From Roseovarius sp. 217 (GTDB lineage Bacteria; Pseudomonadota; Alphaproteobacteria; Rhodobacterales; Rhodobacteraceae), in contig NZ_CH902584.1 in assembly GCF_000152845.1 (NCBI RefSeq), positions 3,017,562-3,081,561 of the forward strand: 64,000 nucleotides of DNA, in the 5' to 3' direction. Of this stretch, positions 1 to 64,000 are shown piece after piece (the first letter of the stretch is position 1; each line of letters begins with the position of its first letter). Position numbers and translations under genes: made by a program. The notes under the pieces were generated by a model. It saw nothing but the letters and a program-made list of their open reading frames with translations, was not told the origin of the DNA and searched no databases.

Positions 1-5
1 TGAAT

Positions 6-30
6 GGTGCGCAATGAATGCGCACCCTAC
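6..30 (-). repeat. REP-like palindrome, left of the RAYT gene
   Basis: On the minus strand this reads GTAG followed by GGTGCGCA, a 5-nt loop and TGCGCACC, a perfect 8-bp stem. A GTAG tetranucleotide 5' of an imperfect palindrome is the classical form of bacterial REP elements mobilised by RAYT proteins. A matching copy in the opposite orientation lies at 561-585, so the two enclose the transposase gene with their GTAG ends facing it. Confidence 0.7.
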
Positions 31-41
31 GGGGTGTGATC

Positions 42-524
42 CTACGGCCAATCGACGGGGCCATCACGGTGGATCGACGAATAGGCCCAGTCCTCTGACC
101 GCTCCACCAACCCGTGTTTTACCGGGTTGATCCAGCAATACCGGATCGCCGCGCGCTTACCCGCCTCGCTGCGGATGTGATGCTCCCAGAACCGCCGCTG
201 CCACAGCCCATGCTCTCGCCGGGCCTCGTGACTGGCACGGCGCGGCGTATGGGGCAGGGCGCGGGAAAACCGGGCCTTGATCACGCTCCACCGGGTCGAG
301 AAATCGTGGTCGCCTTCAGGCAGGGTCCAGACGCAATGCATATGATCGGGCAGCACAACCCAGGCCTCAATAACAAAGGGCCGCTCTGCCTTGGTGCGTC
401 GGACAGCCGCGCGCAACGCCGCGATTTCGCGCGTCAGCACGTCTGATCGTCGGTTCGCCAGCCCCACAGTAAAGAACACGCAGGCCCCGGCGACGTGCGG
501 GCGCAGGTAATTGGACATGGGCAA
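42..524 (-). CDS. REP-associated tyrosine transposase (RAYT, IS200/Y1-like)
   Basis: This 160-residue protein belongs to the Y1 (HUH) transposase superfamily. The metal-binding HUH motif appears as DHMH near residues 60-63. The C-terminal region carries the family signature IRYCWINPVKHGLV, which includes the probable nucleophilic tyrosine, followed by WAYSS. RAYT proteins cut and join single-stranded REP hairpins and are usually single-copy domesticated relatives of IS200/IS605 transposases. GTAG-headed palindromes lie on both sides (6-30 and 561-585), which supports the assignment. The length is typical of the family and the frame is intact. The start ATG at 524 gives the expected N-terminus; no strong ribosome binding site was noted. 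Activity is inferred from motifs only. Confidence 0.88.
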   Translation of the reverse strand: MPMSNYLRPHVAGACVFFTVGLANRRSDVLTREIAALRAAVRRTKAERPFVIEAWVVLPDHMHCVWTLPEGDHDFSTRWSVIKARFSRALPHTPRRASHEARREHGLWQRRFWEHHIRSEAGKRAAIRYCWINPVKHGLVERSEDWAYSSIHRDGPVDWP

Positions 525-560
525 ATAACACCATGACAGGGTTAAAAAATCGTTTCAGCT

Positions 561-585
561 GTAGGGTGCGCATTTATGGCGCACC
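561..585 (+). repeat. REP-like palindrome, right of the RAYT gene
   Basis: GTAG is followed by GGTGCGC, a 7-nt loop and GCGCACC. The stem is nearly identical to that at 6-30 but lies in the opposite orientation. Together with the left copy it forms a BIME-like pair around the RAYT gene. It also lies between the promoter-proximal end of the transposase gene and the following membrane-protein gene. Confidence 0.7.
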
Positions 586-649
586 CCATAATCCATCCAA
601 TCGCCGCCCCCTTGCGTATCCCGTCCAACACCCAAAACTCGGCAGGCTC

Positions 650-1048
650 ATGCAAACCCTCATCCTCTACCTTGTCACCGCCGCCGTCTTCCTCGGCCTT
701 GATGCGATCATGCTCAGGACCGTGATGCGCCCGCTCTTTGCCGCCCATATCGGCGATATGCTGGCCAAAGAGCTGCGCATTGTGCCCGCCGCGCTCTTTT
801 ATCTGGCCTATGTGGGCGGCGTGCTGTGGTTTGTCTCGCTCCCCGCCCTGCGCGAGGGCGCGCCGGTGAACGCGCTCCTCGCCGGGGCGGCTTTGGGGGC
901 CATGGCCTATGGCACCTATGAGTTCACCAATTACGCCACTCTGCGCAACTGGCACTGGCAGATGGTCGCGGTCGACGTGACATGGGGCGCGGTTCTGACC
1001 GGCTTCTCTGCCTGGGTGGGCGTCCTTGCGGCGCGCGCTTGGGGCTAG
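650..1048 (+). CDS. DUF2177 family membrane protein
   Basis: This 132-residue hydrophobic protein matches the DUF2177 family of small inner-membrane proteins of unknown function. It starts with MQTLILYLVTAAVFLGLDAI and shows about four hydrophobic segments. The LGLDAIMLRTVMRPLF stretch and the acidic/tyrosine region GTYEFTNYATLRNWHW are typical. An in-frame ORF extends upstream into the REP repeat, but ATG 650 gives a sensible membrane N-terminus and avoids translating the palindrome. The gene converges on the terminase gene ending at 1055, with only 6 bp between stops. Nothing in the sequence indicates a substrate. Confidence 0.8.
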   Translation: MQTLILYLVTAAVFLGLDAIMLRTVMRPLFAAHIGDMLAKELRIVPAALFYLAYVGGVLWFVSLPALREGAPVNALLAGAALGAMAYGTYEFTNYATLRNWHWQMVAVDVTWGAVLTGFSAWVGVLAARAWG

Positions 1049-1054
1049 CCGCGC

Positions 1055-2356
1055 TCACACCCCCCGGATGCTGGGCCGCACCCATTTGGCCGCAGGCTCG
1101 ACAATCAAATCAGTGATCGCCCAGACCAGCGCATCGACGCGGTCCGGGCTGCCGCGCCCCTCATAGCCGCGTGCGGTCATGGCGCACATCTGATCCTCCA
1201 ACGCGCCAAGGCCGCGCGCGTGATACACCCGGCCCTGTTCATAGAGTGCGGCCACCGGCTCGGCTCGCGCCAGCTTGCCCCGGCTGGCATGCACCTTCCT
1301 GAGCGGAACCAGCGGATCGACCTGCCGGATCACCTGTTCCACCAGATCGCCGCCTTGGTTGACCTCGGCCACCACCCGCTCTGCCCCCCATAGCTCGCGC
1401 GCGCGGATCGCGGCGCGGGCCCAACGCGCGGGGCTCGCGGCGCTGACGCTGGCATCCGCCAGCACCCAGACCCGCCAATCCTGCACCGGCCCGCGCGTGA
1501 TCGCCCCCGCCATGATGATGCCGCACTCATCCGACCCGGCATGGCCCGTCACCGGCGGATCGACCGCTACCACCACCCGGTCAAACTCGGGCAGGCTCTC
1601 CACCCGAGCCGCCTCCAGCATGGCAGGCGTCCAGAGCGCATCCTCGGCCTCGTCGATCAAGAGACCATCCAGCTCCTGTCGCCCCAGCCGCGTGCCCGCA
1701 TAGCGCGCCCGCACCTCATCGAGGAAACTCTCGGCCAGATAGGCGCGGTTGGCCTCGGTCGGCGCGCTCGTCACCACCGTCGAGGGCACCGCCACGATAT
1801 CCTTCAAGACGCCCACATTGCGCGGTGTCGTGGTCACACAGACACGCGGGGCATCGCCCAGCCGCAGCCCGAATTGCAGCATGTCCCAGGTTTCGCGCGC
1901 CCGTTTCCACTTGGCCAACTCATCCACCCAGGCGCCATCGAACTGCGGCCCGCGCAGCGCCTCGGGGTCATGCGCCGAATAGGCCTGCGCAACCGCGCCG
2001 TTTGGCCAAATCAGCCGCTTGCGCGTCGCCTGCCAATCCGGGCGGCGGTCGGGCGGCGAACAGGCCATGATGCCGCTCTCGCCAAACACCATCACCTCGC
2101 GCACCTGATCAATCGTCTCGCCCACCAGCGCGATCCGCTTGCACCGCCCCTCGTCCAAGGGGCGCGATCCCTCGACCTGCGCGCGCACCCATTCGGCCCC
2201 GGCGCGGGTCTTGCCCGCGCCACGCCCGCCCATGATCACCCAGGTGCGCCAGTCGCCCTCGGGGGGCAGTTGATGCTCCAATGCCCAGAATTCGAACAGA
2301 TAGGGCAGGGCCATCCGCTCCCCGTCACTCAGGGCATCGAGGAAGTCGTCCCTCAC
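1055..2356 (-). CDS. GTA/phage-type terminase large subunit (DNA packaging ATPase-nuclease)
   Basis: This is the large terminase, the motor that translocates and cuts DNA into phage or gene-transfer-agent heads. Walker A GGRGAGKT is at residues 43-50 with the GTG start chosen here. The region with CVTTTPRN is the coupling motif. A C-terminal RNase-H-like nuclease domain begins around VVVAVDPPVTG. It closely resembles gene g2 of the Rhodobacter capsulatus gene transfer agent. The ORF stays open to ATG 2467, but that would overlap the upstream small-terminase gene by about 140 nt. GTG 2356 follows an AAGAGGG-type ribosome binding site and gives a 32-nt overlap. The next GTA gene (portal) is absent downstream, where a convergent DUF2177 gene lies instead. 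Confidence 0.85.
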   Translation of the reverse strand: MRDDFLDALSDGERMALPYLFEFWALEHQLPPEGDWRTWVIMGGRGAGKTRAGAEWVRAQVEGSRPLDEGRCKRIALVGETIDQVREVMVFGESGIMACSPPDRRPDWQATRKRLIWPNGAVAQAYSAHDPEALRGPQFDGAWVDELAKWKRARETWDMLQFGLRLGDAPRVCVTTTPRNVGVLKDIVAVPSTVVTSAPTEANRAYLAESFLDEVRARYAGTRLGRQELDGLLIDEAEDALWTPAMLEAARVESLPEFDRVVVAVDPPVTGHAGSDECGIIMAGAITRGPVQDWRVWVLADASVSAASPARWARAAIRARELWGAERVVAEVNQGGDLVEQVIRQVDPLVPLRKVHASRGKLARAEPVAALYEQGRVYHARGLGALEDQMCAMTARGYEGRGSPDRVDALVWAITDLIVEPAAKWVRPSIRGV

Positions 2357-2675
2357 AGCTGGCCCTCTTGAGGCGATCCAGTCGGCACCCGATCTGATGC
2401 CGGGCATCGTCGAAATCGAGCGCGTATCCGTGGACAATGCCACGGTCTTCTCGTCTGCGTTTTTCAAGTTGTGCCTCCGCTTCTATGGCGATCTTCAGCC
2501 ATTGCCGGATCTCGGCAGTGGCCTTGGTCGCATTCTTCAACTCATCCAGGTCTCCGGCCCTGATCCGCAGATAGATCTCTGCGAGGTCTTCGCGCATATC
2601 CGCCAATTGGCGCTCCAGCGCATCGATCGAGGTCGTCAGGCCCGTGGGCCCCACATCGGGGGTGATCAAAACCAT
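2325..2675 (-). CDS. GTA-type terminase small subunit (g1-like)
   Basis: This 116-residue, charged, helical protein lies directly upstream of and overlaps the large terminase. Its core, with SIDALERQLADMREDLAEIY and QWLKIAIEAEAQLEKR, predicts coiled-coil helices. Position and composition match gene g1 of Rhodobacter-type gene transfer agents, which encodes the DNA-recognition (TerS) subunit. ATG 2675 is preceded by an AGGCAAGAG-type ribosome binding site; the longer in-frame ORF to 2822 adds a low-complexity basic leader and is less likely. The identification depends mainly on context and general resemblance, because small terminases diverge quickly. Confidence 0.7.
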   Translation of the reverse strand: MVLITPDVGPTGLTTSIDALERQLADMREDLAEIYLRIRAGDLDELKNATKATAEIRQWLKIAIEAEAQLEKRRREDRGIVHGYALDFDDARHQIGCRLDRLKRASCEGRLPRCPE

Positions 2676-2950
2676 GCGTGCTCTTGCCTCATGATTGGTG
2701 TGTTTCGGAAAACCCTCCATCCTGCCGACACGAAAAAACGGCCGCCGGGGTTCCCCCCGGGGCCGCTTGCCCAATTCGTCCAGCATGTCACAACCGATAG
2801 ATGAAAGCGTGCGCCGAGTCAAGCACGCGAATCTCTTGATCGTCGGCTAAGCCTCCGGTATATTTACCTTTTTTTAACTATTTGCCACCACGCGGCCGGG
2901 TTTTTCTTGGTCCAAATACTCCCGCCGGAGGCGCTCTTTGACCTCTGCGT

Positions 2951-3742
2951 TCAGGCGCGGTGTGCGCCCTCGGCCAGCCCCTGCACAAAGCTCAGGACAT
3001 CCGCCACAGACCGCCCCTTGGCAATCTCGCCCACAATCGCCGAGCCCACAACGCAGCCATCGGCGACGCTGGCAATCGTCTGCGCCGTCTCGGGCGTGCG
3101 GATGCCAAAGCCCACGATCACCGGCAGATCGGTCTGCGCCTTGATCCGCGCCACTTCGGGCGCCACATCCGCCGCCTCGGCGGCGGCGGCCCCGGTGATC
3201 CCCGTGATCGACACATAATAAACAAAGCCGCTGGTGTTCTCGAGAACCTTGGGCAGTCGCTTGTCATCGGTGGTGGGGGTGGCGAGGCGGATAAAGTTCA
3301 TGCCCGCCTTGCTCGCCGGAATGCACAACTCGTCATCCTCTTCGGGTGGCAGATCGACCACGATCAACCCGTCAATCCCGGCGGCCTTGGCGTCGACCAA
3401 AAACTTCTCCACGCCGCGATTGTAGATCGGGTTGTAATAGCCCATCAGCACGATGGGCGTGGTGTCATCGCCCTTGCGAAACTCGGTCGCCATCGCCAGC
3501 GTTTTCTCCAGCGTCATGCCTGCCGCCAGCGCTCGCTGCCCCGCCAGTTGGATTGTCGGCCCATCCGCCATCGGATCGGTAAAGGGCACGCCCAACTCAA
3601 TCACATCCACCCCGGCTTCCGGCAACCCCTTCATCACCGCCAGCGATGTCTCGTAATCCGGATCACCCGCCATGATATAGGAAACAAACGCCTTCTTCCC
3701 GGCGGCTTTCAACTCTGCGAATTTGGCGTCGATGCGTGTCAT
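2951..3742 (-). CDS. trpA: Tryptophan synthase alpha subunit
   Basis: TrpA cleaves indole-3-glycerol phosphate to indole and glyceraldehyde 3-phosphate in the last step of tryptophan synthesis and works in a complex with TrpB. The 263-residue length is standard. The catalytic pair falls exactly at Glu49 ([16 protein letters not shown]) and Asp60. The phosphate-binding glycine region near GFGIRTPE and the VVGSAIV segment are present. ATG 3742 follows a GAAGGAC ribosome binding site; a longer in-frame start at 3784 is unnecessary. trpB is not in the window, so the gene stands alone here, divergent from ychF. Confidence 0.96.
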
Positions 3743-3868
3743 GGGGGTATGTCCTTCGAATGGGTCCGTGCGGGTTTGGCGCAAAGCGCGCGGGAAATCA
3801 ATGCCCGGCTTGACCTTGGCCCGCGCAAACCCGTAGATGCGCGCAATTCACCGCATGGAGGGTCTGAG

Positions 3869-4966
3869 ATGGGCTTTAAAATGGGAATCGTGGGCCTGCC
3901 CAATGTGGGCAAATCCACGCTCTTTAACGCGCTCACCCGCACCGCTGCCGCACAGGCCGCGAATTTCCCCTTTTGCACCATCGAGCCGAATGTCGGCGAG
4001 GTAGCCGTGCCCGATGCGCGGCTAGACAAATTGGCCGAGATTGCCGGCTCAAAACAGATCATCCCGACCCGGATGACCTTTGTCGATATCGCAGGCCTCG
4101 TCAAAGGCGCGTCCAAGGGCGAGGGGTTGGGCAATCAGTTTCTCGCGAATATCCGCGAGACGGATGCCATTGCCCATGTGCTGCGCTGCTTCGAGGATGG
4201 CGACGTGACCCATGTCGAGGGCCGCGTCGATCCGGTGGCCGATGCCGATACGATTGAAACCGAACTGATGCTGGCCGATCTCGAGTCGGTCGAGAAACGC
4301 CGCGCCGGGCTGCAACGCAAGATCAAGGGCGGCGACAAGGACGCGGTTCAGGCCGAGCGCCTGCTCGCTCAGGCACAGGCTGCGCTGGAACAGGGCCGCC
4401 CCGCCCGTACCGTGCAGGTCGATGCCGAGGACACCAAAGCCTGGAAAATGTTGCAACTGCTGACCGCCAAGCCAATCCTCTACGTCTGCAATGTCGATGA
4501 GGCCAATGCCGCCACCGGTAACGCCCATTCCGACGCTGTGGCAAAAATGGCCGCCGACCAGGGCGCGGCCTCGGTCGTGATCTCCGCCCAGATCGAAGAA
4601 GAAATCTCCAAGCTCGAACCGGATGAGGCCGAAATGTTCCTCACTGAAATGGGGCTCGACGAGGCCGGTCTCGACCGTCTGATCCGCGCCGGTTACGAGC
4701 TTTTGCATCTGGAAACCTATTTCACCGTCGGCCCGAAAGAGGCCCGCGCCTGGACCATCCCCGCAGGCACGCCCGCCCCCAAGGCCGCAGGCGTCATCCA
4801 CGGCGATTTCGAGCGCGGTTTCATCCGCGCCGAAACCATTGCCTATGACGATTTCGTGGGCTTGGGCGGCGAGCAAAAGGCCAAGGATGCGGGCAAGATG
4901 CGCTCTGAGGGTAAAAGCTATGTCGTCAAGGATGGCGACGTTCTACACTTCCTCTTCAACACCTGA
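3869..4966 (+). CDS. ychF: Redox-regulated ribosome-binding ATPase YchF/OLA1
   Basis: This universally conserved Obg-related P-loop NTPase of 365 residues prefers ATP and associates with ribosomes; it is linked to stress responses. The G1 motif GLPNVGKS lies near residue 9, the switch region has [20 protein letters not shown], and a C-terminal TGS-like domain ends in [18 protein letters not shown] 3869 lies behind a GGAGGG ribosome binding site and gives the family's usual [16 protein letters not shown] start, although the frame is open far upstream. The gene converges on mnmA. An 18-bp perfect palindrome at 4971-4988 lies between the two stops and may serve as a shared transcription end. Confidence 0.96.
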
Positions 4967-4994
4967 GCGGGGCAGGGCGCGCCCTGCCTGCGGC

Positions 4995-6146
4995 TCATGC
5001 AGACGCGCCGCGCCAGATCCAGCCGCCACCCAGCACGCGGCTGCCGTCCGTCTCATAGAAGACGCAGGCCTGACCGGGCGACACACCTTCTTCGGGGGTG
5101 AGCAATTCGACTGTCGCCTCGGTCGCTGAAATGGGCCGCAAAACGGCCTCGCGCGGCGGGCGGGTTGAGCGAACCTTGACCGAGACCTGCCATTCCGTCT
5201 GCGATGTCATCGGCACATCGCCCAGCCAGTTAATCTCGCGCAGCGGCACAGTGCGGGTCGAGAGCATCTCTTTCGGCCCGACAATCACCCGGCGCGCATC
5301 GACATCAAGGCGCACGACATAGAGCGGCTCTTCCAGCCCGCCGATGCCCAAGCCCCGGCGCTGACCAATGGTGTAGTGAATGACCCCCTCATGCTGGCCC
5401 AAAACCCGGCCATCGGCATGCACGATCTCGCCCGGTTCCGCGGCACCGGGGCGCAGTTTTTCGATCACGCTGGCATAGTTGCCGTTGGGCACGAAACAGA
5501 TGTCCTGACTGTCAGGCTTGTCCGCCACCTGAAGCCCGTATTGCGCGGCCAGTTCCCGCGTCGCCGCCTTGGACGGTAGATGCCCCAGCGGAAACCGCAG
5601 ATAGTCAAGTTGCTCGGGCGTGGTCGAGAACAGAAAGTACGACTGATCGCGCGCCGAATCGCTTGCACAATGCAATTCCGGCCCCTGCGAGCCTAGTTTG
5701 CGCTGAATATAGTGCCCGGTTGCCATGCAATCGGCCTCCAGATCGCGGGCGGTTTCCAAGAGATCCTTGAACTTGACCCGCTCGTTGCAGCGGATGCACG
5801 GCACGGGCGTCGCCCCCGCCAGATAGCTGTCGGCAAACTCGTCAATCACCGCATCACGAAAGATGTTCTCGTAATCCAGCACGTAATGCGGAAAACCCAT
5901 CTCTTCGGCCACGCGGCGCGCGTCGTGAATATCCACCCCGGCACAGCAGGCGCCCTTCTTGGCCAGCGCCGCGCCATGGTCATAAAGTTGCAGCGTGACG
6001 CCCACAACGTCATAACCCTCAGAGGCCAGATGCGCGGCCACAACCGAGCTGTCGACGCCGCCTGACATCGCCACGACCACGCGGGTCTCGGCTGGGGGCT
6101 TGGGAAATCCAAGCGAATTCAGTGGTTTGTTCGTATCCAGTGCCAT
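4995..6146 (-). CDS. mnmA: tRNA-specific 2-thiouridylase MnmA
   Basis: MnmA installs sulfur at C2 of the wobble uridine of tRNA-Lys, -Glu and -Gln in an ATP-dependent reaction. The protein has 383 residues. The PP-loop SGGVDSS is near residue 30, with the catalytic cysteine motif PCIRCN near residue 120. The second catalytic cysteine lies in [10 protein letters not shown] and the [12 protein letters not shown] region follows. The C-terminal beta-barrel domain ends in [11 protein letters not shown]. The start at 6146 is preceded by an AGCGGAGG-type ribosome binding site. It is divergent from sciP, and the two share the 6147-6268 intergenic region. Confidence 0.95.
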
Positions 6147-6238
6147 AGTGGCCTCCGCTCGGGTCTTTCAGAATATAGGAAAATCCTAAACACTCTCAAG
6201 ACCCGGTTTCACGCCCCATTAAGCCTGAGATGGGCATT

Positions 6239-6264
6239 CTCACCCTATCAAGACAAAGGGTGAG
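6239..6264 (+). promoter_or_regulatory. Leader hairpin that can hide the sciP ribosome binding site
   Basis: CTCACCCT (6239-6246) pairs perfectly with AGGGTGAG (6257-6264) across a 10-nt loop. The right arm is the only Shine-Dalgarno-like sequence before the sciP ATG at 6269. Folding would therefore block ribosome entry. This suggests translational control by an RNA, protein or temperature, but no trans-factor is identified. Confidence 0.5.
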
Positions 6265-6268
6265 CGTG

Positions 6269-6541
6269 ATGTATCTCAAGAAAGTCGAAGGGCCAAGGGC
6301 CGTTAACCTGCCCGATGGCACCGTTCTCAGCCGGGCGGATTTGCCGCCCCCGGACACACGGCGATGGGTCGCCTCGCGCAAACTCGCGGTGGTGCGAGGG
6401 GTCGCCTACGGCCTGATTGCGCGGCACGACGCGCTCGAGACCTATGGGCTCAGTGACGAAGAGTTTGATTGCTGGATCGCTGCCGTCGCGCGGCATGGCG
6501 AGGGCGCGCTCAAAGTGACCTCGCTCAAGGTCTATCGGTAA
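6269..6541 (+). CDS. sciP: CtrA inhibitor SciP (DUF1153)
   Basis: SciP is a small helix-turn-helix protein that binds CtrA at its target promoters and blocks transcription activation in the alphaproteobacterial cell-cycle network. The 90-residue product begins MYLKKVEGPRAVNLPDGTVL and contains the DUF1153 core RRWVASRKLAVVRGVAYGLI and LSDEEFDCWIAAV. A longer in-frame start at 6230 would lie inside the leader hairpin, and ATG 6269 gives the family's usual N-terminus. It sits immediately upstream of ctrA on the same strand, a conserved pairing in Rhodobacterales that places inhibitor and target together. Confidence 0.9.
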   Translation: MYLKKVEGPRAVNLPDGTVLSRADLPPPDTRRWVASRKLAVVRGVAYGLIARHDALETYGLSDEEFDCWIAAVARHGEGALKVTSLKVYR

Positions 6542-6575
6542 CCTTAAGTTGAGTTTGGCGGAGGCCATAACACTG

Positions 6576-6594
6576 GTAACGGGTAGTTAACCAT
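6576..6594 (+). promoter_or_regulatory. CtrA box upstream of ctrA
   Basis: GTAA-N7-TTAA at 6576-6590 matches seven of eight positions of the CtrA full site TTAA-N7-TTAA. Its right half extends to TTAACCAT (6587-6594), the half-site recognised by CtrA in Caulobacter promoters. It lies about 50 bp before the ctrA start codon, which suggests autoregulation. Binding is inferred from the motif. Confidence 0.6.
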
Positions 6595-6642
6595 TTTTGA
6601 CCAGTGTGTCCGGTATCGAAGCAATTACCTGTGGAGTCCCCA

Positions 6643-7359
6643 ATGCGCGTACTTTTGGTCGAGGACGATCCGACAACCTCTAGAAGCATCGAACTGATGC
6701 TGACCCATGCCAATCTCAATGTCTATACCACCGATCTGGGGGAAGAGGGCATCGACCTGGCCAAACTTTACGATTACGATCTGATCCTGCTGGATCTTGG
6801 TCTGCCGGATATGAACGGGCATGAGGTGCTGCGCCAACTGCGGCTGGCACGGGTTGCCACGCCCATCCTCATCCTCTCCGGGGCCGGTGACACCGACAGC
6901 AAGATCAGGGGGTTCGGCTTTGGGGCCGATGATTACCTGACCAAGCCGTTTCACCGCGACGAATTGGTGGCGCGCATCCATGCGATCATCCGCCGTTCCA
7001 AGGGTCATTCCCAATCGGTGATCCGCACTGGCATGGTCAATGTCAATCTCGACGCCAAGACGGTTGATGCGGGCGGCAAGGCCGTGCATCTGACCGGCAA
7101 GGAATACCAGATGCTCGAGCTTTTGTCGCTGCGCAAGGGCACGACCCTGACCAAGGAAATGTTCCTCAACCATCTCTACGGCGGCATGGACGAGCCGGAA
7201 CTCAAGATCATTGACGTGTTCATCTGCAAACTGCGCAAGAAACTCTCTGAGGCCACCGATGGTGCCAATTACATCGAGACGGTCTGGGGGCGCGGCTATG
7301 TGCTGCGCGATCCCGAACTCGGCGAAATGGACGGGCAGCCTCTGGCGGTGGGTGCCTGA
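6643..7359 (+). CDS. ctrA: Cell-cycle response regulator CtrA
   Basis: CtrA is an OmpR/PhoB-family response regulator. In Rhodobacterales it controls motility, gene-transfer-agent expression and other non-essential programmes; in Caulobacter it is the master cell-cycle regulator. The receiver domain has the acidic pair EDD at residues 7-9, phospho-acceptor Asp51 ([13 protein letters not shown]) and Lys in YLTKPF. The winged-helix DNA-binding domain includes [12 protein letters not shown] and ends with [15 protein letters not shown] 6643 follows a GTGGAG ribosome binding site. The 238-residue length is typical. It is preceded by sciP and a near-consensus CtrA box. Confidence 0.95.
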
Positions 7360-7414
7360 GGGCTGCGCGGCCTCTGGACGCTGGGCGGGTCGGGCACTAT
7401 CACTCTGGTCAGGT

Positions 7415-12151
<4,737 letters not shown>

Positions 12152-12158
12152 AAGTTTT

Positions 12159-12183
12159 GTTCACATTTGTTCTTAAAAAGTTC
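12159..12183 (+). promoter_or_regulatory. Alphaproteobacterial SOS (LexA) box
   Basis: Three GTTC direct repeats occur at 12159-12162, 12169-12172 and 12180-12183. The last two are separated by exactly seven bases and form GTTC-N7-GTTC, the LexA operator consensus of alphaproteobacteria. A -10-like TATGAG at 12202-12207 would place the box over the -35 region. The site is 66 bp before the 40-codon ORF at 12249. Confidence 0.7.
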
Positions 12184-12248
12184 TTTACTTGGTTAACGCA
12201 ATATGAGAACAAAGTGGCAACACAGAGGTTTTCTGAAGGAGCCCCCAG

Positions 12249-12371
12249 ATGTTGCACCAGATCAAGACGACTGCGACCCGTGCGCAGGATACGATTATCG
12301 GCGATGCGATTGGCGCGCTTGCGCTGATGGTGACGCTGGTCGGTGCGCTCTATCTGCCGGGTGTTCTCTGA
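12249..12371 (+). CDS. 40-residue membrane peptide with upstream SOS box
   Basis: This small ORF encodes MLHQIKTTATRAQDTI followed by one hydrophobic, glycine/alanine-rich segment ending LYLPGVL. That is one predicted transmembrane helix with a short basic N-terminus. The ATG lies directly behind GAAGGAGCCCCCAG, a strong ribosome binding site, and 29 of 40 third codon positions are G or C, so it looks genuinely coding. The promoter region holds a LexA box. Caulobacter SidA is a 29-residue SOS-induced membrane peptide that inhibits cell division, and this gene has the same general design. No sequence homology to SidA is claimed, and the function is inferred from context only. Confidence 0.72.
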   Translation: MLHQIKTTATRAQDTIIGDAIGALALMVTLVGALYLPGVL

Positions 12372-12548
12372 CTGTCCTTTGTGTTTTCTGCCTGAGTTCC
12401 TGCCTGCGGGTCCGTCCTTGACCTTGGCTGCATCCCCTCTGTCCCAACGTCGGGGATGCGCCACACCCACCTGTCCCAACCGGTTTTCGGGGTTTGCCTC
12501 ATTCCTCCCGAAATATGTCCGGGGTCTGTGACCCGCTCAACTCTGCCG

Positions 12549-12580
12549 CCGCCGCTCACCCGAGCGTGCGGCGGTTTTTT
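12549..12580 (+). terminator. Rho-independent terminator after the small peptide gene
   Basis: CCGCCGC (12549-12555) pairs with GCGGCGG (12568-12574) and is followed by six T residues (12575-12580). It acts on the plus strand and ends at the stop codon of the convergent sensor gene. It would close the transcript starting at the SOS box. The 177 bases between 12372 and 12548 show no other feature. Confidence 0.8.
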
Positions 12581-13800
12581 CACGCCACCGGCTCGGTGGC
12601 GGGGCGGAGACGCTGCACCAGCACGGTGCCGGTCTGGACGATTCCCTTCATCCGCTCTTCCAGCCGGATCATTTCGGACATGACATGGCGCAGATGTTCG
12701 CTCTCATCCCCCAAGGCGCCCAGATCGGCAAAGAGCGCCTCACTTCCGGCGATCTGAGCCTCGGCATTGACAACCACGGCGCGCAGGTCCTCGACCAGTC
12801 CCACGGCATCCTCTCCGCCGGTTTGATCACGCAGGTCGGCAACCGCGCGCCGTGCCGTATCAAACCACGCCTGTGACAGACGCGGCTCCGACTTGGCGCT
12901 CACCATTGCGGCGCGCTCCAACCGCCGGATGCGCCCGGTGAGCGTATCAATCCGGTCCCGCAGGTCGCCTTGGATCGTGACAATATCGTCATTCACCTTG
13001 ACCACCCGTCGCAGCACCTCGTCCAACTCGCCCATCAACCGCGTGATCCGATCGAGAAAGAGATTGAGATCACGCGCCAAAACGCCAAACTCATCGGCGC
13101 TGCGGATGTCGGCGCGATGGGTCAACCCGCCATAGGCCCGCGCCAGATTGCTCACCACAGCCCGCAGACCCAAGAGCGGCTCCAACCGCGCGCGCAGAAT
13201 GAGGAACAACAGCACCGAATGCAGCAGGATCTTGGCCAGCGCCAAGAGGCCGGTCAGGCGCATATCCTCGACCCATTGCGCGAAATCCGTGGCCAGATCG
13301 CGCCGCACCGTCACCTCGCCCAGCACGTCGCCCACCGCCGCCTCGGTGTGGCAGGCGAGGCAAAAGGGCTCTGCGGTGAGGGGCAGGGTGGCGCTTGCAT
13401 GGGCGGTGTCAGGCCAATCGCCGCGCGGCAGGCCCTCGGGCGTGAACTCGAACCCCTGTTCAATGGACCGGATCGTAACCTCTGAGGGGATGATCGCAAT
13501 GCGATAGCCCAGCCCGTCCCAATTGTCCTTGAGGATCGGATAGACCGTGCGCGCGGCCACCGGCCCGCCCTCGTTGCGCATGATCGAGCGGACGTTATCG
13601 GCCAGATCCTGTGCGGCCTCTTGGGCATCCGTGGGGCCATGCACCCGGAATTTGTAATAGACCATCCCGGCCTTGAGCGCGAATTCCAACACCGTCACCA
13701 TCAACAGGATGACAAAGAAATCGCGGATCATATGGATCAGGAAAGACTGATCGAATCGTCCGATCAACGGACTGTTCTGGTCGAGTTTCTGCCCTGTCAT
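12580..13800 (-). CDS. DUF3365 haem-binding sensor protein with HAMP domain
   Basis: This 406-residue membrane protein has an N-terminal transmembrane helix (about residues 25-47). A periplasmic DUF3365 (Tll0287-like) domain carries a c-type haem motif CLACH with Cys147, Cys150 and His151. A second transmembrane segment lies near 190-205, followed by a HAMP-like linker and a long coiled coil (about 250-400). No kinase, cyclase or methyl-accepting output motif is recognisable. This suggests a redox or gas sensor that signals through a partner, or a remnant of a chemoreceptor-like protein. Its stop codon abuts the terminator of the convergent small gene. The gene is monocistronic in appearance. 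Confidence 0.78.
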   Translation of the reverse strand: MTGQKLDQNSPLIGRFDQSFLIHMIRDFFVILLMVTVLEFALKAGMVYYKFRVHGPTDAQEAAQDLADNVRSIMRNEGGPVAARTVYPILKDNWDGLGYRIAIIPSEVTIRSIEQGFEFTPEGLPRGDWPDTAHASATLPLTAEPFCLACHTEAAVGDVLGEVTVRRDLATDFAQWVEDMRLTGLLALAKILLHSVLLFLILRARLEPLLGLRAVVSNLARAYGGLTHRADIRSADEFGVLARDLNLFLDRITRLMGELDEVLRRVVKVNDDIVTIQGDLRDRIDTLTGRIRRLERAAMVSAKSEPRLSQAWFDTARRAVADLRDQTGGEDAVGLVEDLRAVVVNAEAQIAGSEALFADLGALGDESEHLRHVMSEMIRLEERMKGIVQTGTVLVQRLRPATEPVA

Positions 13801-13899
13801 GGCGCTGTCCCCGGTGTTTATCCCAAGGACGTAGAGCGTATTTTCCGAAAGGTAAGGGACGGCGTGGTCACAAAGGATCGCAGCGGCGCGACGGCGACG

Positions 13900-14355
13900 T
13901 CAGGCGCAAGAGGTCTGCGCGCGCACGGTCTCCATCGCCTCAACCACCGCTTCGAGCGTCAAAAGGATCGACGCATGGCGATTCTTGTAATCCCGCGCAG
14001 GCCGCAGCACCTCGAGCCCGTCAAACGGTGCGGGCGGGGTCGGGCCGTCGGATTTCAGCATGTCGCGCAGCGCGTCGCGTGCTGCCGTCACCTGAGCCAG
14101 ATCGCAGCCGATGATGCCGCGCCCCACGACACTTGCCGCCGCCTGACCAAGCGCGCAGGCCTTGACCTCGGCGGCATAGTCGCTGATGCGCCCGTCCTCG
14201 CAGCGAATGTCCACGGTTACGGTCGAACCACAGAGCGGCGCGCGCCGTTTGACGCTGGCCTGCGCATCGGCAAGCCGCCCGTGATGCGGGATGTCGGACG
14301 CCAGTTCCAATATCCGCGCGGAATAGAGCTTGATCAGGTCGGTTTCGCCGCTCAT
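13900..14355 (-). CDS. IscU/NifU-like iron-sulfur cluster assembly scaffold
   Basis: This 151-residue protein resembles the NifU N-terminal/IscU scaffold family, on which Fe-S clusters are built before transfer. The N-terminal IKLYSARILELASDIPHHG region is followed by the first ligand cysteine in RRAPLCGSTVTVD. VKACALGQAAASVVG carries the second cysteine, and a third cysteine lies near the C-terminus (RAQTSCA). A longer in-frame ORF to 14556 overlaps the divergent hisI gene and is not supported; ATG 14355 gives a normal start. The arrangement of the last cysteine is unlike canonical IscU, so it may be a lineage-specific variant. Confidence 0.8.
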   Translation of the reverse strand: MSGETDLIKLYSARILELASDIPHHGRLADAQASVKRRAPLCGSTVTVDIRCEDGRISDYAAEVKACALGQAAASVVGRGIIGCDLAQVTAARDALRDMLKSDGPTPPAPFDGLEVLRPARDYKNRHASILLTLEAVVEAMETVRAQTSCA

Positions 14356-14422
14356 GGCTTTCCCTTTCGTGTGTTGCCCCATAAATAGGCGCGTGACGCG
14401 CAGATGCAAAAGGAAATCCGCC

Positions 14423-14791
14423 ATGCCCTTCGATCCGGCGACACTAAAGTATGACGCGAACGGGTTGATCCCCGCCATCGCCCAAGAGGCCGCGACCGGC
14501 GAGGTGCTGATGATGGCCTGGATGAACGCGGACGCCGTGGCGCGCACGCTGGACACTGGCCGCGTGACCTATTGGAGCCGCTCGCGGCAGGCCTTCTGGA
14601 TCAAGGGCGAAACCTCGGGCCATGTGCAGGACTTGGTCGAACTGCGCGTCGATTGCGACCGCGATTGCCTGTTGGTGCAGGTGCGCCAGAGTGGCCCCGC
14701 CTGTCACACCAACCGGCGGTCGTGTTTCTACACGGCCGTGCGAGAGGGAAAAGAGACCGAGATCATGGCGCCGATTGCGGGCGCGGAATGA
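14423..14791 (+). CDS. hisI: Phosphoribosyl-AMP cyclohydrolase
   Basis: HisI opens the adenine ring of phosphoribosyl-AMP, the third step of histidine biosynthesis. The 122-residue monofunctional form lacks the HisE domain. The signature MMAWMNADAV, YWSRSRQAFWIKGETSGH and the zinc/magnesium ligand regions DCDRDCLLVQV and GPACHTNRRSCFY are all present. The ATG at 14423 follows an AAAGGAAA ribosome binding site, whereas the open frame upstream would overlap the divergent IscU-like gene. No other histidine genes are in the window. It converges with gluQRS, and 22 bp separate the stops. Confidence 0.95.
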   Translation: MPFDPATLKYDANGLIPAIAQEAATGEVLMMAWMNADAVARTLDTGRVTYWSRSRQAFWIKGETSGHVQDLVELRVDCDRDCLLVQVRQSGPACHTNRRSCFYTAVREGKETEIMAPIAGAE

Positions 14792-14813
14792 GTATTTAAG
14801 GAACGATGAAAGC

Positions 14814-15647
14814 CTAGAGGCCCAGCAGGGCGCGAATGTCGCTTGGGCTGGCCCCGTCGACGCGATAGGTGGCGATGGCGCGCGCGTCGTCCCGTTTGGC
14901 CAGACGCCTGCCCGCCGCGTCGCGGATCAGGGCGTGATGGTGATAGGCCGGCGTGGGCAGGCCAAGAAGGCGCTGCAAGAGTACATGGATTTGCGTCGCC
15001 TCTTGCAAGTCTTCCCCCCGGATCACATGGGTGATGCCCTGATCGGCATCATCCACCACCACCGAGAGATGATAGGATGCGCCCATCTCGCGCCGCGCCA
15101 GCACCACGTCACCGACAGTATGCGGCAGGTCGTGGGGGGTGATAATCTCGTCTTTTTCTTTGTAAATCAACGGGCTGCTTAGCATTCTGCAGGCACGCGC
15201 CATATCAAGGCGCAGGGCGCACTCCTCGGGCATAGGGCCCTGCGGTGGGGTCGCGGGGCGGCAGGTGCCGGGATAGATCACGCCATCGGGGCCCAAGAGC
15301 GGCGCGCCCTCTTGCGGGGCGGAGGTGGCCGCGCGAATATCGGCACGGCTGCATGAGCATTGGTAGATAAGCCCCTGATTCCAAAGCGATTTCAAGGCCG
15401 CACGATAGCGGGGTAGGCGGGTGGACTGGCGCAGCACGGGGAGGGGCCAGCCTAGCCAAAGCCACGCTAGATCGTCAAAAATCTGCACCTCCCACTCCGG
15501 GCGACAACGGGTCTGATCGAGGTCGTCGATACGCAGAAGAAAGGTACCCCCCTCAGCCTGCGCCCGGTCATAGGCCAGTATCGCGGAATAGGCATGCCCC
15601 AGATGCAGTGGGCCGGTCGGCGAGGGGGCAAAGCGCGTTATGAACAT
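14814..15647 (-). CDS. gluQRS: Glutamyl-Q tRNA(Asp) synthetase
   Basis: GluQRS is a truncated glutamyl-tRNA synthetase paralogue that attaches glutamate to queuosine at position 34 of tRNA-Asp. The 277-residue protein contains the class I HIGH-type signature PSPTGPLHLGHAYSA and the KMSKS-like RLAKRDD, and lacks the anticodon-binding domain of GltX. The zinc-binding region is visible as QCSCSRADI. It is the last gene of a minus-strand run after enoyl-CoA hydratase and trmFO. Its pairing with trmFO brings together two tRNA-modification genes. The 12-bp spacing from trmFO suggests co-transcription. Confidence 0.92.
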   Translation of the reverse strand: MFITRFAPSPTGPLHLGHAYSAILAYDRAQAEGGTFLLRIDDLDQTRCRPEWEVQIFDDLAWLWLGWPLPVLRQSTRLPRYRAALKSLWNQGLIYQCSCSRADIRAATSAPQEGAPLLGPDGVIYPGTCRPATPPQGPMPEECALRLDMARACRMLSSPLIYKEKDEIITPHDLPHTVGDVVLARREMGASYHLSVVVDDADQGITHVIRGEDLQEATQIHVLLQRLLGLPTPAYHHHALIRDAAGRRLAKRDDARAIATYRVDGASPSDIRALLGL

Positions 15648-15659
15648 CTATACAAATGG

Positions 15660-17018
15660 TTATGAGGCAATGCTCATGTTTTGATCGGCCAGCCATTCGC
15701 CCCAGGCCGCCTTGGCGCGGTCGGTATAGCCCTTGTAGCGATCCATGCGTCCGCGCCGCCCGCCCTTGAACCCGTCGATCGGGCGAAACAGGCCGAAATT
15801 CACGTTCATCGGTTGAAAGGTCTTGGCCTCGGCCCCGCCGCTGATGTGGTGGATGAGCGCGCCCATGGCGCTGTCCTGCGGTACGGGGGGCAAGGTTTGC
15901 CCAAGAATTTCCGCCGCCGCCAAACGGCCCGCCAAGAGGCCCATCGCGGCGGATTCGACATAGCCCTCGACCCCGGTGATCTGCCCGGCAAAGCGGATAT
16001 GCGGGCGCGAGCGCAGGCGCATCTGCGCATCGAGCAGCGTCGGCGAATTGAGAAATGTGTTGCGGTGAATGCCGCCAAGACGTGCGAACTGCGCGTTCTC
16101 AAGGCCGGGAATCATTTTGAAAACAGCGGTTTGCGCGCCGTATTTCATCTTGGTCTGAAAGCCCACGATATTGTAGAGCGTGCCAAGCGCGTTGTCGCGG
16201 CGCAGTTGCACCACGGCATGCGGCTTGACATCCGGCGCATGCGGGTTGGTCAGGCCAACGGGCTTCATCGGGCCATGGCGCAGGGTCTCGCGGCCACGTT
16301 CGGCCATGACCTCGATGGGCAGGCAGCCGTCGAAATAGCCCGCCGTTTCGCCGTCATGGAATTCGGTTTTGTCAGCGGCCAGCAGCGCGTCGATGAACGC
16401 CTCGTATTGGTCACGGTCCATCGGGCAGTTGAGGTAGGCGGTGCGCTCGGCCTCGGTCTCGCCCTTGTCATAGCGCGACTGCATCCAGGCGCGCGACATG
16501 TCGATGCTCTCGTGATAAACAATCGGCGCGATGGCGTCGAAAAACGCCAGCGCTTCGGTGCCGGTCTCTGCGGCAATCGCGCGACCCAGCCCCTCAGATG
16601 TCAGCGGGCCAGTTGCGATGATCCAATGGCCGCTCTCAGGAAGTTGCGTGATTTCATCATGTTGCACGGTGATCCTCGGGTGATCCAGGAGCCGCGCCGT
16701 GACCGATTGGGCAAAGCGGTCCCGGTCCACCGCCAAGGCCCCACCGGCAGGCAGGCGGTTTTCGTGGGCCATCGCCATGATCAACCCACCCGCCGCGCGC
16801 ATTTCCCAATGCAAGAGGCCCACGGCATTCTGTTCATCATCATCCGAGCGAAAGGAATTGGAACAGACCATTTCCGCCAGATCGCCGGTGCGATGCGCAA
16901 AGGTTTTGACCTTGGGGCGCATTTCGTGGATGACCACGTTGACGCCCATATTGGCCGCCTGCCACGCCGCCTCTGATCCGGCCATGCCGCCGCCGATGAT
17001 ATGCAATACCTTGTCCAT
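15660..17018 (-). CDS. trmFO: Methylenetetrahydrofolate-tRNA-(uracil-5-)-methyltransferase TrmFO
   Basis: TrmFO forms ribothymidine at position 54 of tRNA, using methylenetetrahydrofolate and FAD. The 452-residue protein starts with the FAD-binding motif [16 protein letters not shown]. It contains the family block [12 protein letters not shown] with a conserved cysteine, then [11 protein letters not shown] and [10 protein letters not shown]. The C-terminal region includes PMNVNFGLF. It lies between the enoyl-CoA hydratase gene and gluQRS on the same strand with short gaps, consistent with a three-gene transcript. No anomalies were seen. Confidence 0.95.
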
Positions 17019-17060
17019 GGGCTGCGATTTAGGTCATTGCGTGCGGTTTGGAAAGGGGCG

Positions 17061-17846
17061 TCACTGATCCCAGTCCGGCGCGCGTTTGTCGATAAAGGCC
17101 GCGATGCCTTCGGCGGTGTCGCGGTCGAGCATGTTCTCGACCATCACCGCGCCGGTATGGGCATAGGCGGCATCCAGTCCCATTTCCAATTGCTTATAGA
17201 ACGCACGCTTGCCGATCCGCACGGCAGAGCCCAGCTTGGCAGCGACAATTTCGGCGAGCGCCGTGGTTTCCGCTGCCAGATCCTCTTGCGGCACCGCCCG
17301 GTTGATCAACCCCAGCTCCACGGCGCGGGTCGTGTCGATAAAGGCCCCCGTGGTCAGCATCTCGAACGCCTGTTTGCGCGGGATATTGCGGCTCAGCGCC
17401 ACCATCGGAGTGGAACAAAAGAGGCCGATATTGACCCCGTTGACGCCAAACCGCGTACCATGCGCCGCCACGGCCATGTCACAGCTTGCCACCAACTGAC
17501 AGCCCGCCGCCGTGGCGATGCCATGTGGGGCGGCGATCACCGGCTGGGGCAGGGTGCGAATTGCGGTCATAACAGCGGTGCAGCGTGCAAAGAGATCGGC
17601 GAAATAGGCGCGCCCGCCATCCTCGGCCTGCCGCCCGGCGGTCATTTCCTTGAGATCATGCCCGGCGCAAAACGCCTTGCCCGCGCCCATCATCGTGACC
17701 ACGCGGATCGTGCGATCCTGTGCCAGCCGGTCGAATTCGGCCTGAAGCGCCGCCAGCATCGCATCCGAGAGCGCGTTGAGATTGCCGGGCGAATTCAGCG
17801 TGAGCCGCGCGATTGCACCCTCATCGGTGCGGTCGAGAATTGTCAT
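17061..17846 (-). CDS. Enoyl-CoA hydratase/isomerase family protein
   Basis: This crotonase-fold enzyme of 261 residues acts on acyl-CoA substrates. The oxyanion-hole regions are visible as GKAFCAGHDLKEMTAGR (around residues 56-72) and AAPHGIATAAGCQLVASCDM (around 107-126). The usual second glutamate region is replaced by GVNIGLFCSTPMVALSRN, so it may not be a classical hydratase and could act as an isomerase, hydrolase or related enzyme. It is the first gene of the minus-strand run that includes trmFO and gluQRS, and is divergent from a thioesterase gene. The substrate cannot be deduced. Confidence 0.88.
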   Translation of the reverse strand: MTILDRTDEGAIARLTLNSPGNLNALSDAMLAALQAEFDRLAQDRTIRVVTMMGAGKAFCAGHDLKEMTAGRQAEDGGRAYFADLFARCTAVMTAIRTLPQPVIAAPHGIATAAGCQLVASCDMAVAAHGTRFGVNGVNIGLFCSTPMVALSRNIPRKQAFEMLTTGAFIDTTRAVELGLINRAVPQEDLAAETTALAEIVAAKLGSAVRIGKRAFYKQLEMGLDAAYAHTGAVMVENMLDRDTAEGIAAFIDKRAPDWDQ

Positions 17847-17904
17847 CTTGTAACCCCTTGTGCCTTGGGGTCATTCTAGCCCGGAACAGGGCAGGGAGCA
17901 AAGC

Positions 17905-18324
17905 ATGAGCGTCAAGATGACCGCCACGGAATTGATGGAGTTCCTCGATCGGGAATTTCCGCAAGTGACTGGCGACTTCGCCATCGAAGAGGTGGGCGAT
18001 ATGCGCATCAGAACGCGCCTTTTGGTTGCGGATCGGCATTTGCGCCCCGGTGGCACGGTGTCGGGACCGTCGATCTTTGCCTTGGCGGATGTGTCGGTCT
18101 ATCTGGCGATTCTCGCGATGATCGGGCCGCAGGGGTTGGCCGTGACCACCAATTGCAGCGTCGATTTCATGCGCAAACCGGTGGCGGGCGTGGATCTGAT
18201 CGCCGAATGCCGCCTGCTGAAACTCGGTCGGGTCCTGGCAGTGGGAGAGGTTTTGATCTTTTCCGACGGTATGACTGCCCCTGTGGCACGCGCCAGCCTG
18301 ACCTATTCGATCCCCCCGAAATGA
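17905..18324 (+). CDS. PaaI-type hotdog-fold thioesterase
   Basis: This 139-residue protein belongs to the PaaI/YdiI hotdog thioesterase family, which hydrolyses acyl-CoA or aromatic acyl-CoA esters. The motif HLRPGGTVSGPSIFALADVS contains the usual position for the catalytic acidic residue, and NCSVDFMRKPVAGVDLIAEC covers the CoA-binding strand. ATG 17905 follows an AGGGAGCAAAGC ribosome binding site. It is divergent from the enoyl-CoA hydratase gene, so the pair may be linked in acyl-CoA metabolism, though this is only positional evidence. Confidence 0.85.
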   Translation: MSVKMTATELMEFLDREFPQVTGDFAIEEVGDMRIRTRLLVADRHLRPGGTVSGPSIFALADVSVYLAILAMIGPQGLAVTTNCSVDFMRKPVAGVDLIAECRLLKLGRVLAVGEVLIFSDGMTAPVARASLTYSIPPK

Positions 18325-18462
18325 GCACAAGAGCAGGGGGCTGTCCGCCCCCCGGACCCCCCGAGGTATTAAGCGAAGGTGAGGGGTAAGATACTGTTGG
18401 GGTAATATAATACCTATTTTTTAAGTCCTTGTTTTTGAACATCTAAATTGAACATATGGCGG

Positions 18463-18490
18463 TTGACCTGCGCATCGAACTGATTATAAC
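18463..18490 (+). promoter_or_regulatory. Sigma70-type promoter of rplM-rpsI
   Basis: TTGACC (18463-18468) and TATAAC (18485-18490) are separated by 16 bp, a near-consensus housekeeping promoter. Transcription would start near 18497 and give a leader of about 70 nt before rplM. The 245-bp gap upstream shows no ORF of interest. Confidence 0.65.
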
Positions 18491-18569
18491 CCGCCCATCG
18501 CATCAGCGCTGCCCGCAGGGTGGCCGAAACTGATCAAGACCAAAGACCAAGCACAAGGTTCTGCCTGAC

Positions 18570-19034
18570 ATGAAAACATTCTCTGCTACCCCGGCAGATA
18601 TCGACAAGAAATGGATCCTGATCGACGCCGAAGGCGTTGTTCTGGGCCGTCTCGCCTCGATCATCGCCATGCGCCTGCGCGGCAAGCACAAGGCCAGCTT
18701 TACCCCTCACATGGACATGGGTGACAACGTGATCGTCATCAATGCCGAAAAGGTGCAGCTGACCGGCAACAAGCGCAGCAAACCCAACTATTGGCACACC
18801 GGCCATCCGGGCGGCATCAAATCCCGCACCACCGGCGAGATCCTCGAGGGCAAATACCCCGAGCGCGTCGTGATGCAGGCGGTCAAGCGCATGCTGCCGG
18901 GCAATCGCCTGTCGCGCACGCAGATGACCAACCTGCGCGTCTATGCAGGCGGCGAGCACCCCCACGAGGCGCAGAGCCCCGAGGTGCTGGACGTCAAATC
19001 CATGAACTCCAAGAACACGCGGGTGGCATACTGA
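18570..19034 (+). CDS. rplM: 50S ribosomal protein L13
   Basis: L13 is an early-assembling protein of the large ribosomal subunit. The 154-residue sequence begins [20 protein letters not shown] and contains the characteristic [35 protein letters not shown] and [14 protein letters not shown] blocks. Its stop overlaps the rpsI start by one base (TGATG), the standard rplM-rpsI operon. A near-consensus promoter lies about 80 bp upstream and a terminator follows rpsI. Confidence 0.98.
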
Positions 19035-19525
19035 TGGCTGACGAAATCAAATCCCTCGAAGGTCTCGAAGCCGTCGCTGGCACCGTCAGCGCAGCACCGA
19101 TGGAGATCAAAGCCCCGCGTGAGCCGCAGCGCGATTCGCTTGGCCGCTCTTATGCAACCGGCAAGCGCAAGGACGCGGTCGCCCGCGTCTGGATCAAGCC
19201 CGGTTCGGGCAAGGTCGTGGTGAACGGCAAGCCGATGAAAGAGTATTTCGCGCGCCCCGTGCTTCAGATGATCCTCAAGCAGCCCTTCACCGTGTCGGGC
19301 ACCGAAGATCAGTTTGACGTGATGGCGACGGTTGCCGGTGGCGGTCTGTCGGGTCAGGCCGGTGCGGTCAAGCACGGCGTGTCCAAGGCGCTGCAACTCT
19401 ATGATCCGTCCCTGCGTGGCGCCCTCAAGGCCGCCGGGTTCCTGACCCGCGACAGCCGCGTCGTGGAACGCAAGAAATATGGCCGGGCCAAGGCGCGCAA
19501 GAGCTTCCAGTTCTCCAAGCGCTGA
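19034..19525 (+). CDS. rpsI: 30S ribosomal protein S9
   Basis: S9 lies in the head of the small subunit, with its C-terminal tail reaching the P-site tRNA. The 163-residue protein has an N-terminal extension of about 35 residues before the conserved [20 protein letters not shown], as is common in alphaproteobacteria. It ends in the basic tail [16 protein letters not shown]. It is translated from an ATG overlapping the rplM stop, and a rho-independent terminator at 19548-19574 closes the operon. Confidence 0.98.
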
Positions 19526-19547
19526 TCGCTTTCCGGATATCACAGTC

Positions 19548-19574
19548 AAAGGGCCGCCCATTGGGCGGCCCTTT
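19548..19574 (+). terminator. Terminator of the rplM-rpsI operon
   Basis: GGGCCGCCC (19551-19559) pairs perfectly with GGGCGGCCC (19563-19571) over a 3-nt loop, with AAA before and TTT after the stem. It works on the plus strand and can also partly serve the convergent DUF2852 gene. Confidence 0.85.
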
Positions 19575-19591
19575 CGCATCTGTCACGGGTC

Positions 19592-19969
19592 TCAGCGCGT
19601 GGCCTGTCCCTCGGCGGGTTTGCGGCGCTCATCAATGAACTGGTCAAACTCCGCCTTGTCGCGGGCATCGCGCAACCGCTGCAAAAACGCCTCGAACTGT
19701 TCCTGTTCCTCTTCCAGGCGGCGCAGCGTGTCGGCCTTATAGGCGTCAAATGCGGCATTGCCGGTGCCCTTTGAGGCAGGACGGCCCTGAAAACGCGAGA
19801 GTTTGCTGCGACAGGTCATACGGTTGCTCCAGATCATATAGCCCAAAAGGGCGAGGCCGACGGGCCAGAAAACGATAAAGCCAAGGACCATGGCGATGAT
19901 CCAGGCGGGTCTGCCTTGGCGGTCGAGCCAGGATTCGGCTTGTGCAGGCCAGGTGGCGATGGCGGACAT
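19592..19969 (-). CDS. DUF2852 domain-containing membrane protein
   Basis: This 125-residue protein has one clear hydrophobic segment (about residues 22-48, with PAWIIAMVLGFIVFWPVGLA) followed by a basic, charged C-terminal half with a likely coiled coil (TLRRLEEEQEQFEAFLQRL). It matches the alphaproteobacterial DUF2852 family of unknown function. Its start is 17 bp from a double inverted-repeat operator (19986-20015), and the TetR-type regulator gene lies just beyond. Control by that regulator is therefore plausible. Confidence 0.82.
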   Translation of the reverse strand: MSAIATWPAQAESWLDRQGRPAWIIAMVLGFIVFWPVGLALLGYMIWSNRMTCRSKLSRFQGRPASKGTGNAAFDAYKADTLRRLEEEQEQFEAFLQRLRDARDKAEFDQFIDERRKPAEGQATR

Positions 19970-19985
19970 TGGGTCTCCTTTGCGG

Positions 19986-20015
19986 TGTAAATGTTACTTA
20001 CATTTACATAAGTAA
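19986..20015 (-). promoter_or_regulatory. Interleaved dyad operator before DUF2852 gene
   Basis: Two perfect overlapping inverted repeats are present: TGTAAATG-N7-CATTTACA (19986-20008) and TTACTTA-N8-TAAGTAA (19994-20015). The pattern resembles AcrR/TetR-type operators. It lies between the end of the TetR gene and the start of the DUF2852 gene, so the regulator probably binds here. The match is by symmetry and general resemblance only. Confidence 0.55.
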
Positions 20016-20059
20016 GATCCAAAATGGCCCATGCAAGAGATATGCGCGGATTTTTTGCG

Positions 20060-20683
20060 TCAGACCTCGGTGTCGGGCGGAATCAGCCCCAGACCCCGCA
20101 GATAGACGCCGATACCGGATTCCAGCAGGTCTTCGGGCGGGTAGGGCGACCGTGCCCCCGGCGCGCCGCGCGCATAGAGCTCGACCACCCCGTGGCTCAT
20201 CGCCCAGACATGGGCGGCAAACATCGCCGCAGGTGGCCTGCGGTCCGGGGGCAAATGCGCCGAGAGCGCGGCGGCGGCGCGGGTCAAGATCGCCTGCGCG
20301 CGCCCCGCCGCATCGGCCAGTTCCGGGTTGGTGTTCACCGACAGGCCGGATTCGAACATCGCCACATAATGCCCCGCATTCGAACGCGCAAAGGCCAGAT
20401 AGGCCCGCCCGGTGGCCATAAAGGCCGCCAGCGGATTTGGACGGGCGTCATCAAACGCCGCCTCCATCCGCTCGACAAAGATTTCAAACCCCTGGCGCGC
20501 CGCCTCTGCAATCAGCGCCTCGCGGCCCGGAAAATGCCGGTAAGGGGCGGCGGTCGAAACCTCGGCCAGCTTGGCCGCCTCTGCCATGGTAAAGCCCTGC
20601 GGTCCCTTCTCGGCAATCAGCCGCAAGGTGGCATCTACCAAGGCTTGCCGCAGATTGCCGTGATGATACCCCTGTTTACCCAT
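20060..20683 (-). CDS. TetR/AcrR family transcriptional regulator
   Basis: This 207-residue regulator has an N-terminal TetR helix-turn-helix (about residues 8-55), visible as [19 protein letters not shown] and [21 protein letters not shown], followed by a helical ligand-binding domain. The chosen ATG at 20683 overlaps the end of ppk2 by 8 nt; the longer in-frame start at 20752 lies within ppk2 and is unlikely. It ends a minus-strand run with metA, a hydrolase and ppk2. A strong dyad lies 45-75 bp past its stop, in front of DUF2852. The ligand is unknown. Confidence 0.88.
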
Positions 20684-21545
20684 TCCAGATTTCAGGCCCG
20701 CCGGTGATGGATGGATCACACTCCCCCACCGCGCGTACATCCTTGCGGGCATAGTCCAACCGGCTCAAAACGCTCCGGATGGCACCCAACCGCGCCCGCC
20801 GCTTGTCATCCGAACGCACCACGGTCCAGGGCGCATGGTCGCTATGGCTGCGGGTCAGGGTCTCGGCGATGGCGGCGGTATAGCTGTCCCATTTGCGCAG
20901 GCCCTCAACGTCGATCCAGCTCAGTTTCCATTGTTTGAGCGGGTCTTGCTCGCGCTCCAGAAATCGACGGAGTTGTTCGGCGCGGCCAACGTTGAGCCAG
21001 ATCTTGAAGAGATGGATGCCCTCATCGACGATCATCCGCTCGAAATCCGGCACCTGAGCAAAGAAATGTTCGCGCTGCGCGTCGGTGCAAAAGCCAAAGA
21101 CCTTTTCCACCACCGCGCGATTATACCAACTCCGGTCGTAAAGCACGATGTCACCACCGGCTGGCAGGTGGTCGATATAGCGCTGGAAATACCACTGTGT
21201 CGCCTCGACATCCGAGGGTTTGCTGAGGGCTACGACGCGCGCGCCGCGCGGATTGAGATATTCGCGGAACCGTTTGATCGTGCCGCCCTTGCCCGCCGCA
21301 TCGCGCCCCTCAAAGACGATGGCAATCCGCGCGCCGCTTTCCTTGGCCCAATGCTGGAGCTTGACCAGTTCGATTTGCAGCTTTGCGAGATCTTTCTCAT
21401 AGGTCTTTTTCGACATTGCCTCGGAATAGGGGAAATCACCGCCCAGAATGTCGTCCTTTTCGGCACGACGGATTTCCTTGCGTATCGCGTCTGGGGCTTC
21501 GGTCTCGAAAAAGGCGCTGATTGCGCCATCAAAGGGCAGGTCCAT
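20676..21545 (-). CDS. ppk2: Polyphosphate kinase 2
   Basis: PPK2 enzymes transfer phosphate between polyphosphate and nucleotides. The 289-residue single-domain protein has the P-loop motif [16 protein letters not shown] (about residues 79-94) and the Walker B/lid regions [14 protein letters not shown] and the arginine-rich [13 protein letters not shown]. The length corresponds to one-domain PPK2 forms that generally make nucleoside di- or triphosphates from polyphosphate; the class (1, 2 or 3) is not assigned. Its stop overlaps the start of the TetR gene, suggesting coupling. Confidence 0.93.
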
Positions 21546-21581
21546 GGGGCCTCTCGCAGATGTTTCGCGCAGTATGGCCGC

Positions 21582-22550
21582 TCAATCGGCGGGGCGCAAT
21601 CCAGCGCGGGTGGCCGCGCGGTGGATGGCGGCGATCACAGCCTCGGGGGCGCTGTGATGCGGCATATGACCGATGCCATCGAGCACGGTCAGATTGGCCC
21701 ACTCGATCTGGGCCGCCAGCGGTACGGAATGGATGGCGACGCCCACAGTCGTATCCGCGCTGCCATGCACGATCTCGACCGGCACCGCGATGTCACCGAA
21801 TCGGCCATGCAAGGCCTCGACCTCACCCAGCAGATTGGCGCGTTGCAGGGCATTGGCGCGCAGACTGTCCCGCCGCAGCGTCAGCCCCGCGCCGATGTGA
21901 TCCAGATAGCCGTCGGGTGGCGCTTGAGGTTCAAAAATCTCGCGCACCGCCTGTTCCACGCGGCTGTCATGCACAAAGGCCGTCAGCAGCGGGATCAGCG
22001 CCGGCCCCAGCACCGGATGCGACAGAATCCGGTAATAGGTTGAGAGGCCGGTGTCCCATGGCTTGGCTGCGCCGGCCACATCGACCAGCGCGGCAATGTT
22101 GTCGGGCCGCGTCACCGCCCAGGCCAGCGCCACCGCGCCGCCATAGCTGTGACCCAGAACGATCGGCCGCTCCGCCCCCAATAGCGCTGCCGCCGCTTGC
22201 AAGAGGGCGGCTTGCTGGGTGATCGTGGCACCGGTGCGATTGATCCGCGCGGTATAGCCCAGACCGGGACGATCCAGCACGATGACCCGGTAGTGCCGCG
22301 CCAGACGCGGAGCGAGATCAAAGGTCATGTCGCGCGTATTGCCCGAAGCGCCGTGAATCAGCACGAGATCGGGGCCATCGCCCATGACGACCGCATGCAC
22401 GCGGTGGCCGTTCACCTCGAGAATCTGCCCCTCAGGGGGAAAGGCCGCCTCCGCCTGCGCCTCATGCGCCCGCGCCCGATACTGGCTCCAGCCCCAGAGC
22501 GCTGCCAGAAAAAAGACAAGTATGATCAGGGATTTAACAGCCAATGGCAT
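21582..22550 (-). CDS. Alpha/beta hydrolase
   Basis: This 322-residue protein has an N-terminal membrane anchor or signal segment ([15 protein letters not shown]) and an alpha/beta-hydrolase fold. The oxyanion region is [12 protein letters not shown]. The nucleophile elbow GHSYGGA carries the serine, and the catalytic histidine lies in [12 protein letters not shown]. It resembles membrane-linked haloperoxidase/lipase-like hydrolases. Its start overlaps the end of metA by 17 nt, so it is probably co-transcribed. The substrate is unknown. Confidence 0.88.
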
Positions 22551-23457
22551 TCATATCGAACGGAGTCGTCTGATAAATCTGGTTGATCCAGTTGCCATAG
22601 AGAAGATGCGCGTGACTGCGCCAACGGTTCTGTGGCGGGCGCGCAGGGTCATCACCCGGATAGTAATTGCAGGGCACATTGATCGGCGTTCCATTGGCCA
22701 CGTCGCGGTCATACTCCTGCTTGAGCGTGTCGCTGTCATACTCGAAATGGTTAAAGATATAGAGCGCATGCCGCGTGGTATCCTCGACCAGACAGGGACC
22801 AACCTCGTCACTGTCCAAGAGGATCGTCAGCCCCTCGACCGCCTCGATCTCGTCCCGCTTCATCTCGGTCCACCGGCTCACCGGGATCACGCAATCGTCG
22901 GAAAAGCCCCGCAGATAGGGCGAGGCAGGCACCATGTTGCGATGCCGGAAACAGCCAAAGGCCTTTGCGGACAGCATATGTTTCTTGACCCCGTGGAAAT
23001 GGTTGATCATCGCCATCCCGCCCCAGCAGACGCCAAAGGTCGAATGCACATGGCTTTGCGTCCACGCGAACACGCGCTCCAACTCTTCCCAATAGGTGAC
23101 CGCGTCAAATTCCAGATGCTCGATCGGTGCGCCGGTGATGATCAACCCATCATATTTGTCCCCCGACACCACCACCTCCTCAAAGGGCCGGTAAAAGCTC
23201 TCCATATGCTCGGCAGCGGTGTTCTTGGCCTGATGCTCGCTCATGCGAATCAGGTCAAACTCGATCTGCAACGGTGTCGCCCCGATCAGCCGGGCAAACT
23301 GGTTCTCGGTCTGGATCTTCTTCGGCATGAGATTGAGCAGGCCGATGCGCAGGGGGCGAATATCCTGCCGCGCCGCCTGATCCGGGTCCATCACCGACAC
23401 CCCTTCGCGCGTCAGCACGGCATAGGCGGGCAGATTGGCGGGCATCTTGATGGGCAT
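22534..23457 (-). CDS. metAA: Homoserine O-acetyltransferase (MetA family)
   Basis: MetA-family enzymes acylate homoserine in methionine biosynthesis. The 307-residue protein contains [19 protein letters not shown] and the catalytic cysteine Cys144 in FGVCWGG. Residue 113, in [11 protein letters not shown], is glutamate rather than glycine; in this family that residue is associated with acetyl-CoA rather than succinyl-CoA use, so the product is probably O-acetylhomoserine. ATG 23457 gives the usual [12 protein letters not shown] start. It overlaps the downstream hydrolase gene and follows an ATPase gene by 28 bp. Confidence 0.93.
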
Positions 23458-23485
23458 GGGGCAGGGGTTCCTTGACTGTCTGGCC

Positions 23486-24358
23486 TTAGATAGGCGTGGC
23501 GGCGCGGCGCTCAAGTGCGGTGGCAATCAGCGCCTCGAAATCCTGCGCAGTCTTGACCCCCGCCACCTCAGTCGCACTGACGCTCACCCCCCATTTCACC
23601 ATCGCCTCATAGCGTGGTTGCCGATGCGCCAAGGCGCGCGCATAGGTCCAGCGGATAAAGCTATCTGGATTAACATCACCCTCTTCGCACTTGTTTTCGC
23701 GCAGATATTCCGCCCAGGCCGCATCAAGGAACGCGGGTTGATAGGCCATCGGCTTGGGGGCGCGATCAAAGCGGCGGATGAGCTCTGCGGTATGCGCCTC
23801 GGACCCCTCGATGTAGATCAAGAGGCACTGCGCCGACAGCTCCGTCAGGATCGGATCGTCGTGATTATTGCCATCCACCCATTCACAGATCGACCCGCCC
23901 GTGTCGCAGATGAAATGCGGATAGCCATAGAGCGCACCCGCACGGCGGATGAAATACGCCGTATCCATCAGCGCGTGGATCTCGGCCTGCCGGAACTGCT
24001 CCTGCCGAATGCGGTATTCCTCGATCGGCAAGCCGCCCTTGACCGGATTGCCCGGCTTGCCCAGATAGGTCGAGACGGGGGTGAGATTGTGAAAGGTGAT
24101 GTTCGACCCGATATAGATCGAATCGCTCAGCAGCAGGTCGCGCAGGAACGGCACCTGCATCGCATGTGCCTTGGCATTATCCGCGATCAGCTCGCCCATG
24201 TGGCGGGTGCCAATGCGGTAATCTATCGAATAGTGAAACCAGTCCCCGGCATCGCGCAGCATGTTGGACAGATGCGTTTTTCCCAGCCCTGACATGCCAT
24301 AAAACAGCACCCGTTTATGTGTGGCCTCGCGCCAGTCTTGTGCCGAAGTGTAAATCAT
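23486..24358 (-). CDS. P-loop ATPase of unknown role, upstream of metA
   Basis: This 290-residue protein has a Walker A motif [15 protein letters not shown] (about residues 21-35) and an acidic [13 protein letters not shown] region that may act as Walker B. It does not match a named enzyme I recognise, but the family recurs next to metA in Rhodobacteraceae. ATG 24358 is chosen over an in-frame start at 24394 because it begins directly before the conserved [16 protein letters not shown]. It heads a minus-strand run of five genes ending in tetR. The specific function is not known. Confidence 0.75.
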
Positions 24359-24417
24359 CACCGCTCCCTCTCGGGGGCTTGGTACAAAGCGCAACGCGCA
24401 GGGTCAAACGCAATCAT

Positions 24418-24446
24418 GAAAAACCCCGCCCAAGAGGGGGCGGGGC
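24418..24446 (-). terminator. Rho-independent terminator of the fadL-type gene
   Basis: On the minus strand CCCCGCCC pairs with GGGCGGGG over a 6-nt loop and is followed by TTTTT (plus-strand arms 24424-24431 and 24438-24445). It lies 23 bp past the stop of the FadL-family gene at 24469. Confidence 0.85.
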
Positions 24447-24468
24447 TTGAATTTGGCGTGTGGACAGC

Positions 24469-25587
24469 TCAGAACCGGAACGCAACCTTGGTGCCGATGG
24501 CAATGGCGTCGCTGCCGGAAAAGGACGTCACGCTGGTATTCGCGTCCCCGATGTCAAAATACTTGATACCGGCAGAGATTTCCCAAGCCTCTGTCTCATA
24601 GGTCGCGGCCAGACCATAGCTGATATAGCCGTCCTTGCCCGAGAGGTTGCCGACAATATCGCCTTCGTCCTTTTCATAGCCAAGGATGAATGCGCCGCTC
24701 CAGTTTTCATTGAACTTGCGTCCAATACCCAACTCATAGGTCCAGATGTCGCTGGGGCCGCTCGCGATGGGGACGTTGACCGGAATACCGGTTGCGACAG
24801 AAAAGAAATCGCCCGGTTGCACGGCGAACTTCGACCATTCCCGCCATTTGACAGACCCAAAGAGCAGCGTGTTGGCCGCAATGCCCGACTGCGCATGCAG
24901 CGTAAAGGCCTGCGGGATCTCCACTTTGAAACCCGCGCCGGTGTTGTCCTTGAAATCGTGCTCAGTCTTTGACTCATAGGTCAGGGCAACGCGCAGCGCG
25001 ATATCCGGGATCTCATAGGCCGCGCCCAACAAATAGCCGACCTGGAAATCCTTGCTCACGCCAAGCGTATAGGGCGCGTTGGGGGCGGGAACCGCACTGC
25101 CCAATGTGGCAGGCGAGATCACGGTGATGTTGCCCGAGAGACCGATATACCGCAGGCCACCATAGACGCTGATCCGGTCTGTGGCCTTGTATTTCGCCAG
25201 ACCTGTGAACGCGACCGAGTTGACCTCGGCGTTCGATCCGCCAAAGAACGCACCGCCCAGGCCGGCCGGGGGCGTGCGGTAATTCACCGACGCGCCGACC
25301 GGCTCGTCGACGACAATGGCAAAGGTGAGCCGGTCATTCAGGTCGTGCTTATAGCCGCCCGCAAAGGACTGATAGCGTTCCTGAATATTGCCCGTAGGCG
25401 CGGTCGGAATCCCCGGAAGCGGGGTGCCCGAAACTGTTGGGTCAATCGTGGCGGCAGAGAACTCAAGATAATTCTTGCCCTTCTCGAACAGGATCATCGA
25501 CGGATCGCCGCGGCGCTCTATCTCTCCACCAAAGGCTGTGGATGCTGTTGCGGTGAGCAATGTCGCCGCGAGCCAAGTTGTCTTCAT
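24469..25587 (-). CDS. OmpP1/FadL family outer-membrane transporter
   Basis: FadL-family proteins form 14-stranded outer-membrane barrels that import long-chain fatty acids and other hydrophobic compounds. The 372-residue protein has a signal peptide ending near ASTAFGG and then alternating amphipathic strands. It ends in an aromatic residue typical of outer-membrane proteins (SDAIAIGTKVAFRF). The ERRGDPSMILFEKGKNYLEF region is the usual N-terminal plug. A second member of the family lies at 28617-29879 but is broken, so this copy may be the functional one. A clear terminator follows. Confidence 0.87.
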   Translation of the reverse strand: MKTTWLAATLLTATASTAFGGEIERRGDPSMILFEKGKNYLEFSAATIDPTVSGTPLPGIPTAPTGNIQERYQSFAGGYKHDLNDRLTFAIVVDEPVGASVNYRTPPAGLGGAFFGGSNAEVNSVAFTGLAKYKATDRISVYGGLRYIGLSGNITVISPATLGSAVPAPNAPYTLGVSKDFQVGYLLGAAYEIPDIALRVALTYESKTEHDFKDNTGAGFKVEIPQAFTLHAQSGIAANTLLFGSVKWREWSKFAVQPGDFFSVATGIPVNVPIASGPSDIWTYELGIGRKFNENWSGAFILGYEKDEGDIVGNLSGKDGYISYGLAATYETEAWEISAGIKYFDIGDANTSVTSFSGSDAIAIGTKVAFRF

Positions 25588-25725
25588 GTGTCCCTCTCCT
25601 CCAGAGTTATTGGCGTCACATTACCGTTACGCCGAAACCGGTCAATGTTTGACGCGGCGTCACAGATTGCGACGGCGACACGGGTTGCGCTGTGGGCACA
25701 CTCTAAAGGTGAAAAAAGAGCAAAT

Positions 25726-26619
25726 TCAGGCGCTTTTGCGCGTTTCGCGCCATATATTCAGGTAATTCGCGCCAAAGATCACCATCGCGCCCAAGATCAC
25801 AAATGCGTCAACAGGCTCAGCATAAACCAAAAGACCGATGATTGCGATCACGGGCAGTCGCAAAAAATCTACCGGCGTGATCAAAGTGGCGGGCGCGAGG
25901 GACAAAGCCGTGGTCAAACAGAAATGCGCGAGCAGCCCCGCACAGCCAATCAGAATCAGCCAAGGGGCAGAGGCCAGCGACGGCAGCGCTATGTCGCCGT
26001 CCACCCCGGCGCAGAGGACACCGAGGATGATCTGAACCAATGTCATCCAGAACAGGATACAGGTCAGGCTCTCTGTCCGCGTCAGCCGCTTGGTCATCAG
26101 GATCGATCCGGCAAAGCCGATGGCCGCCGCCGCCGCCGCCAAGGTGCCCAGACTGAATGTCTCAGGACTTGGTCGTGCCACGATCAAAATACCAATGAAC
26201 CCGATCACCGCCGCAAGGGCGCGGGTCCGCGTCAGCCGCTCACCCAGAATCAGCGGAGACAAGACCAGCACCCAAAGGGGCGCGGTGAATTCCAGGGCAA
26301 AGACCTGCGCGAGCGGAATGACCGTGATCGCATAGAACCAGAGGTTCTGTCCGGCAAAGTGGCATAGATTGCGAATCAGATGCGTGCCGGGACTGCGCGT
26401 GGTGATGGTGGCGGCATGGCCTGTCAGTCGCGCCAAGATGATGACGATGACAAAACCCACGATGCTGCGGTACATCATGATCTCGAACGTATCGAGCTCA
26501 AAGCTGACCGCCCGTCCCGCAACCGCCATCGACGAAAACGACACCACCGCGCCCAGCATCCAAAGCCCCGCACGAAGCACTACGCCCGGATCACGGGGCA
26601 GGGTGACACCAGTCCCCAT
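25726..26619 (-). CDS. EamA/DMT family transporter
   Basis: This 297-residue protein has ten predicted transmembrane helices arranged as two EamA repeats, the fold of the drug/metabolite transporter superfamily. Visible features include FELDTFEIMMYRSIVGFVIV, the QVFALEFTAPLWVLVLSPLI helix and the C-terminal AEPVDAFVILGAMVIFGANY. The substrate is not predictable. The upstream 374 bp (26620-26993) contain no convincing gene but do contain two GTGTACA-type palindromes. Confidence 0.88.
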   Translation of the reverse strand: MGTGVTLPRDPGVVLRAGLWMLGAVVSFSSMAVAGRAVSFELDTFEIMMYRSIVGFVIVIILARLTGHAATITTRSPGTHLIRNLCHFAGQNLWFYAITVIPLAQVFALEFTAPLWVLVLSPLILGERLTRTRALAAVIGFIGILIVARPSPETFSLGTLAAAAAAIGFAGSILMTKRLTRTESLTCILFWMTLVQIILGVLCAGVDGDIALPSLASAPWLILIGCAGLLAHFCLTTALSLAPATLITPVDFLRLPVIAIIGLLVYAEPVDAFVILGAMVIFGANYLNIWRETRKSA

Positions 26620-26993
26620 TCAGCCGCGCCACCGCTGTTGTAATCGTGCCGCCGCCAACTCGCGCCCACGGGCCCTATGACCCGCGTGATGAATGCCGCA
26701 GCACACAGTGCGACGCAGATCGTGCATGCCACGTATCCTTAGCCGCAGACCGGGCTCTGTCCGACTCACATGTGGTCTTTGCGCGTCCTCCGGTCGATCC
26801 ATCTCTGCCCCCGTTGACCCTGCTTCATAGCCAGCGTGGCAGGCTTGGTCTCGTGTCAGTCTACCGCTGTATTCGGGCGATGCCCCTGTGTACAATTCAA
26901 GCCTGAAAATGCACATCGTGTACACAGTCAGCACGCGATCTCAGGCGACTCTGCAAAAGACGTCGCCGGGTCGGCGCTTGCGCCCGAAAGCGG
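26620..26993. other. Non-coding gap with GTGTACAC palindromes
   Basis: This gap lies between the DMT transporter gene and guaA. TGTGTACA (26887-26894) and the perfect palindrome GTGTACAC (26918-26925) are spaced about 30 bp apart, three helical turns, as for paired regulator sites. A 104-codon frame on the minus strand (26620-26934) has an unconvincing composition. I see no recognisable gene. Confidence 0.35.
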
Positions 26994-28565
26994 TCATTCC
27001 CACTCGATCGTTCCCGGTGGTTTGGAGGTGATGTCATAGGTCACGCGGTTTATGCCTTTGACTTCATTGATAATTCGTGTGGCGGTTTCGCCGAGAAACT
27101 CATGGGTGAAGGGATAGTAATCCGCCGTCATCCCATCGACGCTCGTCACGGCGCGGAGCGCACAGGCGAAATCATAGGTTCGCCCATCGCCCATCACACC
27201 CACCGTCCGCACCGGCAAAATGGCCACAAACGCCTGCCAGATCGCATCATATAGTCCATGTTTGCGGATTTGATCTATATATACCGCATCCGCCTTGCGC
27301 AGGATCTCCAGCTTTTCGCGGGTAATCTCCCCCGGACAGCGGATCGCAAGCCCCGGACCGGGGAACGGATGACGCCCAATGAAACTCTCCGGCAGCCCCA
27401 ATTCACGCCCCAAGGCACGTACTTCGTCCTTGAACAACTCGCGCAACGGCTCAACCAGCTTGAGCCCCATCTTCTCCGGCAAGCCGCCAACATTGTGGTG
27501 CGATTTGATCGTCACCGAGGGACCACCCGAGAAGGAAACGCTCTCGATCACATCCGGATAGAGCGTGCCCTGAGCCAAGAACTCAGCCCCTTCAATTTCA
27601 TTGGCGTGTTTCTGGAACACGTCAATGAACAGACGTCCGATTATTTTTCTCTTTGTTTCCGGGTCACTTACGCCATCAAGTTCACCTAGAAAAAGGTCTG
27701 ATTCATCCGCGTGAATGAGGGGGATATTGTAATTGTCGCGGAACATCGTCACGACGTCTTGCGCCTCGTTCAACCGCAAGAGCCCGTGATCGACAAAGAC
27801 GCAAGTGAGCTGATCGCCAATCGCCTCATGGATCAAAACAGCGGCCACGGAGCTATCAACCCCGCCCGAAAGACCGCAGATCACCTGTTTGTCGCCGACC
27901 TGCGCACGGATCTTGGCAATCGCCTCTTCCCGGTACGCGCCCATGGTCCAATCACCTGCAAATCCCGCGAGCTTGATGAAATTCTCATAGAGCCGCGCCC
28001 CATTGGGCGTGTGATGTACCTCAGGATGAAACTGCACCGCATAAAACCGCCGCGAGCGGTCGGCCGTGATCGCAAAAGGCGCTCCCGGCGAGGTGCCGAG
28101 AACCTCAAATCCTGGAGCGATTTCAGAGACATGGTCGCCGTGGCTCATCCAAACCTGCTCGCGACCCGTGTCATCAGTGAACCAGCCGTTGACGAAGTCA
28201 CTCTCGATCTGGGCACCGGTCACATAGGCGCGGCCAAACTCGGCTGTGGCGTGTTCTCCCGCCTCAACCTTGCCACCGAGATCCTGCATCATCACTTGTT
28301 GACCATAGCAGATACCAAGGATCGGCACGCCCAGATCATAGGCGGCCTGAGGTGGCCTTGGGCTACCCTCGCGCATCACGCTGTCGGGCCCCCCCGAAAA
28401 GATGATCGCCCGCGGCGCCATCTCTTGCAGAAAGGCGTCCGTCACCTTTTGATAGGGGTGAATTTCGCAATAGACATTCAGCTCGCGCAGGCGACGCGCA
28501 ATCAGCTGCGTCACCTGGCTGCCAAAGTCGATGATCAGGAGGCGGTCATGGGATATCTGGCTCAT
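26994..28565 (-). CDS. guaA: GMP synthase (glutamine-hydrolysing)
   Basis: GuaA converts XMP to GMP using glutamine and ATP. The 523-residue protein has a class I glutamine amidotransferase domain ([20 protein letters not shown], nucleophile cysteine in GICYGQQVM, and HPEVHHTP). The ATP-pyrophosphatase domain carries the PP-loop [14 protein letters not shown], and the C-terminal dimerisation domain ends with [22 protein letters not shown] 28565 gives the expected [15 protein letters not shown] start; the ORF extends slightly upstream. Monocistronic in appearance. Confidence 0.97.
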
Positions 28566-28616
28566 GTTCTGCCTAGTAATTGGCGTCCCGCCCCTGCGCA
28601 AGAGAAAGAGCGCGCC

Positions 28617-29879
28617 TTACCAGCGATAGCTGATGCCGGTTGCGATCTCGTCCTGGTGCATGCGAATTTTCACCGGTTGCGCCACGCCCGTGAGCGCGGG
28701 ATTGCTCCCGGAGAAACTGTTGGAGAACGCATGAGTGTAGGAGAACGTAAAGGCCCAACGCTCGTTAATCCGGTAGGTGCCGCCCGCCGAGAGATGCCAT
28801 TGCGGTGTGGCGGGGGCGATGGTGTTGATCACCACGTCGCCATCGTTCTTGATGAATTCGGTCGAATAGCTGACCCCGGTGCGCAGCGTCAGCTTGTCCG
28901 ACTTGCGCCAGATGGCGGCCAGACGCCAGACATCGACATCGTCCCAGCCAAAGCCCACGCCATTGGGGGCGCCCAGCGGTCCGTTCGGAGGCGCGCTCGG
29001 GTTGGAGATGGATTTTACATCGCCGTAGAAAATGCGCTGATATTCGCCTGTGATCGTCCATTGCGGCGCTGAGGCGGGCGTATAGGCCGCGCCAAGGGTC
29101 AGCATCGCGGGCACGTCAAATTCTCCCCCTGCAAAGAGGCCCTAGTATCGGCTGAACTTGGACATCTGGATTTCGTTGCGATAGGCCGCGCCAAAGGTCC
29201 ATTGCGGGTTGGCCTCGTAGAGCAGACCGAGGTTCACGCCGAACCCGGTGGACCAGTCATGGCCCCGGTTGGTGACTTCGCCGGGGCTGATCGAGAGGCC
29301 GGAGAAGGCCTGTAGCCCCTGCGCCTTGAACCGTTGCACCGCAAGGATCGGAGAGATGCCCAAAGTCAGGCGATCGTTCACCTTGCGGGCATAGTTCAGC
29401 GTTATGAACGCCTGTTCGAGATTGACCCCGAGCGGGGCGGACCCCGCGCCAAGCCCGGCAAAGAAATTCGTATCGAATTCGGTGTTCATGCCTCCGTTGC
29501 CAAAGACAAAAGCGCCCAGCGACGAGCGATCATCGAGTTTCCAGTTGGCACCGCCGCAGGGGATGAAGAACACGTCATTCTGGCTTTTGTGCGTGCCGGG
29601 GGTCAGCGGGCCACCGGGGGCAATTTCGACCTCGCGGTTGGGGGCAAAGGTGGTGAGGCAAAACCCCGCCTGATTGCCCACCTTGACGCCCGTGGCCGGG
29701 TTCTGCGCCATGCCCAAAACACCTGTCGTCACCGCGACGCCCGCTCCGGCCATGCTTTTGGACTGACCGCCATAGCCATTGGCGAAATAGCCATTGGTGG
29801 CCGTGGCGGGACTGGCGAGTACAGCCGCACTCATCAGGGCGCAGACCTTGGCCATGAGGCCAAAACGCTGTTTGATCAT
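28617..29879 (-). pseudogene. OmpP1/FadL family porin interrupted by one amber codon
   Basis: Two ORFs (29879-29142 and 29114-28617) are in the same frame and together make one FadL-type protein of about 420 residues. The 5' part has a signal peptide, then TNGYFANGYGGQSKSMAGAG. It ends at SKFSRY, followed by TAG (29144-29142), after which the frame continues GLFAGGEFDVPAMLTLGAAY to a C-terminal aromatic residue (GISYRW). A serine TCG codon at this position would restore the normal family sequence, so one base change explains the break. It could be a recent null mutation, a phase-variable population difference, or a sequencing error. Confidence 0.8.
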
Positions 29880-30196
29880 TGTATCCCTCCCAATGCAGTG
29901 CGGTTCGCCCGCATCTGTCAGTTTGTCTTTTGGTTTTCCAGAGCCGTTTAGGGTGGTCGAAAGATGAAGCTCACACTCAAATATTACGATCTATGAATGT
30001 AATTTGTCATTCACTTTTTTGTGTTCCGAAATGGCCGCTCTGTGAGGGCCGAATTGATCTTCGGAATGTGTCGCTTTTTCCCCGCAATCGCCGGAATCTT
30101 CGCCTGATACGCCCCGGCAAAGAGGTATGACGGGCCGAGACCTGCCGCGTGGCGGGCGCATTGGCTATCGCAATTGACCATGAAAAGGGTGCATCC
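29880..30196. other. Divergent intergenic region between fadL-like pseudogene and mttB
   Basis: These 317 bases contain no credible ORF. An AT-rich patch around 29980-30020 probably holds the promoters of the two divergent genes, but I cannot assign -35/-10 boxes confidently. No terminator or repeat stands out. Confidence 0.4.
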
Positions 30197-31744
30197 ATGT
30201 CAGAAGCAGCAGTTAGCAGCAGACGGTCCCGGGGTGGCGGTGGCGCCGCACGTCGCGCCGAACGCACCGCCGTCAGCGTTGAAACCGCGCGTTATATCGA
30301 ACGCAACATCCCGAATTTCGAAGTTCTGACCGAAGAGGCGCTCGAGATCATCGAAGCCAACGCCGAGATTGTTCTTGAAGAAGTTGGGGTGAATTTCGTT
30401 CAGAACCCAGCGGCACTTGAGCGGTGGCGCAATGCGGGTGCGGACGTTCAAGGTGAGCGGGTGCGCATCCCGCGCGGCCTTGCGCGGCAACTTTGCGCTA
30501 CGGCCCCGTCGCGGATCATCCAACATGCCCGCAATCCCGAACGTACGGTGGAAATCGGGGGCAAGTCCCTCGTTTTGGCTCCGGTCTATGGCCCTCCCTT
30601 CGTGCGCGACATGGAAGGCGGGCGCCGCTATGCCACGATGGAGGATTTCCGCAAATTCGTGAAGCTGGGCTATATGTCGAAATGGCTGCACCATTCTGGT
30701 GGCACAGTGTGTGAGCCGACCGACATTCCGGTGAACAAGCGCCATCTCGACATGCTGCTGGCGCATATGACCCTGTCGGACAAGCCCTTCATGGGGTCGG
30801 TGACAGAACCAAGCCGCGCGCAGGACAGTGTGGATATGTGCAACATCCTCTTTGGAGAGGAGTTCGTGCAGAACAACACAGTTATGACCTCGCTCATCAA
30901 CGTCAACTCGCCGATGACGTTCGACGATGTCATGATGGGGTCGCTGGAAATCTACGCCGCCAACAATCAGGCCTGTATCCTCTCGCCCTTCATCGTCGGC
31001 GGCGCGATGGCGCCGGTATCGGTCGCGGGTACGCTGACGCAGGTTCTGGCCGAGGTCCTGGCGGGCATCGCCTATAGCCAGCTCGTGCGCCCCGGTGCGC
31101 CGATGATCTTTGGCGCGTTTGTCACCTCGATTGACATGAACTCGGGCGCGCCGACTTTTGGCACGCCGGAGGCCGCGCATATCACATATGGCGCGGGGCA
31201 ATTGGCGCGGCGTCTGGGGCTGCCATTCCGGTCCTCTGGGTCGTTCAACGGTTCGAAGCTGCCGGATGCGCAAGCCGCATATGAGACGGCGAACAGCCTC
31301 AACGTGGGCCTCTTGGCCGGTGTCAATTTCATGCTGCATGCCTGCGGTTGGCTCGAAGGCGGGCTGGTGTCCTCCTTTGAAAAATTCGTCATGGACGCCG
31401 ATCAGTTGGGCACCTTGCACCATCTGGCGCGCGGCGTGCAGATGGACGAAGAGGCACAAGCCATGGACGCAATCCGCGAAGTGGGTCCGGGGGGGCATTA
31501 CCTCGGCTGCGCACACACGCAGGCGAATTTCAAATCCGCCTTCTGGCGGTCTGACCTGTTCGACTACAAGCCGTTCGAGACATGGTCGGATGAGGGCGAG
31601 CGCGATACAATGGTTCTGGCCAACGCGCGGGTCAAGAAGATGCTGGCTGACTATCAACAGCCTGAACTTGATCCGAGCATCGCCGAGGCGCTTGCGGTTT
31701 ATGTCGCGAAGCGTAAGGCAGAGATGCCCGACGCCTTCGGCTAA
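30197..31744 (+). CDS. Trimethylamine methyltransferase MttB family protein (non-pyrrolysine)
   Basis: This 515-residue TIM-barrel protein belongs to the MttB superfamily, whose members demethylate quaternary or tertiary amines such as glycine betaine, carnitine or proline betaine and pass the methyl group to a corrinoid protein. The frame is uninterrupted, so the amber-encoded pyrrolysine of archaeal MttB is absent and the trimethylamine reaction itself is unlikely. Recognisable blocks include VYGPPFVRDMEGGRRYATM and MSKWLHHSGGTVCEPTD. ATG 30197 is preferred over the upstream in-frame 30149. No corrinoid-protein gene is adjacent, so its partner must be elsewhere. A strong terminator follows. 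Confidence 0.87.
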   Translation: MSEAAVSSRRSRGGGGAARRAERTAVSVETARYIERNIPNFEVLTEEALEIIEANAEIVLEEVGVNFVQNPAALERWRNAGADVQGERVRIPRGLARQLCATAPSRIIQHARNPERTVEIGGKSLVLAPVYGPPFVRDMEGGRRYATMEDFRKFVKLGYMSKWLHHSGGTVCEPTDIPVNKRHLDMLLAHMTLSDKPFMGSVTEPSRAQDSVDMCNILFGEEFVQNNTVMTSLINVNSPMTFDDVMMGSLEIYAANNQACILSPFIVGGAMAPVSVAGTLTQVLAEVLAGIAYSQLVRPGAPMIFGAFVTSIDMNSGAPTFGTPEAAHITYGAGQLARRLGLPFRSSGSFNGSKLPDAQAAYETANSLNVGLLAGVNFMLHACGWLEGGLVSSFEKFVMDADQLGTLHHLARGVQMDEEAQAMDAIREVGPGGHYLGCAHTQANFKSAFWRSDLFDYKPFETWSDEGERDTMVLANARVKKMLADYQQPELDPSIAEALAVYVAKRKAEMPDAFG

Positions 31745-31764
31745 GGCGATCGCTCTCGAAGACG

Positions 31765-32103
31765 TCAAAACGCGTCGCAATCCGGTTGCGGCGCGTTTTT
31801 GTTTGATAGGTCAACCAGCATGGGTGCAGTGCAAATCAACTGTGCCTCACCCATCATGGCGATCAGAATGTCGACATGCTGCAAGGGTGAATATCCGGTC
31901 GCATGGACTTTCCGATCGTGTTCCAGCCGCGCTTCGGTTTCGATCAGATGGGCAAGCGCCTGCGAACTGCGCGGCAGGACTCCGTTGCCGACATGTCGGC
32001 CTAGATGTGCCTCACGACGGTAGGCCGAGAGACCAATCCGCGCTGCGCGGATCAAGAGAGGTGGGCGGCGTAATGTTCTGAGTGTTCCAAGTACATCTTG
32101 CAT
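31765..32103 (-). CDS. DUF6477 family protein
   Basis: This 112-residue basic/helical protein starts MQDVLGTLRTLRRPPLLIRA and contains YRREAHLGRHVG and HVDILIAMMGEAQLI. It matches a Rhodobacterales-specific family (DUF6477) of unknown function. Its last codons lie inside the bidirectional terminator shared with mttB. It is divergent from the HTH/DUF6456 gene pair; DUF6477 and DUF6456 genes are commonly neighbours in this lineage, suggesting a functional link. Confidence 0.75.
   Translation of the reverse strand: MQDVLGTLRTLRRPPLLIRAARIGLSAYRREAHLGRHVGNGVLPRSSQALAHLIETEARLEHDRKVHATGYSPLQHVDILIAMMGEAQLICTAPMLVDLSNKNAPQPDCDAF
31767..31800. terminator. Bidirectional terminator between mttB and the DUF6477 gene
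   Basis: AAAACGCG-T-CGCAA (31767-31780) pairs with TTGCG-G-CGCGTTTT (31786-31799) over a 5-nt loop. A-rich and T-rich flanks allow termination in both directions. It overlaps the 3' end of the DUF6477 coding sequence. Confidence 0.85.
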
Positions 32104-32339
32104 GAGGGCCTCCTGGTATCGTGCGACTCCTTAGTTGCATGGGTCGGAGGCCCGTTGCGTCCAAGCTCGATACGCCGCACGCAGGTCATTGGATTTGTTT
32201 ACGATTTGTCAACAAAGGTTACATTTCTGGAAACGATTAACGAACCGGTAATCTTTGCACGCCTAAGTTGTGGATAACTCTGTGGGTAAGTTGCTTGGCC
32301 GCTATCCGGTGCCGTATGGCCTAATTCTGGGGGACGACG

Positions 32340-32612
32340 ATGCGCGAGGGTTATGCATTCAAATGCAATTTGCAGGAGATGCCGAGTTGGGTACCCGAAG
32401 CCGCGCTGCACTATTTGGCCCACACTGAAACAGGTACGCCCATTCGGGCGTTGGCGCGGCGGGCAGGGCGGCATGCCTCGACCGTGATGCGCCAGATACG
32501 TGCCTATGAAACACGGCGCGACGATCTGCTGGTTGACGAGGCGCTGAGGCGGCTTGGCCAACGCGTGATCCACGACAGGACGCCCGGTTCTCCCCCAAGG
32601 AGGCCACGATGA
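32340..32612 (+). CDS. Helix-turn-helix protein, partner of DUF6456 protein
   Basis: This 90-residue protein contains a helix-turn-helix around RALARRAGRHASTVMRQIRAYE (about residues 36-57, quoted only for position) and ends in a basic tail. Its stop overlaps the start of the DUF6456 gene (ATGA). In related genomes the two regions may be one protein, and the frames differ by one base here. The downstream ATG has a perfect AAGGAGG ribosome binding site, so two coupled genes are favoured over a frameshift. Confidence 0.7.
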   Translation: MREGYAFKCNLQEMPSWVPEAALHYLAHTETGTPIRALARRAGRHASTVMRQIRAYETRRDDLLVDEALRRLGQRVIHDRTPGSPPRRPR

Positions 32613-33457
32613 CATCCCAAACCATCCCGACGCCCTACGATACGCAAGAATTGACAGAACTACGTCTGAAATCAGAGGCTCGCCGTGTTCTGCGGCGCCT
32701 CTGTGAGACGGATGCGCTCTTGGCGGTTTCGACCGAGATGGACAAGGCGGTCGTGGTCCGTGACTCAGGTAGTGATCAGCCGTCACGAACGGCCGTGGTT
32801 GACCGCGAAGTGGCCGAGGCCATGGCACTCAAAGGATGGATTTCCTGCGATAGGCCCGGCCGGATCTCGCGCTATCATGTGACCGCCATGGGACGTGGTG
32901 CGTTGAGCCTTATGCTGGCAGAAGCTGAGAACCACGCAAGTGGTCTTGGTGATGGGGCCATCGCACGTGTAGCTCACAGGATCCCGCAGGCGTATTCAGA
33001 GGCTTCGGGACGACGGGTGCGCTACGGCATTGTGGATTCGCCGCTGGTCGCCCTAGCGCGTCGCCGGGATAGGGACGGCAGCCGCTTTCTGTCCCCAGAT
33101 TTGGTACGCGCTGGCGAGCGTCTGCGCGAAGATTTCGAATTGGCTCAGATGGTGCCCCGTGTCACGCAAAATTGGGATGTTTTCCTCAGCCACGTCGATC
33201 AGTCAGACCGTTCCCCTTTTCTGGGAGGATATGGGGCAGAAGCCGCGCGTGCGCGTGTCATGTCGGCCTTGCGCGAGTTGGGCCCAGGACTGGGTGATGT
33301 GGTGCTGCGGTGTTGCTGCTACATGGAAGGATTGGAGCGTGCAGAAAAGAGAATGGGTTGGTCGGCGCGCTCAGGAAAGATCGTGCTTCGCATCGCTCTG
33401 CAAAGGCTTAAGCGGCATTACGAGGGGTTGGGTGATGCCGGTGGCATGATCGGTTAA
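32609..33457 (+). CDS. DUF6456 domain-containing protein
   Basis: This 282-residue protein carries the DUF6456 C-terminal domain (LGPGLGDVVLRCCCYMEGLE and WSARSGKIVLRIALQRLK). Its N-terminal half resembles a winged-helix region (RTAVVDREVAEAMALKGWIS). The function is unknown; a DNA-binding regulator is plausible. ATG 32609 lies 7 nt behind AAGGAGG and overlaps the stop of the HTH gene, so translation is coupled. It is followed by oxyR on the same strand after 156 bp. Confidence 0.8.
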   Translation: MTSQTIPTPYDTQELTELRLKSEARRVLRRLCETDALLAVSTEMDKAVVVRDSGSDQPSRTAVVDREVAEAMALKGWISCDRPGRISRYHVTAMGRGALSLMLAEAENHASGLGDGAIARVAHRIPQAYSEASGRRVRYGIVDSPLVALARRRDRDGSRFLSPDLVRAGERLREDFELAQMVPRVTQNWDVFLSHVDQSDRSPFLGGYGAEAARARVMSALRELGPGLGDVVLRCCCYMEGLERAEKRMGWSARSGKIVLRIALQRLKRHYEGLGDAGGMIG

Positions 33458-33613
33458 AGCATGCGAGCCTGCAGGTGGACGTTTGGACCGTTGAGGCCCG
33501 CCGGTTCCCTGCAGGCGGTGATATCAAACAAAGAGTTTGTATCCGGCGGCCTGCATTCCCTGATTTTGATAATTCATCCTTGCAGAGTTTGCCGAAAGTA
33601 ATAATTTTACACT

Positions 33614-34642
33614 ATGAATGTAACGCTGCGACAGCTCGGTTACTTTAAGGCGCTTGCGGAGGAGCGTAATTTTGGGCGTGCGGCTGAGAGGGTCAATATC
33701 TCTCAACCTGCACTCTCGGTTCAGGTCAAGGAGTTGGAGAGCACCTTGGGTCAGAAGCTCGTGGAACGGCGAGCGCGCGATGTTGTTCTGACCCCGTTTG
33801 GCCGTTTGATCCTCGCGCACGCTATACGGGTTCTTGACGAGATGCAGGGGTTGACCGAGGCCGCCCGTTGGCAAGGAGGCTTGGCAGGGCGGCTTTCGTT
33901 GGGAATCATTCCCACAATTGCGCCTTATATCCTTCCTGGTGTGCTTGAGGCGTTGCGCAGTCGCGACATCTCGCTGGATGTCCAAGTGCGCGAAGCGAAA
34001 ACCGATCAGTTGATTGCTGATATCCAAAGCGGACAGTTGGATGCCGCGATCATGGCTAGGCCCGTGGCATCCGAAGGGTTGAGTGAACGGCTGCTTTTCG
34101 AAGATCGGTTTCTTCTGGCGGGGACGGCGGTGCGGCTTTCGGCCTTGGGGCAGGGGGTAGATGCGCTGCGACCCACGTCGTTGGCTCATAGCCCGCTTTT
34201 ACTTCTTGAGGATGGTCATTGCCTGACCGATCAGGCGCTTGAAGTTTGTGGGCGCGGTCGCGGGCATGCCCAAATTGACATGGGTGCCTCATCCCTAGGC
34301 ACCTTGTCGCGACTGGTGGCCGCAGGATTTGGGCTGACGCTCATGCCCGAGATTGCCGCAGCGACCGAAGTGCGCGCAGCTCCGGGAATATATTTGCGCC
34401 GATTTACCCCGCCGGAACCTGCACGCCAGATCGTTCTCGTCCGTCGCCATAGCACCCACGACGAGGTCTGGTTTGAGAAACTGGCCGAAGTGTTACAAGC
34501 TGTGGGGCAGAGCATGATAAGTCACGCGCGCGCGGATCAGCCGGAAAGGTCGGATATGTCAGATGCACGGCCTGCGCCAGAAACAGCGCAGGCCGACGTT
34601 ACAGGGACACTCGCTAATCGCGATGGTCACTCGTTACCTTGA
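33614..34642 (+). CDS. oxyR: Hydrogen-peroxide-sensing LysR-type regulator OxyR
   Basis: OxyR activates peroxide-defence genes when a disulfide forms between two conserved cysteines. The 342-residue protein has an N-terminal LysR winged HTH (TLRQLGYFKALAEERNFGRA and SQPALSVQVKELE). The redox pair is Cys203 and Cys212 in EDGHCLTDQALEVCGRG, the same nine-residue spacing as E. coli Cys199/Cys208. A C-terminal tail of about 30 residues beyond the usual end is rich in Asp, Ala and Pro. No katG or ahpC gene is adjacent. ATG 33614 gives the normal start. Confidence 0.9.
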   Translation: MNVTLRQLGYFKALAEERNFGRAAERVNISQPALSVQVKELESTLGQKLVERRARDVVLTPFGRLILAHAIRVLDEMQGLTEAARWQGGLAGRLSLGIIPTIAPYILPGVLEALRSRDISLDVQVREAKTDQLIADIQSGQLDAAIMARPVASEGLSERLLFEDRFLLAGTAVRLSALGQGVDALRPTSLAHSPLLLLEDGHCLTDQALEVCGRGRGHAQIDMGASSLGTLSRLVAAGFGLTLMPEIAAATEVRAAPGIYLRRFTPPEPARQIVLVRRHSTHDEVWFEKLAEVLQAVGQSMISHARADQPERSDMSDARPAPETAQADVTGTLANRDGHSLP

Positions 34643-34739
34643 TTACAGACGCCAAAATGCGGCGTTGCTTGACTGGCACTCTCCATCGCTATGACCTATA
34701 CTAGACAAGCGTTACCAAACCATTCGCGGGGAAAAAAAC

Positions 34740-35684
34740 GTGCGCGATCTCAAACTGCCCGACCAACGTCATCCTGAAAAGGCGCATCGCCCCGACAATG
34801 CTCAGCCGCGCAAGCCAGATTGGATCAGGGTCAAGGCGCCGACGAGTAAAGCCTATTTCGAAACGCACCGGATCATGCGTGAGCACAAGCTGGTGACTGT
34901 TTGCGAAGAGGCGGGATGCCCCAATGCCGGCGAGTGTTGGAGCCAAGGGCATGCGACCATGATGATTATGGGTGAGATTTGCACCCGCGGCTGCACCTTC
35001 TGCAATGTGGCGACCGGAAAACCGCAGACGCTTGACGCATTCGAGCCGGGACGGGTCGCTGACGCTGTTTCAAAGCTGGGCCTCAAACATGTCGTCATAA
35101 CAAGCGTCGATCGTGACGATCTTGAAGATGGTGGAGCAGAGCATTTCGCACAAACGATCCGGGCAATTCGTCACCGGGCGCCCGGCACCACTATTGAAAT
35201 TCTAACACCCGATTTTTTGCATTGTGCTGACAGTGTTCTGGAAACTGTGGTTGCAGCCAAGCCGGATGTGTTCAATCACAATCTGGAAACCGTGCCCGGC
35301 CTTTATCTTACGGTTCGTCCCGGTGCGCGCTATTTTCACTCGCTACGCCTGTTGCAGCGGGTCAAAGAAATGGACCCCACAATGTTCACCAAGTCCGGCA
35401 TCATGGTGGGTCTCGGAGAGGATCGGCAGTCTGTGCATCAGGTGATGGACGATATGCGTGCCGCCGAGATTGATTTCTTGACCATTGGTCAATATCTACA
35501 ACCGACACCCAAGCATCACGCGGTGGACCGCTTTGTGCATCCTGATGAGTTCGCAGCCTATGAGAAGGCCGCCTATGGGAAAGGGTTTCTCATGGTATCC
35601 GCCTCGCCGTTGACGAGGTCGAGCTATCATGCGGGTGACGATTTTGCCCGTTTGCAGGTCGCGCGAAACGCTAAATTCGCCTGA
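34740..35684 (+). CDS. lipA: Lipoyl synthase
   Basis: LipA inserts two sulfur atoms into octanoyl groups on lipoyl domains. The 314-residue radical-SAM enzyme has the auxiliary cluster ligands [12 protein letters not shown] (about residues 58-69) and the SAM-cluster motif CTRGCTFC (about 81-88). The C-terminal RSSYHAGDD contains the conserved Arg-Ser-Ser-Tyr block. Translation begins at GTG 34740. No lipB lies nearby. The preceding intergenic region is short (97 bp) and AT-rich. Confidence 0.96.
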
Positions 35685-35866
35685 GAGGGCATTAATGCGA
35701 TCTCGAAGCGCGTTTTTACTCTTTGAGGAGAGGAAGGCGCTGTGTCCTGAGACAGCGCTCGGGGTGTCTTCTTTATGTCGACGGAAAACACACATGTCCT
35801 GCGCAAGTGTTTAGTAGGCGCCAATCTGATGCCTAGCTTTTCATACGCTCTATCTCTGACCGATAT

Positions 35867-36436
35867 TCAGCGACCCCAGGTGCGTACGGGACCGCAATCC
35901 ATATGCACAAAGTTGCTACCGGAATAGCGTCCGACTCCGCCAGCTCCGCAGGCGACGCCCGCGCGATAGATCTGGCTGACTGAGCGGCTTCCAAGCCGAA
36001 GGTCCGCAGCCTCGCCAACCATGTGGAGAGAATTCTTCGCAACCCCACCGGAACGGCTTCGCAACATGGCATTGGTTTGAGCGCTGCGATACCCGCTTAA
36101 CAAGGTATAGGGTTCCGACGCGTCCAACAGATTGTGGCTCGCCGCCATGATGTCGATTGTGCGAATGTCAATGTTTCGCACTTGGTTTGTCCGCCAATCA
36201 CGCATGAAGAGTGAAATTTCTCGCACTGCTTCCTTGAGATAATCGCCCTCGATCCAATAAATTGTATCGAGGCGTTCACCGGTTCTTGGAGATACCAGGC
36301 GGATGCGGCGAATATCACCAGCTCCGCGAAGGAACCCTGCAGCACTTGAGAACGTTGGTGCTGCTGCAACCGCCGTAGCGGCAAAAGCCATCAACACGCC
36401 ACGGCGCGAGATGCCAGTTGAACTGAATTTTGTCAT
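35867..36436 (-). CDS. DUF882 (YcbK-like) peptidoglycan-associated protein, Tat-exported
   Basis: This 189-residue protein begins with a twin-arginine-type leader (ISRRGVLMAFAATAV). The DUF882/M15-like domain contains LLSGYRSAQTNAML, KNSLHMVGEAADLRL (His and Asp metal ligands) and FVHMDCGPVRTW. It resembles zinc-dependent D,D-peptidases that trim peptidoglycan. The genes for this family usually neighbour a YcbB-type L,D-transpeptidase, as here (36763, divergent), which supports a joint cell-wall role. Confidence 0.88.
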   Translation of the reverse strand: MTKFSSTGISRRGVLMAFAATAVAAAPTFSSAAGFLRGAGDIRRIRLVSPRTGERLDTIYWIEGDYLKEAVREISLFMRDWRTNQVRNIDIRTIDIMAASHNLLDASEPYTLLSGYRSAQTNAMLRSRSGGVAKNSLHMVGEAADLRLGSRSVSQIYRAGVACGAGGVGRYSGSNFVHMDCGPVRTWGR

Positions 36437-36762
36437 ATTTTCAATCGCCTGTCCCGTAGCCTACCTGCGGCCGCTGTCCCGCGACCTTTTCGTATCATCC
36501 CCAGATGTGGGAGTTTATTGCACACTGGGAATCAATGACCAAGACTTGTTTTTACCGTTCAAAGAACCTTCAAGTGATTTCGGCGGGTTTTCGCGCATTA
36601 TTTTTCCCCTGTGACTACATTGCGCAAACCCCGCTGTATTTTCGCCGCAGTCACGCGGTTGTTGTCAAAGGTGACATGGATTCCTTAGTAAAAAATTGAG
36701 AGCGCCATGATTTCCGGATTATAATTAAGAGTGAACGAAATCCGCGACCTAGGGGTAGAACT
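36437..36762. promoter_or_regulatory. Divergent promoter region between DUF882 and L,D-transpeptidase genes
   Basis: No ORF is credible in these 326 bases. A possible promoter for the plus-strand gene is TTGTCA (36664-36669) followed after 18 bp by TAGTAA (36688-36693), upstream of the ATG at 36763. I see no clear promoter for the minus-strand gene. Confidence 0.35.
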
Positions 36763-38388
36763 ATGAATTTGGCGCTCAGCCGCTGGCGTGATGGACATTT
36801 GGTCGGGATCGCCTCTCTTGCATTTATGATTGTCTTCCTCATGGTTGCATCTACCGTGCCAGCCGCGGCGCAAGTAACCGCTTTTCGACAGGCTGTGGCA
36901 GAAGCGGCAGCCGAGGACCGCGACCTCGCTGCGTTCTATCAGAGCACTGAGTATCGGTCCGTTTGGATCGGCGAGGGCGAAGAAGATCGAACCCGCAGGC
37001 AGGCTCTCGTGCGTGCCCTGTCGCAGGCGGAGGTTCACGGACTGCCCGCCGTGCGGTATGATCTTGCCGGGTTGATGACGATGATGGCAGAGGCACGCTC
37101 GTTGCGGGATCTGGGCGCTGTCGAGGTCGCATTGAGCCGGACTTACCTGCAATATGCAAGGGATGTTCAGTCTGGAGTCCTGATACCGTCCCGCGTCGAC
37201 AGCGATATTAAACGAGACATCGTTTATCGTGACGCCTCCACGCTGATGTCGCAGATCGTGTTAGGAGATGCTTTCAAGGTTATGCGGAGTTTCCCGCCGC
37301 ATAGCAATGAATACGCGCGATTGCTCAAGGAAAAGCTACGACTTGAACGATTGATCGCCCTAGGAGGATGGGGGGGGGCCGTCCCCGCTGAAACGCTTCG
37401 TCCGGGAGACACCGGGCAATCCGTTGTTGCTCTGCGCAACCGTTTGATTGCGATGGGATATGTCACCCGCAGTGCATCACAGACCTACGACGCCCGTCTC
37501 CAACAGGCTGTGCAGGCATTTCAGACAGATCACGGGCTTGATGCAGATGGCGTTGCAGGGGGGGCCACTATGGCTGCTTTGAATACATCTGCGTCTGAAC
37601 GTCTGAAATCCGTGATTGTCGCGATGGAGCGGGAGCGGTGGTTGACAGAAGATCGCGGAACGCGGCACATTCTTGTGAATCTCACTGACTTTAGCGCGCG
37701 CATTCTGGACAACGATCAGGTTACATTCGCGACTCGTGCGGTGATCGGCAAGAACGACGCTGGCCGACGCAGCCCGGAGTTCTCGGACGAGATGGAGCAT
37801 ATGGTGGTCAATCCGACTTGGCATGTTCCCTACTCGATTGCGGTCAACGAGTACCTTCCACAGATGCAACGCAATCCCGGAGCGGCATCACATCTCAAGC
37901 TGTATAATCGGAACGGTCGAGAGGTGAGCCGGGGGGCCGTCAATTTTGGCGCCTACAATGCGCGTAATTTTCCCTTTGCCATCAAGCAACCGCCATCCGA
38001 GCGAAACGCGCTTGGACTGGTAAAATTTATGTTTCCAAACAAATACAATATCTATCTGCACGATACGCCGCAGAAGGCATTGTTCGATCTCGAAAAGCGC
38101 GATTTCAGCCATGGTTGCATCCGTTTGCATCAACCTTTCGATTTTGCGTATGCGCTGTTGGCCAAGCAGGAAAGTGACCCTCAAGCTTATTTCAAGTCGG
38201 TGCTTGACACGCGGCGTGAAACATATGTCCAACTTGAGCAGCATGTGCCGGTTCATATCATTTATCGGACGGCGTTCACTCAGGCACAGGGTCGGCCACA
38301 GTATCGTGGTGACGTTTATGGGCGAGATGGTCGAATTTGGGACGCGCTTCAAAAAGCAGGGGTTTTGCTGGAGGCGGTTCAGGGCTAG
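36763..38388 (+). CDS. YcbB-type murein L,D-transpeptidase
   Basis: This 541-residue periplasmic enzyme makes 3-3 cross-links in peptidoglycan. An N-terminal hydrophobic signal (residues about 14-40) precedes the scaffold domain. A peptidoglycan-binding fold lies at about 207-275 (LRPGDTGQSVVALRNRLIAMG). The YkuD catalytic domain carries the nucleophile motif SHGCIRLHQP near residue 450 (Cys451 region). MVVNPTWHVPYSIA and LHDTPQKALF are other family blocks. The divergent DUF882 gene is a typical neighbour. The gene is intact. Confidence 0.92.
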   Translation: MNLALSRWRDGHLVGIASLAFMIVFLMVASTVPAAAQVTAFRQAVAEAAAEDRDLAAFYQSTEYRSVWIGEGEEDRTRRQALVRALSQAEVHGLPAVRYDLAGLMTMMAEARSLRDLGAVEVALSRTYLQYARDVQSGVLIPSRVDSDIKRDIVYRDASTLMSQIVLGDAFKVMRSFPPHSNEYARLLKEKLRLERLIALGGWGGAVPAETLRPGDTGQSVVALRNRLIAMGYVTRSASQTYDARLQQAVQAFQTDHGLDADGVAGGATMAALNTSASERLKSVIVAMERERWLTEDRGTRHILVNLTDFSARILDNDQVTFATRAVIGKNDAGRRSPEFSDEMEHMVVNPTWHVPYSIAVNEYLPQMQRNPGAASHLKLYNRNGREVSRGAVNFGAYNARNFPFAIKQPPSERNALGLVKFMFPNKYNIYLHDTPQKALFDLEKRDFSHGCIRLHQPFDFAYALLAKQESDPQAYFKSVLDTRRETYVQLEQHVPVHIIYRTAFTQAQGRPQYRGDVYGRDGRIWDALQKAGVLLEAVQG

Positions 38389-38767
38389 TTAGCCTTTGAT
38401 TGCGCGGGGTTCCACATGCTCTACAACGATGACGGGTGTGTTGTGCGTGTGGCCTTCCTCGGCGTGTCGTTAGTGTTCTAGGAAACAAGCAGCATGGAAG
38501 CAAAGCCGGCCTCTTAGGCGAAATCGGGTTCAGTGAAGGTGTCTTTGTTTTTGTCAACTTGATCGCCGACAGTGCGGGCATCGAGTGGCGCTTTATTCCG
38601 ACGGTTCGCGTCATGATGTTCGACGTGCGATAATGATGACCATGATTGTCGAGCGTTTCACGGGTTATGTTTGACTGAAAATATTGCTCGACAGTGTCCC
38701 GGATCATAAAAAACGGTTACAAAACCGACGCACAACTCCGACAACCGGCCCGATATAGGGCGACAGA
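38389..38767. other. Gap between L,D-transpeptidase and ACP genes
   Basis: The 379-bp stretch has short ORFs on both strands (for example 38436-38633 plus, 65 codons) with no recognisable domain or convincing ribosome binding site. It is more AT-rich near the end (38640-38730), where the ACP promoter probably lies. I see no terminator or repeat. Confidence 0.35.
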
Positions 38768-39043
38768 ATGAAAGACCTTGCCATGAGCAGCATTCAGGAC
38801 CGAGTCATAGCAATTATCGCAGAACAGGCTGTGCTGGAACCTGAGGATGTGACCCTCGACAGCACCCCTGAGGATCTGGGGATCGATAGCCTTGGCTTGG
38901 TCGAGAGCATTTTTGCAATTGAAGAGGCGTTCGATATCTCCGTTCCCTTTAATGCCAACAATCCCTCGGAGAGCGACTTTGACATTTCCTCTGTCCGCAC
39001 GATCATCGCGGGTATCGAGCGGCTGGTCGCGGAGCAATCGTGA
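38768..39043 (+). CDS. Acyl carrier protein (accessory)
   Basis: This 91-residue four-helix acyl carrier protein has the phosphopantetheine attachment motif GIDSLGLVES with Ser41. It is distinct from the main fatty-acid ACP and ends in the acidic SDFDISSVRTIIAGIERL. Start codons at 38768 and 38783 are both possible because neither has a strong ribosome binding site. The stop overlaps the GTG start of a ketosynthase gene (GTGA), so the two form a coupled pair that probably makes or elongates a special acyl chain. Confidence 0.87.
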   Translation: MKDLAMSSIQDRVIAIIAEQAVLEPEDVTLDSTPEDLGIDSLGLVESIFAIEEAFDISVPFNANNPSESDFDISSVRTIIAGIERLVAEQS

Positions 39044-40251
39044 AACGGGTTGTGATTACCGGTGCGGGCACGATCAACGCGCTTGGTGCAAATGTTGCAT
39101 GCACGCTCGAGGCGATGCGAGAAGGGCGCTCTGGTATTTCTGATCTTGAGTTTCAGGATGTGGAGCGGCTCTCGATCCGTATCGGAGGGCAGGTCAAAAA
39201 TTACGATCCAGAGGCGCAATTCAATCGCCAGCAATTGGCTCTCTTTGACCGTTTTACACAGTTCACGCTGATAGCCGCGCGTCAGGCGATGGCACAGTCC
39301 GGGTTGGAATTCTCGGGCGAATTGGCAGCAAAGGCTGGGGTCATTCTTGGCAATTCGGGTGGAGGCATGACCACACTCGATGAAAATTACCGCTCCGTTT
39401 ATGAAGAGGGCAAGAACCGGGTGCATCCCTTTGTGGTGCCCAAATTGATGAACAACGCCGCCGCATCGCACCTGTCGATGGAGTTCAACCTCAAGGGGCC
39501 AACATTTACCGTCTCCACCGCTTGCGCCTCTTCCAATCATGCGATGGCGCAGGCGTTTCAGATGGTGCATGGCGGCATTACGCCCGTGATGATTACCGGC
39601 GGCTCCGAGTCGATGCTCTGCTTTGGCGGGGTCAAAGCGTGGGAAGGGTTGCGTGTGATGTCGCGCGACGCCTGTCGCCCGTTCTCGGCCAATCGAAATG
39701 GCATGGTGCAGGGCGAGGGGGCTGCGATTTTTGTCTTTGAAGAGTTGGAGCATGCACGCAAACGTGGTGCGCAAATCCTCGCGGAAGTGGCCGGTTTTGC
39801 AATGACTTCGGATGCATCCGATATCGTCATGCCCTCCAAGCAGGGGGCTGCGCGCGCGATAACTGGTGCGCTCAACGATGCGAGGGTCAACCGTGAAGAG
39901 GTCGGGTATATCAACGCACATGGGACTGGCACGGCTGCCAATGACAAAACCGAATGTGCTGCCGTTGCGGATGTCTTTGGCCATCATGCGGATCGGCTGA
40001 TGATTTCGTCTACAAAATCCATGCATGCCCACCTGATAGGCGGCACCGGCGCCGTCGAGCTATTGGCGTGTATCATGGCGCTGCGCGACGGGATCATCGC
40101 GCCTACTATTGGTTATGAAGAGCCGGACCCTGAATGCGCCCTTGATGTGGTGCCCAACGTGGCGCGAGAAGCGCGGGTTGACGTAGCGTTGAGCAACGCC
40201 TTCGCTTTCGGAGGTCTCAATGCTGTGCTGGCGCTGAAGCGGTTCAATTGA
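39040..40251 (+). CDS. Beta-ketoacyl-ACP synthase (FabF-like)
   Basis: This 403-residue condensing enzyme extends acyl chains carried by an ACP. The nucleophile is Cys162 in FTVSTACASSNHAMAQ; the first histidine lies in NAHGTGTAANDKTE and the second in STKSMHAHLIGGTGAVE. It starts with GTG overlapping the upstream ACP stop. The ACP/KAS pair suggests a dedicated pathway such as modified lipid A, a sphingolipid-like or a secondary acyl product, but no other biosynthetic gene is adjacent to decide. A bidirectional terminator follows. Confidence 0.9.
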   Translation: MKRVVITGAGTINALGANVACTLEAMREGRSGISDLEFQDVERLSIRIGGQVKNYDPEAQFNRQQLALFDRFTQFTLIAARQAMAQSGLEFSGELAAKAGVILGNSGGGMTTLDENYRSVYEEGKNRVHPFVVPKLMNNAAASHLSMEFNLKGPTFTVSTACASSNHAMAQAFQMVHGGITPVMITGGSESMLCFGGVKAWEGLRVMSRDACRPFSANRNGMVQGEGAAIFVFEELEHARKRGAQILAEVAGFAMTSDASDIVMPSKQGAARAITGALNDARVNREEVGYINAHGTGTAANDKTECAAVADVFGHHADRLMISSTKSMHAHLIGGTGAVELLACIMALRDGIIAPTIGYEEPDPECALDVVPNVAREARVDVALSNAFAFGGLNAVLALKRFN

Positions 40252-40263
40252 ACCAATCCAAGC

Positions 40264-40291
40264 AAAACGCCGCCCAAACGGGCGGCGTTTT
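40264..40291. terminator. Bidirectional terminator between ketosynthase and IalB-like genes
   Basis: AAAACGCCGCCC (40264-40275) pairs perfectly with GGGCGGCGTTTT (40280-40291) over a 4-nt loop. The A and T flanks let it serve both convergent genes. Confidence 0.9.
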
Positions 40292-40312
40292 CTCAAGCAC
40301 TATTAACGTAGA

Positions 40313-40972
40313 TCAGTTCTGGAGTACGGATGCCTCGTCAAATGCAGCGGTAAAGCCTTTCAGTGAAGCTTCGATGCGGACCTTTTGATCCGGAGCCTGT
40401 GCCGGAACGATTTCGATGGTGACCTTGACGCCGCGTTTCATCGCATTGATGTCTTCTTGTGTCAGGCCAATACGCGCGAAACATCCTGCCATCGTGCAAA
40501 ATGAATAGGCATAACTCTTGGCATTGCCTCCATCAACAGACAGCTTGATCTCCTCAGTCAGCAAAGTGCCCAGTGGTGCTGCAATAGTTGCTCCTGCGAC
40601 AACGGGTGCACCCTCAGGTAATTTGTAAATGCTGAATTCTGCGACTGGATTGCCACCGCTCTCTTTCAACAACTGATACATCTGGCACAGGTCTTCTTGA
40701 CCCTCCGCGCCAGTTCGGAAGCATTTTAACTGCCAGTCATCGTGGGTGGCTTTGATATAAGCGGGGTCCTCTTGTACCGGGCGTCCAGTGTCGAGTCCAA
40801 CACCTGAGCTATCGCTTTCGGCTTGGGCTGCGTCTGCCTCGGGAGCGGGTGTTGGCTCGGTTTCCGCCGCCGTCTCGGGTGCGGGAGCGGGTTGTGTCGC
40901 CTCTTGTGCGCTGAGGGCACTCCCCATCGCCAGAAGCGCCATAATCGAAAGGCTGGTCAGAAGTTTAGGCAT
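40313..40972 (-). CDS. Invasion-associated locus B (IalB) family protein
   Basis: This 219-residue protein has an N-terminal signal sequence (LLTSLSIMALLAMGSALSAQ). A Pro/Glu/Ala-rich linker (about residues 22-55) precedes the IalB domain, which carries paired cysteines (KCFRTGAEGQEDLCQMYQ and SFCTMAGCFARIGL). The family occurs widely in alphaproteobacteria; in Bartonella IalB is linked to erythrocyte invasion, but in free-living bacteria the role is unknown and probably envelope-related. ATG 40972 is chosen because it opens the signal peptide directly. Confidence 0.87.
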   Translation of the reverse strand: MPKLLTSLSIMALLAMGSALSAQEATQPAPAPETAAETEPTPAPEADAAQAESDSSGVGLDTGRPVQEDPAYIKATHDDWQLKCFRTGAEGQEDLCQMYQLLKESGGNPVAEFSIYKLPEGAPVVAGATIAAPLGTLLTEEIKLSVDGGNAKSYAYSFCTMAGCFARIGLTQEDINAMKRGVKVTIEIVPAQAPDQKVRIEASLKGFTAAFDEASVLQN

Positions 40973-41141
40973 CGTTTCCCCATCTAGCTCTGAATCTCTG
41001 CTGTGCTCTAGCATGGCGTGCCGAAAGTGTCAGGATCAAAACGGAAAAATCACGACATGGCTAGCAGGTTTATGCCAGCCTAAGGATGCCTGATCAGGTG
41101 GACGTGCACGCGGAAAGCGCGTTGCGTCATCTGCTATCAGC

Positions 41142-41208
41142 AAAAAGAAAGAGGCCTTTCGGCCTCTTCCTGCGTTTCTCCCCGTCGGACTGGCCGACTT
41201 AGTTATTG
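41142..41208 (-). ncRNA. Candidate small RNA with GNRA-loop terminator
   Basis: On the minus strand a promoter-like TTGACG-N17-TAGCGT (41243-41215) is followed by about 65 nt. The transcript contains a hairpin with arms GTCGG and CCGAC, then AGAGGCC-GAAA-GGCCTCT with a U-rich tail, a perfect 7-bp stem with a GNRA tetraloop. The region has no credible ORF. This fits a short independently transcribed sRNA. No known RNA family was recognised, and transcription is inferred. Confidence 0.45.
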
Positions 41209-41214
41209 AACAGG

Positions 41215-41243
41215 ACGCTAGGACAGATGCGGTCACCCGTCAA
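41215..41243 (-). promoter_or_regulatory. Promoter of the candidate small RNA
   Basis: Minus-strand TTGACG (41243-41238) and TAGCGT (41220-41215) are spaced by 17 bp. The -35 box is close to consensus and the -10 box is weak. It points toward the hairpin/terminator at 41142-41168. Confidence 0.4.
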
Positions 41244-41264
41244 CAGGGAAGGTCGTAAAATGCG

Positions 41265-41293
41265 AAAAAAGGCCGCACCCGTAAGGCGCGGCC
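41265..41293 (-). terminator. Second minus-strand terminator upstream of the candidate sRNA
   Basis: On the minus strand a 9-bp stem (plus-strand arms 41271-41279 and 41285-41293, one G-U type pair) is followed by TTTTTT. No gene on the minus strand ends here, so it implies another short transcript from 41300-41413 or an antisense RNA to the leader of the ATPase gene. Confidence 0.55.
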
Positions 41294-41413
41294 AGTCTAA
41301 CAGGGAGGAAGTCACCCGCAACCAGAGGACAATTGGCTCCGGGCATGAATTCAGACTGGCATGGGAGGGTTAATTAAGTATGGTCAGCCCGTGATCCTTT
41401 CTGGACAGGGGGT

Positions 41414-42979
41414 GTGAGGGTGCAGACTTCGATATTCGTGGGCGGCGGTGGCGCGGATTATGCCGAGCCTCAGGAACTCTTGCTTAAATACGGCAATCGA
41501 CATGGGCTTGTCGCGGGGGCCACGGGCACCGGTAAGACCGTGACGCTGCAAGTGTTGGCCGAAGGGTTCTCGGATGCGGGCGTGCCAGTGATCCTATCGG
41601 ACATCAAGGGCGATGTGTCGGGCATGGCCGTGGCCGGTAGTCCTGACAGCAAGCTGCACGCGCCTTTTACGGAACGGGCGCAGAAAATCGGCTTTGACGG
41701 CTTTCGCTACGACACCTTTCCGGTGATTTTTTGGGACCTCTTCGGCGAGCAGGGCCACCCGGTGCGCACCACGCTGGCCGAAATGGGGCCGCTCTTGCTG
41801 TCACGCCTGATGGGTCTGTCTGAGGCGCAGGAGGGCGTGCTCAACATCGCCTTTCGTGTGTCCGACGAAGAGGGGTTGCCGCTCCTTGATCTCAAGGACT
41901 TGCAAGCGCTGCTAACATGGGTGGGCCAGAACAGTGGCGATCTATCGCTGCGCTATGGCAATGTCGGGGTTTCCTCGGTCGGGGCCATTCAGCGCGCGCT
42001 CTTGGTGCTGGAAAATCAGGGCGGCGCGCATTTCTTTGGCGAGCCTGCTCTGGCGCTCGAAGACCTGATGCGCGTGACCCCTGAGGGGCGTGGCTATGTC
42101 AATATCCTCGCGGCTGACCGGCTGATCAATTCGCCGCGCCTCTATGCGACGTTTCTTTTGTGGCTCTTAAGCGAGCTCTTTGAAACCTTGCCCGAGGTTG
42201 GGGATGTCGAGAAGCCAAAGCTCGTGTTTTTCTTTGACGAGGCGCATCTGCTGTTTGAGGACGCACCGAAGGCGCTTGTGGATAAGGTCGAACAGGTGGC
42301 GCGGCTCATTCGGTCCAAGGGGGTTGGGGTCTATTTCATCACGCAGAACCCCGATGACGTGCCCGAGGATATTCTGGGCCAGCTTGGTAACCGGTTTCAG
42401 CATGCGCTGCGTGCGTTCACCGCGCGGGATCAAAAGGCGCTGAGCCGCGCCGCCGAGACCTATCGGCCCAATCCGCGCTTTGACACGGTCGAGGCGATCC
42501 GGGATGTGGGCGTGGGCGAGGCCGTGACCTCGATGTTGCAAAACAAAGGCGTGCCCGGCGTGGTGGAACGCACGCTCATTCGCCCGCCCGCGACACAGCT
42601 TGGGCCTTGCGATGCCGCCACGCGCCGCGCGGTGATTGCGGCCTCACCCGTGGCGGGGAAATACGAGGCGGCGATTGATCGGCAGTCCGCCCATGAGATT
42701 CTGGCCGCCCGCGCCGAATCCGCCGCGAAAGAGGCCGAAGAGGCTGAGGCCAAGATTGTCGCAGAGGCAGCCGCCGAAGAGGCAGAAGTCGAGCGCGCGC
42801 GCGAATTCAAGGCAGCGCGGCGCTATTCGGCTGGTACCCCGACAAGTTCAAGTCGTCGTGCGCGGGAACCTGATGGCATCGGAGGTCAACTCGCCTCGGT
42901 CGTTATGAAGGAATTGACCGGCACCACAGGACGCCGCATCGTTCGCGGTATTCTCGGGGGGCTCTTTAAGGGGCGCTGA
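41414..42979 (+). CDS. HerA-like ATPase/helicase (DUF853)
   Basis: This 521-residue FtsK/HerA-superfamily ATPase of the DUF853 group is related to DNA-translocating helicases. Walker A is VAGATGTGKTVTLQ (about residues 33-46) and Walker B is LVFFFDEAHLLFED. GVYFITQNPDDVPEDILGQL is the sensor region. The C-terminal third is a charged, alanine/glutamate-rich coiled coil. It differs from the HerA-NurA pair in having no adjacent nuclease. The start is GTG 41414 (GTG 41420 is an alternative). A hairpin terminator overlaps its stop codon. Confidence 0.87.
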   Translation: MRVQTSIFVGGGGADYAEPQELLLKYGNRHGLVAGATGTGKTVTLQVLAEGFSDAGVPVILSDIKGDVSGMAVAGSPDSKLHAPFTERAQKIGFDGFRYDTFPVIFWDLFGEQGHPVRTTLAEMGPLLLSRLMGLSEAQEGVLNIAFRVSDEEGLPLLDLKDLQALLTWVGQNSGDLSLRYGNVGVSSVGAIQRALLVLENQGGAHFFGEPALALEDLMRVTPEGRGYVNILAADRLINSPRLYATFLLWLLSELFETLPEVGDVEKPKLVFFFDEAHLLFEDAPKALVDKVEQVARLIRSKGVGVYFITQNPDDVPEDILGQLGNRFQHALRAFTARDQKALSRAAETYRPNPRFDTVEAIRDVGVGEAVTSMLQNKGVPGVVERTLIRPPATQLGPCDAATRRAVIAASPVAGKYEAAIDRQSAHEILAARAESAAKEAEEAEAKIVAEAAAEEAEVERAREFKAARRYSAGTPTSSSRRAREPDGIGGQLASVVMKELTGTTGRRIVRGILGGLFKGR

Positions 42980-42990
42980 AGCGCCCCGTT
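42970..42990 (+). terminator. Hairpin terminator after the HerA-like gene
   Basis: GGGGCGCT (42970-42977) and AGCGCCCC (42980-42987) form a stem that includes the stop codon, followed by GTTT. It lies directly against the stop of the convergent ornithine cyclodeaminase gene (42991). The T-tract is short. Confidence 0.6.
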
Positions 42991-44043
42991 TCAGGCTTTC
43001 GCCGCGCGCTGCAGCATCCCAAAGAGGTCGCGGGGGTCGTCCGGGTCGGCCAGAAGGTCCAACTCGAGGAAAAGATCGGTGCCTGCGATATGGTCGCGCA
43101 CATAGCGCAGCGCGGAAAAATCCTCGATGGCAAAGCCTACGCTGTCGAAGAGCGTGATTTCGTTGGCGCGGGTGCGTCCCTTGGCGGTTCCGTTGATCAC
43201 CTGCCACATCTCGGTTACGGGGTGGTCGTGGTCAAGTTGCTGGATCTCGCCCTCGATCCGGGTTTGTTCGGGATATTCGACAAAGATGGTTGAGCGGTGC
43301 AGCACGCCGGGGGCGAGTTCCGTCTTGCCCGGGCAGTCACCGCCGATGGCGTTGATATGCACGCCAGCCCCGACCATGTTATCGGTCAGAATGGTGGCAT
43401 ATTGTTTGTCCGCGGTACAGGTGGTGATGATCTGCGCGCCTTCCATGCTCTCCTCTGGGCTGGTGCAGCTGACAACCTCCAGCCCCAGACCGCGCAGGTT
43501 GCGGGCAGCCTTGGCCGTGGCAGCGGAGTCTATGTCATAGAGGCGCACGGATTTGAGCCCGCAGATCGCCTTCATCGCGAGCGTCTGGAATTCCGACTGG
43601 GCACCATTGCCGATCATCGCCATGGTGTCCGCGCCTTTGGGGGCCAGATACTTGGCCACCATCGCGGAAGTGGCCGCCGTGCGCAGGGCGGTGAGCACCG
43701 TCATTTCAGAGAGCAGCACCGGGTAACCATTGCCCACATTGGCCAAGAGGCCAAAGGCGGTGACGGTTTGCAACCCTTCGCGGGTATTCTTGGGATGACC
43801 GTTCACATATTTGAAGCCATAAACCTCGCCATCCGAGGTGGGCATCAGCTCGATCACGCCTTCTTCGGAATGGCTGGCGATGCGCGGGGTTTTGTCGAAA
43901 AGCTCCCAACGGCGGAAATCGGCCTCGATATAGTCGGCCAGACCGCGCAACATCGGTTCGATCCCGATGTGATGCACCAGCTTCATCATGTTGTCGACAG
44001 AGACGAAAGGCACCAGAGCCTTGTGGGAGGGGGACAGCGTCAT
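42991..44043 (-). CDS. Ornithine cyclodeaminase
   Basis: This enzyme converts ornithine to proline and ammonia with NAD as cofactor. The 350-residue protein belongs to the OCD/mu-crystallin family. It shows the substrate region GYPVLLSEMTVLTALRTAA, the Rossmann motif MAMIGNGAQSEFQ, and GVHINAIGGDCPGKTEL with the catalytic aspartate. ATG 44043 gives the usual start; an upstream in-frame extension overlaps the arginase gene. It lies directly downstream of arginase on the same strand (10-bp gap). The pair degrades arginine to proline through ornithine. Confidence 0.93.
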   Translation of the reverse strand: MTLSPSHKALVPFVSVDNMMKLVHHIGIEPMLRGLADYIEADFRRWELFDKTPRIASHSEEGVIELMPTSDGEVYGFKYVNGHPKNTREGLQTVTAFGLLANVGNGYPVLLSEMTVLTALRTAATSAMVAKYLAPKGADTMAMIGNGAQSEFQTLAMKAICGLKSVRLYDIDSAATAKAARNLRGLGLEVVSCTSPEESMEGAQIITTCTADKQYATILTDNMVGAGVHINAIGGDCPGKTELAPGVLHRSTIFVEYPEQTRIEGEIQQLDHDHPVTEMWQVINGTAKGRTRANEITLFDSVGFAIEDFSALRYVRDHIAGTDLFLELDLLADPDDPRDLFGMLQRAAKA

Positions 44044-44053
44044 CTTTGGATCC

Positions 44054-44983
44054 TTAGCTATAGGCCTGGGTCGGGCGGTCGAACACGCGGCGACCAAGGG
44101 CCGAGGCCGCGAGATCAACCATCACCTGCGCAGTGCGCCCGCGCTCGTCGAGAAAGGGGTTGAGTTCTACGAGATCGAGCGAGGTCATGAGCCCGCTGTC
44201 GCAGATCATCTCCATTGTTAGATGCGCCTCGCGGATCGTGACACCGCCGGGCACCGTGGTACCCACGGCGGGGGCAAAGAGCGGGTCGATGAAATCGACA
44301 TCAAGGCTGACATGCAGCGCGCCACCCACGCCTGCCACGCGGTCAAGAAAGGCGGCGAGCGGGCGGGAAATGCCCTCTTCGTCTATCACACGCATGTCGT
44401 GATAGCGGATGCGGCTGGCTTGAAGCGCCTCGCGCTCGGCCCGATCGACGGAACGCAGGCCAAGGATGCAGATATTCTCCTCGGGCACGGGATTGGCAAC
44501 CTCAGGAAAGCCATAGAACCCGTCGCGGCCAGTGACATAACCGAGCGGCGTACCGTGCAGGTTGCCCGAGGCTGTGGTCTGTGGCGTGTGAAAGTCGCTA
44601 TGGGCATCGAGCCAGAGCACGAATTGCGGGCGTCCCGTGGCGGTGGCATGATTGGCCACGCCGGCCACAGACCCGAGCGAGAGGCTGTGATCCCCACCCA
44701 GAAAAATCGGCAGCCCCTCGTGCATCGCGTCCTCGGCCGTTTGCATCAAGGTTGCTGTCCAGCCGGCCGTTTCTGCAGGTGCATGCACATGCAGGGGCAG
44801 GGCGGGATCGACCGTAGCCGGGGCAGGGCAGAGATTGCCAAGGTCGCGCAAGCTATGCCCGAGATCACCAAGTGCCTCGGCCAGCCCTGCCGTGCGATAC
44901 GCATCGGGGCCCATCAGGCAGCCGCGGCGGTCCTTGCCGCTATCCACCGGGGCACCGATCAGAAGAATGGTTCGAGAGGTCAT
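44054..44983 (-). CDS. rocF: Arginase
   Basis: Arginase hydrolyses arginine to ornithine and urea. The 309-residue ureohydrolase has the manganese-binding motifs GGDHSLSLGS, DAHSDFH and SLDVDFIDP, and ends as a full-length family member. It starts MTSRTILLIGAPVDSG. It forms an operon with ornithine cyclodeaminase, and the divergent Lrp-type regulator (45101) is a typical controller of arginine catabolism in alphaproteobacteria. The divergent intergenic region is 117 bp. Confidence 0.95.
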   Translation of the reverse strand: MTSRTILLIGAPVDSGKDRRGCLMGPDAYRTAGLAEALGDLGHSLRDLGNLCPAPATVDPALPLHVHAPAETAGWTATLMQTAEDAMHEGLPIFLGGDHSLSLGSVAGVANHATATGRPQFVLWLDAHSDFHTPQTTASGNLHGTPLGYVTGRDGFYGFPEVANPVPEENICILGLRSVDRAEREALQASRIRYHDMRVIDEEGISRPLAAFLDRVAGVGGALHVSLDVDFIDPLFAPAVGTTVPGGVTIREAHLTMEMICDSGLMTSLDLVELNPFLDERGRTAQVMVDLAASALGRRVFDRPTQAYS

Positions 44984-45100
44984 GGAATAGTCTCCAAGCT
45001 GCGGTGACCTTTAGTGTGCTGCCGAATTGAGTTGAACTGAAGGGTGATATTTGCACAAATAGGGGATATTTTGTACAAAGTGGATCTGGATAGTTTCGAA

Positions 45101-45529
45101 ATGGATGATACTGATCACAGATTGATTTCTATATTGCGTCACGATGCACGCGCCTCTCTGTCGGATCTGGCAATTGATCTTGGGATATCACGCACCACGG
45201 TGCGCGCGCGCATCGAGCGGTTACGTGCTAGCGGTGAAATTGTCGGGTTTTCGGTCGTGTTGAGGGGCGATGCTGGTCGCGATCCGGTACGTGGCCTCAT
45301 GATGTTGGGGATCGAGGGGCGCGGTACGGATCGGATCATTCGTCAGCTCAACGGTTTGAGCGCAGTACGCGCAACCCATACGACGAATGGCAGATGGGAT
45401 GTGATCGTCGAGATTGGCACTGTGACACTCGAGGAATTGGACAAAATTCTCGCGCAAATCCGACGGTTCGACGGGATTGCGCAATCCGAGACCAGCCTGT
45501 TGCTCAATACTTGGAAATCAGGGGGCTGA
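45101..45529 (+). CDS. Lrp/AsnC family regulator of the arginase operon
   Basis: This 142-residue regulator has an N-terminal AsnC-type helix-turn-helix (LSDLAIDLGISRTTVRARIE) and a C-terminal RAM ligand-binding domain (MMLGIEGRGTDRIIRQLNGL). It is divergent from arginase/ornithine cyclodeaminase, so it probably activates them in response to arginine or ornithine. The frame is open to 45044, but ATG 45101 opens the family's usual MDDTDHRLISILRHDAR. It converges with dsbB (7-bp gap). Confidence 0.87.
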   Translation: MDDTDHRLISILRHDARASLSDLAIDLGISRTTVRARIERLRASGEIVGFSVVLRGDAGRDPVRGLMMLGIEGRGTDRIIRQLNGLSAVRATHTTNGRWDVIVEIGTVTLEELDKILAQIRRFDGIAQSETSLLLNTWKSGG

Positions 45530-45536
45530 CGACAAC

Positions 45537-46001
45537 TCAGCGCGCGCGAAATGCCATGAGCCAAACCGCCGCAAGCCCGAGTGACGCCAGCATGTTCCAG
45601 CTTGCCATTGAGAGGCCAAGCATCTCCCACGGAACCTCGTCACAGCGCACAAGTGGCGCCGACATGATTTGATCGAACAGGTCGTCAGCGCTGATGCCGC
45701 TCGCGCCAGACGACGAGCAACTGGTTGGACCCTGCCACCAGCCGCGCTCGACGCCGGTGTGATAACTGCCGATTGCGGCGGTTGTGAGGGCCGCGGCAAC
45801 GCCACCCGCGGCCATAAACCGCGGCAGAGCGACGAGTGCAAATACCCCAAAGCCGATTGCGATCACATGGGGCCATCGCTGCCAGATGCACAGTTTGCAA
45901 GGTGCCATCCCACCAAGATGCTGGAATCCGAGCGCGCCCAGCATGAGCGCGAGGGAACCTCCGGCAGCTATTAGTATGAGGTGTTTTTGAGAAAGGGGCA
46001 T
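45537..46001 (-). CDS. dsbB: Disulfide bond formation protein B
   Basis: DsbB reoxidises periplasmic DsbA and passes electrons to quinone. The 154-residue membrane protein has four helices. The first cysteine pair is Cys35-Lys-Leu-Cys38 and the second-loop cysteines are Cys95 and Cys120. The long frame upstream to 46259 overlaps the yqaA gene and is not used; ATG 46001 overlaps the yqaA stop by one base (TGATG), so the two are translationally coupled. Confidence 0.9.
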   Translation of the reverse strand: MPLSQKHLILIAAGGSLALMLGALGFQHLGGMAPCKLCIWQRWPHVIAIGFGVFALVALPRFMAAGGVAAALTTAAIGSYHTGVERGWWQGPTSCSSSGASGISADDLFDQIMSAPLVRCDEVPWEMLGLSMASWNMLASLGLAAVWLMAFRAR

Positions 46002-46579
46002 CACAGGAACCTCGTTGCGTAGAACCCGCCAAAGAGCAAAACCACAAAGACGATGGTCATCAATCCCAGGCGTCGTTCGATGAAATCCCGTATCGGAGCG
46101 CCATATTTCCAGAGAAGCGCTGCGACCAAGAAGAATCGGATACCGCGCGCAAGGATAGAGGTTGCGATGAACACCCCAAGTGGCATACCGGTCCAACCTG
46201 ACATGATGGTGATCACCTTGTAGGGAAAGGGAGTGACCCCGGCCGTCAGCACAGCCCAAAAGCCAAAATTGTTAAACCGCTCACTGAAGGCCGTCATAGC
46301 GTCACCCTTCCCCAAGGCATCAAGAATGGGTTGACCGATTTCCTGAAAGGCGAATGCTCCGATGACGTATCCCAAGAGACCACCTAGAACTGAAGATACG
46401 AGTGCGACCGCCGCAATAAGCCATGCCCGGTTGGGGCGGGCCAGGACCATTGGGATCATGAGCACATCGGGTGGGATCGGAAATACCGAGCTTTCAACAA
46501 AGGAAACTGCTGCCAACGCCCATAGTGCATGCCGGTGTTCGGCCATGCGGATCGTCCAGTCATAGAGAGCACGGATCAT
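46001..46579 (-). CDS. YqaA family (SNARE-associated/DedA-like) membrane protein
   Basis: This 192-residue inner-membrane protein of the YqaA/DedA-related family has four to five hydrophobic segments. The family motif AAVSFVESSVFPIPPDVLMIP lies near residues 20-40, and the GVTPFPYKVITIMSGW segment includes the conserved proline/tyrosine block. DedA-type proteins are implicated in lipid flipping and envelope stress. It precedes dsbB and is coupled to it. The start at 46579 is chosen after the basic leader of a longer ORF. Confidence 0.87.
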   Translation of the reverse strand: MIRALYDWTIRMAEHRHALWALAAVSFVESSVFPIPPDVLMIPMVLARPNRAWLIAAVALVSSVLGGLLGYVIGAFAFQEIGQPILDALGKGDAMTAFSERFNNFGFWAVLTAGVTPFPYKVITIMSGWTGMPLGVFIATSILARGIRFFLVAALLWKYGAPIRDFIERRLGLMTIVFVVLLFGGFYATRFL

Positions 46580-46722
46580 TTTGGATCTCTTTGTTGATCT
46601 ATCGCGACACATCATGCCCGCATGCCGGGGTCAAGGGCCGAGAGGATTAAGCCACAGATTCCGGCGAAAATGCTGTTTCGCCACTGGACGAGGCCTGCGG
46701 GCTTCGCTAATTACCACATCGG

Positions 46723-46808
46723 GCCCAAGTGGCGGAACGGTAGACGCAGCGGATTCAAAATCCGCCGCCTTTACGGGTGTGTGGGTTCGAATCCCACCTT
46801 GGGCACCA
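46723..46808 (+). tRNA. tRNA-Leu (anticodon CAA)
   Basis: The acceptor arms GCCCAAG (46723-46729) and CTTGGGC (46798-46804) pair fully. The anticodon stem GCGGA/TCCGC encloses the loop TTCAAAA with anticodon CAA (reads UUG). The long variable arm is typical of a leucine tRNA, and the T arm contains GGTTCGAATCC. The CCA end (46806-46808) is encoded. The 3' end is the attachment site of the integrative element that follows. Confidence 0.95.
46793..46808 (+). repeat. attL of the island (tRNA-Leu 3' end)
   Basis: This 16-bp copy of CCCACCTTGGGCACCA forms the T-arm/acceptor end of tRNA-Leu. It is the left recombination site of the island and keeps the tRNA intact. Confidence 0.9.
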
Positions 46809-46845
46809 GAATTTCCGCGATAACACACTGATTTTATTGCGTTAT

Positions 46846-48282
46846 ATGATCGCCTATTGCGCTCCTGTATCCACAACCGTATCCACAAAGAAGAATTGGG
46901 CTGTGTGGAAAATCAGCGTGAAGCACGTCAAAGTAGACAAGCGGAATGGTCACTACGTCTATCGCAGGCGCGTTCCCGAGTCGTTGAAAGCGTCGATTGG
47001 CAAGACAGAGTTCGTCTCGACCCTTGGGCGGACGGAGCAAGAGGCCCTTGTTGCCTACGGTCAATACCACCAGCGCATTGAGCACATACTGGCACTCGCA
47101 AAGAACGGCGTGGCGGGGCTGACCCCCAGCGAACAGGCTGAGCGACTCAGAGCAATGCTAGAGCTTTGGGGCGCTGACCCCACTGGACCCGGACGGGACG
47201 ACAACGAACAGACGTGGCGGGGGGAAGCGGCGGCAAAGCTGGTGGATAGATACCAAGACCCGCACACAGGGCGCTATGAGGGGGTGCCAGAGAAAGAGGC
47301 TGCGATAGCCTCAGCCCTCCTAGGGGGCGTGTCCAAAGAGGCCCCTGAGCCAACCATAAGGGACGCTTTCAAGTTCTATCTGGCGGAGAACGCCAAGGCG
47401 CTTCCCGGACAGCGCAAGAAGCAAGAACAGAGGCTGGCCCGTGCTGAGCTGCACCTGATCGCGGCGGTCGGTGAGGATAAACCCGTATCTAAGCTGACCC
47501 GAGAGGATGCCCGCAAGTGGCGCGATATGCGCGTAGCGGCGGGGAAGGCACCAGCAACAATACAGCGTGAGAAGAACGACCTTTGCGCCGTGATAGCCGT
47601 GGCCCGGAGCGAATTGGATGCAGGGGGCATAAATCCGTTCTCAGGTCTCAAACTGCCGAAAGCAAAGGTGAGCCGCCAAGAAGAGCGCGTGTCGCTACCG
47701 CCCGAAGTCGTTGAAGGGGTTTACGACGCCCTGAGTGATCAGCGCCTAGACCTTTTGCAAATCTGGACCCTACTGGACTTCACCGGGGCGCGGCCCAGCG
47801 AGATACGCCAATTGCGGGTCGGTGAGATCGTTCTTGGCCATGCCGTTCCCCATGTGGTCTTACATGAGCGTGAAGATCGAACCCTGAAAACCCCATGGTC
47901 TACCCGATTGGTGCCCCTTGTGGGCGCAGGCTTAGAAGCTGCTAAGGAGGCCGTGCGGGGGGTGAATGATCCAAAGGCCCCTGCGTTCCCCCGTTTCTAT
48001 GGGGAGGATGGATTGGACCGCCTTTCAAAGGCCTTAACGAGCCGCGTAAGGGCGCTGACCAAGGACAACCGCCACGTCCCCTACAGCCTGCGCCACAACA
48101 TGAAGGACCGGATGCGGGCGGCGGAGATTTTCCCGGACACCCAGCGGGCTATCCAAGGCCATGCCTTTGGGGGCGGTGAAGATGCGGCCTATGGTGGCCC
48201 CGTGTCGTTGGAACAGAAGCGGGATGCACTGGTGAAGGCGCTGGGTGGGTATAGGGAAAGCCCGCATGAAGGACGGAAGTAG
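46846..48282 (+). CDS. Tyrosine integrase of the tRNA-Leu island
   Basis: This integrase of about 478 residues belongs to the phage-type tyrosine recombinase family. The catalytic arginine box is FTGARPSEIRQL (near residue 315), the second box is PYSLRHNMKD (near 414), and GHAFGGGEDAAYG contains the probable nucleophilic tyrosine (near 448). The N-terminal region carries the SAM-like core-binding domain and an arm-binding segment (NGHYVYRRRVPE). The start is uncertain: ATG 46846 is used, but GTG 46903 or 46918 may be better because the family usually starts nearer the KHVKVDKRNG block. It adjoins attL. Confidence 0.9.
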   Translation: MIAYCAPVSTTVSTKKNWAVWKISVKHVKVDKRNGHYVYRRRVPESLKASIGKTEFVSTLGRTEQEALVAYGQYHQRIEHILALAKNGVAGLTPSEQAERLRAMLELWGADPTGPGRDDNEQTWRGEAAAKLVDRYQDPHTGRYEGVPEKEAAIASALLGGVSKEAPEPTIRDAFKFYLAENAKALPGQRKKQEQRLARAELHLIAAVGEDKPVSKLTREDARKWRDMRVAAGKAPATIQREKNDLCAVIAVARSELDAGGINPFSGLKLPKAKVSRQEERVSLPPEVVEGVYDALSDQRLDLLQIWTLLDFTGARPSEIRQLRVGEIVLGHAVPHVVLHEREDRTLKTPWSTRLVPLVGAGLEAAKEAVRGVNDPKAPAFPRFYGEDGLDRLSKALTSRVRALTKDNRHVPYSLRHNMKDRMRAAEIFPDTQRAIQGHAFGGGEDAAYGGPVSLEQKRDALVKALGGYRESPHEGRK

Positions 48283-48549
48283 GCCGTGCCAGCGGCAGCC
48301 CTTCTCAGCCACCAAACAGATGAGGGGGCAATGTACGGCAAGAGCGAGGGCAGCCTGCTGGGGCTTTCGCCGGAGATGTGAAAGATCACAACTTACCCCC
48401 GAGCACCAAGGGCGGATTCTAGGCATTCGCTGTAGCCGCAAGAGGGACATCGTGCAGGACAAGAAGCAGTCTTTCACAATGACCGCAAGCCACTGAACCC
48501 ATGAACTGATACGGTGGCTGCAAGGTAGAATCTATTTGGGGGTATTGGC

Positions 48550-49074
48550 ATGGGGATCATCAAAAGCATCCGAAAACTACTTGGGCTGCAGGTTAGCGCA
48601 CCTCCGCCTTTATCCCGCCAGCGCGAGGAAGAGGTCGACGAAGTTCTGATTTTCGTTGTGGATGAAAGCTACCAACGCATCAGTGAATACGTGGATTGGA
48701 GCGACTATGCCGACGAATGGGGGGCAACAGAAGCAGCGAGCGAAATCTTCCTTGAACGCATCAGTGCTGAATTCGATGCCGAATTCGAAGAAGCTAATAT
48801 CGGTCCCGGTGCGGACTTACCAGCCTTCGTCACGTTCATAAGCTCGAACATTTTTCCGCTCATTCCTTGGATGATGGCTATCTTCTTTACCGGCAAGCCA
48901 ATCATTGACAACATCGAAGCTTGGCGAACCCTGTTCGGGAAAATTCGACCCTTCTTCAGTCGAACGGTTGTTCTGAACCGGAACGGTGCAGCCGTTTTGG
49001 CGATGGACGCTATCTTCGAAGACATGGGTGGCATTCCCAAGCAGGTGCGCCTCCACGGATATACGCCCGGCTAA
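48550..49074 (+). CDS. Hypothetical membrane-anchored protein, possibly truncated by an in-frame stop
   Basis: This 174-residue protein was not recognised. It has an acidic N-terminal half (EEEVDEVLIFVVDESYQRIS) and one hydrophobic stretch (FVTFISSNIFPLIPWMMAIF, about residues 94-113). It lies 267 bp past the integrase stop and has a weak GGGGGT-type ribosome binding site. After the TAA at 49072-49074 the same frame stays open for 52 more codons to 49233 with plausible coding composition (DLAVPQEIEDP and HVFHIEADGISYVVAVEGTK), so the original gene may have been longer. Function unknown. Confidence 0.55.
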   Translation: MGIIKSIRKLLGLQVSAPPPLSRQREEEVDEVLIFVVDESYQRISEYVDWSDYADEWGATEAASEIFLERISAEFDAEFEEANIGPGADLPAFVTFISSNIFPLIPWMMAIFFTGKPIIDNIEAWRTLFGKIRPFFSRTVVLNRNGAAVLAMDAIFEDMGGIPKQVRLHGYTPG

Positions 49075-49271
49075 CGAGACGACGACTCCGACTTGGCCGT
49101 TCCGCAAGAAATTGAAGACCCGATGCCCACGTTGAATCTGAGCACGGTGAAGCACGTCTTCCATATCGAAGCTGATGGAATATCATATGTCGTCGCAGTC
49201 GAGGGAACGAAGGTCGTCGCGAAGCGTGTCTAATTTTCAACGTTGCGCTCATTTTCCACGATTTCAGGTAG

Positions 49272-50246
49272 TTAATGATTGTCCATCCACTCGCTGATCA
49301 AGCGCTTGACCTGTTCATGCCGCTCCCGTGCAATGGTTGCCCTTTCTGACGCCCACACCATAGGATACATTGAGCCTTCAGCTACTTGTGAGGCCACAAG
49401 GTTAGCTTGCGCATCGGCCCACTCAATCCACCTGTTTTGCAGTTCTGTGAGCGCTTTAAGGTCAATGCCATGAAGCTTCGTTGCCTCATCCATCGCTGCG
49501 GCTAACTGGGCTTCCTCGTCGTGCAATTCGCCGCCCATGCTCAAATTCATACCCATCTGCGTTCTAGGAACAGCGCCGTGCAGAGCCTCAACGACGACCC
49601 AATCAGTTGCCGTGATGAATGATTTGGCTGCCGCCGCAAGCGTTGGCACTTCAATTGGGTCAAGGAACGGCGAAGAAGGAAGTTCGTGGGTTAGGACGTG
49701 GCGCACCTCGTAGAGCCGGGCCAACGATGACATGATCTGATCATAGCTTTCGATAATCGGCGTGAACGGCCAATTGGCTTCTTCCTCCACCCATCGGGGA
49801 TGGATGACTTTTAGTTTCGCAGGGAAATCAATAAGCAACGTGTCCAAAGTACTGATGATAGAATCTACGTGGTTTAGGGAAACAGCATGCGCCACAAAAT
49901 CGCCTACTGTTAGTTCGCGTTGGTTAATGTGTGCGGTGAAGGCAAGATCAATTTTCGCGCCCTTGGTGAGCTTTTCTGCGCGTTCGAAGTAGATTTCCTT
50001 TCCATCAATTAACTCTGCGATCACACCGCGAAGAAAAACCTCCAATATCGTGACCAAACGAATTGGAATAAATTCAACAAACTTCGGAGAGCTATCAGTC
50101 AGAGCGCTGGCGTCTGTCATAAGCGTTTCGATTTCGTAGGACAGTTCAACACCAAGTCGCCGATGATCCCCTTGGCGCTTGTTCCAATCGATAATTTGTT
50201 GATACTTGGCGTTCCGCATAGCCTTACACTTGCCCAGAAAACTCAT
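49272..50246 (-). CDS. HEPN-like protein with C-terminal LprI-type domain
   Basis: This 324-residue protein has an N-terminal helical region with VEFIPIRLVTILEVFLRGVI and an RxxxxH motif, Arg182-His187 in LYEVRHVLTHELP. This is the catalytic pattern of HEPN RNase domains found in abortive-infection and toxin-antitoxin systems. The C-terminal part (about 265-324) resembles the DUF1311/lysozyme-inhibitor LprI family (LQNRWIEWADAQANLVAS and EGSMYPMVWASERATI) but lacks its cysteines. ATG 50246 gives MSFLGKCKAMRNA; the ORF is open upstream to 50357. No antitoxin is adjacent. Island location and the HEPN motif suggest a defence role, which is inference. Confidence 0.6.
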   Translation of the reverse strand: MSFLGKCKAMRNAKYQQIIDWNKRQGDHRRLGVELSYEIETLMTDASALTDSSPKFVEFIPIRLVTILEVFLRGVIAELIDGKEIYFERAEKLTKGAKIDLAFTAHINQRELTVGDFVAHAVSLNHVDSIISTLDTLLIDFPAKLKVIHPRWVEEEANWPFTPIIESYDQIMSSLARLYEVRHVLTHELPSSPFLDPIEVPTLAAAAKSFITATDWVVVEALHGAVPRTQMGMNLSMGGELHDEEAQLAAAMDEATKLHGIDLKALTELQNRWIEWADAQANLVASQVAEGSMYPMVWASERATIARERHEQVKRLISEWMDNH

Positions 50247-50555
50247 ACCTGCAAGCTTTGCTGGCGCGGCGAATGTCCACTTCGACGGGCAGAACCGCAG
50301 CGTTGCAAGAGCCAAGTGAATAGCAGCTGTGGGCCGACTGTGTTTCTGCGAATCCACCAGCGGCCATTTTCCGGGTCACATTTCCGAAGCCCCATATAGC
50401 CTCAACCGAGCGCCGGAATTCTCCCCCATACCCCCACATGCGCGGTCCAGAGACGGGGCAGGGGGCCAAGGCCCAGCGCCACGGGGTCATTGATCGCGGA
50501 TGATGATGCACGGGGCCACCTTCAAGGCTGGGCGGGGGGGCGGCATCCTGTTTTG

Positions 50556-50661
50556 TCCGTAAGGGTATACCCCAAAGGTCATCAAGAAAGATGCCGCTAG
50601 CGTGTCCGTAAGGATTGACATTGATCAACGGTCACGCCTATCAGGGGTCATAACCCTTACG
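50556..50661 (+). repeat. Repeated CCGTAAGG sites upstream of the serine recombinase (res-like)
   Basis: TCCGTAAGG occurs at 50556-50564 and 50605-50613, and CGTAAGGGT (50558-50566) is inverted as ACCCTTACG at 50653-50661, just 20 bp before the recombinase ATG. Paired direct and inverted sites of this kind upstream of a resolvase gene look like recombinase binding or crossover sites. The surrounding 50358-50680 region holds no convincing ORF. Confidence 0.5.
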
Positions 50662-50680
50662 AACGCCCTGAGAGGCCACT

Positions 50681-51316
50681 ATGACCCAGACCATCCTATA
50701 TGCCCGCGTCTCGACCGCAGACCAGAACCTTGATCACCAGCTATCCCAAGCCACGGCGGCTGGATTTGTCATTGATGATGTGGTCTCGGATCATGGCGTC
50801 TCCGGTGTCTCTGTCCCCTTGGCAGATCGGCCCAATGGGCGCAGGCTGTTCGACAAGCTGCGGCGCGGGGATACCCTTGTGGTGCGCTGGGTGGATCGGC
50901 TGGGGCGCAACTATCAGGACGTGACAGACACGATCCGCCACTTCATGCGGCAAGGGGTCGTGGTCAAGACGGTGATCAACGGTCTGACCTTTGACGGGGC
51001 CACCAGAGACCCCATGCAGGAGGCCGTAAGGGATGCCCTGATTGCCTTCATGGCGGCAACCGCACAGGCTCAGGCAGAGGCTACCAAGGAGGCCCAGAAG
51101 GCGGGCATAGCGGCTGCGAAGGGCAACCGGGAACGCTACCGGGGCAAGAAGCCCACTTATGATCGTGAGGGGCTTGATCGGGTGCGGGATATGCTGGCCA
51201 TCGGCTCTGGCACCTCTGAGATCGCCAAGGCGGTTGGGGTGTCCCGGCAAACCGTGCTGCGGATCAAGGGCGACCCGGCTGCGGCTGAAGCTGCGTTGGC
51301 CCGCTGGGGGCTGTGA
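50681..51316 (+). CDS. Serine recombinase (resolvase/invertase family)
   Basis: This 211-residue small serine recombinase has the catalytic serine Ser11 in LYARVSTADQNLD and the family motif RLGRNYQDV (about residues 72-80). A C-terminal helix-turn-helix is visible around GSGTSEIAKAVGVSRQTVLR. Related proteins resolve or invert DNA at res or gix-type sites. Repeated CCGTAAGG sites lie directly upstream (50556-50661). Its stop overlaps the GTG start of the BRO-type antirepressor gene (GTGA). It may serve island maintenance or cassette rearrangement. Confidence 0.92.
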   Translation: MTQTILYARVSTADQNLDHQLSQATAAGFVIDDVVSDHGVSGVSVPLADRPNGRRLFDKLRRGDTLVVRWVDRLGRNYQDVTDTIRHFMRQGVVVKTVINGLTFDGATRDPMQEAVRDALIAFMAATAQAQAEATKEAQKAGIAAAKGNRERYRGKKPTYDREGLDRVRDMLAIGSGTSEIAKAVGVSRQTVLRIKGDPAAAEAALARWGL

Positions 51317-51635
51317 AGGGGGTCAAAGTAGATCGCAACGATCTTGAGATGAACGTGGTTACACTCAAACAGATTGAGGCTTTCTTAGTGACAGGGACGG
51401 GAGAGAAGTTCATCGTCAACCGTGTGAGTGCTTCTGACGCACTCGCATCCCTCTACGACTTCAAAGGCCACTCCATCCGGTTGATCGAGATCGACAACGC
51501 CCCGTGGTTCGTGGCGGCTGACGTGATCCGGCTTCTCTACGGTGATACCAACGGAAACTCTCGGGCGTATAGTGTGGTCAATGACGATGAGAAGTCCAAA
51601 GGTTCCAGTCCGAGGCAGGCCTGCACCAAAACTGG

Positions 51636-52199
51636 ATGCGCGACTACGACCCGACGTTGGGGCGGTACATCCAGGCGGACCCGCTGGGGCTGGTCGATGG
51701 GGCGAGTGTGTATGGGTATGTTCGACAGAACCCGGGAAGGTATGTCGATCCGACCGGCCTTGAAACACAAGTCATCATTTGGGAACCGGTCGGATGGGAA
51801 TCATCATCCTTTGGACACGCGTCAATCTCGTCCGGTGGTACTAGCTTTTCATATGGTCCAGGCGGCATGTCGACAGAAGCTCCTACGACCTATTGTGACC
51901 GAAATGACTTTCGTGATGGCTTTGGTATACCAATACCTTTGGATCGCCTTCAAGAACAGCGAGTGGCGGCGTGCCTGCTGGGAAACCCAGGAGACTACGG
52001 AGCATTGGCGAACAACTGCACAAGCCCCATCGAACGCTGCCTTTGTATTGTTGGGTACTGTGTGGAAAACTCAGTTACGCCACTAGGCTTGGGTGAAAAA
52101 ATCAGGAATCATCCATATGTGAAGGGTGGCGGTACGATTTGGCATGCGCCGTCACATCGAGACCGTTTTGTCGGGAGTCATTCACCATGGGCAAAATGA
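51636..52199 (+). CDS. RHS core tip with C-terminal cysteine-enzyme-like toxin
   Basis: This frame encodes the end of an RHS core (MRDYDPTLGRYIQADPLGLV and GYVRQNPGRYVDPTGL) followed by a variable tip of about 145 residues. In the tip, His61 in SSFGHASISSGG precedes Cys128 in ALANNCTSPIER. The order His then Cys, with an SYGPGGMST segment, resembles permuted papain-like (LRAT/NlpC-related) enzymes. This suggests a peptidase, amidase or acyltransferase toxin. It lacks the RHS shell and has no obvious secretion signal. The frame is open from 51591, so translation from ATG 51636 is only possible, not shown. An EF-hand ORF overlaps its stop. Confidence 0.65.
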   Translation: MRDYDPTLGRYIQADPLGLVDGASVYGYVRQNPGRYVDPTGLETQVIIWEPVGWESSSFGHASISSGGTSFSYGPGGMSTEAPTTYCDRNDFRDGFGIPIPLDRLQEQRVAACLLGNPGDYGALANNCTSPIERCLCIVGYCVENSVTPLGLGEKIRNHPYVKGGGTIWHAPSHRDRFVGSHSPWAK

Positions 52200-52456
52200 C
52201 CAAGCTGGTTTTGTTCTTCGCTTTAGCGTTCACAATTTTGATAGGCGCCTATGCTTCGTTGAGAATAAACGCGGCGTTTAACAATGGATATGCTTGGAGC
52301 GATATGGACTGGGACGAAGATGGGAGAACCACAGTACTGGAAGCTATAGCGGGTTCAGATGTAGGCAATCGAAAAAAGATAATCGATGGCCTGAATTGCA
52401 AAGAGTACTTCGCCCTAAAGGATGCCCAACCTTTAAAGACCGTATGCGAAGATTAG
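52187..52456 (+). CDS. EF-hand single-pass membrane protein, probable immunity protein
   Basis: This 89-residue protein has one N-terminal transmembrane segment (LVLFFALAFTILIGAYASL, about residues 7-25) and a complete EF-hand loop Asp41-Trp-Asp-Glu-Asp-Gly-Arg-Thr-Thr-Val-Leu-Glu52. A cysteine-containing tail (NCKEYFALKDAQPLKTVCED) follows. It begins inside the end of the RHS tip gene (13-nt overlap), the normal position of a cognate immunity gene. A membrane-anchored, probably periplasm-facing immunity protein is suggested. The pairing with the toxin is inferred from position. Confidence 0.6.
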   Translation: MGKMTKLVLFFALAFTILIGAYASLRINAAFNNGYAWSDMDWDEDGRTTVLEAIAGSDVGNRKKIIDGLNCKEYFALKDAQPLKTVCED

Positions 52457-52732
52457 GATATCACTTGGGACGCGGCGCGCAATTTTACCTGTGATGCCTG
52501 CTCGGGCGTTGGCTATGGCTATGCCTACAACGCCGCCAACCGGATGGAGAGCATGTCTCTGTCAGGCGTAGTGCAGGCCGAATATAAGTACAACGCCCCC
52601 GGCCATCAGGTGATCCGCAACCTGACCCAGGCGGGGCAGATCATCCATTCGATCCACGATCTCGATGGCAACCGCATCGCGGAATACGACTATGATGACG
52701 TGGTGCTGACATCCTCACTGATCCGCGAATAT
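52457..52732 (+). pseudogene. RHS core (YD-repeat) fragment
   Basis: Immediately after the EF-hand stop, an open frame encodes DITWDAARNFTCDACSGVG, YAYNAANRMESMSLSGVV and IHDLDGNRIAEYDYDDVV, ending LIREY. This is an internal RHS/YD segment that normally lies before the core tip found at 51602. Its placement after the toxin/EF-hand pair shows circular permutation. It has no start or end of its own and is a fragment. Its frame continues without stop into the antirepressor 3' part. Confidence 0.75.
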
Positions 52733-53291
52733 CGACGGTGGACATCTAGCAGGCACTCTATCTCGCCGTCAGAGCGGGGGCACCGGACAGATACGTCCAA
52801 AGTGTCTAGAAGTCACTTTGAAGGACGCGGCGGCAAGCCAATGGTGATCGTCACCGAAAGCGGCCTTTACAAGCTGGTGATGCGCTCCGACAAGCCCGAG
52901 GCCAAGGCGTTCCAAGATTGGGTGACCGGCACGGTCCTCCCTTCGATCCGCAAGGACGGGGGGTACATCATGGGCGAGGGTGATGATCGGCCTGATGTCC
53001 TCAGAGGCCCTGTGCGGCCCCCTAGAGTCGCCTGATGGGTTTCGTTAAGTCACACGTCCAGCGTCCAGAGAGGCCCTGAGCGGCGCTCCTGATGTCCCTG
53101 TGCGTCTCCTATCTGTTTTGGTCGGATGATTGCGGATGATTGGGGATGATGATCGGCCCGGTGGCCCGTCCCACCCCGATTAGGTTGCACCTTCAGATAA
53201 GATCATGTGTCGCCTCCCAAGGATTTCCTGAGGGGGTGATTGGTTTTGTCTGACACCCTCAACCATCATCAACAGCACAGGAGTGACCCCA

Positions 53292-54134
53292 ATGGGAACC
53301 ACCACAAGCAAACCAACCACGACCCAAAAGCGGCCCGCAAAGGTAGCACTATCAGCAATCGCCCTCGACAACGAAAGCGGCACAGCCCGCCCCGGCCCCC
53401 TCATGCCCGATTGGGTCAAAGAATTGACCATTGCCCTCAAGAACACCGGGAGGCTTGATCCTATCCTACTTTGGGCAAGCCCCGAAGGCCCAGAAGCCCC
53501 CTTGGTGATCCTCGACGGGCGACACAGGATTGCGGCCTACAGGAGTGAAGGCGTGTCGCGGAATATCCCGGCGACCGTGATCACCTGCCCATGGCGTGAG
53601 GCGCTGCTAATCTCAGCAAGATCGCACAGCAAAGCCCAATACCCGCTAACGGCAAACGAAAGGGCGGACTTTGCATGGCGCTTGGTCAGGGAAAGCGGAC
53701 TGGCTTACTCCAAGAGTGAGATCGCCAAGGCGACAGCTACTAGCGCCCGGACGGTTGCTCGGATGCGAGCGAGATTGGGCGATGCCCAGCGCAGGGGCGA
53801 TGAAGGGAAATTCACGGGAAGCTGGTGGCGCGACCGTGACGACAGAGTGGAAACTGAAATGGAGGACGATATGACAGAGGATCAGCGCCGCGCTTACATA
53901 GAAGAGGGGACCAAGGAAATCCGCAATCTTCTGGATCGTCGCGGGAAGAGCGGTTGGCGGAGTGAGATCAGCATCGTGGATGAATGTTTGATAAAAGCGC
54001 TGGGCGTCTCACGGATACGCGCGGTGGCGGAATATACGTTTCCCAGCACCGAGGATGCCGACGAATGGTTCTCGACCGTCACAGCAGACAGCCCGGATAT
54101 AGACCCGCACGACGATCCCATGCCCGACTTCTAG
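53292..54134 (+). CDS. ParB N-terminal-domain protein with HTH
   Basis: This 280-residue protein has a ParB/sulfiredoxin-like N-terminal domain (KVALSAIALDNESGTARPGP and LVILDGRHRIAAYRSEGV, the ERR/GxHR-like box being DGRHR). A helix-turn-helix follows near GLAYSKSEIAKATATSARTV. It resembles island and plasmid ParB/KorB-like regulators rather than chromosome-partition ParB. ATG 53292 follows an AGGAG ribosome binding site; an upstream in-frame GTG at 53283 overlaps that site. No parA is present. It may regulate island genes or modify DNA-bound states. Confidence 0.8.
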   Translation: MGTTTSKPTTTQKRPAKVALSAIALDNESGTARPGPLMPDWVKELTIALKNTGRLDPILLWASPEGPEAPLVILDGRHRIAAYRSEGVSRNIPATVITCPWREALLISARSHSKAQYPLTANERADFAWRLVRESGLAYSKSEIAKATATSARTVARMRARLGDAQRRGDEGKFTGSWWRDRDDRVETEMEDDMTEDQRRAYIEEGTKEIRNLLDRRGKSGWRSEISIVDECLIKALGVSRIRAVAEYTFPSTEDADEWFSTVTADSPDIDPHDDPMPDF

Positions 54135-54305
54135 GGGCCCTCAGGGGGTGCCACCAGTAGGGTGTGCCAATGGCATAGGCTGGAGAGGCGACGATTTGCC
54201 CTTTCCCCGGCACGTTGGACCTGATAACTAATTGAAGGCAAAGGATACTTCCACTTGTGGGATGATCCCAAAGGCCCCTTCATAGCAACCTTGAAGGGAA
54301 ACCCA

Positions 54306-54458
54306 ATGTATAAGCTATCAATCCAGCGTTCTCCCCGTCTTGTGGGTGAAATTGCGTGGTCCGTAATGCGCTATGAAACCGCCAATTGGGAGGGTTGGAC
54401 TATTCGGACCTTGGGGGTCGTATGGTTCATTGAGCGGCGAAAGCGTCAAGCCGTATGA
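54306..54458 (+). CDS. Short hypothetical ORF near attR
   Basis: A 50-codon ORF starts at an ATG behind GAAGGGAAACCCA, a reasonable ribosome binding site, and encodes a basic protein (MYKLSIQRSPRLVGEIAWSV and ending WFIERRKRQAV). It was not recognised and is the last possible island gene before attR. Confidence 0.4.
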   Translation: MYKLSIQRSPRLVGEIAWSVMRYETANWEGWTIRTLGVVWFIERRKRQAV

Positions 54459-54605
54459 GAACATGAAGGGGCTGCGCCAGTGGTGTGGCCCCTATTCCCA
54501 CGGGCATGAGCTGATGATCGGTCCCGTATACACATTTCACTACACATTGCCGTCCAAAGCCTGTAATATTCGATTGAAAACAAAGGGGTAGGATGCAGGG
54601 CGAAA

Positions 54606-54621
54606 CCCACCTTGGGCACCA
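54606..54621 (+). repeat. attR of the island
   Basis: CCCACCTTGGGCACCA is repeated here exactly as at the tRNA-Leu 3' end. Bases beyond it are unrelated to the tRNA. It marks the right end of the island, 55 bp before the stop codon of the next chromosomal gene. Confidence 0.9.
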
Positions 54622-54675
54622 TCCGCATTCCTACAGTTAGACAATCGGGTGCTTTCCATTGCGCTGTTCGATGCG

Positions 54676-56268
54676 TCACGGTGTGAATTCAAATGTATCG
54701 GCGCGGGCGTGGCTCCAGTATTTTTCGAAGGCTGGGTGGTTCACGCGACCGGAGAGCAATTCCCCCGGCTCCAACCAGAGATATTGGCTCGCCGCAGACC
54801 GAACCTCTCGGCTATTAACACGGATCATGAGGTGATCTGGGGTAAAGTCCTGCGGTCTGCGCAGGCCTGAGGATTCCACAGCTTCTTTAAGTGCGAAGAG
54901 TGTGTTGCGGTGAAAATTGGCGACACGCTGGTGCTTTTCTGCGACCACGAGGGCGCGATAGCGGCTTGGATCTTGTGACGTCACGCCGGTGGGGCATTTC
55001 CCAGAATGACAGACTTGGGCCTGAATGCAGCCGACGGCAAACATGAACCCACGTGCCATGTTGCAGCTATCGGCCCCCAAGGCGAACATGCGACACATGT
55101 CAAAGGCGCTGATGATCTTGCCTGAGACAATGAGACGGATGCGGTCGCGCAGGCCCATCCCTACCAGTGTATTATGGACTAGCATCAAACCCTCGCGGAT
55201 GGGCGCTCCCTTGTGATCCGCGAACTCGACCGGTGCTGCCCCGGTGCCACCTTCTGCCCCGTCGATCGTAATGAAATCAGGAGTAATTCCCGTAGCGTGG
55301 AAGGCTTTGACCATGGCAAAGACTTCCCATGGGTGACCAACGCACAGTTTAAGTCCAACAGGTTTGCCGCCTGAGAGGATGCGCAGTCGGGCGATGAAAT
55401 TGCAGAGCCCATCGGGCGTGGAGAACTCGGAATGCGCCGCCGGGCTGATGCAATCTTGACCAATCCGGACACCACGCGCTTCTGCGATGGCCTCTGTTAC
55501 CTTGGCTCCTGGCAGGATGCCACCGTGGCCCGGCTTTGCACCTTGGCTAAGCTTTATCTCGATCATCCTGACTTGATCCTCGGCAGCAGCCATCGAGAAC
55601 ATGTCTGGGTCGAAGCCACCTCCTGAGGTGCGACATCCGAAGTAACCCGAACCGATCTGCCAAATCAAATCTCCGCCATGCTTTCGGTGAAACCTCGAAA
55701 TCGAGCCTTCGCCTGTCGTATGTGCAAATCCACCAAGCTTTGCGCCCCAGTTCAGAGCCTCAATTGCGGTGGGTGATAGGGCACCATAAGACATGCCGGA
55801 TATGTTGAGCGGAGAGCTCTTATAAGGCCGCGCGCAGTCCGGACCTCCAATCTGCAATCGAAACTCTCCATCACCCAGATGCGTCGGAACCATAGAGTGG
55901 TTGATCCATTCATGCCCGACGGCGTTCACATTGCGCAGAGTTCCAAACGGGCGCAGCCCCTCGATCCCTTTGGAACGTCGATAGACCAGAGCGCGCTGTT
56001 CGCGCGAAAATGGGGTCTCTTCGTGGTCGCTCTCGAGGAAATACTGCCGGATCTCAGGGCGAAAATGTTCAAAGAGAAACCTGAGCCGTGCCGATATTGG
56101 GTAGTTCTTGAGCACGGCGCGTTTGGTTTGAAAGAGGTCATAAAGACCGACCGTGGCAGCCAGACATGCAACGCCACCGAGCAGACCGCCCCAGACGGGG
56201 AAGTGGAGGGCCAGTGCAATCCCACATGGGATGAGTAGGATGCTGAGACAGAGAGGTATGTAACGCAT
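54676..56268 (-). CDS. FMN-binding glutamate synthase family protein
   Basis: This 530-residue protein has two N-terminal membrane segments (about residues 5-48) and a glutamate-synthase-like TIM barrel. Recognisable blocks are SPLNISGMSYGALSPTAIEA, GAKPGHGGILPGAKV, FITIDGAEGGTGAAPVEF, and the 3Fe-4S-type cysteines CIQAQVCHSGKCPTGV. These single-domain GltS-like proteins are widespread but their reaction is not settled; glutamate synthesis from glutamine is not proven because the amidotransferase domain is missing. It adjoins attR and is intact. Confidence 0.88.
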   Translation of the reverse strand: MRYIPLCLSILLIPCGIALALHFPVWGGLLGGVACLAATVGLYDLFQTKRAVLKNYPISARLRFLFEHFRPEIRQYFLESDHEETPFSREQRALVYRRSKGIEGLRPFGTLRNVNAVGHEWINHSMVPTHLGDGEFRLQIGGPDCARPYKSSPLNISGMSYGALSPTAIEALNWGAKLGGFAHTTGEGSISRFHRKHGGDLIWQIGSGYFGCRTSGGGFDPDMFSMAAAEDQVRMIEIKLSQGAKPGHGGILPGAKVTEAIAEARGVRIGQDCISPAAHSEFSTPDGLCNFIARLRILSGGKPVGLKLCVGHPWEVFAMVKAFHATGITPDFITIDGAEGGTGAAPVEFADHKGAPIREGLMLVHNTLVGMGLRDRIRLIVSGKIISAFDMCRMFALGADSCNMARGFMFAVGCIQAQVCHSGKCPTGVTSQDPSRYRALVVAEKHQRVANFHRNTLFALKEAVESSGLRRPQDFTPDHLMIRVNSREVRSAASQYLWLEPGELLSGRVNHPAFEKYWSHARADTFEFTP

Positions 56269-56381
56269 TTTATCCGTTCCCCATCGTACCGATCCTCAGG
56301 CCACAAAAGCACCTACTGTACGTGCAAGGTGTTTTAGGACGCAATCATGGCTATTGAGTGAATGTGCTCAGATATTCATCC

Positions 56382-59300
56382 TCAGTAATCTCGTTCAAAG
56401 AACACACCAATCCCTGTGGAGCCATCGTTCGACGTCCCTCCCTTGACCGTAAGACTGTCGGTCAGGTCGAGATTAAGATTAATGCGCTGCTTTCCTTCGC
56501 TGTCCGCGGTAACTTCAGTATAGACTTTGTCCGAGATATAGGCACCCGCACTTACTTCTGTTCCACCATCATCGGTCTGCGACACATCAAGATCTGACAG
56601 ACCGACGGCATTCCGCAATTTACCGACGACATCACCGCCGCTCCGACCTGAGAGGGTGGCCACCGCAGAGGCCATCTGAGCCGCTTGGAATGGCGATATG
56701 CTGTCGAGGCCGCGCCCGAAGATCAGGCGAGAGACAACTTCTTCTTGCGGTAGATCCGGATCAGAGATGAAGCGAACTTCTGGAGCACTTGCCAAACCTT
56801 CAATGATCACCTGAACGGTAACGTCATCAGTTTCGGTTTCTCCTACAAAACGGAGATACGGGTCAAGCGAGCCTTGCAAGGTGACGCGTCCTTGGGTCAT
56901 GGTCAACCGCTGGCCCAGAATGTCGAGCCGTCCGCGGATCAATTCAAAGAACCCATCCGGTGCGACGGCCTCGGTTGTTCCAGCTAGGCGCAGTTGGCCG
57001 CCCAATTCAGCATCCAGCCCGCGACCGCGCACAAATATCCGATTGGGAGCGTTGATTGAGAGGTCGAGGAGATAGGGTCGTGCGCGGCCCGTGCCCGGAG
57101 CCTTTATAAGGCCGGCGCGTTCTCTGGTCGCGCGGACATCTACGGGTTCGTTCACGTGCTTCAATTCTGGAAGGGACACAGATGCGGGACCGAGGCCCGA
57201 GGGAATACGGATATTGGTTTCACCTAATGTCAGGGTGCCTCCAATCCGGGCACCTCCGGTCAGCGGGCCATTCACCGCCACGTTGCCATTGACGGATGTC
57301 GTGTAAATTGCCTGATCGCTGAGCACGAGATCGGTCAAAGCAATTTGCAGATCGCCAGCATAGCCCGGTGTCAATGCAATCGGGCCTGTGATCCGGACTT
57401 GCCCACCATCCCGCATGCGAGCGGTGAAATCAGTTTGCATGCGGCGCTCACCGAGCGTCGCTGTCCCGCTGATGTCCTCTACGGCAAGACCCGTGCCGGG
57501 AAGGGCAATCCGTGTTCCAGACGTGGTAATGCGGCCAGACACCGCCTCTAGTGAGGGAGCGCCGTCTATCCGAAGGTCGTAGCTGGCACTTCCCTGAAGC
57601 GCATTTGGTTGAATGAAACTATTTGCAAGCGCGAGAGGTAGGGAACCATTAGCGGCGATATCAACGGATGCCGCATGATCGACGATATCGCCGGAGACTT
57701 GTGCCGTTGTGCCTCCGGGACCGGTGGCGGACAACGTGAGAGAAATTCGTTGTGCCAGATCGCCAATCAGCCTAGCGCTTCCGTTTGCCGATACGGGGCC
57801 GGAAAACTCTGGGGCAAAAAGCCCAAGGTTGGCGAGGCGCGCGGTGAACTCAACCGGCGCGTCGGGACTGTTTGATCCAGCCGATAGAGAGACTTGTGGA
57901 GTTTCGAAGTCCAAATTGCTGATCTCGATCCTGTCGGGGCGTCGGGCGGCGTCTGCGGTGAGGGTCAATCGACCGGCAATGAGCTTGTCGAGTTCGGCAA
58001 TGCCGGTCGCCAGGTTTTGCCCGTTCATCGCGGCTTTAAGAGCCATGTCCTGAGCACTGTCCTTGGCTGAGCCCTCGAGCGTCAGGTCAAGCTGTCCGCG
58101 CAGGGTCTGACCCGCGAGGGCATTGAAACGCGCCAGATCCTCAATTTCCGCCCTGAGCTTTCCCCTTACGGGCAGCCCTGGTGTCTCTGGCGAGAGGGCT
58201 GCATCGGCGCGCAGGCGCGCCCCCATCAACTGTGCGTCAAGCCCGTTCAAGGTTATGTCGCCGCCGGCCTGCCATGACACGTTGCTGCTGAGTTCTGCGG
58301 GGCCAGAGAGGCGAGGATCAGAGAGAGAAAGATCTGAGAGCCGCGCGGCAAGGCTGAGCGCGCCGCTTTCACTGCTAAGGCGCCCCGAAGCCGTGGCCCG
58401 AATGGTGTCATTGTCAATCTGGAACCGGCTGAGATCGGTGCCTGCCGTATCTCGGCGGGCCGCCAAGGAAAGCGTTGCTGGGTTGGCGATCAACGGATCA
58501 ACCTGCGGTAGTCCAAAGGCGAGGCCGTCAGTTTCGGCGTCGAGTGTGATATCAAAATCTCCGCCCAGCAGGCTCCCTGAGCCAGCAATCGTCGCGCGGG
58601 CTGCACCAGCGATGTCTTGACCTGCAAGCGCTGCAAACCGCGACAGGTTCGGAGCTTCGAGAGTTACCGTGCCCGACACTGGAAATCCTGCGGCTAACTC
58701 CGCTATTTGTCCGTTGCCCGTGAGCTGTGCTGCGCCTGCGTCGAGACGCAGTCCAAGCAACTTGAGCGGGCCACCTTCGGTAAAGTCGAGCGACGCAAGC
58801 CCCGACAGCACTGTTCCCGCCGCCTCAGCGAGGGCTGCGTCCTCTAGCCTCAGGCCTGATACATCAAACTCGGTCAGTGCAGTAACGCCGCGCGGTGCGG
58901 TCCGTCGCAATACGCCGCGGCCAGAGAGATTGGCGCTTGTGATGCCGATTTCTGGCCTCTCGAATCCAGTCATCGCGACCTTGGCCCGCCAACGGTCGCC
59001 GCGCGCGGCATTAAACCGCGCCTCAATCGTCGCGCTTGTAACATGCGTGGCGGGACCGGTGATCGGCAGGCGGACCGGGGCGCCTTCATTGTCCAACTCG
59101 CCGTTGAGGGCAAACCGTACAGGCCATCCGGCTGCGTCAAGCGAGAGTGAGCCATCGAGTTTGATCTGTGCCGCAGAAAGGTTGAATTCTTCGATGTCAA
59201 GATTTCCACCGCTCTGTTGCTGACCCTCGACTGAAAGTTGGCTGTTCGTGCCAAAGAACGGACGATACTCGGCGGCAAAGAGCGGCGTCAAGTCGCCCCG

Positions 59301-60122
59301 CAGCTTTGCTGAAAATGCCCGGATGGGCGTCTCGGATGTGTCCACATTACGAAGGGTCACCTGACCAGTCAGGCGTGGCTCATTGTCAGATGCCAAGCGA
59401 ATGTCTGCAACGTAATCGCTCAGAGGGGCCGTGCCGTTGATCTCTAATGACAACGCGGGCCGATCAGGCAGTTGCAGCAAAGTTGCTGCAATGCCGCCCT
59501 CGTCCTCTTCGAGAGATAGGTCTAAAGCTAGGACTTCGGTCTCGTTCACAAAACTCGCGTCTAATTGAACAGCACCGCGCCCGTCCAAGCGCGTCACGTC
59601 GATCTCAGCCGCGCCTTCGCCGCCTCCGAGCGACAGTCTTCCCAAGAGTTGAAGGTCAATCTCTTCACCGAGGATGGGCGAACCAAGTGTGAGTGTTTCG
59701 GCGCTGATCTCTCCTATGTTGACCGAGACTGGCAGGTCAGGAAGTTGAAACGGCTTGGCCTCTGCCATCTCTGGCGAGAGTTCCTCTTCGGCCTGTGGTA
59801 GCCGGGCCAGCACAATTTCACGCGCGGTCAGACGATTGATCTCTACCCTACCTCGCAAGAGGGCCGAACGTGTCCAGTCAAGTGTGACTTCATTCAAGGT
59901 GATCCAGATGCCGTCTTTGTCGGCGATGGTTAGTTCGTCCACTGTAGCCTGTGATGAGAGCGCCCCGGAAAATCCGATGATCCGTACATCACGACCGGCG
60001 CCCGAGAGGTTGTCCTCTAGCAGGGCTTGTAGATAGCCCCGGTCCTGTTCAGGCGTCTGCGCCAAGAGTGGCAGCGCAAGACAGGCGAGTGCAATCGAGA
60101 GGATGGAGATAAGGCGTGCCAT
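56382..60122 (-). CDS. tamB: Translocation and assembly module protein TamB
   Basis: TamB is a long inner-membrane-anchored beta-helical protein that bridges the periplasm and works with TamA in outer-membrane protein or lipid transport. The 1246-residue protein starts with a signal anchor (LISILSIALACLALPLLAQ). Repeated beta-strand-rich, Asn/Thr/Gly/Leu-rich segments run through its length, ending in the DUF490 C-terminal region (EVRFISDPDLPQEEVVSRLI and KGGTSNDGSTGIGVFFERDY). Its start overlaps the tamA stop by one base. Length is on the usual scale for alphaproteobacterial TamB. Confidence 0.9.
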   Translation of the reverse strand: MARLISILSIALACLALPLLAQTPEQDRGYLQALLEDNLSGAGRDVRIIGFSGALSSQATVDELTIADKDGIWITLNEVTLDWTRSALLRGRVEINRLTAREIVLARLPQAEEELSPEMAEAKPFQLPDLPVSVNIGEISAETLTLGSPILGEEIDLQLLGRLSLGGGEGAAEIDVTRLDGRGAVQLDASFVNETEVLALDLSLEEDEGGIAATLLQLPDRPALSLEINGTAPLSDYVADIRLASDNEPRLTGQVTLRNVDTSETPIRAFSAKLRGDLTPLFAAEYRPFFGTNSQLSVEGQQQSGGNLDIEEFNLSAAQIKLDGSLSLDAAGWPVRFALNGELDNEGAPVRLPITGPATHVTSATIEARFNAARGDRWRAKVAMTGFERPEIGITSANLSGRGVLRRTAPRGVTALTEFDVSGLRLEDAALAEAAGTVLSGLASLDFTEGGPLKLLGLRLDAGAAQLTGNGQIAELAAGFPVSGTVTLEAPNLSRFAALAGQDIAGAARATIAGSGSLLGGDFDITLDAETDGLAFGLPQVDPLIANPATLSLAARRDTAGTDLSRFQIDNDTIRATASGRLSSESGALSLAARLSDLSLSDPRLSGPAELSSNVSWQAGGDITLNGLDAQLMGARLRADAALSPETPGLPVRGKLRAEIEDLARFNALAGQTLRGQLDLTLEGSAKDSAQDMALKAAMNGQNLATGIAELDKLIAGRLTLTADAARRPDRIEISNLDFETPQVSLSAGSNSPDAPVEFTARLANLGLFAPEFSGPVSANGSARLIGDLAQRISLTLSATGPGGTTAQVSGDIVDHAASVDIAANGSLPLALANSFIQPNALQGSASYDLRIDGAPSLEAVSGRITTSGTRIALPGTGLAVEDISGTATLGERRMQTDFTARMRDGGQVRITGPIALTPGYAGDLQIALTDLVLSDQAIYTTSVNGNVAVNGPLTGGARIGGTLTLGETNIRIPSGLGPASVSLPELKHVNEPVDVRATRERAGLIKAPGTGRARPYLLDLSINAPNRIFVRGRGLDAELGGQLRLAGTTEAVAPDGFFELIRGRLDILGQRLTMTQGRVTLQGSLDPYLRFVGETETDDVTVQVIIEGLASAPEVRFISDPDLPQEEVVSRLIFGRGLDSISPFQAAQMASAVATLSGRSGGDVVGKLRNAVGLSDLDVSQTDDGGTEVSAGAYISDKVYTEVTADSEGKQRINLNLDLTDSLTVKGGTSNDGSTGIGVFFERDY

Positions 60123-61930
60123 CAGAAGGCCTGTCCGATGCCGATGTAGATCTCAAAATCTTCACCGAGATTGTCGCCAAGAGGCGTGCCTATATCCACA
60201 CGAATTGGGCCGACAGGAGTGAAGTAGCGTGCGCCAAAGCCCGCGCCGCTGTGCCAACGCCCGCGTCCGGTGCCGAGCGCATCTTGTCCGATAAATCCCG
60301 TATCAGCAAAGGCCACGGCTTGAATTTTATCGTTGATGTTAGCGCGCAATTCGCCTGAGAACCCAGCAAACGCACGGCCACCCACGGTGACGCCGGGTGC
60401 GATATCAACACCGAGCGACTGATAACTCTGACCACGCACGGTGCCTGCACCGCCCGAGTAAAAGAGCATGTCAGCTGGGATTTCATCAACGGTTGCACCC
60501 GCGATCGATCCGATCTGCGCCCGTCCTGCTAGGACAAAGCGATCGTCAGGACCAAAGCTGCGATAATGTCGTCCATCCGCATAAATTCGCGCGCCGTCGC
60601 CACTCTCTTGATCAAGACCGATAAACGGGGTCAGCGTCACTTCGAGGAAAATCCCGGATGTTGCGTTCAACGGATCGTTGCGCCGATCCCATGTGATGCT
60701 GCCTGGAAACAGCAAGTGTTGCAGTTTGCGCGTTCCCAAATCATCACTTATGTCGGAATAACGGTAGGCGATGCCGAGCTCACCGCTCAGATCATCCGAA
60801 AAGATGTGGCTCAGACCGCCGCCGATTTCTATCTTTGCCTCGCGATAGTCAGGCTCATCATTTCCTTCGGCGCGAGCTTCTAGGAAAAGGCCTGTGTCGG
60901 GGGTGAATGTTGCGGGTCGGTCGTAACGCACGCCAAGCCGGTAATCCTCACCGCCAGAGTCACCGCCAATACCGCCGATCAAACCATCGATCCGCAACCT
61001 CTCGGCCCCGCCCCAAAGGTTTCGGTGCAACCAGAAGCCAGATAATGTAAGACCTTCCAATGACGCCAACTCTGCGCCCGCGCCGATGCGGCGACGTTCG
61101 GCGTCGGTCACACGCGTTGTGATGTCGAGTGTTCCATCCGGATTAGGGCTCTCGGCTTCGGTCATCACTACAGAACGAAAAGCCCCTGACCGACGTAGGC
61201 GTGTGGCAGCCTCTTCCAGATCCTCGGGTGAAAATACTCGGCCAGTGGGAAGGCCTGCGATGGCCCGAATACGTGATGGGCGAACGCGGCTTGGGTCGCC
61301 TTCGTTTGAGATTTCGAGCGTCCCAAATCTTAGACGCGGACCCGGATCAAGAGCGATGTCAGCGGTTAGCGTCGAGACCGCGTGGTCAGCAATAACAGTT
61401 TGATCGGCAACAAGCGCCTTGGCATGACCTGAGGCACGCCACGCGGCAATCCCCGTTCGTGTCGCCTCTCCGACCAACTCGCCCTTGGCCGGATTGCCCG
61501 TCGCAAACCCTTCTGGCAGCTTCGTATCCGGTGGGAGTGGGGCCACCCGAGCCGTTGAGAAAGTGAAGGCCGTCCCGCGGTCAACACTGATATCGATTTG
61601 CGCGATCTCGGTTGGGGCCCGCAGGGGTGGTATACTCGCTGCTTCCTGTCCATTCACCCGGATGCGGATCACCCCGCCGTAATAGCCTTCAGCATAAAGG
61701 ACGCCAATCAATCGCCCGTAATCTGCCTGGGCTGCGGCCAAGAGATCTTGCGCCGTCGCCTCTTGTTGAGCGGCAGTGGTCATAACAAGCGATGCACTGC
61801 GCAGCTTCTCCGAGAATGACTTGGGGGCGTTGGGTGTGGAGAATGAGACATCTGTCGCATGAGCGAACAAAGGCATGAGCCCTACGCAAAGGGCCGTTAT
61901 TCCTAACAGTCTTGAATGGGACTTCATCAC
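60122..61930 (-). CDS. tamA: Outer-membrane assembly factor TamA (Omp85 family)
   Basis: This 602-residue Omp85-superfamily protein has a signal peptide, N-terminal POTRA domains (including GVIRIRVNGQEAASIPPL and GPRLRFGTLEISNEGDPSRV), and a C-terminal 16-stranded beta barrel ending FEIYIGIGQAF. The barrel segment GPIRVDIGTPLGDN is typical. It precedes tamB with a one-base overlap, the standard tamAB operon. It inserts or assembles proteins in the outer membrane together with TamB. Confidence 0.92.
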   Translation of the reverse strand: MMKSHSRLLGITALCVGLMPLFAHATDVSFSTPNAPKSFSEKLRSASLVMTTAAQQEATAQDLLAAAQADYGRLIGVLYAEGYYGGVIRIRVNGQEAASIPPLRAPTEIAQIDISVDRGTAFTFSTARVAPLPPDTKLPEGFATGNPAKGELVGEATRTGIAAWRASGHAKALVADQTVIADHAVSTLTADIALDPGPRLRFGTLEISNEGDPSRVRPSRIRAIAGLPTGRVFSPEDLEEAATRLRRSGAFRSVVMTEAESPNPDGTLDITTRVTDAERRRIGAGAELASLEGLTLSGFWLHRNLWGGAERLRIDGLIGGIGGDSGGEDYRLGVRYDRPATFTPDTGLFLEARAEGNDEPDYREAKIEIGGGLSHIFSDDLSGELGIAYRYSDISDDLGTRKLQHLLFPGSITWDRRNDPLNATSGIFLEVTLTPFIGLDQESGDGARIYADGRHYRSFGPDDRFVLAGRAQIGSIAGATVDEIPADMLFYSGGAGTVRGQSYQSLGVDIAPGVTVGGRAFAGFSGELRANINDKIQAVAFADTGFIGQDALGTGRGRWHSGAGFGARYFTPVGPIRVDIGTPLGDNLGEDFEIYIGIGQAF

Positions 61931-62037
61931 CCGAGATGCACTCCGCTAGCTTGCGCTTTTTATCGCATTGCGAAGGATGGATTGCCACCCTTGCCAAGAG
62001 CCAAATCCGCGCCCGGCGTTCCGAAGAGGGCAAAATT

Positions 62038-64000
62038 TCATTCCGCCGGTAGATGGCTTTTGGCCAGCGCAGCGTCGAGAGTCTTCTCAACTGCGCCGCG
62101 TGGTTTGGTGAAACGGGCCATCAGATCGTAAAGAATTGGCGTCACAAAGAGCATCAACGTCGTAGCCATGGCGAGGCCCGCGATGATCACTGTACCAACT
62201 GCGATCCGGCTTTCAGCACCTGCACCAGAGGCTGTAATCAGCGGTACGGCTCCTAAAATCGTTGAAACTGCAGTCATCATGATGGGGCGAAGACGCAGCA
62301 CCGAGGCTTCGATCACTGCTTCGCGCACGGCGTATCCTTCATCGCGCAGTTGGTTGGCAAATTCCACGATTAGGATGCCATTCTTGGATATGAGCCCGAT
62401 CAGCAGGATAATTCCAATCTGACTGTAAACATTGAGCGACAATCCGCCTGCTGCCATTGCGTAAATCGCGCCGGCGATGCCGATGGGAACAGTCAGCATA
62501 ATGACAAGTGGGTGAACAAAGCTTTCGAATTGTGCGGCAAGAACCAAGTATACGATGAGCAGCGCTAGAAGAAACACAAGACCAACGCCACCTGAGGTAT
62601 CCTGATAGGTGCGCGATTGGCCATCATATCCCAACTTGGCCTCTGGTGGCAGAATCTCTGCCGCAATTTCCTCTAGCCGACTCAGCACGTCGCCAAGTTC
62701 GGCGTCGGGTGCCAATGCCCCCGAAAGCTGAATCGAGGGCAAACGGTCGAAGCGTCGAAGTGACGGGGTTGCAGCGTTTTCCTTGAGGGTCACAAGAGCC
62801 CCCAAAGGAACCAATGTCTCACCGTCTCCGGCCCGAACGAAGATATTCGTGATGTCGGTGGGCGAGCGGCGATCTTCATCTTCGGCCTGAACGAGGACGG
62901 GGTATTCACGGCCTCGACTTACAAACGTCGTAACCTCCCGCGATGCGAGCATGGTTTGCAACGTGGCTGCAATCGCATCCGCGGATATGCCCAAATCGTC
63001 GGCGCGCGCACGATCAATCTCTATGTCGAGTTGCGGCAGGTTCTGGTCAAAGTTGATCTCTGGGTTCACAAGGCCTTCGACACTTTCTGCACGCTCTAGA
63101 AAGGTTGTCGCCCAGTCTTTGACGCTCTCGAAATCGGGGCCTCCGATCACGATCTGCACCGGGGTAGAGCTGCCGCGCAAGCCAAGCCCCGCAGGTGTTA
63201 CAGGGAAGCCGCGCGCAATCGTCACATTCCCCATCTGCGGAGCAATCTCCGACACGATGTCGGATACAGAGCGCTCACGTTCTTCCCAAGGCGCGAGACG
63301 GAAGACAACAAATGACCGCCACGGACGACCACCCCAACCTGTAAAGCTGAACACGGTTTCAATTTCACCGGACTCTCTCAGGGGTTCCATAATGGCTTCA
63401 ACTTGACGGGCGGCCATGTCGGAATGTGCGACGGTCGACCCCTGAGGTGCCGTCAGCGGCACGAAGCCCACGCCTCGATCCTCACGCGGGGCAAGTTCGC
63501 GCGGAAGCCCATCATAAAAGAGAACGGCTCCTGCCGTTATCACAAGTGCCAACGGCAGGATAACAAGAGGCATGCCAATGGCACGGGTCAAGAGCGAACC
63601 ATAAATGCGTTGAATCATCGTTGGTGGACGTGGTCCGGTGGGAGCGTTGGCGCGCAACTTGCAAGCGCTCAGTACTTTTGAAGCAAGCGCCGGGCAGGCC
63701 GAAAGCGCGACAAACGTAGAGATCGCCACCGTTCCAGCCATAACCCAGCCAAATTCGACAAACAGCCGTCCTACTTGACCGGGCATGAAGGACAGCGGCA
63801 CAAAAACTGCAATCAACGTTAGCGAGGTTGCAATGACTGCAAATGTAACCTGCCGCGCTCCATGCATGCTGGCTACCAGAGGGCTTTCACCGTCTTCAAT
63901 TCGGCGTTGGATGTTCTCAAGAACAACAATGGCGTCATCCACAACAAGACCAATGGACAGCAAAAGCGCCAGAAGCGTTAGCGTGTTGAGCGAAAATCCC
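62038..64000 (-). CDS. RND-family efflux transporter permease (5' end outside the window)
   Basis: This is the 3' part of an inner-membrane RND pump (AcrB/MexB-like) that drives drug or solute export with a periplasmic adaptor and outer-membrane channel. Visible are SIGLVVDDAIVVLENIQRRI (transmembrane helix 4 region with paired Asp), a large periplasmic loop, the second half with LALLIVYLVLAAQFESFVHP, and the end MARFTKPRGAVEKTL. The coding frame continues past base 64000, so the N-terminal part is missing. No adaptor gene is visible in the window. The pump's substrate is unknown. Confidence 0.93.
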   Translation of the reverse strand, partial: GFSLNTLTLLALLLSIGLVVDDAIVVLENIQRRIEDGESPLVASMHGARQVTFAVIATSLTLIAVFVPLSFMPGQVGRLFVEFGWVMAGTVAISTFVALSACPALASKVLSACKLRANAPTGPRPPTMIQRIYGSLLTRAIGMPLVILPLALVITAGAVLFYDGLPRELAPREDRGVGFVPLTAPQGSTVAHSDMAARQVEAIMEPLRESGEIETVFSFTGWGGRPWRSFVVFRLAPWEERERSVSDIVSEIAPQMGNVTIARGFPVTPAGLGLRGSSTPVQIVIGGPDFESVKDWATTFLERAESVEGLVNPEINFDQNLPQLDIEIDRARADDLGISADAIAATLQTMLASREVTTFVSRGREYPVLVQAEDEDRRSPTDITNIFVRAGDGETLVPLGALVTLKENAATPSLRRFDRLPSIQLSGALAPDAELGDVLSRLEEIAAEILPPEAKLGYDGQSRTYQDTSGGVGLVFLLALLIVYLVLAAQFESFVHPLVIMLTVPIGIAGAIYAMAAGGLSLNVYSQIGIILLIGLISKNGILIVEFANQLRDEGYAVREAVIEASVLRLRPIMMTAVSTILGAVPLITASGAGAESRIAVGTVIIAGLAMATTLMLFVTPILYDLMARFTKPRGAVEKTLDAALAKSHLPAE

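Follow-up and report, generated by a model that had tools for sequence, protein, structure and literature searches.

A gene for a BRO-N (antirepressor-like) protein in Roseovarius sp. 217 is split by an insert of 1,193 bp, most of which is RHS sequence; its last 65 bp are the terminus of an IS66-family insertion sequence, and the octamer GTCCAAAG abuts it on both sides. With a probability of roughly three in four, we consider this insert to be the non-autonomous product of an IS66-family transposase, which would have acted in trans upon one authentic IS end and upon a stretch of RHS sequence serving as surrogate for the other.

The split BRO-N gene and its genomic setting

The insert lies in a stretch of 64,000 nucleotides, hereafter the window, which is part of contig C4 of the genome (4.77 Mb in 6 contigs, 99.98% complete). 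Around it extends an island of 7.8 kb, marked by a tRNA-Leu (caa) gene that constitutes its attachment site (46723-46808, found with ARAGORN), by the gene for its tyrosine recombinase or integrase (46777-48282, with Pfam DUF6538 above the cut-off and Phage_integrase below it) and by a 21-bp direct repeat of 95% identity, the copies of which lie at 46788-46808 and, as right attachment repeat, at 54601-54621. Directly upstream of the split gene there is a serine recombinase gene (50681-51316, Pfam Resolvase E 5e-27), which like the preceding features lies on the + strand. The island also contains, at 49272-50357 on the - strand, an ORF of 361 aa, the C-terminal part of which matches Pfam LprI (lysozyme inhibitor). 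The same contig carries a sister island at about 1328569-1339217 (locus L057), with identities of 81% in the tRNA and integrase part, 89% in the serine recombinase part and 77% at the right end; its BRO-N-like stretch has only 65 bp (91%) in common with the window, and it was rejected as an empty site because the 3' part of the BRO-N gene finds no match there. A Nextera adaptor artefact, considered for an ORF near 54540 that reads MCSEMCIRDR, was rejected as well, given that the mosaic-end sequence is absent at up to three mismatches.

The Bro-N domain is present in two halves on the + strand. The 5' part of the gene, including the left target duplication, spans 51313-51601 and covers positions 2-42 of the Pfam profile, with an E value of 4e-4 and a score (21.3 bits) that remains below the curated cut-off of 25.6 when this part is taken alone; the 3' part spans 52803-53035 and covers positions 62-96 (E 6e-12). 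The preliminary description of this DNA had placed an insert at 51602-52794 between two copies of GTCCAAAG, and we confirm both its length and the repeats that abut it exactly, at 51594-51601 on the left and at 52795-52802 on the right. It had further proposed that the antirepressor rejoins in frame once the insert and one repeat are removed, which agrees with our analysis: the codon phase is equal on both sides (51601 and 52802), and the distance from DDEK to TESG, counted part by part, amounts to 19 residues. Among relatives of the gene, 16 of the 26 ORF rows (14 of them distinct) have both a DDEK-like and an ESG-like motif, spaced by 15-23 residues, plus or minus one for the anchor, without any insert. 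As it stands, the frame enters the insert out of phase, forming ORF 51313-52086, and the gene is therefore broken.

Ten viral-contig loci have relatives of the 3' part, as have 10 of 198 genomes of the family, with the own genome counted. The uninterrupted gene that the preliminary description suggested looking for is thus found in the form of relatives lacking the insert, but not as a close allele with a single GTCCAAAG, which did not turn up in 84 genomes of the genus or in the 198 of the family, both sets including the own genome; neither did a search of the viral contigs return the exact insert junction.

By itself, the repeat of GTCCAAAG is weak evidence because the octamer is common in the window, where it occurs seven times (47331, 49842, 51594, 51809 on the - strand, 52795, 54552 and 58511) versus 1.9 times expected, a number reached in none of 100 shuffles. 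Exact 8-bp repeats abut 5 of 62,791 intervals of the same length in the window, the BRO-N insert counted. What makes the duplication strong evidence is its placement at an IS66 terminus.

The IS66 terminus at the right end

Positions 52730-52794 hold, on the - strand, the end of an IS66-family element from its orfA side; the interior of the IS is missing. The 64 bp from 52731 to 52794 are 92% identical to IS66 copies on plasmids of Pseudosulfitobacter (P. pseudonitzschiae), and in a plasmid collection 45 records match the segment 52725-52802, 40 of them from Pseudosulfitobacter and 39 with identities of 90-95%; in the four records that were examined, annotated IS66 genes adjoin or overlap the match. 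The last 65 bp of the insert have another origin than RHS, because matches switch at 52730-52731: those of two genomes (G518 and G531) extend up to 52731 and those of two others (G584 and G573) cover 52730-52794. The junction between RHS and IS66 is thereby fixed at 52730-52731, with an overlap of TAT only. The outermost bases, 52784-52794, form the authentic terminal repeat GTATCTGTCCG, which reads inward on the - strand. In loci L108, L109 and L111 the tnpC-side end of the IS66 element reads GTAAGCGTCCGGTG and the orfA-side end GTATCTGTCCGGTG, and the orfA-side end stops at the base equivalent to 52794 in the window. Hence the insert that had been described as an RHS cassette is RHS for most of its length, but not for 52730-52794; nor does the movement call for an unrecognised mechanism, as had been suggested, since the right end belongs to a family whose members make 8-bp duplications.

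These duplications are perfect at four distinct IS66 sites, with boundaries at the base equivalent to that in the window: GATCAAAA at L108 and L111 (the same octamer), GTATAATC at L110, which is a shortened element of 1,463 bp, CATGCACC at L126 and TTTCGACC at L137. The element of L109 shows no target duplication. A scan of 34 IS66-type loci found a duplication pair in three, most loci being too short for both ends. Among 33 loci with a 19-base pattern, two have a duplication; of the six that combine a recognised end with 2.4 kb or more of inner sequence, two do. Two Paracoccus elements of the IS66 family are likewise given with 8-bp duplications (PMC3281130). We are highly confident that the duplication of GTCCAAAG arose from an IS66-type event, in support of the earlier proposal that the insertion was exact, resembled transposition and duplicated 8 bp of its target.

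In the IS66 ends of loci L112-L144 a palindrome (GATGTCCAC...GTGGACATC) lies inward of the terminus. In the window, as in three further copies (L124, L131 and L132), the inner flank leaves IS66 sequence at or near the loop of this palindrome, which is also the exact point at which six contigs start or stop, five of Thalassovita autumnalis and one from a Rhodobacteraceae MAG. In these three copies with foreign flanks no IS66 protein was found; no duplication was found for L124 and L131, and in L132 no end was recognised.

RHS sequence in the insert and at its left end

The remainder of the insert, entirely on the + strand, starts with the end of an RHS core (FQSEAGLHQNWMRDYDPTLGRY...YVDPTG, 51602-51758), identified by DNA matches to RHS loci and by the model TIGR03696 (E 8e-16) for the RHS-associated core that precedes the variable tip. 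These left 157 bp are followed by an RHS C-terminal tip, a putative toxin domain, in open frame (51759-52199, within the ORF 51636-52199), by a small ORF representing a putative immunity gene (52187-52456, with an upstream TTG start also possible at 52139) and by an orphan piece of RHS core repeats (GYGYAYNAANRM...SLIREY, 52457-52731), for which translated homology stops near 52732 and DNA homology at about 52731. Neither the tip nor the small ORF has a match in Pfam, and a pattern for relatives of the tip matched 39 stretches in genome contigs, none of which was confirmed.

An RHS unit in genome G362 has a tip that is 31-32% identical to that of the insert, directly followed by a relative of the small ORF (28%) and then by a core piece, so that the order of core, tip, immunity gene and partial core is the same as in the window; no IS66 terminus or IS66 protein was detected in the 7.9 kb around it. 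Tandem RHS core ends are present also in G134 and G163, where no IS66 terminus was detected either. Since this order occurs in G362 without IS66, the excised circle that had been invoked to account for a circular permutation of the RHS gene is not needed.

The RHS frame of the insert has an ATG at 51636 and no RHS shell lies upstream within the insert. Lacking the RHS delivery part, the passenger cassette is probably inert and would represent silent cargo, serving at most, as a possibility, as an immunity store.

Where does this RHS sequence begin? Of 15 DNA matches to RHS loci, 13 start at 51596-51601 and the other two at 51619 and 51626. In the 13 RHS starts aligned at the first base of the insert, the sequence is GTTCCA in 11 and GTTTCA in two, and the insert itself has GTTCCA; IS66 ends start with GTAAGC or GTATCC/T. 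The first bases of the insert are therefore RHS sequence and not a decayed IS66 end. Yet this native RHS sequence, GTTCCAGTCCG at 51602-51612, is a look-alike of such an end. It contains the motif GT....GTCCG that is common to all 17 distinct IS66 ends collected; chosen after the ends had been looked at, this motif has two matches inside the insert, exactly at its two tips, and seven in the entire window when both strands are read, the two at the tips counted. GTCCG is missing at this position from all 13 RHS homologues, so that RHS genes do not in general carry the look-alike.

The surrogate and the authentic end of the insert are equal at 9 of the first 14 positions, and four of the first 12 differ. 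A matrix built from the 17 ends favours uniform ends, since it omits 4 of 33 loci (L112, L123, L131 and L132) whose ends are not GATAC or CTTAC. Scored with this matrix, and with nine RHS-bearing loci as background, the left tip is equalled or surpassed at a length of 11 bp by 75 of 120,382 positions, at 14 bp by 548 of 120,328 and at 20 bp by 828 of 120,220; the four tnpC-side ends alone give 134, 576 and 218 positions over 11, 14 and 20 bp, and these three lengths and two sets of ends are all that were tried. The rank of the left tip becomes weaker over longer stretches, so the resemblance lies mainly in the outer 11 bp. We regard it as real and, judged from sequence, of moderate quality; these 11 bp and their exact placement give good support for the use of the RHS-derived left end as a transposition end.

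At three of the 13 RHS starts (L048:2819, L049:3730 and L050:7031, from G168 and G055), altered bases are seen just before GGTTCCAG, where the usual core reads LRFPGQW; the changes resemble short, partly palindromic insertions or replacements at about the same spot. This recurrent breakpoint was considered as a set of copies of the unit in the window and rejected, for all three lie in RHS cores; the octamer before the RHS start does not recur in L048, and in L049 it does so only some 600 bp upstream.

The composition of the left end bears upon the alternative that survives best, an improbable one, in which a complete IS66 element entered the BRO-N gene and an RHS segment later replaced nearly all of it. 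Such a sequence of two steps accounts for the IS66 end and for the 8-bp duplication, and the GTCCG shared by IS66 and the left end could have provided microhomology for the exchange. However, the replacement must then by chance have begun precisely at the first base of the IS on the left and have stopped 65 bp short of its right end: the first six bases being those of RHS, its breakpoint would need to hit the boundary of the IS exactly. Moreover, the tnpC-side terminus of the supposed IS66 element has left no trace.

Proposed mobilisation by an IS66 transposase and its meaning

The reading that we prefer, namely transposition in trans with a surrogate end, would involve the following course of events. 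An RHS array located elsewhere, with the order core, tip, immunity gene and partial core, would have become joined at the TAT overlap to the outermost 65 bp or so of an IS66 element that had lost its interior. A transposase of the IS66 family, supplied in trans, would then have paired the authentic end with the surrogate GTTCCAGTCCG, which mimics the form GTA...GTCCGG, and the 1,193 bp between both ends would have been cut out or copied and inserted into the BRO-N gene of the tRNA-Leu island, with duplication of GTCCAAAG.

The enzyme does not reside in the insert, as had been stated before: tblastn of the three proteins (TnpA, TnpB and TnpC) of the L109 element at E 0.01 returned no match in the whole window. 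The genome of Roseovarius sp. 217 has one copy of the IS66 terminus (62 bp), no second copy of the insert and no match to TnpB_IS66; of 198 Rhodobacteraceae genomes sampled, 61 have such a match. Consequently the transposase and the donor probably are in another host or have since been lost. Movement in trans, which had already been considered, is the likely course. The genome does yield 13 weak hits to PF03050, all of at most 30 bits and eight of them over the family cut-off, which span at most positions 4-143 of 284 and lie, in 12 cases, in ORFs of 203-257 aa; they were rejected as IS66 because TnpB is absent, and they look IS6-like. The RHS unit, which the preliminary description had suggested seeking at other loci, does not recur in this genome. 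No RHS core was found in 67 IS66-type loci (L078-L144, many of only about 3 kb), and none lies close to the IS66 ends of G584 and G573, where orfA lies inward as usual. The insert is a single instance.

Other origins fare worse than the replacement discussed above. Illegitimate capture of a linear RHS fragment by end-joining at a staggered break, which gives short duplications without any transposase and would fit the TAT overlap at the internal junction, is very unlikely, for it does not predict a right boundary at the exact outer base of IS66 together with a duplication of the IS66 type. An assembly chimera, which could be suspected from the uniqueness of the insert in the genome, seems slightly less probable still, considering that it would not be expected to place matching 8-bp repeats at the end of an IS66 sequence and that the assembly is so nearly complete in so few contigs. 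Least probable is the integration of an excised RHS circle by another system, since the position of tip and immunity gene before a core piece, which would suit a circle, is found equally in the G362 unit without IS66, the two core pieces of the insert do not meet, and the insert ends in IS66 instead of core sequence.

How does transposition in trans with a surrogate end compare with known systems? IS66 elements that carry passenger genes have been described as tIS66 (PMC12888890). The insert resembles IS66 and tIS66 elements in the terminal repeat of the form GTA...GTCCGG, in the 8-bp duplication and in its terminus of Pseudosulfitobacter IS66 type, but it has no tnpA, tnpB or tnpC and its authentic terminal repeat is limited to the right end, the left one being RHS. 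A known parallel is ISEcp1, which belongs to the IS1380 family and whose transposase normally stays within the unit that it moves. An ISEcp1 unit with 12-bp imperfect repeats, five mismatches and 5-bp duplications has been reported under the term one-ended transposition (PMC11123474). One authentic IS end, an imperfect surrogate end and a clean target duplication are shared with such units; the differences consist in the length of the duplication (8 versus 5 bp), in the family of the IS and in the retention of only about 65 bp of it without transposase. Mobile insertion cassettes (MICs) have two true IS ends. They are non-autonomous and dependent on an IS for their mobility, whereas in transposable modules (TMos) a single IS copy mobilises neighbouring DNA (PMC3281130); the TMos reported there are of the IS1380 family with one IS copy and so differ from the insert. 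With orphan tip and immunity units in RHS arrays the insert shares the core end, the variable tip, the small downstream ORF and the partial core, but it stands outside any RHS gene, at a transposition site within the BRO-N gene. Surrogate-end transposition is thus already known from ISEcp1 units, and the combination of IS66 with RHS would appear to be a new variant: a search of the open-licence literature, with subscription papers mostly outside it, found no joint mention of the IS66 family and one-ended transposition, and no comparable case of RHS sequence moved by IS66 was evident among the matches listed from the same literature, judged by titles and the beginnings of abstracts.

RHS tips normally change through recombination within the conserved core. 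A tip and immunity pair leaving its array by transposition would constitute a second route beside such recombination. That IS66 transposases in general use surrogate ends to carry these units from arrays to unrelated loci is a doubtful extension of the present case; if it were true, orphan toxin and immunity modules would spread independently of homologous recombination at RHS cores. The insert in the BRO-N gene suggests, in any case, that one real end may suffice for IS66 elements to move adjacent DNA, as it does for ISEcp1.
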